This document shows positions 1-27,015 of a stretch of DNA of 27,015 bases, piece after piece. This DNA comes from a virus. Made by a program: the position numbers and the translations under genes. The DNA is taken from positions 1 through 27,015 of the IMG/VR virus record IMGVR_UViG_3300034062_001990. One strand, 5' to 3'. The notes under the pieces are model-generated. The model did no database searches, was not told the origin of the DNA, and worked only from the letters and a program-made list of their open reading frames with translations. Positions within the stretch are counted from its first letter, which is position 1. Each line of letters begins with the position of its first letter.

Positions 1-48
1 ACCTGGGTATGTCCTAAAACTACCCACTTAACAGAAAGATTAAAATGA
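1..48 (+). CDS. C-terminal tail of an upstream gene (partial)
   Basis: Frame 1 is open from the left edge and ends at a TGA at 46-48, giving a 15-residue tail (TWVCPKTTHLTERLK). The stop overlaps the next ATG as ATGA, the coupling used throughout this region, which argues that this is a real gene end. Nothing can be said about function. Confidence 0.5.
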   Translation, partial: TWVCPKTTHLTERLK

Positions 49-806
49 TTATTCAAATAATTGGTCTCCCAGGTTCTGGAAAGACAGAGCTTGCAAAAGC
101 TTTAAAAGAAAGAATTAACGCAATACATCTTAATGCAGATGAAGTCCGTGCAACAGTAAATTCTGACCTAGGCTTTAGTGCTGAAGATAGAATAGAGCAA
201 GCAAGACGCATGGGAGAGATGGCAAGACTAATTTCCAAGCAAGGAGTAGCACCAGTAGTAGTTGACTTTGTTTGTCCTACAGAATTAACTCGTGCAGCAT
301 TTGGTAAGCCAGACATTCTTATCTTCATGGATACAATAGAAGAGGGAAGATTTGAAGATACAAACAAGATGTTTGAAAAGCCAGAAGATCCTGATGCAAA
401 ATTTGATAGTCACAAACTAGATGCTGAGCAAAAAGCCTCAGTAATTATTAGTTATTTTAATCTTCACGATTGGTCAGCACCAACTACATTAATGCTTGGT
501 AGGTATCAGCCATGGCATGAAGGACATCACGCATTATATGAAGAGGCGGGAAAGAGAACAAAGCAGGTGCTGCTTGGTGTGCGTAACACATATAAAACAA
601 GCGAGAAGGATCCACTTAAGTTTGATCAGGTAAAAGAATATATTGCCAAAGATGAATTTATGGATGGTGCATTAGTATTAAGATTACCTAACATTACTAA
701 TATTGTATATGGTCGTGATGTAGGATATAAGATTGAGCAAGTAGATTTGGGGGCAACAATTCATGCTATTTCAGCTACTCAAAAGCGGATTGAAATGGGT
801 CTATAA
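45..806 (+). CDS. APS kinase-like / nucleotidyltransferase fusion protein
   Basis: This 253-residue protein has two domains. Residues 1-125 form a P-loop kinase with Walker A GLPGSGKT (7-14). It also has an APS-kinase signature, a DEVR segment at 32-35 followed by SDLGFSAEDR and a RRMGEMARL helix, as in CysC, which makes PAPS from APS and ATP. Residues about 143-253 form a HIGH-type nucleotidyltransferase. GRYQPWHEGH (HxGH at H158-H161) and a C-terminal ISATQKR resemble NadM/NadR NMN adenylyltransferases (GRFQPxHxGH, ISxTxxR) more than ATP sulfurylase. Domain order is the reverse of NadR, where the transferase comes first. The start is the ATG overlapping the previous stop; its Shine-Dalgarno (AGAAAG) is weak. 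The APS kinase fold is fairly sure. The real substrate of either domain is inference, although two sulfotransferases lie downstream. Confidence 0.85.
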   Translation: MIIQIIGLPGSGKTELAKALKERINAIHLNADEVRATVNSDLGFSAEDRIEQARRMGEMARLISKQGVAPVVVDFVCPTELTRAAFGKPDILIFMDTIEEGRFEDTNKMFEKPEDPDAKFDSHKLDAEQKASVIISYFNLHDWSAPTTLMLGRYQPWHEGHHALYEEAGKRTKQVLLGVRNTYKTSEKDPLKFDQVKEYIAKDEFMDGALVLRLPNITNIVYGRDVGYKIEQVDLGATIHAISATQKRIEMGL

Positions 807-894
807 CATTTTCTTTGACAACAAGATTGCGGATGCAGAGGCAAGACTGTATTCTAGTTGGTTTAAAGAAGAGGTAGACGATGAACGTCTCTAA
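790..894 (+). CDS. possible 34-residue small protein, TTG start
   Basis: A frame open from TTG 790 (preceded by AAAGCGGA) to TAA 892-894 bridges the gap between the fusion gene and the DUF2061 gene and overlaps both. The predicted peptide contains FFDNKIADAEARLYSSWF and an acidic end, an ordinary protein-like composition. Overlap with neighbours is the rule in this operon, but the start is unusual and no homolog is recognised. The 74 bases could simply be a spacer. Confidence 0.3.
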   Translation: MKWVYNIFFDNKIADAEARLYSSWFKEEVDDERL

Positions 895-1084
895 AAAAAG
901 ATCATTTGCCAAGTCTTTGACATGGAGAGTCATTGCTTTACTGACAACCTTTATTACTCTTTATGCTTTAAGCAAGGACATAAACATGGCTACAATGGCA
1001 ACTATTATAACAAATGCTGTTAATTTTATTTGTTATTACTACCATGAAAGAGTATGGAACTCATTTAATTGGGGTAAAGAGTGA
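881..1084 (+). CDS. DUF2061 family small membrane protein (copy 1)
   Basis: This 67-residue protein matches the DUF2061 pattern. A basic KKRSFAKSLTWR start is followed by two hydrophobic helices (about 15-30 and 35-52) and the family ending YYHERVWNSFNWG. GAGG at 871-874 precedes the ATG at good spacing. Its stop overlaps the GTG of the next copy. DUF2061 has no established biochemical role; an inner-membrane location is inferred from the helices. It shares the operon with the APS kinase-like gene upstream and a paralog downstream. Confidence 0.85.
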   Translation: MNVSKKRSFAKSLTWRVIALLTTFITLYALSKDINMATMATIITNAVNFICYYYHERVWNSFNWGKE

Positions 1085-1284
1085 CAGTAACTAGAGCGAG
1101 ATCATTTACTAAAGCACTTAGTTATCGCATATGGGGAACACTATCATCATTTGTTGTTGCTTATGTGATTACTGGAGACGCAACTCTATCAGGTGCTATT
1201 GCTTTTTGGGAGACAGTAGTTAAAGTCTTTATTTACTACGCACATGAGCGTGGGTGGAACCACATTCAGTGGGGTAGAAAATGA
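1081..1284 (+). CDS. DUF2061 family small membrane protein (copy 2)
   Basis: This is a tandem paralog of the previous gene with the same length, 67 residues. It has the basic start (RARSFTKALSYRIWG), two membrane helices and the closing YYAHERGWNHIQWG motif. It starts with GTG inside the previous stop (GTGA) and ends on the next ATG (ATGA), so translation of the three genes is coupled. The two copies differ at most positions outside the motifs, so the duplication is old, or both were acquired separately. A heterodimeric membrane complex is possible but not shown. Confidence 0.85.
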   Translation: MTVTRARSFTKALSYRIWGTLSSFVVAYVITGDATLSGAIAFWETVVKVFIYYAHERGWNHIQWGRK

Positions 1285-2033
1285 AATTTCATTGGATGGT
1301 CAAGAACAATCTTAATCCCAAAGATTTAAAAACCCTATCTAAGGTCATAGACTTTTATAAGTATGATTCTATGCTACTGACATTCCACTCAGACGAATCA
1401 GACTATTGGATTAAGGCTGCCCATGCAATTAATACTGAGGACAAGGTTAAGTATATGATTGCTATTAGGCCATATGCTATAACAGCAGCCTATTGCTCTA
1501 TGATGATAGACGCATTTAATGAGATTGAGCCAGGCAGAATATCTTTGAATATAATAGCTGGCACATATGACGATGATCAAGCATTGTTTTGTATCCCCAC
1601 TTCAATAGAAGACAGGAAGAAGCAAAGCGCTTTGTTTGTTGAAAGACTTAGAGCTGTAAATAAAAATTGCCCAGAGATATTCTTTAGCGGTTCATCTAAG
1701 GAAACTGCTGAAAGCGTAGCCAAGTTTGGAGATGGACAGATAGTCACCCTATCAAAATTTGATGAGCTTGGATCACAGGGCGGAAGAACGATAGTAAGAC
1801 TATCAGCTATTATAGATGACCACGCTAAGTTTATTTATGACGGCATGCCAAATGGCAAGGAAAAGAATAATACTATATTTGGTAATAAAGAAGAGATAAA
1901 GAATCAAATTAAACAGTTGGAAAATCAGGGTGTAACTGATATACTTATATCTAATACATCTTTTGGTAAGAATGATTCAGATATACACCAAGTTGTGCTA
2001 GAGATTTTAGGAGAAGATAGTGCCAGTTTATGA
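1281..2033 (+). CDS. luciferase-like flavin-dependent monooxygenase
   Basis: The 250-residue product resembles the luciferase-like monooxygenase superfamily, closest by eye to SsuD-type alkanesulfonate monooxygenases. Seen in order are a strand rich in MIAIRPY, then AFNEIEPGRISLNIIAG (SsuD has a similar LSNGRLLINVVTG), then IFFSGSSKETAESVAKFGD. The end has NTIFGNKEEIKNQIKQLENQG followed by VTDILIS, the standard C-terminal helix-strand of the family. SsuD is about 380 residues, so this is a compact form. SsuD needs reduced FMN and releases sulfite from organosulfonates. Position next to an APS kinase-like gene makes a sulfur role attractive, but substrate is not determined. ATG overlaps the previous stop; the 3' end overlaps the next gene by 14 bases. 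Confidence 0.75.
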   Translation: MKFHWMVKNNLNPKDLKTLSKVIDFYKYDSMLLTFHSDESDYWIKAAHAINTEDKVKYMIAIRPYAITAAYCSMMIDAFNEIEPGRISLNIIAGTYDDDQALFCIPTSIEDRKKQSALFVERLRAVNKNCPEIFFSGSSKETAESVAKFGDGQIVTLSKFDELGSQGGRTIVRLSAIIDDHAKFIYDGMPNGKEKNNTIFGNKEEIKNQIKQLENQGVTDILISNTSFGKNDSDIHQVVLEILGEDSASL

Positions 2034-2208
2034 GTATAAGTGCAGCGAAGATGATGCACATGCAACCATGTCAGTACATAGATCAATTGTGGAAGATGAC
2101 CCAGGCTACGAATGTGTAGAATGTGAGTCACCAATGATAAGACACTTTACTCCATTTGGGATACAGTTTAAAGGTAATGGATTTTATAAGACAGACAATC
2201 CTAAGTAG
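2020..2208 (+). CDS. FmdB-like zinc-ribbon protein
   Basis: This 62-residue protein matches the FmdB/CxxC zinc-ribbon family: it starts MPVYEYKC and ends with a GIQFKGNGFYKTD segment that is nearly diagnostic. The second zinc knuckle is CVEC. The first is altered: the usual CxxC is CSEDDAH, so His may replace a Cys or zinc may bind differently. It starts with GTG at 2020 (protein MPVYEYKC), preceded by AGGAGA at 2009-2014. It is the last gene of the first operon. Family members have loose regulatory annotations only. Confidence 0.8.
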   Translation: MPVYEYKCSEDDAHATMSVHRSIVEDDPGYECVECESPMIRHFTPFGIQFKGNGFYKTDNPK

Positions 2209-2224
2209 TTTAAATTAACATTCT

Positions 2225-2232
2225 GGTATAAT
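2225..2232 (+). promoter_or_regulatory. extended -10 promoter for the PA14 protein gene
   Basis: TG-G-TATAAT lies at 2224-2232 in the 67-base gap, with no convincing -35. Transcription would start near 2239, leaving a leader of about 37 nt with AGGAGA (2263-2268) 7 bases before the TTG start. Confidence 0.65.
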
Positions 2233-2275
2233 TACTAAGTAAGCAAAAATATTGCATTACTTAGGAGATACCTAG

Positions 2276-4732
2276 TTGACTAGAAAGTTACAGTATTCTT
2301 TAACCAGCCTTTTTATAATGGGCTGGCTTTTCCTTTTTGGACCAAGCATTGCAAATGCAGAGGAAGTTACAGTTCAAGTAACGCCTGCAGATCCAAGTTC
2401 AGTTTCAGATACCGCCACAGCAACCACTCCTATTACAGTTGAGATAGTCGCAGATAAAATAGAGGCGGCACAAACAACTTTATCACAAGCAGCAGAAACT
2501 CAAGCATCAACAATAGTGGCAACAATACAGGCTAATGTACCAAACACAGATACTCAATCTGCTACAACAATTGCTACAACACAAGAGCCCATAGCCACAG
2601 CTGTTGCTGAAGCTACTGTCAAGGTGCAAGAAGCCAATAATGCAATACAGTCTGCTGAAACAGCAGTCACAGTTGCAGCAACTGCCCAAGCAGCAGTTGA
2701 ATCACAAACTGCAGTAGTTGCCACAGCAACAACAAATCTAAATAATGCTCAAACAAATTTAAATACAGTAACTCAACAGGTTGAATCTCAGACTGCTGTA
2801 GTTGCTACAGACACCACAAATCTTGCTATAGCACAGGCAGCAGCAGATGCCTCAGCTGTAGAAACAACAACCAATGGGATTGAGGTAACAACATACGCAT
2901 CACCTGGGGGACAGCAGCCACCAATGCCAGCAGAAAATGCAACACCACTTTCAACCACAACAGTTCCTTACATTGCTCACCAATTTGGAAGCGGACAGGT
3001 ATTTAATTCTGGGCGGGTAGACAATGTAATTGTAAAATTTGAAGGAACGATTACCGTTCCAGAAGAAGCAGTAACGGTAAAATATGCAATACATTCAGAC
3101 GATGGAGCAAAGATGTATGTTGATGGACAACTTGCCATTAATGAGTGGATTGATAAGGGCGGAAGCTGGAGTCAATATTCCCCAACCTATAACACAACTG
3201 TAGACAAACAACAGGATTTCACCATCTGGTACTATGAAAATGGCGGAGGATCACAAGTTATACTTGGCTGGCTAATAATGAGACAAGATGGAACTGGATA
3301 TTTTACTACTCCAAATCAAACAGCATTTGCAACTACAATAGTAACAAAAGATCCAGTATTAGTTGCTGCAGTTGCTACCGCACAGACAACTCTTGATAAT
3401 GATACTGCAGTGCTTAATACTCTTACTACACAGAAGACTACAGCAGAATCAGTAGTTGTAGATAAAACAGAGGTCAAGGCAGCAGAAGTTGCTACATTGA
3501 ATCAGCTTACAGAAACTGCTACGGTAACAGTTCAAACAGCAGACACCCTTGCTAATACAGCAACAACAAAGGTAAATGAAGCAGTAACTGCAATGACAAA
3601 TGCAGCACAGGTTACAGTTAATTATTATGCAGAGCAACAAGCGGCAGCACAAGCCGCTGCAAATGCCGCAGCAGAGGCTGCAGCAGCCCAAGCAGCACAA
3701 GAAGCAGCAGCAGCGGAAGCTGCAGCACAAAGAGCAGCTGCACAAGCAGCAGCTGCAGAAGCAGCAAGAGTTAAAGCAGAAGCAGAAGCCAAAGCAGCAG
3801 CGGAAGCTGCAGCAAAAGCAGAAGCAGAAGCTAAAGCCGCAGAAGAAGCCGCTGCTAAAGCAGAGGCTGACCGTATAGCCGCAGAAGAAGCCGCTGCTAA
3901 AGCAGAGGCTGACCGTATAGCCGCAGAAGAAGCCGCTGCTAAAGCAGAGGCTGACCGTATAGCCGCAGAAGAAGCCGCCGCTAAAGCAGAGCAAGAAGCT
4001 AAAGAACAAGCTGAAGCAGATGCAAAGGCAGAAGCAGATAGATTAGAAGCAGAGGCATTAGCTGCAGCGCAGGCAGAAGCGGATGCAAAGGCTGAAGCAG
4101 AAGCAAAGGCTCAAGAAGAAGCAGACGCTAAAGCAGAGGCGGAAGCTAAAGCACAAGAAGAGGCAGATGCAAAAGCGGAAGCTGAAGCAAAAGCTGCAGA
4201 ACTAGAAGCAGCAAAAGCAGAGGCAGAGGAATTAAAAAAAGCAGCAGAAGAAGGCAAACTAACTGAAGCACAAAAAGAAATTGTTGTAGAAAAATTAATA
4301 GAAAATCTTGCACCAGGTCAATCAGTTTCAGCAGCAGATATTAAAGCTGCTGGTGTTTCATATTCTGACCTACCAGCATCCACACCTGTTGAAGTCAGAA
4401 CAGATGAAAATGGTAATGCGCTTGTAATTACTGCAGCAGTTGCTGCAAATATAGAATTAGTTCAAGATCCAGGAGCATTGCTAGAGGCAGCGCTGACCAA
4501 CCCAGCAGCAGCAATAGCTGCTCTTGGCAGCATAGGCGCAGATATGACTGATGAAGAAAGAGAAGAGGCAACAGACATGGTTGTTGCCACAGTAGTTGCA
4601 GCAGGTGCAGCAATTAATGCAGCAGCAGTTGCTACAGGAGGAGCCACAGGGGGTGGCACAGGAGGCGGAGGAAGTTCTGGTGGAGGCTCAGGAGCAAATT
4701 CACCAGGTTCACGAGGAGGACGAAGATGGTAA
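2276..4732 (+). CDS. secreted PA14-domain protein with long Ala/Glu/Lys helix
   Basis: The product has 818 residues. Residues 1-28 are a signal peptide (hydrophobic core FIMGWLFLFGPSIANA, cleaved after about ANA). A Thr/Ala/Val-rich helical part with repeated ESQTAVVAT follows. Residues about 225-345 look like a PA14 domain, a carbohydrate-binding beta module: YAIHSDDGAKMYVDGQLAIN and FTIWYYENGG are typical. Residues about 445-660 are a TolA-like, highly charged helix of AKAEA-type repeats. The end is Gly/Ser-rich and basic. The start is TTG 2276, chosen because AGGAGA sits 7 bases upstream and the signal peptide begins there. Two holin-like genes follow and the first overlaps its end. It could be an adhesin-like or envelope-spanning protein; function is unknown. 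Confidence 0.8.
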   Translation: MTRKLQYSLTSLFIMGWLFLFGPSIANAEEVTVQVTPADPSSVSDTATATTPITVEIVADKIEAAQTTLSQAAETQASTIVATIQANVPNTDTQSATTIATTQEPIATAVAEATVKVQEANNAIQSAETAVTVAATAQAAVESQTAVVATATTNLNNAQTNLNTVTQQVESQTAVVATDTTNLAIAQAAADASAVETTTNGIEVTTYASPGGQQPPMPAENATPLSTTTVPYIAHQFGSGQVFNSGRVDNVIVKFEGTITVPEEAVTVKYAIHSDDGAKMYVDGQLAINEWIDKGGSWSQYSPTYNTTVDKQQDFTIWYYENGGGSQVILGWLIMRQDGTGYFTTPNQTAFATTIVTKDPVLVAAVATAQTTLDNDTAVLNTLTTQKTTAESVVVDKTEVKAAEVATLNQLTETATVTVQTADTLANTATTKVNEAVTAMTNAAQVTVNYYAEQQAAAQAAANAAAEAAAAQAAQEAAAAEAAAQRAAAQAAAAEAARVKAEAEAKAAAEAAAKAEAEAKAAEEAAAKAEADRIAAEEAAAKAEADRIAAEEAAAKAEADRIAAEEAAAKAEQEAKEQAEADAKAEADRLEAEALAAAQAEADAKAEAEAKAQEEADAKAEAEAKAQEEADAKAEAEAKAAELEAAKAEAEELKKAAEEGKLTEAQKEIVVEKLIENLAPGQSVSAADIKAAGVSYSDLPASTPVEVRTDENGNALVITAAVAANIELVQDPGALLEAALTNPAAAIAALGSIGADMTDEEREEATDMVVATVVAAGAAINAAAVATGGATGGGTGGGGSSGGGSGANSPGSRGGRRW
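3836..3991 (+). repeat. 42-bp tandem repeat, three exact units plus a partial
   Basis: Units begin at 3836, 3878 and 3920 and are identical over 42 bp; a fourth from 3962 diverges after about 30 bp. Each unit encodes 14 residues (AAEEAAAKAEADRI). The nucleotide identity means very recent amplification, so repeat number probably varies between relatives. Confidence 0.9.
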
Positions 4733-4908
4733 GAATAATAAAGAATATCCTAAAGGATATGGTTGACCAAGCATGGACCCTTCTTGGTATGTTTATTGCT
4801 TGGGTTGTTTTGGATGGTAGCGCAAAAACAATTGTTGGCTATGGAATTATTGCCACAACTGCATTGTGGATATTGACCAGCCCAATAAGAAATAGAGAGG
4901 GGGACTAA
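4726..4908 (+). CDS. small two-helix membrane protein, holin-like
   Basis: This 60-residue protein has a short basic amphipathic start (MVRIIKNILKDMV) and two hydrophobic segments (about 16-31 and 37-52) ending in RNREGD. The ATG lies inside the end of the PA14 gene, with GAGGAGGA at 4713-4720 as ribosome binding site. Size, two helices and the position before a second membrane protein fit a phage holin or antiholin, but no family motif is seen. It could also be a membrane partner of the PA14 protein. Confidence 0.65.
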   Translation: MVRIIKNILKDMVDQAWTLLGMFIAWVVLDGSAKTIVGYGIIATTALWILTSPIRNREGD

Positions 4909-4909
4909 A

Positions 4910-5221
4910 ATGAATAGCGTAAAAAATATTAAAAATATATTAATGCGTATAATAGCAGTCTTCGCAGCAAATGGCCTAGCAGTTATTGGCGCTGGAGCAA
5001 TAGCAGGTATATCAACTGCAAAAGCTATAACCGTAGCTGGATTAACAGCTGTAGCGGCTGTAGTTGAAAAATTAGCTCGTGCTTTTATGGACGACGGCAA
5101 GCTTACAGCAGATGAAATTAATGCAGCATTCTCAACAGTAGATAAGAGTGCAAAGACAGTGGCAGACGTAGAGGTTGAAAATCGTAGAATTTCAACTAAA
5201 GCTGCTACAAATAAAGCATAA
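4910..5221 (+). CDS. holin-like membrane protein with acidic EF-hand-like tail
   Basis: The 103-residue product has a membrane-active Ala/Gly-rich segment (about 12-52, IAVFAANGLAVIGAGAIAGI and VAGLTAVAAVV). A hydrophilic tail with DDGKLTADEINAAFS resembles an EF-hand loop. Actinophage holins often have one or two N-terminal helices followed by such a DGKLTxDEI tail, so holin is the best guess. A strong GAGAGGGGG precedes the ATG. The gene follows the previous one directly, forming a PA14-holin-holin cassette. No endolysin is recognised nearby. Confidence 0.65.
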   Translation: MNSVKNIKNILMRIIAVFAANGLAVIGAGAIAGISTAKAITVAGLTAVAAVVEKLARAFMDDGKLTADEINAAFSTVDKSAKTVADVEVENRRISTKAATNKA

Positions 5222-5225
5222 AAAT

Positions 5226-5233
5226 GCTATACT
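5226..5233 (+). promoter_or_regulatory. leaderless-type promoter (TG-C-TATACT)
   Basis: Extended -10 TG-C-TATACT covers 5225-5233. The ATG at 5240 begins after exactly 6 bases, so the transcript would start at the A of ATG. There is no Shine-Dalgarno. Confidence 0.7.
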
Positions 5234-5239
5234 ATTACT

Positions 5240-5386
5240 ATGCATAAATATATTGTAAAATTATTAGTAGAGGTCGAGGTTGAAGCATTTAACCTAGATG
5301 ATGCTACTGATTATATAGGAGATATATTTAATATTGATGATGAGATCAAAAAGGTTAGCATATCTTCAATAAAAGAAAAAAAGTAA
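5240..5386 (+). CDS. 48-residue acidic hypothetical protein
   Basis: This short frame runs ATG 5240 to TAA 5384-5386. The peptide begins MHKYIVKLLVEVEVEAFNLD and has an alternating strand pattern, then DDATDYIGDIFNIDDEIKKVSI. That reads like a small alpha/beta fold of the kind seen in phage short proteins. It has its own leaderless-type promoter and is followed by the tRNA promoter. Function unknown. Confidence 0.65.
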   Translation: MHKYIVKLLVEVEVEAFNLDDATDYIGDIFNIDDEIKKVSISSIKEKK

Positions 5387-5391
5387 ATTTC

Positions 5392-5421
5392 TTGACACAA
5401 CCGCAGTAGTTACTGTATAAT
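5392..5421 (+). promoter_or_regulatory. consensus promoter for tRNA-Asn
   Basis: A perfect TTGACA (5392-5397) and perfect TATAAT (5416-5421) are 18 bp apart. Transcription would start about 20 bases before the tRNA. The -10 lies at the centre of a long imperfect palindrome (5399-5439). Confidence 0.85.
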
Positions 5422-5439
5422 TATAGTAATGCTGCGGTT
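5399..5439 (+). promoter_or_regulatory. imperfect palindrome centred on the tRNA promoter
   Basis: Arms AACCGCAG (5399-5406) and CTGCGGTT (5432-5439) enclose TTACT/AGTAA and a central TATAATTATA (5416-5425). As DNA it could be an operator; as RNA it would terminate or fold the upstream transcript. Which is true cannot be told from sequence. Confidence 0.55.
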
Positions 5440-5447
5440 CTGTCTAT

Positions 5448-5520
5448 TGGCCCATAGCTCAGTTGGTAGAGCGCAGAGCTGTTAACTCTGATGTCCCAGG
5501 ATCGAGACCTGGTGGGCCAG
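5448..5520 (+). tRNA. tRNA-Asn (GTT)
   Basis: A full cloverleaf can be drawn. The acceptor stem is 5448-5454 with 5513-5519 (seven pairs). The D stem GCTC/GAGC is 5457-5460 with 5469-5472. The anticodon stem CAGAG/CTCTG is 5474-5478 with 5486-5490. The loop CTGTTAA (5479-5485) gives anticodon GTT, and the T stem CCAGG/CCTGG is 5496-5500 with 5508-5512. The T loop is ATCGAGA, so position 54 is A rather than the usual T. CCA is not encoded; the discriminator is G. A consensus promoter lies just upstream and an mRNA gene follows at once, so they are probably co-transcribed. Confidence 0.93.
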
Positions 5521-5556
5521 CGAAATAAATCAGGCGGACTTACTGATAGGAATGAA

Positions 5557-5790
5557 GTGCTTCATTTAACAATGCAAGGCGTTGAGATATTTATAAATAG
5601 ATCTCAAACAAAAGTTCAAAAATCTTTTTGGGATAATTATGATTTAGTTATCTGGAAAAAAGATTACAACGGCTACTCAGATACAAGTGGCATGTTCCAT
5701 GATAATCAATGGGGTAAGGCAGAAAAAATTTCTGTCAACGGTAAAGGTATCTGGAAGCTGCCAAAAAAATATGTCAAGTATTTTAAGTAA
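5557..5790 (+). CDS. hypothetical protein downstream of the tRNA
   Basis: The frame stays open back into the tRNA, so a later start is needed. GTG 5557 is chosen because AGGAA (5547-5551) precedes it at good spacing; ATG 5572 is the alternative. The product is about 77 residues, with QKSFWDNYDLVIWKKD, an aromatic Gly/Asp-rich centre and a basic end (KGIWKLPKKYVKYFK). It overlaps the WhiB gene by 20 bases. No family recognised. Confidence 0.6.
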   Translation: MLHLTMQGVEIFINRSQTKVQKSFWDNYDLVIWKKDYNGYSDTSGMFHDNQWGKAEKISVNGKGIWKLPKKYVKYFK

Positions 5791-6082
5791 TCTAGGCATA
5801 GAAGAAGAAGATCCAAATTGGTATAAGCTTGCTTTATGCCTAGGTATGGACACAAATCTATTTTTTGATAAGTATGAGTCAGATATAAATATAGCTAGGA
5901 CAATTGATGAGGCATGTCTTTCTTGCCCAGTGATAGCTATATGTTATGAAAACGGAATTAATAATAATGACTATGGAGTATGGGGTGGAGTTTATTTAAA
6001 TTCTGGTTCTATAGACAAGGTCAGAAACTCACACAAAACAAAAGAAGTATGGAAAAGATTGAAGGCTAAACATGTTTATTGA
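5771..6082 (+). CDS. WhiB-like iron-sulfur transcriptional regulator
   Basis: From ATG 5771 the product has 103 residues and the four cysteines of the WhiB family: C23 (LALCLGMD), C49 and C52 (EACLSCPV) and C58 (IAIC). The family turn GVWGG follows at 69-73, with a basic C-terminal helix (KTKEVWKRLKAK). WhiB proteins bind a [4Fe-4S] cluster and act with the actinobacterial primary sigma factor; phage versions can repress host whiB genes. This is the best evidence for an actinobacterial host. A longer upstream extension is open but carries no family residues. No good Shine-Dalgarno is seen; translation is probably coupled to the overlapping gene upstream. Confidence 0.92.
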   Translation: MSSILSNLGIEEEDPNWYKLALCLGMDTNLFFDKYESDINIARTIDEACLSCPVIAICYENGINNNDYGVWGGVYLNSGSIDKVRNSHKTKEVWKRLKAKHVY

Positions 6083-6395
6083 TAAGAACAATGGTAAAGA
6101 TCACTTTAAGTATGGTATTAATCAATGGACTGGTGAGCCAAATAAGCCAGTATTTTATACAAAAGAAATGGCAAAGAAACTAAGGGAATTAAAAAAGCCT
6201 ACCTCTAATTTAAATATGGATATAGTTAAGTATCCAGAATTTTTAGCAATAAGATTATATGAAGATAATTTTAAACAGTTTGATGGATCAATGAGATTAA
6301 GAGTAATTGAGTATGTTGAAATGGTTAAAAATATCATAGAAACCTATGGTGTTAGATGCGAATTAGAGGGAGCACCAGGTGAAGGAAAGCGCTGA
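6072..6395 (+). CDS. hypothetical protein
   Basis: The 107-residue product begins MFIDKNNGKDHFKYGINQW and is basic in its first half (YTKEMAKKLRELKKP). A helical second half (SMRLRVIEYVEMVKNIIETYG) follows. The ATG overlaps the WhiB gene end by 11 bases, so the two are coupled. No family is recognised; it could be a WhiB partner or an unrelated small phage protein. Confidence 0.7.
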   Translation: MFIDKNNGKDHFKYGINQWTGEPNKPVFYTKEMAKKLRELKKPTSNLNMDIVKYPEFLAIRLYEDNFKQFDGSMRLRVIEYVEMVKNIIETYGVRCELEGAPGEGKR

Positions 6396-6570
6396 AGTAA
6401 TAAATATAGTATACATATATTCTGAGCAGTGCTACGGAATGGTAGATAGTCTTGGAATATATGCATCAGAAGTTACATATGTTAAAGATGGAATTGACTA
6501 TAGAGAAATTATTGATAATGAAGATTTTATTATCATGAATGAAATTGTATTAACACACATAGAGGAATAG
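6379..6570 (+). CDS. hypothetical protein, GTG start
   Basis: The 63-residue acidic product has a beta-rich pattern (INIVYIYSEQCYG, GIYASEVTYVKDGIDYREII). GTG 6379 is the likely start because GAGGG (6366-6370) precedes it; it overlaps the previous gene by 17 bases. No family recognised. Confidence 0.65.
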   Translation: MKESAEVINIVYIYSEQCYGMVDSLGIYASEVTYVKDGIDYREIIDNEDFIIMNEIVLTHIEE

Positions 6571-6571
6571 T

Positions 6572-7027
6572 ATGAATGAATTAAAGCCAGAGCATGATGA
6601 TGTTGTAAATAGATTTGTTGAAAGTCAAAAAAATAACCATGCATCCTACATGCTGACAATTGCTCGTGATGGTGAAAGTCCTGCAAGATCAATCTACCAT
6701 TTAAATAATGCTATTGATGCAGCAGAAGCATATAATAGATACCAAGACTGGGGCTTTGCAAAAGAATACCTAACTGTTAGCCTCTATGAGCCAGGTGGTA
6801 AAATTACTACAAAGGTTCTAAAGAGACCAAAAGCTGGTGAATGTGTATTTGTAAAAGCAGACTATATAAAGGCAGAAGAGATAATTTTGTCAGTAAAAGA
6901 TCACCTAAATCCAGAGGTATATGCTATACTAGTTAAAGATTTTGCTGGGTTGTTTTCAAGAGATAACATCAGATTTGATGTTTCTAGATTTTTTAAATCT
7001 ACACAATGTGAAGAGGTAAATGAATAA
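6572..7027 (+). CDS. hypothetical protein
   Basis: The 151-residue product looks like a small soluble alpha/beta protein: MLTIARDGESPARSIYHLNN, then AEAYNRYQDWGFAKEYLTVSLYEPGG. The pattern of a Tyr/Leu-rich strand followed by EPGGKI is common among phage hypotheticals. AGGAA precedes the ATG, and TAATG links its stop to the next gene. Function unknown. Confidence 0.75.
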   Translation: MNELKPEHDDVVNRFVESQKNNHASYMLTIARDGESPARSIYHLNNAIDAAEAYNRYQDWGFAKEYLTVSLYEPGGKITTKVLKRPKAGECVFVKADYIKAEEIILSVKDHLNPEVYAILVKDFAGLFSRDNIRFDVSRFFKSTQCEEVNE

Positions 7028-7263
7028 TGGAAAAAGTTTTATGCTATAGTTGTAATAAGACAAAGAATCAACTTAATCTTAGAAAGTCCACATTATTGCC
7101 AATCAATCTTCTAATGTGTGAGACATGTATAACATCAAAATTTGAGCCAAGATGGGTAATCATTTTGTCTGGAAGACAGTACGGATCAGAGTCTGTAAGA
7201 GATTTTGTTATCAAAAAAAGATACTGCGGAAATGACATTACTGCATCTGAATTATTAGTTTAA
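7027..7263 (+). CDS. small zinc-finger-like protein
   Basis: The 78-residue protein has two CxxC pairs, CYSC at 6-9 and CETC near 31-34, spaced like a zinc ribbon of the McrA/HNH-like or recombination-protein type. The rest is RWVIILSGRQYGSESVRDFV, a positively charged helix-strand. The start overlaps the previous stop by one base. Zinc binding is inferred; the target is unknown. Confidence 0.7.
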   Translation: MEKVLCYSCNKTKNQLNLRKSTLLPINLLMCETCITSKFEPRWVIILSGRQYGSESVRDFVIKKRYCGNDITASELLV

Positions 7264-7278
7264 TAAACATTATTAAGG

Positions 7279-7284
7279 TATAAT
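7279..7284 (+). promoter_or_regulatory. -10 box (TATAAT) close to ATG 7294
   Basis: TATAAT ends 9 bases before the ATG, giving a leader of about 2-3 nt. No -35 and no Shine-Dalgarno are seen. Confidence 0.55.
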
Positions 7285-7293
7285 AGATGTATA

Positions 7294-7602
7294 ATGCAGA
7301 TATCAATAGCAGAAATCATAGTAGCTATCCTAGCCGCACTTCTCAGCGGCTTGGGTACTGGAGTAATTGCTGGGCTTAGAGAGAGAAGAAGAGAGAAGCT
7401 CAGAAAAGAAGAAAAAGCACAGGATAATTTAAAGATAGAATTAAGAGATCTTCAAATTAAATTATATAAGCTTGAGCGGGATTTAGATGAATGGAAAGAT
7501 AAATATTATGAGGCCATTCAGGAGTTAATTGCAGTAAAGGCTGAGCTGGAAGACACTTTAATTAAATTAAGCCATATTAATATTCACATAAATGAGGGCT
7601 AG
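7294..7602 (+). CDS. membrane-anchored coiled-coil protein
   Basis: The 102-residue product has one N-terminal membrane helix (IAEIIVAILAALLSGLGTGVI, about 4-24). A basic RERRREKLRKEEK stretch follows, then a long coiled coil (about 40-95, LQIKLYKLERDLDEWKDKY and AVKAELEDTLIKL). The positive-inside rule puts the coiled coil in the cytoplasm. It resembles an i-spanin in layout, but an actinobacterial host has no outer membrane of that kind, so that reading is doubtful. Function unknown. Confidence 0.7.
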   Translation: MQISIAEIIVAILAALLSGLGTGVIAGLRERRREKLRKEEKAQDNLKIELRDLQIKLYKLERDLDEWKDKYYEAIQELIAVKAELEDTLIKLSHINIHINEG

Positions 7603-7622
7603 CACTTCGAATTTAAAAATAG

Positions 7623-7628
7623 TATACT
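7623..7628 (+). promoter_or_regulatory. leaderless-type promoter for the Ntn hydrolase
   Basis: TATACT ends exactly 6 bases before ATG 7635. There is no recognisable -35 and no Shine-Dalgarno. Confidence 0.6.
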
Positions 7629-7634
7629 AGTATC

Positions 7635-8192
7635 ATGACATGTATAGTAGCAATAGCCCAAAATGGAACTGTATATATGGGTTCCGACCACGCCGCATCA
7701 GATGATAAAACTGGATGGATTCTGTCAAGAAAAGAACCTAAATGTTTTAAGACTGGTCAGTATGCAATTGCTTTTACTGATTCATTTCGTATGGGACAAA
7801 TTTTACAATACTCATGGACTCCACCAAAGTACACCCCAACCAAAACTAACTCAGGCTTAGATAAGTTCATGAGAACAAAGTTTATTGATTCAGTCAAACA
7901 GGCTTTTAAAGATCATGGATACGGAAGCATAGGATCAAGCTCAGAAGAAGACACAGGCGGAATTTTTATAGTAGGGCTAGAAGGTAGAATCTTTACTATA
8001 GATGAAGACTTTCATGTTGGAGAGAATGTTGTTAACTACATGGCTGAAGGCAGTGGTGGCCAGATTGCCCTTGGTGCTCTATATGCAACAAAGAATCAGA
8101 AGAACCCAAGAGTAAGAATTAAGGCTGCTCTTGAGGCGGCAGCAGAGTTTAATATGTCTGTTGCACCTCCCTTTACATACATACAAGTATAG
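7635..8192 (+). CDS. proteasome/HslV-like Ntn hydrolase
   Basis: The 185-residue protein begins MTCIVAIAQNG and YMGSDHAAS follows. After Met removal Thr1 would be the nucleophile, with D17 as in HslV and K35 (PKCF) two residues off HslV K33. Near the end EGSGGQIALGALYAT matches the conserved GSGG-x-x-A of proteasome beta, HslV and Anbu subunits. Length is close to HslV (about 175). It would be a cytoplasmic self-assembling threonine protease. No HslU-type ATPase is seen nearby, so it may use a host unfoldase, degrade peptides alone, or follow the Anbu model. The ATG is set by the promoter position and the Thr2 rule. Confidence 0.85.
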   Translation: MTCIVAIAQNGTVYMGSDHAASDDKTGWILSRKEPKCFKTGQYAIAFTDSFRMGQILQYSWTPPKYTPTKTNSGLDKFMRTKFIDSVKQAFKDHGYGSIGSSSEEDTGGIFIVGLEGRIFTIDEDFHVGENVVNYMAEGSGGQIALGALYATKNQKNPRVRIKAALEAAAEFNMSVAPPFTYIQV

Positions 8193-8200
8193 AGTATAAT
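8172..8200 (+). promoter_or_regulatory. leaderless-type promoter for 8207 gene
   Basis: TTTACA (8172-8177) and TATAAT (8195-8200) are 17 bp apart. ATG 8207 follows after exactly 6 bases. The promoter overlaps the end of the Ntn hydrolase gene. Confidence 0.75.
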
Positions 8201-8206
8201 TGGTAT

Positions 8207-8542
8207 ATGATATATGCATTCTTTGTCTTGTCAGTAGCCATAACAGTTAAGTTAGTTTTGCTTGTCAAAAAATTTAATGAAAAATACAAAGTGGGGCTAT
8301 ACTATATGGATAGAGATGAGCCATATGAGCAAGAAGAAAATAGTGTTGGGCTGGACCACAGAAACTCTATGGATCTAAGAGGCAATCCAACTCACGAATG
8401 TATATGCGGATGTAACATATTTAATGTTAAAGCAATCTTTGATAACTTTGAAATTGCTACTTATTTTTTAGACATGGAATGCGCCCAATGCGGGAGCGTT
8501 GCCACAGCACCAACACCACTAGATAGAGAGAATACTGAATGA
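8207..8542 (+). CDS. membrane-anchored zinc-ribbon protein
   Basis: The 111-residue product has one N-terminal membrane helix (about 2-20, YAFFVLSVAITVKLVLLV) and a cytoplasmic zinc-ribbon-like end. CICGC (near 66-70) pairs with CAQCG (near 92-96), separated by a hydrophobic FDNFEIATYFLDME strand. Proteins of this layout recur in actinophages without assigned function. The stop overlaps the next ATG (ATGA). Confidence 0.7.
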   Translation: MIYAFFVLSVAITVKLVLLVKKFNEKYKVGLYYMDRDEPYEQEENSVGLDHRNSMDLRGNPTHECICGCNIFNVKAIFDNFEIATYFLDMECAQCGSVATAPTPLDRENTE

Positions 8543-8718
8543 GAAAAGCAGAGAGACTACGCCAGCTTGAAATGCAAGTTTTAAGAATGGAAATGCATCT
8601 TGAATTAATGGCAACTGCCCTAGGTAATCTAATAGATTCTGAAACTGATAAACTAAACAATCATGCATCTTCGCTTGATTCTGGAAAATGGTACCAAAAA
8701 CCTTCAAAAGACTATTGA
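8539..8718 (+). CDS. 59-residue helical protein
   Basis: This short frame starts in the previous stop (ATGA) and ends TGA 8716-8718. The product is helical with heptad-like Leu/Met (MRKAERLRQLEMQVLRMEMH and LMATALGNLIDSE) and ends SGKWYQKPSKDY. The stop lies in the -35 box of the next promoter. Function unknown. Confidence 0.65.
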   Translation: MRKAERLRQLEMQVLRMEMHLELMATALGNLIDSETDKLNNHASSLDSGKWYQKPSKDY

Positions 8719-8742
8719 CATCCTGATTATATTTAGTACAAT
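8715..8742 (+). promoter_or_regulatory. leaderless-type promoter for the subtilisin gene
   Basis: TTGACA (8715-8720) and TACAAT (8737-8742) are 16 bp apart. ATG 8749 follows after exactly 6 bases; there is no Shine-Dalgarno. Confidence 0.8.
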
Positions 8743-8748
8743 TGTCAT

Positions 8749-9864
8749 ATGAATAAAAAACTAATAACAGCGCTATTGTCGCTAACACTAATCCTACCGC
8801 TATCAACAACTGTCTCACAGGCAGCACCAGCACCCACAATTGCTATTCTAGACACAGCACTAGACTCTACATTGCCAATCTTTAAAGATAAGATTGCTGC
8901 TGAAGTTTGTATTCTAGACTGGGCATCATGTCCAAACGGAAAAACATTTATGGAAGGCCCAGGAGCAGCTACACTTCAAATGCCTTATGTGTCTCAAAAT
9001 GGATTTGATCACGGAACACAGATGGCCTCAGTATTTATCAACAACAACCCAAACGCAAAGATTGTTTTTGTTAGAATTATTGGTAACACAGCAAAAGGCT
9101 CACGACAAACGGCTGGCGAGTCAACAGTATTTAATGCACTTAATTGGGTAAATGCAAATAAGGAAAAGTATAACATTCAAGCTGTGACCATGTCACAAGG
9201 TCATCACATGCTTGGTGCTGTTGGAACAAACTATTGCCCAGCAACACCAACGACAAGATCATCAATCAACTCTCTATTGGCAAGCGGAATTCCAGTATTC
9301 TTTCCTTCTGGTAATGGCAGAGACTATCAGAGAATTGACTGGCCATCTTGTATTCCAGAATCAATTTCAGTTGGATACACAGACCAACAGGGCGAAATGG
9401 CAGCTAACAGCAACAACGATAACGCACTCCTAGATTTATTTGCACTAGGATATCACGCTGCTTGGTCACCAGGAAATATTCAAAAGTATATTGCTGGATC
9501 ATCTGCTTCTGTTCAAGTTGCTGCTGCATATTGGATGCTCATCAAAGAAAAGAATCCTTCTTGGACATACTCTCAGGTATTAAATGCAATGACATCAACT
9601 GCTTCAAGCACAACTGGTCGTCAAGGAACATTTAATAAACTTATTAATCTCCAAGCAGCAATTTCTTATACAGGAAAGCCTGTAGTTACATCAACACCTA
9701 CTGTAACAGCAGAACAGTTGGCTGCACAACAAAAGGCTTTGTTAATTGCTGAGTCATTGAAAGCGATTGCATTAGCAGAGTCACAGTACCAAGCAGAAGT
9801 TAAGGCTGCAGCAGATAAGCTAGCAGCAACAAAAGCAGCATGGGCGGCAAAAATTAATGGATGA
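8749..9864 (+). CDS. secreted subtilisin-like serine protease (S8)
   Basis: The product has 371 residues. Residues 1-26 are a signal peptide (MNKKLITALLSLTLILPL, cleaved after SQAA). The S8 triad is present in order: D35 (AILDTALD), H88 (GFDHGTQMAS) and S252 (AGSSAS). N189 (PSGNG) forms the oxyanion hole. Cysteines at 54/61 and 163/201 could form disulfides. No propeptide is seen, which is unusual because most secreted subtilisins need one to fold. The catalytic part ends near 300; a helical Ala/Lys/Glu-rich tail resembles the end of the 11112 protein. The role is probably digestion or processing of surface proteins during entry or release. Regulation is by a leaderless-type promoter. Confidence 0.9.
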   Translation: MNKKLITALLSLTLILPLSTTVSQAAPAPTIAILDTALDSTLPIFKDKIAAEVCILDWASCPNGKTFMEGPGAATLQMPYVSQNGFDHGTQMASVFINNNPNAKIVFVRIIGNTAKGSRQTAGESTVFNALNWVNANKEKYNIQAVTMSQGHHMLGAVGTNYCPATPTTRSSINSLLASGIPVFFPSGNGRDYQRIDWPSCIPESISVGYTDQQGEMAANSNNDNALLDLFALGYHAAWSPGNIQKYIAGSSASVQVAAAYWMLIKEKNPSWTYSQVLNAMTSTASSTTGRQGTFNKLINLQAAISYTGKPVVTSTPTVTAEQLAAQQKALLIAESLKAIALAESQYQAEVKAAADKLAATKAAWAAKING

Positions 9865-10072
9865 AAATAAGCAAACGGTACTAGAAGGAATCATCGAGGA
9901 TGTTGCTACTGACCTGTACAATAAGTGGTCAGCAGCACTTCCTGAAGAAGAAAGAAATCAGCAAGCATTTAGTGCCATGTCAAAGAATGCACATGAGACT
10001 ACTGTATTTGTTATTCAAAACTTTATGAATAAATTTAATGCAGCAGCAGATGAATTAAAAGATCAAGACTAG
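9857..10072 (+). CDS. small acidic helical protein
   Basis: The 71-residue product is helical: MDENKQTVLEGIIEDVATDL, then TTVFVIQNFMNKFNAAADEL. It overlaps the protease gene by 8 bases and so is coupled to it. It has no signal peptide and would be cytoplasmic. No family recognised; a cytoplasmic inhibitor of the co-expressed protease is one possibility without direct support. Confidence 0.7.
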   Translation: MDENKQTVLEGIIEDVATDLYNKWSAALPEEERNQQAFSAMSKNAHETTVFVIQNFMNKFNAAADELKDQD

Positions 10073-10076
10073 TTAC

Positions 10077-10105
10077 TTGACCAGTTCTTGTTAATTTAGT
10101 AAGAT
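10077..10105 (+). promoter_or_regulatory. leaderless-type promoter for 10113 gene
   Basis: TTGACC (10077-10082) and TAAGAT (10100-10105) are 17 bp apart. ATG 10113 follows 7 bases later. No Shine-Dalgarno. Confidence 0.6.
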
Positions 10106-10112
10106 AGGTATC

Positions 10113-10583
10113 ATGCAAACATTTCTACCAGAGGCGGACTTTCAAGAAACTGCAAAGCATCTTGATAGAAAGCGATTAATTAAACAAAGCGTTGAAAATT
10201 TACAGATTCTAAAGTCACTTGCTGGACTATATGAAACTGGAGCTTGGTCTAACCACCCAGCAGTCAAAATGTGGAGGGGACATGAAGATTGGTTGTTCCT
10301 TTACAATGAAGCCATTGTTCGAGATATAATCCTACGTGGGTATAAGAATACAACTCACGCCTTGTTCGATGAGATATATAAAGAAAACTTTCTGGGATTA
10401 GAGTCAGATAGACCTTGGTGGCTAGGAGAAGACCAGGTTCATTATACTCATAAGGGAAGATTGTTTGAAAAGGATCCTATTCACTACTACTTCTATAGTG
10501 AGTATGCAGATTATAAAGAGATTGGTTATACCTGTTGTGAAAATTGCAATTACTATTGGCCTACACACGTGGACTCGCTATGA
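10113..10583 (+). CDS. MSMEG_6728-like (Pyr_excise-type) protein
   Basis: The 156-residue protein begins MQTFLPEADFQETAKHLDRK, then RLIKQSVENLQILKSL and WSNHPAVKMWRGHEDWL. This matches the MSMEG_6728 family of actinobacteria, which is annotated as related to T4 endonuclease V, the pyrimidine-dimer glycosylase. A DNA-repair role is therefore plausible, but the catalytic residues of T4 endonuclease V were not confirmed here. The C-terminal tail has CCENC, a possible metal site. The stop overlaps thioredoxin (ATGA). Confidence 0.8.
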   Translation: MQTFLPEADFQETAKHLDRKRLIKQSVENLQILKSLAGLYETGAWSNHPAVKMWRGHEDWLFLYNEAIVRDIILRGYKNTTHALFDEIYKENFLGLESDRPWWLGEDQVHYTHKGRLFEKDPIHYYFYSEYADYKEIGYTCCENCNYYWPTHVDSL

Positions 10584-10882
10584 TAGTAACAGATAATACA
10601 TTTGACTCTGTCATTCAATCCCATAAAGTTGTGCTTATTGATTTTTGGGCACCTTGGTGTGGCCCATGCAAAATGCTCTCGCCAATATTAGATGAGATAT
10701 CTAATGAGGCTGGATTATGGGTTGGAAAGTTAAATGTTGATGAGAATCCTACCAAATCAGCAGAATTTGCTGTACATTCAATTCCAACTATGGTACTATT
10801 TGTAGATGGCAAGCCAGTCAAGACTATTACTGGTGCCAAGCCAAAGCATATTCTAATAAAGGAGTTGTCTGAATGGATATAA
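10580..10882 (+). CDS. thioredoxin
   Basis: The 100-residue protein has the WCGPC active site (C27 and C30) within FWAPWCGPCKMLSP and the cis-proline SIPT (P69). The C-terminal VDGKPVKTITGAKP is typical. It is full length for a thioredoxin and would be cytoplasmic. ATG 10580 overlaps the previous stop; an upstream extension in frame lacks family residues. Phage thioredoxins reduce ribonucleotide reductase or act as polymerase factors, but neither partner is in this window. Confidence 0.93.
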   Translation: MIVTDNTFDSVIQSHKVVLIDFWAPWCGPCKMLSPILDEISNEAGLWVGKLNVDENPTKSAEFAVHSIPTMVLFVDGKPVKTITGAKPKHILIKELSEWI

Positions 10883-11064
10883 ACTCAGACAATGACTTCA
10901 TGGAGTTTGAAATTTGGTTAAAGAATGGTTTTGATCGTGGATGGATTTCTGATGTATTTTGCAATACTCATGATGGTTCGCCTATGACAGAAGAAGAAAT
11001 GCAAGAATGGGATGAAGGCGGAGATCCGTGCTCATTCCAAGTAAGAATAAACAACTTAAACTAA
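10873..11064 (+). CDS. small acidic phage protein
   Basis: The 63-residue acidic product includes WLKNGFDRGWISDVFCNTHD and MTEEEMQEWDEGGDPC. This motif (FCNTHDG...EEGGDPC) recurs in short actinophage hypotheticals. Two cysteines and a histidine could bind metal. It overlaps thioredoxin by 10 bases. Function unknown. Confidence 0.75.
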   Translation: MDINSDNDFMEFEIWLKNGFDRGWISDVFCNTHDGSPMTEEEMQEWDEGGDPCSFQVRINNLN

Positions 11065-11111
11065 CATTCTGTTCTCACCTAGAGACAGAGGAAACAAGGA
11101 GAATAAATTAA

Positions 11112-12212
11112 ATGAAGTCATTTAAGAAACTATCAATTGCTACTGCTGCAGCTCTAGCAATTATCACTGTTTCTGTAGCACCGTCTTCGGCAGCACCATT
11201 AGCCGTTACAGTTGCAACAGTAACTAACGCAACAACTTCTGCAGCACCCGCAACAGTTGCGGTACCAGCAGCAAACCAGATTACATCTGGAACATCAGTA
11301 GCATTAGCAGCAACAGCTGACACAGGCACTGTAGTATCATTTGTAGCTTCAGATACAGTTAAGCTTGTAACTGCACTACACACAACAGATGCACCTAAGA
11401 CAATTGCGTCTGGTGTATCAACACTGTCAGTAACATCTGCTGGATCAGCAGTAACTGTTTACGCTTATACAACAAGCGTAAAGGTTGGAACAGTTACCAT
11501 CACAAATGGTGCTTACTCAACTATTGTTTACATTAAGGGCACAGCAGGAGCAGCATCAAATGTTGCAGTTGCAGTCCCAGCAGCATCAGCAGTTGGAACT
11601 ATTCCAACAATTACCGTATCTGCTACAGACGTGTTTGGAAACGCAATCTTGACAGGTGAGACAATTACTGCAACAGTTCTTGGCTCAACTTTCTCAGATG
11701 GCACAATCACAAAGACACTCGTTACTTCTACAACAGCAGAAGCAACAGCAGACACAACTCTAGTTGCTGGCTCAAAGACTGCATCACTTGCAGTTGGCGT
11801 TGCTGGAACAGTTACAGTTGTTGTAACAGGTGCAACATCAGCAGCAACAGTTGCTGGATTAGCAGCACCAACAAAGGCAGCACAGGCAGCGTTTTCTGTT
11901 TCAGATCTAAATGGAACAGTCGCTACACTCACAGCACAGCTTGCAGCAGAGAAGGCTGGACGTGCACTTGATGCACAGGCAGCAGCAAATGTTCTTGCAG
12001 CAGAGAAGGCTGGACGTGCAGCAGATAAGGTTGCAGCAGATAAGGCTCTTGCAGATGCAGTTGCTAAGGCAGCAACAGATGCAGCAACAGCCAAGGCAGC
12101 AAACGATGTTGCAGCAGCAGCATCAGCAGCAAAGTATAAGGCGGAGTACAATGCTCTTGCTAAAAAGTGGAACGCCAAGAACCCAAAGGCAAAGGTTGCA
12201 CTTAAGAAGTAA
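11112..12212 (+). CDS. secreted Ig-like / coiled-coil surface protein
   Basis: The 366-residue product has a signal peptide (1-27, ending PSSAAP). A Thr/Ala/Val-rich beta region (about 30-260) contains an invasin/Big-type Ig-like segment (TVSATDVFGNAILTGETITA). A C-terminal coiled coil (about 268-350) with two EKAGRA repeats ends in a strongly basic KWNAKNPKAKVALKK. AAGGAGAA at 11096-11102 is an excellent ribosome binding site. Secreted proteins of this layout are frequent in small-genome freshwater Actinobacteria, so it may be host-derived. It could be displayed on the wall or be a virion decoration. A strong hairpin follows at once, so this gene ends its unit. Confidence 0.8.
   Translation: MKSFKKLSIATAAALAIITVSVAPSSAAPLAVTVATVTNATTSAAPATVAVPAANQITSGTSVALAATADTGTVVSFVASDTVKLVTALHTTDAPKTIASGVSTLSVTSAGSAVTVYAYTTSVKVGTVTITNGAYSTIVYIKGTAGAASNVAVAVPAASAVGTIPTITVSATDVFGNAILTGETITATVLGSTFSDGTITKTLVTSTTAEATADTTLVAGSKTASLAVGVAGTVTVVVTGATSAATVAGLAAPTKAAQAAFSVSDLNGTVATLTAQLAAEKAGRALDAQAAANVLAAEKAGRAADKVAADKALADAVAKAATDAATAKAANDVAAAASAAKYKAEYNALAKKWNAKNPKAKVALKK
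11940..12020 (+). repeat. 27-bp direct repeat inside the surface protein gene
   Basis: Identical 27-bp copies at 11940-11966 and 11994-12020 are 54 bp apart. They encode LAAEKAGRA twice within the coiled coil, a recent in-frame duplication. Confidence 0.8.
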
Positions 12213-12221
12213 ATAACACTT

Positions 12222-12253
12222 TAAGAGGCTGGGGCCTGATCCCCAGCCTCTTA
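12222..12253 (+). terminator. strong hairpin terminator
   Basis: A 13-bp perfect stem (12222-12234 with 12241-12253) with six-base loop CCTGAT follows the stop of the surface protein by 9 bases. It lacks a T run, as is common for actinobacterial terminators. The next promoter begins directly after it. Confidence 0.85.
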
Positions 12254-12262
12254 TGGTAAAAT
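12254..12262 (+). promoter_or_regulatory. leaderless-type promoter (TG-G-TAAAAT)
   Basis: Extended -10 TG-G-TAAAAT ends exactly 6 bases before ATG 12269. There is no Shine-Dalgarno. Confidence 0.65.
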
Positions 12263-12268
12263 TAATAT

Positions 12269-12880
12269 ATGATCAACTATAACTTAGAAGAATTTAAAAA
12301 AACAATTAAAGATGCAGCCGATAAATTTGAGCCAGCATATTTTAAGAATTTTATAGGCGAAGATCACATTCCTTCATGGCAAGATTTTTTAAATTGCATT
12401 TATGAGGAATGGCAGGAACCAACAGACAATGATCTTGCTACTATAGTCGCTGGTAATAATGAAAAGTTGAATGGAACGGTTATTGTTGGTAAAAATTTAT
12501 ATATTAATGCGCTCAATGGAATCGATAATGGGGCGTATGTAAAAGAAAGATTTAAAAAATATTTCCCAGAAATTTTTAAAATGACAGAAACATTAGAACA
12601 AGAATGCGGAATATCAATAAACTTAGCTGGGCCAAAAGTATGTGTAGGTCCTTATCAAAACTTAAGTCATAAAGATAATTGGTCAGCATTTTCTTTACAG
12701 TGTCAGGGGCAAACCTACTGGACAATTTCAGACAAAAGTCTCATGGGGGAAGATCCAATTAAATATCAAAAAACATTTGAGATGAATCCAGGGGACTTTT
12801 TATTTTTCCCAGAAGGTATATATCATCAAATAGAAGTTTCAGCACCAAGAGCATCTTTGCAATTTAGAAGTTGGCTTTAA
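12269..12880 (+). CDS. cupin / JmjC-type 2-oxoglutarate oxygenase
   Basis: The 203-residue protein has a double-stranded beta-helix with facial triad H134-x-D136 (SHKDNWSAF) and H186 (EGIYHQIEV). FEMNPGDFLFFPEGIYH is a textbook cupin/JmjC stretch. The family includes ribosomal oxygenases and phage relatives that hydroxylate amino acids or peptides using Fe(II), O2 and 2-oxoglutarate. A residue to bind 2-oxoglutarate was not identified, so a non-hydroxylating cupin is possible. It is alone between a terminator and a second hairpin. Confidence 0.8.
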   Translation: MINYNLEEFKKTIKDAADKFEPAYFKNFIGEDHIPSWQDFLNCIYEEWQEPTDNDLATIVAGNNEKLNGTVIVGKNLYINALNGIDNGAYVKERFKKYFPEIFKMTETLEQECGISINLAGPKVCVGPYQNLSHKDNWSAFSLQCQGQTYWTISDKSLMGEDPIKYQKTFEMNPGDFLFFPEGIYHQIEVSAPRASLQFRSWL

Positions 12881-12883
12881 TAA

Positions 12884-12911
12884 ATAAAAGTTCTACCTAT
12901 TGAACTTTTAT
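12884..12911 (+). terminator. A/T-flanked hairpin terminator
   Basis: A 10-bp stem (12884-12893 with 12902-12911) with eight-base loop follows the oxygenase stop by 3 bases. AAAA/TTTT in the stem gives it terminator character on both strands. Confidence 0.7.
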
Positions 12912-12928
12912 ACAATAGAGAGTATAAT
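12900..12928 (+). promoter_or_regulatory. leaderless-type promoter for third DUF2061 gene
   Basis: TATAAT (12923-12928) ends exactly 6 bases before ATG 12935. A weak TTGAAC (12900-12905) at 17 bp lies in the preceding hairpin arm. Confidence 0.65.
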
Positions 12929-12934
12929 AAAACA

Positions 12935-13153
12935 ATGGAATCAAACAAAAGAAGTTTATATAAATCAATCACATGGCCAATAGTTCATATTGGATTCGTT
13001 GGAACATTAGTTTATTTTTTTGAAAAGGCTATTACTGGGGAAGCTCACTGGGAATATGCTGGTGCATTTGCACTCGTATACACTGGTTGCGAGATAGTTG
13101 GCTTTTTCTTACACGAAAGAGCATGGAACAAGTTTGGAAGTAAGGTTAAATAA
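12935..13153 (+). CDS. DUF2061 family small membrane protein (copy 3)
   Basis: The 72-residue protein has a basic start (KRSLYKSITWP), two membrane helices (about 15-32 and 40-58) and the family ending FFLHERAWNKFGSK. It is more distant from copies 1 and 2 than they are from each other; YYxHERxW is FLHERAW here. It has its own promoter. It is 12 kb from the other two copies but again in a unit with modification enzymes. Confidence 0.8.
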   Translation: MESNKRSLYKSITWPIVHIGFVGTLVYFFEKAITGEAHWEYAGAFALVYTGCEIVGFFLHERAWNKFGSKVK

Positions 13154-13296
13154 TGGGAAAGCATCACGATAAAATTAAAAAGGCTTTAGAGCAAAGAATT
13201 GCGGCTACGCCTAATGGGGCTGGGTATAAGAAGCCAGGGTCTATGAATAAAAAGAAGACGGGATACCGTGGCCAGACGGCCAAAGGATCTAAATAA
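13153..13296 (+). CDS. 47-residue basic protein
   Basis: The frame starts at ATG 13153 in the previous stop (TAATG) and ends TAA 13294-13296. The peptide is strongly basic (MGKHHDKIKKALEQRI, then KKKTGYRGQTAKGSK) and disordered, suggesting nucleic-acid contact. Function unknown. Confidence 0.65.
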   Translation: MGKHHDKIKKALEQRIAATPNGAGYKKPGSMNKKKTGYRGQTAKGSK

Positions 13297-13418
13297 TGCT
13301 TGGTGATTTGTGTGAATGGAACGGCTGTGGCAAAAAGGCAAAAAAAATAGCCGCTAAGCCAGAAGGCGGAATCATAGATATCTGTGATGACTGCTGGCAC
13401 GAGTATTACAGATCCTAA
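13296..13418 (+). CDS. 40-residue zinc-finger microprotein
   Basis: This starts in the previous stop (TAATG). The product has C6, C11 and a C30-x2-C33 pair (ICDDCW) and a basic loop between. A treble-clef or short zinc ribbon is likely. Function unknown. Confidence 0.65.
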   Translation: MLGDLCEWNGCGKKAKKIAAKPEGGIIDICDDCWHEYYRS

Positions 13419-13427
13419 TCAACTAAA

Positions 13428-13436
13428 TGCTATAAT
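13428..13436 (+). promoter_or_regulatory. strong extended -10 promoter
   Basis: TG-C-TATAAT at 13428-13436 places the start near 13443, directly before the hairpin at 13444. Confidence 0.75.
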
Positions 13437-13443
13437 AGTCTTA

Positions 13444-13467
13444 TAAGCGGAATACTAGTCCCGCTTA
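13444..13467 (+). promoter_or_regulatory. 5'-terminal mRNA hairpin
   Basis: TAAGCGG (13444-13450) pairs with CCGCTTA (13461-13467) over 7 bp with a ten-base loop. It would form the very 5' end of the transcript, 15 bases before AGGAG. Such hairpins stabilise mRNA; alternatively it ends the upstream transcript. Confidence 0.6.
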
Positions 13468-13493
13468 AATAAATAACCTATAGGAGTAATAAA

Positions 13494-13652
13494 ATGTCAG
13501 ACGGATTAAATTTAACAGGATTCAACGAAGTAAAGCCAGCAGGTGCATCACCATGGCCAACAGAGAACTACACAGAAGCACCAGCAGGAGCATTTGCATC
13601 AACAGATAAGTCTTCACAAGATGGAGCAGGATTAGGCGCAAACGGTAAGTAA
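13494..13652 (+). CDS. 52-residue hypothetical protein with strong expression signals
   Basis: The frame runs ATG 13494 to TAA 13650-13652 with AGGAG (13482-13486) upstream. The peptide is small and unstructured-looking: MSDGLNLTGFNEVKPAGASP, then a Gly/Ala/Ser-rich end. Promoter, 5' hairpin and Shine-Dalgarno together suggest abundant expression, as for a small virion or decoration protein. No family recognised. Confidence 0.7.
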   Translation: MSDGLNLTGFNEVKPAGASPWPTENYTEAPAGAFASTDKSSQDGAGLGANGK

Positions 13653-13654
13653 TA

Positions 13655-13840
13655 ATGTGCGCTTTATGTGGATGCAGTAGCCAAGATTTTATGGGCGTAG
13701 CAATGCCAAACCAAAATGTATATGATGTGGGAGCTACTGGATTAGTTTCTGTACCATCAATGTTTGGATCAGAATCAGAAGAAAGCTTGGCTCATGAAAA
13801 TTCTGAGTCAAAAGGATCAAACGGAGAGGACATTGATTAA
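13655..13840 (+). CDS. N-terminal Cys-cluster protein
   Basis: The 61-residue acidic protein begins MCALCGCSSQDF, a CxxCxC cluster at the extreme N terminus, followed by an acidic Ser-rich disordered tail. The sulfurs could bind zinc or an Fe-S cluster. ATG lies 2 bases after the previous stop. It shares its N-terminal layout with the 14046 microprotein. Confidence 0.7.
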   Translation: MCALCGCSSQDFMGVAMPNQNVYDVGATGLVSVPSMFGSESEESLAHENSESKGSNGEDID

Positions 13841-14043
13841 TGTCTGATAGTTTTAAAAAAAATGATGGTACTGGAAATACCCCACCACCAAACACTGGGG
13901 CTTCTGGTGCTGTTACAAGTAGAGAAGCTACAAAAAAACACCCTAGACAGGGAATGAAAGTGGATGTAAACAGACATGGTATTCGTAGAGAAACCAGCAA
14001 TGTTCCAAAGCCACCAAAGAAAACAGGACGTAAAAAAGTTTAA
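13840..14043 (+). CDS. basic disordered protein
   Basis: The 67-residue protein is rich in Lys, Arg, Pro and Gly (KKHPRQGMKVDVNRHGIRRE, then PPKKTGRKKV). It looks disordered and nucleic-acid binding. It starts in the previous stop (TAATG). Function unknown. Confidence 0.7.
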   Translation: MSDSFKKNDGTGNTPPPNTGASGAVTSREATKKHPRQGMKVDVNRHGIRRETSNVPKPPKKTGRKKV

Positions 14044-14045
14044 CA

Positions 14046-14135
14046 ATGTGTAAAGAATGTGGTAATTGCTCTAAAGAACACTCAAATTCTTTAGACGATG
14101 CCGTAGATTTAATAATAGATTCATCTATTGCATAA
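14046..14135 (+). CDS. 29-residue CxxCxxC microprotein
   Basis: The frame runs ATG 14046 to TAA 14133-14135. The peptide MCKECGNCSKEHSNSLDDAV and a short Ile/Asp end has three cysteines in C-x2-C-x2-C and a histidine. It starts 2 bases after the previous stop and sits in a coupled run. Its N terminus echoes MCALCGC at 13655. Confidence 0.5.
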   Translation: MCKECGNCSKEHSNSLDDAVDLIIDSSIA

Positions 14136-14153
14136 CATTAAAAGGAGAACAAC

Positions 14154-15044
14154 ATGTCAGATACAAAGGTAGTTAGTCAACTAGGCGGTAAGCTTTTAGG
14201 TGGCGGAGGAACAGGAATTTGGTCATACGAAAACTTTCTTTCTAAGGAAGAGTGCGATGAGCTAATTAAATTCTTCAATGCCAACGAAGAAGAGTGGAGA
14301 TTTATCTGCTTTTATGGATCATATGGAATGCATGTTGTTTCTCCATTTACTAAGGAGCATGGAACAACAATAACTGAAGAGTACATGGCTAATCTTCGTG
14401 AAAGAATGATTCAGTATGTTTCAGATGCTGCTGGAAGACCAATGAAAATTAACAGTATGCATGCCCAGAAATGGGAGCTAGGTGCATACGCAAATGATCA
14501 CTCAGACAGCTCAGATCTAGAAGGTAATGACATGGGCTGGAGCGACAATAAGCAATACGCTGGCATTTATCTAAACTCACAACCAGATTACACTGGTGGT
14601 GTTTTAAAGTTTAGAGATCATGGATTAGAAGTAGTCCCAGAAGCTGGCTCATTTGTATCCTTCCCAGGAGGAGTAGAAAACATTCATAGCGTTACAGAAA
14701 TAACAAGTGGTACTAGATACACTATTGTTATTTTTTGGGATTACGCAGATGCATGGTACTCAGAAGCAGAATTGCAAGAAATGGAAAGAATGATTCTAAA
14801 AGAAAGAATTCATCAATATCAATTAAAAACACAATGGAAGGATGGCGTTGCCCACCCTTTACTAGAAGATCCATACGCTGGAGTTGACGATGAGTCTAAG
14901 CTACCACCTGGATTTAAAGAGAGCTTGACTACAGCAGACATTAAGTCTAATGCACGTAGAAACCAAGAAAATGCAGTAAAAGAAGGTCGTGTGCCAGAGG
15001 GCGTAATTAACGACATGATCATTAAGGAAGAGGAAGAAAAATGA
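14154..15044 (+). CDS. prolyl-4-hydroxylase-type 2OG-Fe(II) oxygenase
   Basis: The 296-residue protein starts at ATG 14154 with AAAGGAG upstream. The catalytic domain spans about 20-205. Facial triad H116-x-D118 (YANDHSDSS) and H178 (ENIHSVTEI) and 2-oxoglutarate-binding R188 (SGTRYTIVIF) are in place; GGVLKFRDHG and PEAGSFVSFPGG fit P4H. Such enzymes hydroxylate proline or other residues in proteins. The C-terminal 90 residues are helical and charged (ERMILKERIHQYQLKTQW, EEEEK), which is not part of the usual fold and may bind a partner. The stop overlaps the next gene (ATGA). Confidence 0.88.
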   Translation: MSDTKVVSQLGGKLLGGGGTGIWSYENFLSKEECDELIKFFNANEEEWRFICFYGSYGMHVVSPFTKEHGTTITEEYMANLRERMIQYVSDAAGRPMKINSMHAQKWELGAYANDHSDSSDLEGNDMGWSDNKQYAGIYLNSQPDYTGGVLKFRDHGLEVVPEAGSFVSFPGGVENIHSVTEITSGTRYTIVIFWDYADAWYSEAELQEMERMILKERIHQYQLKTQWKDGVAHPLLEDPYAGVDDESKLPPGFKESLTTADIKSNARRNQENAVKEGRVPEGVINDMIIKEEEEK

Positions 15045-15298
15045 TTACAAAAGCGGGATCAAAAGGTGTAGATGAATCTGGAGAAGCTTACGACCACGGA
15101 TTCACAATTGAAATAGGTAGAGTAGAATACTCTCCAAATTCTGATGGAACATTTGAAACAGTTGCTACCTTCGCACAAGAAGGTCAGGAGCCTGTATCAG
15201 AAAAAAGAGACATGTCTCTTGAGGACCTACAGAATTGGTTCGACAACCCAACACCAGACTACTACGAGTCAACAATTAAACATCTACCAACTAAGTAG
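15041..15298 (+). CDS. hypothetical protein
   Basis: The 85-residue acidic product follows the P4H gene as ATGA and has a beta-rich core (FTIEIGRVEYSPNSDG, ETVATFAQEG). A helical SLEDLQNWFDNPTPDYYEST segment follows. No family recognised. Coupling suggests a partner of the oxygenase. Confidence 0.7.
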   Translation: MITKAGSKGVDESGEAYDHGFTIEIGRVEYSPNSDGTFETVATFAQEGQEPVSEKRDMSLEDLQNWFDNPTPDYYESTIKHLPTK

Positions 15299-15303
15299 TT
15301 TTT

Positions 15304-15423
15304 ATGTTTAGCAAAATCAAATGCTCAATCCTTGGGCACGATATTGTTGCAGCTGGTTCTTGCCCATTTACTGGCAAGACATATGAAGCTTGTGCTAGAT
15401 GCGGTAAAATGAGAGAAGTATAA
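15304..15423 (+). CDS. 39-residue zinc-ribbon microprotein
   Basis: The frame runs ATG 15304 to TAA 15421-15423, overlapping the next ATG (TAATG). The peptide has C7, H12, C20 and CARC (C30, C33), giving two possible metal ligand pairs, and a basic end. Function unknown. Confidence 0.55.
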   Translation: MFSKIKCSILGHDIVAAGSCPFTGKTYEACARCGKMREV

Positions 15424-16232
15424 TGAAACAGTTATACTTTTTGCATATACCTAAAACTGCTGGCAGGTTTGTAAAAGAAAATATTAGAACTACATTGTAT
15501 GCTAATGATATAAATAGTTACACCAACACGCACTACCCACACAATGTAAACCTAAATGACCAAGCATATATTGCTGGTCATTTTGGTACATACCCAATTG
15601 ATGTTGTGAAGGACATAGAGGTTGCCTGCATTGTTAGACATCCAGTAGATGCAAGAATTAGCTATTTTAATTTTATATATGAACCACAGTTTGCAGGACA
15701 AAAAGAGTACGACAGTATTGATTCATATGTAGATAAACTAAGATATTATTTGTTTACTGATCCAAACGCTGCTTCCCACAAGAACTACCAGGCAAGATTT
15801 ATATGTAATCCAACAGACTCAAGATTGTTTAATGCATCTAAATTTATAAGAGAAGACGAGGCTATACTAGAGCAAGAAGGAAAATTTAATGATGGAAAAG
15901 TTTTTACTTGGTTTGTAAATAACGATAAAACATCTCTTGAATTTGCCAAGAAGCAGATAGATTCTTTTAGCATTGTTGGTACAGTAGACAACATTGATGA
16001 GTTTATGTCAAAGAAACAAAAATGGTTTAAAGATAACTATGGAGTTACAATAAACTGGAATAAAGAAAAAAGAGTTAATTCTTCTGAAGTTACATATAAT
16101 GGTGTAGAATATACTACATCAAAGCTAAAAGAAATGTTGACGGAAGAAGAAAAGCAGTTGATACTAGATCAAAATGATATTGATTATGCAATATATAACT
16201 ATGTAAGGAGTATAGAAAATGATATTAAATAA
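15423..16232 (+). CDS. sulfotransferase family protein (1)
   Basis: The 269-residue protein has a sulfotransferase PAPS 5'-phosphosulfate loop, FLHIPKTAGRFV (6-17). The 3'-phosphate motif CIVRHPVDARISYF (69-82, R72) follows. IPKTA plus VRHPxxR-x-S is the pattern of the carbohydrate (Sulfotransfer_2-like) branch. It would transfer sulfate from PAPS to a sugar or tyrosine. It overlaps the next oxygenase gene by 14 bases; the GT follows, so the substrate is probably a glycan made in the same unit. Confidence 0.82.
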   Translation: MKQLYFLHIPKTAGRFVKENIRTTLYANDINSYTNTHYPHNVNLNDQAYIAGHFGTYPIDVVKDIEVACIVRHPVDARISYFNFIYEPQFAGQKEYDSIDSYVDKLRYYLFTDPNAASHKNYQARFICNPTDSRLFNASKFIREDEAILEQEGKFNDGKVFTWFVNNDKTSLEFAKKQIDSFSIVGTVDNIDEFMSKKQKWFKDNYGVTINWNKEKRVNSSEVTYNGVEYTTSKLKEMLTEEEKQLILDQNDIDYAIYNYVRSIENDIK

Positions 16233-16797
16233 AGCAGAAGAAAACTTTAACTTTAAGTTTAAAGGAAGATTTAATATTGATTCTATAATTGATATAGTTT
16301 CTAAATTTGAGTCTGAGTGGCTGATAGACACCACCAGACAGAATAATAAATACCCAGATAGAAAGAACCCACATTCTTTTACTCATTCATATTTAATTAA
16401 TTCCTGTTCAATTGAATGGAATTATGGAGAGCCTTTCACCACATACAGATCAAGTTCCAATGAAGATTTATGGAAAGAGATTGACCCAATAATTAAGGGC
16501 CTAGAGTACTCTTGCGATGGAGTACTAGCCAGAGCCTTGCTGGTAAAGCTTTCAGAAGAAAGCGACATAGACCCACACTCAGACAGTGGAGATTACCTTG
16601 GCTTAGTTAGAAGGCATCATATTCCTATTGTAACAAATGATAGAGTCTATTTTAGTGTAGGTGGGGAAAGAAAGCATCTAAGAGCTGGTGAGTGCTGGGA
16701 GATCAATAACAATAGAGTGCACTCTGTAGAAAATAGGGGCGGAGAAAGAATACACTTAATTATAGACATAATGCCAAGAGAAGCTGTTAATGAGTAA
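16219..16797 (+). CDS. aspartyl/asparaginyl beta-hydroxylase-like oxygenase
   Basis: The 192-residue protein matches the Asp/Asn beta-hydroxylase family. Its core runs VLARALLVKLSEESDIDPHS to RRHHIPIVTND, then WEINNNRVHSVENRGGERIH. Fe ligands are H120-x-D122 and H168; R177 would bind 2-oxoglutarate. Vertebrate members hydroxylate EGF-like domains, and bacterial ones modify peptides or lipids. It shares a tightly overlapping unit with a sulfotransferase and a glycosyltransferase. Confidence 0.88.
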   Translation: MILNKAEENFNFKFKGRFNIDSIIDIVSKFESEWLIDTTRQNNKYPDRKNPHSFTHSYLINSCSIEWNYGEPFTTYRSSSNEDLWKEIDPIIKGLEYSCDGVLARALLVKLSEESDIDPHSDSGDYLGLVRRHHIPIVTNDRVYFSVGGERKHLRAGECWEINNNRVHSVENRGGERIHLIIDIMPREAVNE

Positions 16798-17506
16798 AAT
16801 CCCAAAGATAATTTGGCAGACATGCTTATCAGATTATAATGATTTACCAGAGTACGTTAAGGTTTGTTCTGACAGTTGGAAAAACAATAATGAGGGCTGG
16901 GAATATAGGTATCTAACCCACGAAGATTGCTACAAGATGATACTAGATAACTATGATCAGGACATGGCAGACATATATCTTAAGATAGATCATCCACAGA
17001 TTAAGGCAGATTTTTGGAGATACTTATCTATATATAAGTTTGGTGGAGTTTACATAGATATAGATGTCATATCATTTAGTAATATAGATTCTTTTTTACC
17101 ACAAGATAAAGATGCATTCTTTATTCCAATCAAAAATCCAATAGCAGATAGAAAAACAGAATATGCAATGTGGTTTTTTGGTTGTAGTCCAGAAAACCCA
17201 ATACTAAAAGAGGTTATAGAATTAATGATTTCTAAATTAAAGTCTCTTGATTCATATAGCATAGCCTCTGATCAAGAAACAGGATGGCCAGTATGGAACG
17301 CAGCAATAGATAAATTTGTAGACGAAGAATGGTTTTATGTTCTAAATGACATAGAAGCACCAATGCTTCATTACGGGGCTAACTCAAAATGGACGGACAA
17401 CTATATAACAAGAAGACCAATGGAAACATTCTATTGGGATATGGGATCATCTCTTGATATAAAGGTAAGCAATAAAGCTTATTCTAGTTTAAAGGTGCAC
17501 AAATAA
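16790..17506 (+). CDS. GT32-type glycosyltransferase
   Basis: The 238-residue protein begins IPKIIWQTCLSD, typical of OCH1/capsular GT32 enzymes. The sugar-nucleotide DXD motif is D90-I-D92 in ADFWRYLSIYKFGGVYIDID. The family transfers a sugar from a nucleotide donor to polysaccharide or protein. The predicted location is cytoplasmic. Donor and acceptor are not deducible. It overlaps both neighbours by 1-8 bases. With the sulfotransferase and hydroxylase it could build hydroxylated, glycosylated and sulfated groups. Confidence 0.87.
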   Translation: MSKIPKIIWQTCLSDYNDLPEYVKVCSDSWKNNNEGWEYRYLTHEDCYKMILDNYDQDMADIYLKIDHPQIKADFWRYLSIYKFGGVYIDIDVISFSNIDSFLPQDKDAFFIPIKNPIADRKTEYAMWFFGCSPENPILKEVIELMISKLKSLDSYSIASDQETGWPVWNAAIDKFVDEEWFYVLNDIEAPMLHYGANSKWTDNYITRRPMETFYWDMGSSLDIKVSNKAYSSLKVHK

Positions 17507-17970
17507 TGGGTATGGATGTTTATGGAATTAAGCCTACATCTGATATAGGTAAGGTATTTAGAAGAAATATCTGGGGCTGGCATTCATTATGGGAATATAT
17601 AGAGCACGAGTACCCAGAAATAGCCCGTAAGGTTGATAGTCCTCACACAAATGATGGAGGATCATTAAATAAAAAAGACTGTTTGTCTTTGTCTGATAGA
17701 ATAAATAGTGATTTTAAAATAGGTAAAATACAAATATATGTAGATGAGTGCCAGAAGTTTCTAGAGTCACTGCCAGATGTAGACTGCTATGCTTGCCTAG
17801 GCTTTGGGATCACCAGAAGTGGCGTTTTCCACCCTTCTAAGGGCGTTTGCAGGCAGTGTAAAGGCAAGGGTAAGGCTAGACCATACGCCTATAACTATTT
17901 GCCACGCATAGACGATTTAGTAGAGTTTTCTTTATTTCTAAAAGAATGCGGCGGGTTTAAAATACTATAG
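17506..17970 (+). CDS. protein with DnaJ-like zinc motif
   Basis: The 154-residue product begins MGMDVYGIKPTSDIG, a start seen in many phage hypotheticals. It carries two DnaJ-type CxxCxGxG half-sites: CYACLGFG (near 94-101) and CRQCKGKGK (near 116-124), enough for one zinc. The rest is a helical EFSLFLKECGGFKI end. It starts in the previous stop (TAATG). A chaperone-like or RNA-binding role is only a guess. Confidence 0.7.
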   Translation: MGMDVYGIKPTSDIGKVFRRNIWGWHSLWEYIEHEYPEIARKVDSPHTNDGGSLNKKDCLSLSDRINSDFKIGKIQIYVDECQKFLESLPDVDCYACLGFGITRSGVFHPSKGVCRQCKGKGKARPYAYNYLPRIDDLVEFSLFLKECGGFKIL

Positions 17971-17973
17971 CCA

Positions 17974-18002
17974 TTGTCAGGCTTTATTAGTTATAGTATA
18001 AT
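17974..18002 (+). promoter_or_regulatory. leaderless-type promoter for 18009 gene
   Basis: TTGTCA (17974-17979) and TATAAT (17997-18002) are 17 bp apart, and ATG 18009 follows after exactly 6 bases. No Shine-Dalgarno. Confidence 0.8.
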
Positions 18003-18008
18003 AAACAT

Positions 18009-18152
18009 ATGAAAAAAAATAATACATCAAGCTCACAATCTAAAATGAAGAGACAGAAAAAGAATTTAAAGAGGCTGTCAGCTAAGCCAAAGATTAGTAA
18101 ATTTGAACGAAGCCAAGCACTTATTGCAGAGCAGATTAGAAACTCTTTCTAA
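18009..18152 (+). CDS. 47-residue basic protein
   Basis: The frame runs ATG 18009 to TAA 18150-18152. The peptide is lysine-rich (SKMKRQKKNLKRLSAKPK) with a helical end (ERSQALIAEQIRNSF). It probably binds nucleic acid. Its promoter is the model leaderless one. Confidence 0.65.
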   Translation: MKKNNTSSSQSKMKRQKKNLKRLSAKPKISKFERSQALIAEQIRNSF

Positions 18153-18256
18153 TGAAAGAGCCTAAGATTATGAAGATGGACTGGCGTCCACTAGGATACT
18201 GGCCAGTATATAAAGATGGAAAGCTTACATGGGAAAAGGATCCAGACAATGATTGA
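18152..18256 (+). CDS. 34-residue microprotein
   Basis: It starts in the previous stop (TAATG) and ends TGA 18254-18256, overlapping the next ATG by 8 bases. The peptide is MKEPKIMKMDWRPLGYWPVY with a charged end. The overlaps support translation; function unknown. Confidence 0.45.
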   Translation: MKEPKIMKMDWRPLGYWPVYKDGKLTWEKDPDND

Positions 18257-18518
18257 TTGGCTAGTTAATAAATTATTTTGGTGGACACCATTAAGAAATT
18301 CAATTATTCAAGAAGTACATATGTACGATTACATTAAATCTATAATGGATGACCCAGAATCAATGGAAACTGGATCACTTTATTTTCCTGGTATTGATGG
18401 TTGGAGAAGCTGGAGTCATGACAAAGAGGCTGGAAGATATTATTTTAATGATATCCCAGAAGAAAATATGATGGCTGCAATATCAGCATTAACTGATATG
18501 GAAGAAAAAAATAAGTAG
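18249..18518 (+). CDS. hypothetical protein
   Basis: From ATG 18249 the product has 89 residues: MIDWLVNKLFWWTPLRNSII, then SLYFPGIDGWRSWSHDKEAG. A longer frame is open upstream but overlaps the 18152 gene heavily. The end is helical and acidic. It may be membrane-peripheral through the Trp-rich start. Function unknown. Confidence 0.65.
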   Translation: MIDWLVNKLFWWTPLRNSIIQEVHMYDYIKSIMDDPESMETGSLYFPGIDGWRSWSHDKEAGRYYFNDIPEENMMAAISALTDMEEKNK

Positions 18519-18524
18519 TATAAT
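18519..18524 (+). promoter_or_regulatory. -10 box (TATAAT) with Shine-Dalgarno leader
   Basis: TATAAT follows the previous stop directly. A second TATAAT-like box is at 18530-18535. GGAGGA at 18537-18542 and ATG 18545 follow, so this gene, unlike most neighbours, has a true leader. Confidence 0.55.
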
Positions 18525-18544
18525 AGTATTATAATGGAGGAATT

Positions 18545-18721
18545 ATGCAGGCAGTTTGTGGACATTGTGCAAAAAATATAGACTCTTCACAATTACATCT
18601 GTATACTTCTAAATTTAGATCATTTTATATGTGCAAAGAATGCCTTGCTTGGTTTAAAATTGCAGATGATAATTACAAAATGTATGTTGATTGGAAAAAT
18701 AGTATTGAGAAAACTACTTGA
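18545..18721 (+). CDS. 58-residue zinc-finger protein
   Basis: The frame runs ATG 18545 to TGA 18719-18721 with a strong GGAGGA upstream. Two pairs CGHC (C5, C8) and CKEC (C30, C33) form a zinc ribbon with 21 residues between, similar in layout to the 7027 protein. The C-terminal WFKIADDNYKMYVDW is a helix. Function unknown. Confidence 0.7.
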   Translation: MQAVCGHCAKNIDSSQLHLYTSKFRSFYMCKECLAWFKIADDNYKMYVDWKNSIEKTT

Positions 18722-18728
18722 TGGTGTG

Positions 18729-18926
18729 TATAACTTCTTGCCTAAGATGTACCAAGGGGCAACAGTTGAAGAGTTTCCAAAAGCAGTTGATTTGACTATA
18801 CATACAAAAGCTCCAGGTAAATGGCTACTTATTGATCTAGAAACTGGTCAAGAGTACATAGGGTTAGATGTACCAACAAAATACGGTAGGTGGAGGCGGA
18901 TTAAAGATGTCGACAATAGACAGTAA
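18729..18926 (+). CDS. hypothetical protein, start uncertain
   Basis: The frame to TAA 18924-18926 clearly codes, with TKAPGKWLLIDLETGQEY and VPTKYGRWRRIKDV. The start is open: ATG 18684, GTG 18729 and ATG 18750 are all in frame and none has a good Shine-Dalgarno. GTG 18729 was chosen as the one that does not overlap the previous gene. It looks like a small beta-rich protein of phage type. It overlaps the sulfotransferase start. Confidence 0.55.
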   Translation, partial: YNFLPKMYQGATVEEFPKAVDLTIHTKAPGKWLLIDLETGQEYIGLDVPTKYGRWRRIKDVDNRQ

Positions 18927-19515
18927 AAAATTGTTTTGTATAACATATCCTAGACATGGATCTCATTTTTTAAGAGAGAATCTTACTCAAGAAGTAGATA
19001 ATTTTGACATAATTTACCAGCACAACCTTGATACTGCTCATGGCAATGAAATTTTAGAGGATGATATAATCCTTACTGTTGTAAGAAATCCAATAGATGC
19101 AATAGCATCTAAACTTATACTTAGTCTTGAGAGAAATGAACAGTTTAAAAACATTACAGATATTGCTTATGCCAAAGAGTTAATAGAGCAACAGTTATCC
19201 AGAATCATCAACTCTTACTCAGATACATATCATAAATTAAATGAATATAAAAACTTAATGGTTATAGACTTTACTACTTTTGAAACAAACCCTTGGTGGG
19301 CATTCAACTATATATTTAAAACCCTTGGCAGCGACAAAGAACTTACCACTTTCATTATGCCACAGAGTGATGAAGTATTCATAGCTACATCTAAGGATAA
19401 CCAGTACTATCAATATTGTCGCAATGAAGTTATGAATCATGAAGGTATAGATAGAGCCTTTAGGTCTTATGAATTACTATCACAAAGACTATACGAGTAT
19501 ATTGATCTCAATTAG
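18907..19515 (+). CDS. sulfotransferase family protein (2)
   Basis: The 202-residue product from ATG 18907 (GGAGG at about 18891) has the PAPS loop LFCITYPRHGSHFLRE (9-24) and the 3'-phosphate motif LTVVRNPIDAIASKL (56-70, R60). YPRHGS replaces the usual YPKSGT. It is shorter than typical sulfotransferases (about 250-300) and distant from the first copy, so both are separate acquisitions. Substrate unknown. It ends in the duplicated regulatory element. Confidence 0.78.
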   Translation: MSTIDSKKLFCITYPRHGSHFLRENLTQEVDNFDIIYQHNLDTAHGNEILEDDIILTVVRNPIDAIASKLILSLERNEQFKNITDIAYAKELIEQQLSRIINSYSDTYHKLNEYKNLMVIDFTTFETNPWWAFNYIFKTLGSDKELTTFIMPQSDEVFIATSKDNQYYQYCRNEVMNHEGIDRAFRSYELLSQRLYEYIDLN

Positions 19516-19560
19516 TGCAAAAAAAGTGCGGCGGTAGAGACATATTGACAGTACCTGTCG
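19509..19560 (+). promoter_or_regulatory. duplicated regulatory element, copy 1
   Basis: In order: CAATTAGTG (19509-19517), GCGGCGGTAGAGA (19528-19540) and TATTGACAGTACCTGTC (19543-19559). The last holds the inverted repeat GACAG-TAC-CTGTC covering the -35. A second copy lies at 20609-20654. Confidence 0.7.
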
Positions 19561-19573
19561 TATATAGTATATT
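19545..19573 (+). promoter_or_regulatory. leaderless-type promoter for 19580 gene
   Basis: Perfect TTGACA (19545-19550) and TATATT (19568-19573) are 17 bp apart. ATG 19580 follows after exactly 6 bases. The -35 sits inside the inverted repeat. Confidence 0.8.
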
Positions 19574-19579
19574 TATCAT

Positions 19580-19762
19580 ATGATATATCATGAAATTGAA
19601 GAGCATGACGGGGTTCAAGATAAGCGTTCAGCATTTAGGCTTGATCCAATGCCATATAAATGGACCCTATATAAGCATGGAGAGATATTGACATATGGCT
19701 ATTGCCATAGCCAAGGCCAGGCGGAAGAGATGGTAGTAAAGGAAATGCAAGCAAGGGCATAA
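19580..19762 (+). CDS. 60-residue hypothetical protein
   Basis: The product begins MIYHEIEEHDGVQDKRSAFR and has PYKWTLYKHGEILTYGYCHS, then a helix with KEMQARA. This pattern resembles small DUF-type phage regulators but no family is sure. It starts the last plus-strand unit and overlaps the next ATG (TAATG). Confidence 0.7.
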   Translation: MIYHEIEEHDGVQDKRSAFRLDPMPYKWTLYKHGEILTYGYCHSQGQAEEMVVKEMQARA

Positions 19763-20007
19763 TGGCATACTCCAGATTCTTTGATAGCGATATTTATATC
19801 TATCCTCATGTAGATGGACATATAGAATGTTGTGCATGTTGGCTAAATGAAAAATTAGAGACGGGCTTATTTGGTCTATCAGAGAAGATACGGGATGATC
19901 AATCCCTATCTAATCATATAGATGAGCATATTAAGGCTGGGCATGATATACCAGAAGGTCTTCTAGAAGAGATACTTTCTGATAGCGACAGATATGGTAG
20001 AATGTAA
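19762..20007 (+). CDS. actinophage zinc-binding protein
   Basis: The 81-residue protein begins MAYSRFFDSDIYIYPHVDGH and has ECCACWL followed by a helix with HIDEHIKAGHDIPEGLLEEI. This order (DIYxxPHVxGxIECCxCxL...HxxEHxxAGHxxP) is widespread in actinobacteria and their phages without assigned function. Cys22-25 and the histidines could form a C2H2-like zinc site. Confidence 0.8.
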   Translation: MAYSRFFDSDIYIYPHVDGHIECCACWLNEKLETGLFGLSEKIRDDQSLSNHIDEHIKAGHDIPEGLLEEILSDSDRYGRM

Positions 20008-20009
20008 CT

Positions 20010-20327
20010 ATGGATAATACAAAAGATTGTAAGTGTGAAGGATGCATGGCCTGCAAAGCAAAGGGCGGATGCGAAATGGATACATGCAAAGGTCATGATG
20101 GCATGCATAAATCAGAAGAGCTTTCAGATGAAGAGATCTCAAAGTCTTACGACTCAGAAGATGAGGAAGAGGACAAATGGAACAACATAGAGAAGGCTTG
20201 CTGGGCGGGATACAAGCAGGTAGGTATGAAGGATAAGGGCGGTAAGAGAGTCCCTAATTGCGTACCTATTAAGAAGTCCTTATTTGGTACAGAAGGACCT
20301 CAAACACTTATTCCAAGGAACAAGTAA
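20010..20327 (+). CDS. Cys-rich protein with phage KGGKxVPNCVP motif
   Basis: The 105-residue product has a Cys-rich N terminus (CKCEGCMACKAKGGCE, then DTCKGHDGMH), an acidic middle, and a C-terminal motif: CWAGYKQVGMKDKGG followed by KRVPNCVPIK. That end occurs in many unrelated phage proteins and looks like a mobile module. The N terminus could bind several metals. Start ATG is 2 bases after the previous stop. Confidence 0.75.
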   Translation: MDNTKDCKCEGCMACKAKGGCEMDTCKGHDGMHKSEELSDEEISKSYDSEDEEEDKWNNIEKACWAGYKQVGMKDKGGKRVPNCVPIKKSLFGTEGPQTLIPRNK

Positions 20328-20328
20328 C

Positions 20329-20493
20329 ATGGGTATCCTAGATAACCTTGAAGCCTATTTAGAGGCGGAACCAAAAGAGAAATGCCATTACTGTCAGGCT
20401 GTAGCAACATACAACGACCTAGCTGAAGTAGATAGAACCTATAAGGTGGTAGGCGTATGTGCATGCCATTCATTTAAGGGATTGAGTTCATAG
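20329..20493 (+). CDS. 54-residue zinc protein (MGI-DN-EAY paralog A)
   Basis: From ATG 20329, just after the previous stop, the product is MGILDNLEAYLEAEPKEKCH, with CHYC and a CACH pair near the end. The N terminus repeats in the 20677 gene. An open frame extends further upstream but overlaps the previous gene. Confidence 0.65.
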   Translation: MGILDNLEAYLEAEPKEKCHYCQAVATYNDLAEVDRTYKVVGVCACHSFKGLSS

Positions 20494-20655
20494 TTGTCTA
20501 AGCATTGGGAAGATAAGTCCCAATGGATCACGCATTGCCCTATATGCTTTTGTTCAGTTACATATCAATTATATGACTTTCATTTACAATATCATCAAAA
20601 TTTGACCCCAATTAGTGAAATCGGCGGCGGTAGAGAGGGTATTGTCAGTACCTGA
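20494..20655 (+). CDS. 53-residue C2H2-like finger protein, TTG start
   Basis: The frame is open from TTG 20494, directly after the previous stop, to TGA 20653-20655, with AAGGGA about 12 bases upstream. CPIC-FCSVTYQLYDF-HLQYH gives C-x2-C-x11-H-x3-H, close to a classical zinc finger. Its last third is encoded by the duplicated regulatory element. The TTG start lowers confidence. Confidence 0.5.
   Translation: MSKHWEDKSQWITHCPICFCSVTYQLYDFHLQYHQNLTPISEIGGGREGIVST
20609..20655 (+). promoter_or_regulatory. duplicated regulatory element, copy 2
   Basis: CAATTAGTG (20609-20617), GCGGCGGTAGAGA (20624-20636) and TATTGTCAGTACCTGACA (20640-20657) repeat copy 1. Here the palindrome is TGTCAG-TAC-CTGACA, six bases per arm. 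It covers the -35. Confidence 0.7.
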
Positions 20656-20670
20656 CATAAATGATATAAT
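20642..20670 (+). promoter_or_regulatory. leaderless-type promoter for 20677 gene
   Basis: TTGTCA (20642-20647) and TATAAT (20665-20670) are 17 bp apart. ATG 20677 follows after exactly 6 bases. Confidence 0.8.
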
Positions 20671-20676
20671 AGAATC

Positions 20677-20820
20677 ATGGGTATATCAGATAATATAGAG
20701 GCATATATAGAGTTTGATCATCTAGGTAAAGCTTGGAAAGACGCACCAGATTGGTGCGATGACTGCAACTCAAATCCTGGAGAGAAATGTCCAGATTGTG
20801 GCTATACTCATAATTGTTAG
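20677..20820 (+). CDS. 47-residue zinc-ribbon protein (paralog B)
   Basis: The frame runs ATG 20677 to TAG 20818-20820. The start MGISDNIEAYIEFDHLGKAW is a paralog of the 20329 protein. CDDC and CPDC pairs at 27-30 and 38-41 form a compact zinc ribbon ending THNC. Function unknown. Confidence 0.7.
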   Translation: MGISDNIEAYIEFDHLGKAWKDAPDWCDDCNSNPGEKCPDCGYTHNC

Positions 20821-20835
20821 TCAAATAGAATTAAG

Positions 20836-20841
20836 GATAAT
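20836..20841 (+). promoter_or_regulatory. leaderless-type promoter for 20848 gene
   Basis: GATAAT is followed after exactly 6 bases (AGAATC) by ATG 20848. The same AGAATC-ATG context follows the TATAAT at 20665. TTGTTA at 20814-20819 may be the -35 (16 bp). Confidence 0.6.
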
Positions 20842-20847
20842 AGAATC

Positions 20848-21075
20848 ATGTGGTCATATATATTAGCAGCAATTGGTGTAACAGGCATATTCTTTGTTGG
20901 GCGGAAGACAATATGGGGATGGCTACTGTTATTATTTAATGAGTTCCTATGGATCATTTATGCTGTAACAACAAAGCAATACGGATTTATCTTTGCAGCC
21001 GTAGCTTATGGAATAGTCTATATTAGATCATATATACACTGGTCAAAAGAGCCTGTAAATGAGATTCACCTATGA
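20848..21075 (+). CDS. small three-helix membrane protein
   Basis: The 75-residue product is hydrophobic: helices about 4-18, 24-42 and 45-60, with NEFLWIIYAVTTKQYGFIF. NEFLWIxYA and the Trp-rich helices resemble part of a PnuC-like transporter fold and recur in actinophages. Too short for a full transporter. It ends on ATGA with the next gene. Confidence 0.7.
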   Translation: MWSYILAAIGVTGIFFVGRKTIWGWLLLLFNEFLWIIYAVTTKQYGFIFAAVAYGIVYIRSYIHWSKEPVNEIHL

Positions 21076-21569
21076 AAAAGGTCCTGGTTGCTGATTTAAT
21101 TAAGGCTGTTAAAGAAGAAGTCCCAGAGATAGGCGATATCGAAGACTCTGGCATTGATCACATTGAATATCTAATCCAAGAAGTAGAGGCTGGACGTATG
21201 GAATTAGATGATGCTCAGGAAGATGCTTGGGTATATTATGGATATTCAGAAGGTGGTCTTAAATCTGGACCTAAATCATCTAGTCATAAGTCTACCACAT
21301 GGGGTGAATTATTTGGCGGGGAAACAACAGGTAGAATAGAAGTAGAGTATGAGCCTATATTTGAATCACTAGGGGATACATTAGATGATGATCCAATATG
21401 GCTAATAACAAGAGTAACTGTAACTGATAATAGTAAGTATCCACATATATATAATGCTACAAGACCAGAAGAACATGAAAAAGAATCCATAGACATGATA
21501 GAAGATGGATCTTTAATGGAATGGTTTAATACATATTGGTCTGGATCAAAATTTAAAGACCAAGGATAA
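21072..21569 (+). CDS. acidic hypothetical protein
   Basis: The 165-residue acidic product begins MKKVLVADLIKAVKEEVPEI and has a helical N half, a glycine/serine linker (KSGPKSSSHKSTTWG) and a beta-rich end. No family recognised. It is the last plus-strand gene before the convergent junction. Confidence 0.75.
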   Translation: MKKVLVADLIKAVKEEVPEIGDIEDSGIDHIEYLIQEVEAGRMELDDAQEDAWVYYGYSEGGLKSGPKSSSHKSTTWGELFGGETTGRIEVEYEPIFESLGDTLDDDPIWLITRVTVTDNSKYPHIYNATRPEEHEKESIDMIEDGSLMEWFNTYWSGSKFKDQG

Positions 21570-21570
21570 A

Positions 21571-21587
21571 GCTCTATAAAATAGAGC
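21571..21587 (+). terminator. short hairpin after last plus-strand gene
   Basis: GCTCTA (21571-21576) pairs with TAGAGC (21582-21587) around TAAAA, 1 base after the stop. Weak alone; acts perhaps with the next hairpin. Confidence 0.5.
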
Positions 21588-21637
21588 GATATGGTCTCTA
21601 ACTCCTATATCCCCCTCCCATTTATCTCCTCTCTATC

Positions 21638-21658
21638 AGCCTCCTAGAGGCTTTATAT
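21638..21658 (+). terminator. terminator hairpin AGCCTC-CTA-GAGGCT
   Basis: Six perfect base pairs (21638-21643 with 21647-21652), loop CTA, followed by TTATAT. This is the likely terminator for the plus-strand genes. Confidence 0.6.
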
Positions 21659-21686
21659 GTGGAGTAAAGTGGAGTATTGTGGAGTA
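21659..21686. repeat. three GTGGAGTA repeats at 10-bp period
   Basis: Exact copies begin at 21659, 21669 and 21679, separated by 2-base spacers. The helical phasing suggests cooperative protein binding. Confidence 0.8.
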
Positions 21687-21790
21687 ATATGGTTATAGAT
21701 AAGTCGACAATTACTACAGATATATATGTATTTAGATATACATGTAATGGGACATGACCCTATCATATAGATGCCGTAATGTCAATCATT

Positions 21791-21863
21791 TTGTCGACAT
21801 TTGTATATGCATGCAAATTTCAGGGATTTTGTCAATGCCCTCGTAAAAGGCATATTTTGCCCA
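21791..21863. repeat. intergenic repeat unit R1
   Basis: TTGTCGACATTT (21791-21802), then AATTTCAGG (21816-21824), 16 bp, then TCGTAAAAGG (21841-21850) and TTTTGCCCACA. R2 has the same order and the same 16-bp spacing. Confidence 0.8.
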
Positions 21864-21953
21864 CATTGTCAATAGATTTCATAGAAAAATTTTGACAGAT
21901 TTTGGCTAATTCTGCACACATTTGTTTAAATAGTTATATGATTCTATATAGAT

Positions 21954-22020
21954 TTGTCGACATTTATATACAATTTCAGGCGTATTTTTTAGCTCGTCGT
22001 AAAAGGGAATTTTTGCCCAC
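21954..22020. repeat. intergenic repeat unit R2
   Basis: TTGTCGACATTT (21954-21965), AATTTCAGG (21972-21980), 16 bp, TCGTAAAAGG (21997-22006) and TTTTGCCCAC. Sequence between the conserved blocks is diverged. Confidence 0.8.
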
Positions 22021-22041
22021 AAGCCCACACATTTTGATCAC

Positions 22042-22070
22042 AAAAAAAATCCACATCCGAAGATGTGGAT
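22042..22070 (-). terminator. TTCG-loop terminator with T run
   Basis: On the minus strand ATCCACATC-TTCG-GATGTGGAT is a 9-bp perfect stem with the extra-stable UUCG loop. It is followed by seven to eight T (A run at 22042-22049). It closes the minus-strand unit 20 bases past the stop of 22090-22506. Confidence 0.95.
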
Positions 22071-22089
22071 CTAATTTGTGGAACATTGG

Positions 22090-22506
22090 CTAGAAGAACG
22101 GGTGTTCAATTCTAACTGATTCTGGTTCATTGTTATTATCTAACCAGGAATACCTGTAGTTCCTATTTATATCTTTTAGTTCTACTTTTGGTAGCCCCGC
22201 CGATATCTCAGATAGAGTTCTAGGTAGTTTGAGAGTCTTGAACTGATATGTTTCTTTAATTGCTTCTATGGCATAGGCTAACTCAGTTGCTAGATACAAT
22301 CCGTCTGATGTTTTACCAGCAACTTTTTCTTGTTGCGCCCTCCGTGCAATATGAGTAATGATTTCAGTAATCATTTCCATTGTGCGGTCAGTTGTGTAGT
22401 ATGGTTGCTCAGATAGATAACGACCTACCTGTGCAGGATTGAAGTATGCTTGCTCAATTAGATTAACTAATGATTCCATTACTTTGTCTGTTGGTGTCTT
22501 GCTCAT
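22090..22506 (-). CDS. hypothetical helical protein
   Basis: The 138-residue product (MSKTPTDKVMESLVNLIEQA first) is largely helical, with MEMITEIITHIARRAQQEKV and a proline/charged end. No family recognised. The ATG at 22506 has AGGCGG about 5 bases upstream. It has its own promoter and a strong terminator. Confidence 0.75.
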   Translation of the reverse strand: MSKTPTDKVMESLVNLIEQAYFNPAQVGRYLSEQPYYTTDRTMEMITEIITHIARRAQQEKVAGKTSDGLYLATELAYAIEAIKETYQFKTLKLPRTLSEISAGLPKVELKDINRNYRYSWLDNNNEPESVRIEHPFF

Positions 22507-22529
22507 AGTCCGCCTCTCGTCAATCTTAC

Positions 22530-22558
22530 ATTATACCAAAATGAAGCGAGGCTGGCAA
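22530..22558 (-). promoter_or_regulatory. promoter for 22090-22506
   Basis: On the minus strand TTGCCA (22558-22553) and TG-G-TATAAT (22538-22530) are 17 bp apart. The -35 lies in the arm of the preceding hairpin. Confidence 0.75.
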
Positions 22559-22588
22559 TGCCCACGGATCCCACCGCTATTGCCAGCC
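22550..22588 (-). terminator. hairpin after the 49-residue gene
   Basis: GGCTGGCAAT (22550-22559) pairs with ATTGCCAGCC (22579-22588) around a 19-base loop. It follows the stop of the 22599-22748 gene. There is no T run. Confidence 0.65.
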
Positions 22589-22598
22589 CCACAGTTAG

Positions 22599-22748
22599 TT
22601 ACTTAGCCTTTGATACAGGCTTTTCTGCAGTGAAGGTAATGCCCTTCTGTACTGCCTCTTGCAAAGCTACCTTGGCTGCTCCTGAGAAACGTCCTCGTGC
22701 TCCAACTGTAATGCCCTGCTGCTTTAGATATTCACGCTTTGTTGTCAT
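22599..22748 (-). CDS. 49-residue basic protein
   Basis: The frame runs ATG 22748 to TAA 22599-22601 on the minus strand. The peptide MTTKREYLKQQGITVGARGR, then FSGAAKVALQEAVQKGITF, ends EKPVSKAK. The GARGRFS segment and short helix resemble Lsr2-type DNA-binding ends, but this is weak. It has its own -35/-10, a GAAAGGA leader and a hairpin after it, so it is a self-contained unit. Confidence 0.75.
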   Translation of the reverse strand: MTTKREYLKQQGITVGARGRFSGAAKVALQEAVQKGITFTAEKPVSKAK

Positions 22749-22783
22749 TTGATTTATCCTTTCGAGATAATTGATTTGTATTA

Positions 22784-22812
22784 ATTATAGCAACTTTTCA
22801 CGGATTTGTAAA
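22784..22812 (-). promoter_or_regulatory. promoter for the 49-residue protein
   Basis: On the minus strand TTTACA (22812-22807) and TG-C-TATAAT (-10 at 22789-22784) are 17 bp apart. The leader of about 35 nt contains CGAAAGGATAAA before the ATG. Confidence 0.8.
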
Positions 22813-22840
22813 TAGTCACCGTAAGCCTTTTTTCTTGCCC

Positions 22841-22981
22841 TTATACTAAATTGGTCTGTTCAACTCTATCTTTAATTAATCTAGCAATGATGTTATGGGC
22901 CTCAATGTTTTCTGTTTCTGACCCACCCCACAAAAGCTTTTGTGCTGTATTTAATTGATCATTGATGTATTCATCAGTCAT
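22841..22981 (-). CDS. 46-residue hypothetical protein
   Basis: The frame runs ATG 22981 to TAA 22841-22843. The peptide is MTDEYINDQLNTAQKLLWGG, then a helix SETENIEAHNIIARLIKDRV. It overlaps the previous minus gene by 8 bases. No family recognised. Confidence 0.6.
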   Translation of the reverse strand: MTDEYINDQLNTAQKLLWGGSETENIEAHNIIARLIKDRVEQTNLV

Positions 22982-23291
22982 CTTCATCTTCGTCTTCTTC
23001 CTCTTCTTCAAACATTGTATCTACAATGTATTCACGATTTAACATCCATTCAAGGACGTCTTCTTGGTGCTGTTCCGCCCCGTACTCCAGTGAGAAGCCC
23101 ATTCCAGCCTCCACAGCCTCACAGAGGTTGTCCCACATTTGATCGATAGTAACCTTCTGCTTGTAACTTTCATCCTCAAAGATGTTATTGATTGTGCTCC
23201 AGGTCCATAGCCAAACCAGGGACAGGCCAAGGTCAGTGCTATCTAGAATCTCTAGACATTTGTTTAGTTTATCTTTGTCATCGGGTTTCAT
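22974..23291 (-). CDS. hypothetical protein with acidic tail
   Basis: ATG 23291 was chosen because GGAG lies 7 bases upstream; a longer frame is open but would overlap the previous gene by 44 bases. The product, 105 residues, is helical and Trp-rich (LGLSLVWLWTWSTINNIFED) and ends in a run of Glu/Asp (EEEEEDEDEDD). Such tails occur in DNA mimics, but nothing else supports that. Confidence 0.65.
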   Translation of the reverse strand: MKPDDKDKLNKCLEILDSTDLGLSLVWLWTWSTINNIFEDESYKQKVTIDQMWDNLCEAVEAGMGFSLEYGAEQHQEDVLEWMLNREYIVDTMFEEEEEDEDEDD

Positions 23292-23547
23292 TACGTGCTC
23301 CAATCGCAAATGATAGGTCATATGTTAATTGATATAGTTCTACTAATGCGTCAAGATGTCCTTCAAGGGTTAATCTATCAACAGTTTGGTCGTACTCTTC
23401 ATCATCCTGATTTGTATATTCAGATAGTAATTGCTCGTCAATGAGCATTAGATTCTTTAGTTCTCCATGTAGAATATCAAGGCCTGATACTCCCGCATTA
23501 ACCATGCGCTGTAAATGGGGCGGGAGCCCAATGTCTTCTGCATTCAT
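23278..23547 (-). CDS. hypothetical acidic helical protein
   Basis: The 89-residue product starts MNAEDIGLPPHLQRMVNAGV and is helical and acidic (EYTNQDDEEYDQTVDRL). AAAGGAT lies upstream of ATG 23547, and the unit's own promoter is inside the end of the previous gene. No family recognised. Confidence 0.7.
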   Translation of the reverse strand: MNAEDIGLPPHLQRMVNAGVSGLDILHGELKNLMLIDEQLLSEYTNQDDEEYDQTVDRLTLEGHLDALVELYQLTYDLSFAIGARNETR

Positions 23548-23548
23548 T

Positions 23549-23788
23549 TTATATCCTTTCGCTTGTAGCCATTATATCAAGAGCCACTGACAATAAATGA
23601 TTGGTAGCAATCCATTGTCCATTTAAAGATATGTGCTCTATCTCTAATGCCTGGTACTCATTAGATTCCATTTCCTCATATGCATCCATTTCCTCTTGGA
23701 TAGCATCAGCATCTTGCTGCAAACTAATTAGATGCAGTTTCATATATTCAATAAACTGAGATGATCGAGTTACATATGCAGATTCCAT
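23549..23788 (-). CDS. hypothetical helical protein carrying a promoter in its end
   Basis: The 79-residue product is a helical, acidic protein (LHLISLQQDADAIQEEMDAY). Its last residues NHLLSVALDIMATSERI are encoded by the TTGTCAGTGG promoter of the next gene. The start overlaps the previous stop (TAATG). Confidence 0.7.
   Translation of the reverse strand: MESAYVTRSSQFIEYMKLHLISLQQDADAIQEEMDAYEEMESNEYQALEIEHISLNGQWIATNHLLSVALDIMATSERI
23571..23593 (-). promoter_or_regulatory. TTGTCAGTGG-type promoter d
   Basis: On the minus strand TTGTCAGTGG (23593-23584), 7 bases, then TATAAT (23576-23571) with TG-A before it. There is no -35 at 17 bp. A GAAAGGATATAAA leader precedes ATG 23547. Confidence 0.8.
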
Positions 23789-23946
23789 TAGTCAAAATAC
23801 CCTTCTGCCCAAAGTCCATCTAAGAAATCAGAAGCTTTTGCTAAGTCTCTGACAATTGCTGGATGTTCATTCTCTCCGAGAATTAATACAGCAGAATCAA
23901 TTGCATATCGCATATCATTTAAATCTGACTCTTCATAGCCTAGCAT
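23788..23946 (-). CDS. 52-residue hypothetical protein
   Basis: The frame runs ATG 23946 to TAA 23788-23790. The peptide is MLGYEESDLNDMRYAIDSAV, then LILGENEHPAIVRDLAKASD. It is coupled to both neighbours (TAATG). No family recognised. Confidence 0.6.
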   Translation of the reverse strand: MLGYEESDLNDMRYAIDSAVLILGENEHPAIVRDLAKASDFLDGLWAEGYFD

Positions 23947-24095
23947 TATTTCTCCTCATCCCACCAGTATTTGGTAATTAGTTCTAATGAAGAATGGATA
24001 TTGCAATCACAATCTCCACCCATGTTTTCCATAAAATCTATATGAGAGAAGTTGTCCTCATATATTTCATTGACTAGTTCATCAATAGTTCTCAT
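23946..24095 (-). CDS. 49-residue hypothetical protein
   Basis: The frame runs ATG 24095 to TAA 23946-23948. The peptide has a short CDC motif with histidine (GGDCDCNIHSSLELITKYWW). ATGA and TAATG couple it to its neighbours. No family recognised. Confidence 0.6.
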   Translation of the reverse strand: MRTIDELVNEIYEDNFSHIDFMENMGGDCDCNIHSSLELITKYWWDEEK

Positions 24096-24865
24096 ACTTC
24101 CGCCTTTTCTCTAGATTCCAATAGTACCATGTGGGTCTGACATTCTTTCATAGCCTCTTCATCTTGCCAAGAACCTTGGCTACATTCAGAGCAGAATTCA
24201 CCACAGTCATCTTCGCAATAAGATAATGTATCAAAAGATTGGCAAGCATAGCAACGATTCTCATATTCTAGAATCTCTTTGACATTACCACGGACAATCT
24301 CATATTCCCCACCCCAACCTGTTTCTTCCTCATACTCTAATGTAAGCAGGCAGTTAGGAACAAGATTAGATAGTTTAGTTAAGATAGTTACAGCAGGTGA
24401 CCAAGCAGTCTCATACTTATAGACAACCCAGTTGTCATCACCCTCTGATTTATATTCAAGCAATTCTGTATTTGGATACTTGTCATCATCTGATACGGCA
24501 ACATCCCATTTGGTTCCCCAGTTAGTATTGTTCCATGAGTACCAATCTTTTTGAGTCTTGGCATGTGCTACTTCTTGTGCAAACCAATTAGGGTCTTTGA
24601 TATCTGCACCTGAACGTGTAGGCTGGCAGGCATATTCCTCATCAGTAATACCGTCATCTTTATATGAGTGGATATTATAGAAAGCAAAGACAGGATTATT
24701 ATATTCAACCTGCTTAATTTTGGTGGGGAAACCCATAGATGAAATATCACCCATACCATAAGTCTCTTGTGCTAATACAAATGGCTTATTCAATCTATCT
24801 TTAATCATATCTACCTCAGACTTAGGTCCTTGGATAGTTAATGTGTTATATACCCAGTTTGGCAT
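24092..24865 (-). CDS. Api92-like protein with C-terminal Cys cluster
   Basis: From ATG 24865 the 257-residue protein begins MPNWVYNTLTIQGPKSEVDM, as in Api92-like ferredoxin-fold proteins of phages and plasmids. NWGTKWDVAV and the RCLLTLEY-type middle also fit that family. The last 55 residues add a Cys-rich zinc-like segment (CYACQ, then CEDDCGEFCSEC). Function of the family is unknown. Start ATG 24865 is set by AAAGGA 6 bases upstream and the promoter; the frame is open further by chance. Confidence 0.75.
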   Translation of the reverse strand: MPNWVYNTLTIQGPKSEVDMIKDRLNKPFVLAQETYGMGDISSMGFPTKIKQVEYNNPVFAFYNIHSYKDDGITDEEYACQPTRSGADIKDPNWFAQEVAHAKTQKDWYSWNNTNWGTKWDVAVSDDDKYPNTELLEYKSEGDDNWVVYKYETAWSPAVTILTKLSNLVPNCLLTLEYEEETGWGGEYEIVRGNVKEILEYENRCYACQSFDTLSYCEDDCGEFCSECSQGSWQDEEAMKECQTHMVLLESREKAEV

Positions 24866-24893
24866 ATTATATCCTTTCGTTTGATATATGAGA

Positions 24894-24916
24894 ATTATAC
24901 ACTGGACCACTGACAA
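24894..24916 (-). promoter_or_regulatory. TTGTCAGTGG-type promoter c
   Basis: On the minus strand TTGTCAGTGG (24916-24907), 7 bases, then TATAAT (24899-24894). A CGAAAGGATATAA leader follows to ATG 24865. Confidence 0.8.
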
Positions 24917-24977
24917 ATGGAATACTATTTGGGTGTGTTCCACACCACATTTTGTATGCATGTGGTCAAGATCACAG

Positions 24978-25009
24978 AATTTCAGGCGATTTTAAATTGA
25001 CCTCGTAAA
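24978..25009. repeat. intergenic repeat unit R3
   Basis: AATTTCAGG (24978-24986), exactly 16 bases, TCGTAAA (25003-25009), as in R1 and R2. It shares a TTTGTATGCATG-like upstream part with R1. It lies alone in the 298-base gap 24866-25163, which otherwise shows a TATAAT on the minus strand (25067-25062) and no gene. Confidence 0.75.
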
Positions 25010-25144
25010 CAAAATATGTTACCCTTATGTTTTTGCGGGCCAGATCATGATTTGTCAAGCTATTATATAGGCTGCTAGAGTATCACCAACGAAAGTAAAA
25101 GAACTCTGCTTTATTTAACCCCTGGCCATTTAATGACTGATAGA

Positions 25145-25160
25145 GGCACCATATGGTTCC
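25145..25160 (-). terminator. imperfect hairpin after 25164-25562
   Basis: A near-palindrome (GGCACCATATGGTTCC) lies 4 bases past the stop of the minus gene. No T run follows; weak. Confidence 0.35.
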
Positions 25161-25163
25161 GTG

Positions 25164-25562
25164 TTACTTAGAAAGCACCAAGGAATATTTATTTACAAAT
25201 GCATCCAGTGTTTGTGAAAACATTGGTTCATCTGACATGCCATGGACCTTTGTGCTTTCATCATAGGATGCTTCCTCATGAAGACTAAAGGTCCCACTGC
25301 GCCAATCGATTACAGGAATCTTGTGCTCATTGTCAGGAATTGTATTAATATAAATTCCCCAACCAGTTGTCGACTCCCAGTCTTGGCCCACGAGTTGAGA
25401 AATAGCAATACGTGTTGCATATCCCTCATCGGTCCAGCGAGGACGTGCCGCATCAACAGCGCTTGCTAATTGTGCTAGCATCTCATGTCCAGCCCAGTGA
25501 CCGTACAAAACAATAACATCGCCATTGCTCTGTCTAAATCCGAAGTTTGCTCTATCTCCCAT
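25164..25562 (-). CDS. conserved phage hypothetical (MGDRANFGF)
   Basis: The 132-residue product begins MGDRANFGFRQSNGDVIVLY and has GHWAGHEMLAQLASAV. This start is common to a family of phage hypotheticals in actinophages and other tailed phages, with unknown function. AGAGGCGGAA precedes ATG 25562, which overlaps the previous stop. Confidence 0.8.
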   Translation of the reverse strand: MGDRANFGFRQSNGDVIVLYGHWAGHEMLAQLASAVDAARPRWTDEGYATRIAISQLVGQDWESTTGWGIYINTIPDNEHKIPVIDWRSGTFSLHEEASYDESTKVHGMSDEPMFSQTLDAFVNKYSLVLSK

Positions 25563-25756
25563 TATATTTCCGCCTCTTCTAGTAGTAGTACTTCTTCGAC
25601 CTTGTCTAATTCTATCATTTCATATGAGACCTTGGCAAGGCCCGCCTCATATTTATTTTTATGGTGACCACAGAAATATAGTTCGCCTTCAACTAATTTA
25701 ATTATCCATTTAGCTTGGGCTGAATCTCCACACTTATCGCATGCAATCCAACTCAT
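25562..25756 (-). CDS. DUF7455-like zinc protein
   Basis: The 64-residue protein has CDKCG (C6, C9) and CGHH near 29-32 in GELYFCGHHKNKYEAGL, the pattern of the actinobacterial DUF7455 family. It is a small zinc ribbon. Function unknown. Starts in the previous stop (ATGA). Confidence 0.8.
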   Translation of the reverse strand: MSWIACDKCGDSAQAKWIIKLVEGELYFCGHHKNKYEAGLAKVSYEMIELDKVEEVLLLEEAEI

Positions 25757-25899
25757 ATCTCGTTACCTTCGATCATGTCTGCTAACTTATCAACTAGCCA
25801 AGCATCGATATCTGAGATATCAATCTCTCTTAGTTTTTCGATTAGTTCTTCACGACCAAATTTGTAACCGTCATCAAAGCCATCTCTGTAGTCTGACAT
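25753..25899 (-). CDS. 48-residue acidic helical protein
   Basis: The frame runs ATG 25899 to TGA 25753-25755. The peptide is MSDYRDGFDDGYKFGREELI, then EKLREIDISDIDAWLVDKLA. GGGAGA precedes the start. No family recognised. Confidence 0.7.
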   Translation of the reverse strand: MSDYRDGFDDGYKFGREELIEKLREIDISDIDAWLVDKLADMIEGNEI

Positions 25900-25900
25900 A

Positions 25901-26113
25901 TTATCTCCCTGTGTATCCTGTTGGCTCGTAGTCTGATGTGTATGATTCTATTAGATTATACTTATCACGAATACGACTTACCTTCTCAATACTACCAGTT
26001 CCGATATTGAAAGTCAATGGTGCAATTGTCATTGGGTCCAACCCAATCAACTCCGCTTCCCAGGTAGCCCGTGCAAAGGCTACCTGAGATGGAGCAGTAA
26101 GTTCAAAATACAT
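25901..26113 (-). CDS. hypothetical protein
   Basis: The 70-residue product MYFELTAPSQVAFARATWEA has a helix and a short strand end (DYEPTGYTGR). It starts in the previous stop (TAATG). No family recognised. Confidence 0.65.
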   Translation of the reverse strand: MYFELTAPSQVAFARATWEAELIGLDPMTIAPLTFNIGTGSIEKVSRIRDKYNLIESYTSDYEPTGYTGR

Positions 26114-26574
26114 TATGCTTCCCTCACATAACAGATTTCAGTATCGCCAATCTCAATGTTGCCACTCTGTGAATCAACATAAAGATTATCTGTGATTTCT
26201 GTTTCGAAGTCATAGTCTTCAAGTAAGTTAAGGTCAATTGTTCCACTAACCTCAATGGTTGCAGTGAATTCAACTGTTCGAGTCAATTCAATGTTAAGCG
26301 CTTCTGCGATTGAACGCAAGGTGTCTTGGTCATCTGAATCAGCATAAACTTCGCTAATAATATCTTTAACTGTGTTAATGTTAGACTCAAGAAGACCGAC
26401 ACGCTTTTGTGATTGACGTCCATTGTGTAGGTCCCACTCAAGACTGGTAACCTTTGATGTTGTAAATTCAGGGTCAGAGTAACCCTTGATTACTTTGTAT
26501 GTAACTAGTAAATCAGGATTGTATTCTACTGCAGGTGAGTGGAATGCATCTGAGCCAATTGTTGTTGTTTCCAT
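26113..26574 (-). CDS. probable internal gene with its own promoter and start
   Basis: Within the 26113-26778 frame, ATG 26574 has GAGG at good spacing and the TTGTCAGTGG-type promoter b upstream. The product would be the last 153 residues (METTTIGSDAFHS first), a beta-rich and acidic end (TATIEVSGTIDLNLLEDYDF). It may be the true second gene; the longer frame may simply lack a stop between them. Confidence 0.6.
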   Translation of the reverse strand: METTTIGSDAFHSPAVEYNPDLLVTYKVIKGYSDPEFTTSKVTSLEWDLHNGRQSQKRVGLLESNINTVKDIISEVYADSDDQDTLRSIAEALNIELTRTVEFTATIEVSGTIDLNLLEDYDFETEITDNLYVDSQSGNIEIGDTEICYVREA

Positions 26575-26778
26575 GGTTTCCTCTTTCGTTTGGTTTGAAG
26601 GTGCAATTGTAGCATGCTCCACTGACAATAAGGTAGTCTTACGGCCACATGGACATGTGAGTTCCATCACACCAGATGGGAATCCAAATCCATCTGAGGA
26701 TGTTAATTCAATTAATGAGTCGCATTCATCTGGGTCACAGACAAATGTATATTTACTTGATATGAGTTCGTTGGTCAT
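26113..26778 (-). CDS. fused hypothetical: zinc-ribbon head plus beta-rich tail
   Basis: The 221-residue frame has a Cys head (C14, C19, C42, C44; FGFPSGVMELTCPCGRK) and a tail from residue 69. The head resembles a common actinophage zinc microprotein. The linker (about 48-68) is the sequence of promoter b. It may be one protein or two; see the internal start. The start overlaps the upstream stop (ATGA). Confidence 0.65.
   Translation of the reverse strand: MTNELISSKYTFVCDPDECDSLIELTSSDGFGFPSGVMELTCPCGRKTTLLSVEHATIAPSNQTKEETMETTTIGSDAFHSPAVEYNPDLLVTYKVIKGYSDPEFTTSKVTSLEWDLHNGRQSQKRVGLLESNINTVKDIISEVYADSDDQDTLRSIAEALNIELTRTVEFTATIEVSGTIDLNLLEDYDFETEITDNLYVDSQSGNIEIGDTEICYVREA
26606..26628 (-). 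promoter_or_regulatory. TTGTCAGTGG-type promoter b
   Basis: On the minus strand TTGTCAGTGG (26628-26619), 7 bases, TG-C-TACAAT (-10 at 26611-26606). An AAACGAAAGAGGAAACC leader precedes ATG 26574. It lies inside a coding frame. Confidence 0.75.
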
Positions 26779-27015
26779 ATGGCTAGTATATCAGAGGCCA
26801 CTGACATTTTGGATTGCCATAGGGAACAGTTAGAATCAAGGCGGGAGCCAAAGACTCTAATGTAATCTGATATATCCTCAGTCTTATTAGTAAGGCAAGA
26901 CTTAACAGTATCTACTGAGATAAATACACGTCCATTCCATAGGCCCATTTGTCCAATATTAGTAGGGACTTCCAAGCAACCATATGTATCTTGTTCCCAA
27001 CCAACACCTTCTGAA
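26775..27015 (-). CDS. hypothetical protein, 5' end beyond the window
   Basis: The frame is open through the right edge and ends TGA 26775-26777. The visible 79 residues include NIGQMGLWNGRVFISVDTVK and end KMSVASDILAI, encoded by promoter a. No family recognised; a start inside the window (TTG 26975) is possible but not needed. Confidence 0.6.
   Translation of the reverse strand, partial: SEGVGWEQDTYGCLEVPTNIGQMGLWNGRVFISVDTVKSCLTNKTEDISDYIRVFGSRLDSNCSLWQSKMSVASDILAI
26785..26807 (-). promoter_or_regulatory. TTGTCAGTGG-type promoter a
   Basis: On the minus strand ATGTCAGTGG (26807-26798), 7 bases, TG-A-TATACT (-10 at 26790-26785). ATG 26778 follows after exactly 6 bases, as on the plus strand. 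It lies inside the end of the upstream gene. Confidence 0.75.

Follow-up and report, generated by a model that had tools for sequence, protein, structure and literature searches.

Sites with the layout of RecA-NDp promoters in a group of low-GC phages suggest a link to the DNA damage alarm of the host

In the DNA of the virus record IMGVR_UViG_3300034062_001990 (27,015 nt, the whole stretch analysed, here called the window), the sequence WTGTCAGTGG is followed four times, after exactly seven nucleotides, by a -10 box of the form TAYAMT. This raises the question of which protein reads the element. A sequence-only reading had taken the sites for a new promoter class, at which an activator encoded by the phage redirects the host RNA polymerase in a manner similar to MotA of phage T4.

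Four promoter sites and the genes behind them

All four sites lie on the minus strand and match WTGTCAGTGG-N7-TAYAMT without any mismatch, whereas 2.0e-4 exact matches are expected in the window under a first-order Markov model for both strands. When up to three mismatches were allowed, only one further match was obtained, with three mismatches. The core TGTCAGTGG occurs four times in the window (0 on the plus, 4 on the minus strand) and all occurrences are the four promoter sites (Table 1). At 16–18 nt upstream, the best matches to TTGACA reach 1, 3, 1 and 3 of 6 positions for sites 1 to 4, respectively. Motif, fixed spacing and the lack of a conserved -35 element are thus as the earlier reading had described them, and the same is true for CGAAAG, which follows three of the four sites and is part of CGAAAGGATATAA at two of these. 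This element reads as a putative ribosome-binding leader.

Table 1. Candidate promoters and selected genes of the window
Feature	Position	Strand	Description
Site 1	23571-23593	-	TTGTCAGTGG at 23593-23584, 7 nt, -10 TATAAT at 23576-23571
Site 2	24894-24916	-	TTGTCAGTGG at 24916-24907, 7 nt, -10 TATAAT at 24899-24894
Site 3	26606-26628	-	TTGTCAGTGG at 26628-26619, 7 nt, -10 TACAAT at 26611-26606
Site 4	26785-26807	-	ATGTCAGTGG at 26807-26798, 7 nt, -10 TATACT at 26790-26785
Weak fifth candidate	24121-24142	-	TGTCAGACCC, 6 nt, TACTAT; ATG at 24095, 25 nt on
Ordinary promoter, same block	22784-22812	-	TTTACA-17-TATAAT, before ATG at 22748
Ordinary promoter, same block	22530-22558	-	TTGCCA-17-TATAAT, before ATG at 22506
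Gene behind site 1	23278-23547	-	89 aa, without PHROG match
Gene behind site 2	24092-24865	-	257 aa, DUF1281_C (Api92-like), Pfam E 1.2e-7
Gene behind sites 4 and 3	26113-26778	-	221 aa (or shorter, from 26574), without Pfam or PHROG match
WhiB-family protein	5687-6082	+	Pfam PF02467, E 2.8e-10; match at 5819-5992

Site 1 overlaps the 3' end of an ORF (23788-23549), and an ATG follows 23 nt on, at 23547. Site 2 is located in a gap, with 28 nt between it and the ATG at 24865. Site 3 lies within the ORF 26778-26113; an in-frame ATG with its own CGAAAG leader is found 31 nt on, at 26574. Site 4, which overlaps the 3' end of an ORF entering the window from 27014, is the only one without CGAAAG and is leaderless, its ATG at 26778 starting 6 nt past the -10 box. 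None of the downstream genes shown has a role in repair, an observation which counts against reading the sites as damage promoters. The block has no blastn match among the named phages, and neither did tblastn with the DUF1281 protein find one there.

Occurrence in related viral loci

A scan of IMG/VR yielded the form with A at the variable purine position in at least 119 stretches and the form with G in at least 120. Control scans gave 7 (spacing increased by one), 20 (permuted core) and 55 (the two pyrimidine forms together). Both purine forms are common, therefore, and the pyrimidine forms are at background. These loci are not independent, as 276 of 328 belong to one group by shared proteins. 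When the cores used as search seeds are left aside, TAnnnT stands at offset 16 in 326 of 346 TGTCRGTG cores of the 119 related loci, and in the window the core is confined to the four sites; the motif is hence not as frequent away from -10 boxes as before them, in agreement with the earlier reading. Whole records gave the same picture: 50 of them (49 of the 119 A-form loci and the window) contain 255 sites, and the reversed pattern has 0 matches there. A second set gave 185 sites against 2 for a control pattern; it consisted of 28 records, mostly longer ones, picked from these 50 and from 44 others hand-picked among 80 G-form matches. Furthermore, TGTCRG-N10-TAnnnT is present upstream of 76 of the 87 distinct homologues of the gene behind site 2.

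The -35 position shows no conserved hexamer across 318 non-redundant sites from the 119 loci and the window. TG before the -10 box is common in this set (T 0.55 and G 0.66 at the respective positions). Sites of the related loci fall into 319 of TG-type, 180 of NCC-type and 53 others. Many carry CCC where others have TGG. Among the TGTCAG-ACCC loci listed, 339 of 817 non-seed cores have the -10 box at offset 16, compared to 4 of 230 in the 55 pyrimidine-control loci. Of 89 loci with this form, 12 bear sites on both strands, more than in the other groups.

The phages that carry the sites form a single large low-GC group, distantly related to the Stanwilliamsviridae of Streptomyces. WhiB, a marker for actinobacteria and for the phages infecting them, is encoded in 41 of 94 site-bearing records (21 of the 50 and 20 of the 44) versus 1 of 50 controls, and the virus probably infects actinobacteria. 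The window itself has a WhiB gene, and the portal and protease of a 115-kb relative, G011, have relatives in Streptomyces and Rhodococcus phages. Among the Streptomyces matches listed, Stanwilliamsviridae portals are 53–60% identical to that of G011, and the capsid maturation protease is about 45% identical. The strict site, however, is absent from all six Stanwilliamsviridae genomes searched and from the 13 named phages as a whole (11 actinophages including these six, T4 and SPO1). A Nanopelagicales host was considered on account of the low GC content and WhiB, but nothing in the data shows such a host.

In G011 all eight strict sites are arranged along a single block, made up largely of small orphan genes, which runs opposite to most of its other genes. 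In three of its 12 TGTCAG-type promoters, TTGACA is additionally matched at five of six positions. The weaker sites of G011 mostly do not rise above the scores reached by five shuffles (maximum 15.6, exceeded by one of six) and are worth mentioning because of their common strand and place. The G011 homologue of the window gene starting at 22506 (37% identical) has a TGTCAGTG site in place of the ordinary promoter. The weak fifth candidate of the window (24142-24121) keeps the spacing, with a matrix score of 5.1 compared to 13.9 in one of five shuffles; a G011 site at 23757 is in a like place, and the genes that follow these two sites give no alignment.

Which protein reads the sites?

The published RecA-NDp promoter of Actinobacteria reads tTGTCRgtg, 8 nt, TannnT, the lower-case gtg being less strict. 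In mycobacteria, PafBC activates these promoters by sigma adaptation after binding single-stranded DNA (ssDNA), and such promoters also occur outside mycobacteria. The window sites agree in all respects: the TGTCR core followed by GTG is found in four of four, 8 nt separate GTG from a TAnnnT -10 box (7 nt when counted from GTGG) in four of four, the R position is A or G, and a -35 element is not needed. In contrast to the known promoters, the sites are borne by phages and occur several times in a genome, ahead of genes that are mostly orphans; their -10 boxes are close to TATAAT and often preceded by TG, and the TGTCAG-ACCC form, on which the published consensus is silent, stands beside the TGG form. 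In sequence and spacing, these phage promoters have a known layout. What remains of the proposed new class is an activator-type promoter with a fixed element instead of a -35 box; the layout as such had been described. In the titles and abstracts listed we found no report of a phage using a RecA-NDp promoter, and the best literature matches contain no mention of PafB in freshwater Actinobacteria. A pattern stricter than the consensus, TTGTCAGTGG-N5-TG-N-TATAAT, had four matches in the genome collection, about the chance level, and none in actinobacteria; as far as this collection goes, the exact strong form is absent from hosts.

We consider it likely that the four sites are RecA-NDp promoters read by the PafBC of the host and that DNA damage or ssDNA turns on the block. 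The observations in favour are the motif, its fixed spacing, the purine wobble, the absent -35 element, the conservation within the phage group and the arrangement in a block on one strand. Host RNA polymerase with the housekeeping sigma factor would use the TATAAT box, and host PafBC on TGTCRGTG (the -26 element) would bridge to sigma domain 4, replacing the contact between sigma and the -35 box. Since PafBC is activated by ssDNA, the block, in which small phage genes predominate, would then be turned on by DNA damage or by ssDNA that arises in the course of infection. We infer that the host possesses PafBC, that PafBC reads the sites and that the block is early.

The host probably supplies the activator, because a search of 94 records, many of which are fragments, gave no WYL (PafBC-like) protein (0 of 50 and 0 of 44); a phage-borne PafBC was set aside on this count. 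A phage sigma factor was considered too, and not adopted: sigma-70 region 2 is found in none of 28 records, which may be fragments, and region 4 appears only as a match below the Pfam cut-off in a small HTH protein recurring in 11 of the 28. A search for MotA matched none of the 28 records, but 14 control genomes gave nothing either and there was no positive control. As virus records may be fragments, missing genes prove little. T4 middle promoters resemble the phage sites in that a fixed element, the MotA box, replaces the -35 and that MotA and AsiA work with the host sigma factor. The MotA box, about 12 nt before the -10, differs in sequence and spacing, and a MotA-like system was therefore rejected; the likeness noted earlier is one of function only. 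Use of the host RNA polymerase can be presumed, whereas a phage origin of the activator has become less likely.

A non-WYL phage activator could still read TGTCAG and recruit the host polymerase as MotA does, the block being a middle block and the likeness to RecA-NDp promoters copied or convergent. The TGTCAG-ACCC form falls outside the published consensus, the exact strong form is not shown by hosts, and the phages carry WhiB as well as the small HTH protein. However, convergence on the same core, purine wobble, spacing and -10 box as in a cellular promoter is improbable, WhiB and HTH genes would need a promoter of their own before acting, and no activator gene was found among the block proteins tested. 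We regard this explanation as unlikely. Clearly less probable still is that sigma alone acts on an extended -10 box (TGN before TATAAT), with TGTCAG as the operator of a phage or host repressor. Many phage copies do have this TGN, and 12 of the 119 loci contain a palindrome, TGTCAG-TAC-CTGACA, that overlaps a -35-like TTGTCA. Extended -10 promoters do not depend on an upstream element at a set distance, whereas TGTCAG is found at one exact distance from the -10, although operators tolerate several positions, and a -35 is absent in most cases.

Finally, the motif might be a by-product of coding, an (L/M)-S-V tail common to overlapping genes. The core indeed reads TTG/ATG-TCA-GTG in one frame at all four window sites and in 92 of 104 frames covering TG-type sites, a bias partly explained, as we infer, by the TAA in TATAAT closing one other frame. 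Yet, by the rule used, no ORF covers 215 of the 319 TG-type sites, and any base at the R position would give serine in that frame, while pyrimidines are at background. The sites outside ORFs contradict this explanation, which is hardly credible.

Meaning for the phages and their hosts

The match to the damage promoters of actinobacteria suggests that the virus drives a set of its own genes from the damage alarm of the host. Tentatively, one may go further: in low-GC actinophages the whole block, probably serving host takeover, might be wired to PafBC, with ssDNA from infection or prior damage as the start signal and TGTCAG-ACCC as a PafBC site tuned by the phage. Reading by PafBC as such would give the actinophages of this large group, which are almost exclusively known from metagenomes, a concrete control input that can be tested (PafBC, ssDNA, DNA damage), and a host without pafBC should then fail to turn on the block. 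As they often occur several times in a genome and are close to the consensus, the phage sites would furthermore make up an extensive natural collection from which to learn what PafBC recognizes, the A/G wobble and the ACCC form among it. If the whole block is wired in this way, the repair alarm of the host would be the start signal of the virus.

Sites with fixed spacing and their recurrence in relatives

All four sites of the form WTGTCAGTGG-N7-TAYAMT that the sequence-only reading had described on the minus strand are present as described (Table), compared with 2.0e-4 exact matches expected in the window under a first-order Markov model. The core TGTCAGTGG occurs four times in the window, always on the minus strand and at the site spacing, and is not found there away from these -10 boxes. 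The proposed lack of a -35 element was confirmed as well, the best hexamer matches at 16–18 nt reaching 1–3 of 6 positions. The CGAAAG leader noticed at three sites is real and recurs downstream in relatives, following 180 of 318 non-redundant sites (window plus 119 loci among the matches listed); it looks like a ribosome-binding leader. Sites 3 and 4 are about 180 nt apart; site 3 lies inside the gene started by site 4, and an ATG in frame with that gene comes after it. Of 53 such pairs examined in relatives, 43 have both starts in a single open frame, and the nested promoters perhaps give two protein forms.

In IMG/VR scans, TTGTCAGTGG-N7-TATAAT was found in at least 119 stretches and the form with G at the R of TGTCRG in at least 120, compared with 7 for a spacing increased by one, 20 for a permuted core and 55 for the two pyrimidine forms combined (complete scans). 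Thus, the phage sites have a purine at the position that is R in the host consensus, and their spacing is fixed. The latter also holds in relatives: 326 of 346 non-seed TGTCRGTG cores in the 119 loci of the A-form scan (matches listed) have TAnnnT at offset 16. Strict sites number 476 in 1,123,295 bases of these loci among the matches listed, search seeds counted, versus one in 252,542 bases of the 27 loci from the spacing and permuted-core scans. Whole records, 50 and an overlapping set of 28, were chosen via the motif, therefore the presence of a site in a record is no evidence, and what counts is sites per record, strand and the reversed control: 255 sites versus none reversed in the 50 and, with a wider pattern, 185 versus 2 in the 28, with both strands used in 3 of 50 and 4 of 28 records, respectively.

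When the core was relaxed to TGTCAG, 319 sites were of the TG-type, 180 had ACCC, TCCC or similar instead of TGG at the unchanged offset (NCC-type), and 53 were others. Loci added by a scan with TGTCAGACCC-N6-TATAAT carry both forms and use both strands in 12 of 89 (each among the matches listed).

The gene block and ordinary promoters

The minus-strand block 22,090-27,015, a run of mostly small genes, corresponds to the site region of the relative G011 (114,966 bases). There, according to a mechanical frame list, all eight strict sites fall between 16.7 and 25.7 kb of the plus strand amid small open frames, and outside this region almost all long frames use the minus strand. Six weaker matrix hits, also plus strand, lie at 14.8-23.8 kb, only one of them scoring above the best of five shuffles. 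Among 113 promoter-like places on the G011 minus strand none has TGTCAG and ten carry a hexamer that matches TTGACA at 5 or 6 of 6 positions, six of these with ATG 6 nt past the -10. Such leaderless ordinary promoters are frequent on this strand and on the window plus strand, several with a TTGACA-like -35. A palindrome, TGTCAG-TAC-CTGACA or its reverse complement, overlaps a TTGTCA -35 upstream of a leaderless gene and shares TGTCAG with the promoters studied here; the 119 loci hold 12 among the matches listed.

Two ordinary promoters also occur within the window block. The gene at 22,506-22,090 follows one of them; its G011 homologue (37% identical) has a TGTCAGTG site in that place, overlapping a 5-of-6 -35 match. 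Upstream of homologues of the site-2 gene (32-100% identical), TGTCRG-N10-TAnnnT is conserved in 76 of 87 distinct regions, with TGTCRGTG in 58 of these 76. For the block proteins tested, Pfam named DUF1281_C, DUF7455 and DUF932 but no regulator. The gap between the converging gene sets carries repeats. Elsewhere, a 185-aa protein without Pfam match resembles, by eye, Ntn hydrolases.

Features of the window and of G011
Feature	Position	Strand	Remarks
Site 1	23593-23571	-	
Site 2	24916-24894	-	
Site 3	26628-26606	-	ATG at 26574
Site 4	26807-26785	-	starts gene 26778-26113
Leaderless-type -10 boxes (examples)	8195, 8737, 17997, 19568, 20665	+	
Palindrome	20643-20657; G011 27602-27616		
Repeat with TTTGTCGACATTT	gap 21570-22095		18 nt, 94% alike, 163 apart
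Repeat	gap 21570-22095		50 nt, 74% alike, 156 apart
Tandem repeat	gap 21570-22095		three 10-nt units
Luciferase-like monooxygenase match	1281-2033	+	
185-aa protein	7635-8192		89% identical in G011
Subtilase match	8749-9864	+	
Pyrimidine dimer DNA glycosylase	10113-10583		UV-repair gene in phage; Pfam E 6.9e-21
2OG-Fe(II) oxygenase match	14154-15044	+	
Sugar transferase match	16790-17506	+	
Very short frame, weak sigma region 4-like helix-turn-helix	G011 58990-59130; like places in 10 other records		below Pfam cut-off

Promoter type, putative activator and phage group

The actinobacterial DNA-damage promoter RecA-NDp has the consensus tTGTCRgtg - 8 nt - TannnT and resembles mycobacterial recA P1 (PMC5656591). 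It is reported from outside mycobacteria (PMC8223512) and from Streptomyces (PMC5087735). Promoters of this type are activated by PafBC with housekeeping RNA polymerase, PafB reading the -26 motif and PafC contacting sigma domain 4, and the trigger is ssDNA (PMC11804915). The phage arrangement TTGTCAGTGG - 7 nt - TATAAT is identical in core and distance. The NCC-type form is absent from the consensus as given in PMC5656591. The suggested new promoter class is not supported: the sequence features examined place these promoters in the known RecA-NDp/PafBC kind, with a putative dependence on PafBC.

The layout suggests that the block is early; if so, the activator must be the host's. A WYL protein, the family of PafBC, was found in 0 of 50 and 0 of 44 phage records by a search positive in 7 of 14 control genomes, and sigma-70 region 2 in 0 of 28 records. 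Two findings count against PafBC as the activator. In the genome collection a stricter site form matched four times, never in an actinobacterium, compared with about seven chance matches predicted for equal base frequencies, so that hosts appear to lack the exact strong form; and 11 of 28 records have a sub-threshold sigma region 4-like match in a short frame.

The window, a 27,015-base virus record, carries a WhiB gene, as do 21 of 50 and 20 of 44 motif-bearing records versus 1 of 50 control records; for records of at least 80 kb the numbers are 18 of 20 versus 0 of 11. WhiB is present in one of the 14 control genomes, that of Corynebacterium glutamicum. The G011 portal is 53-60% identical (matches listed) and its capsid maturation protease about 45% identical to those of Streptomyces Stanwilliamsviridae phages. 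GC of the 119 loci (matches listed) ranges from 0.34 to 0.46, median 0.39. Since 276 of 328 motif-bearing loci form a single group by shared proteins and strict sites were found in none of 11 named actinophages and 2 other named phages, the sites characterize a single large and little-known group of phages and not actinophages generally. A literature search of partial coverage found no earlier report of phage promoter arrays of the RecA-NDp kind, and what seems to be new is that a large group of phages uses them in this way.
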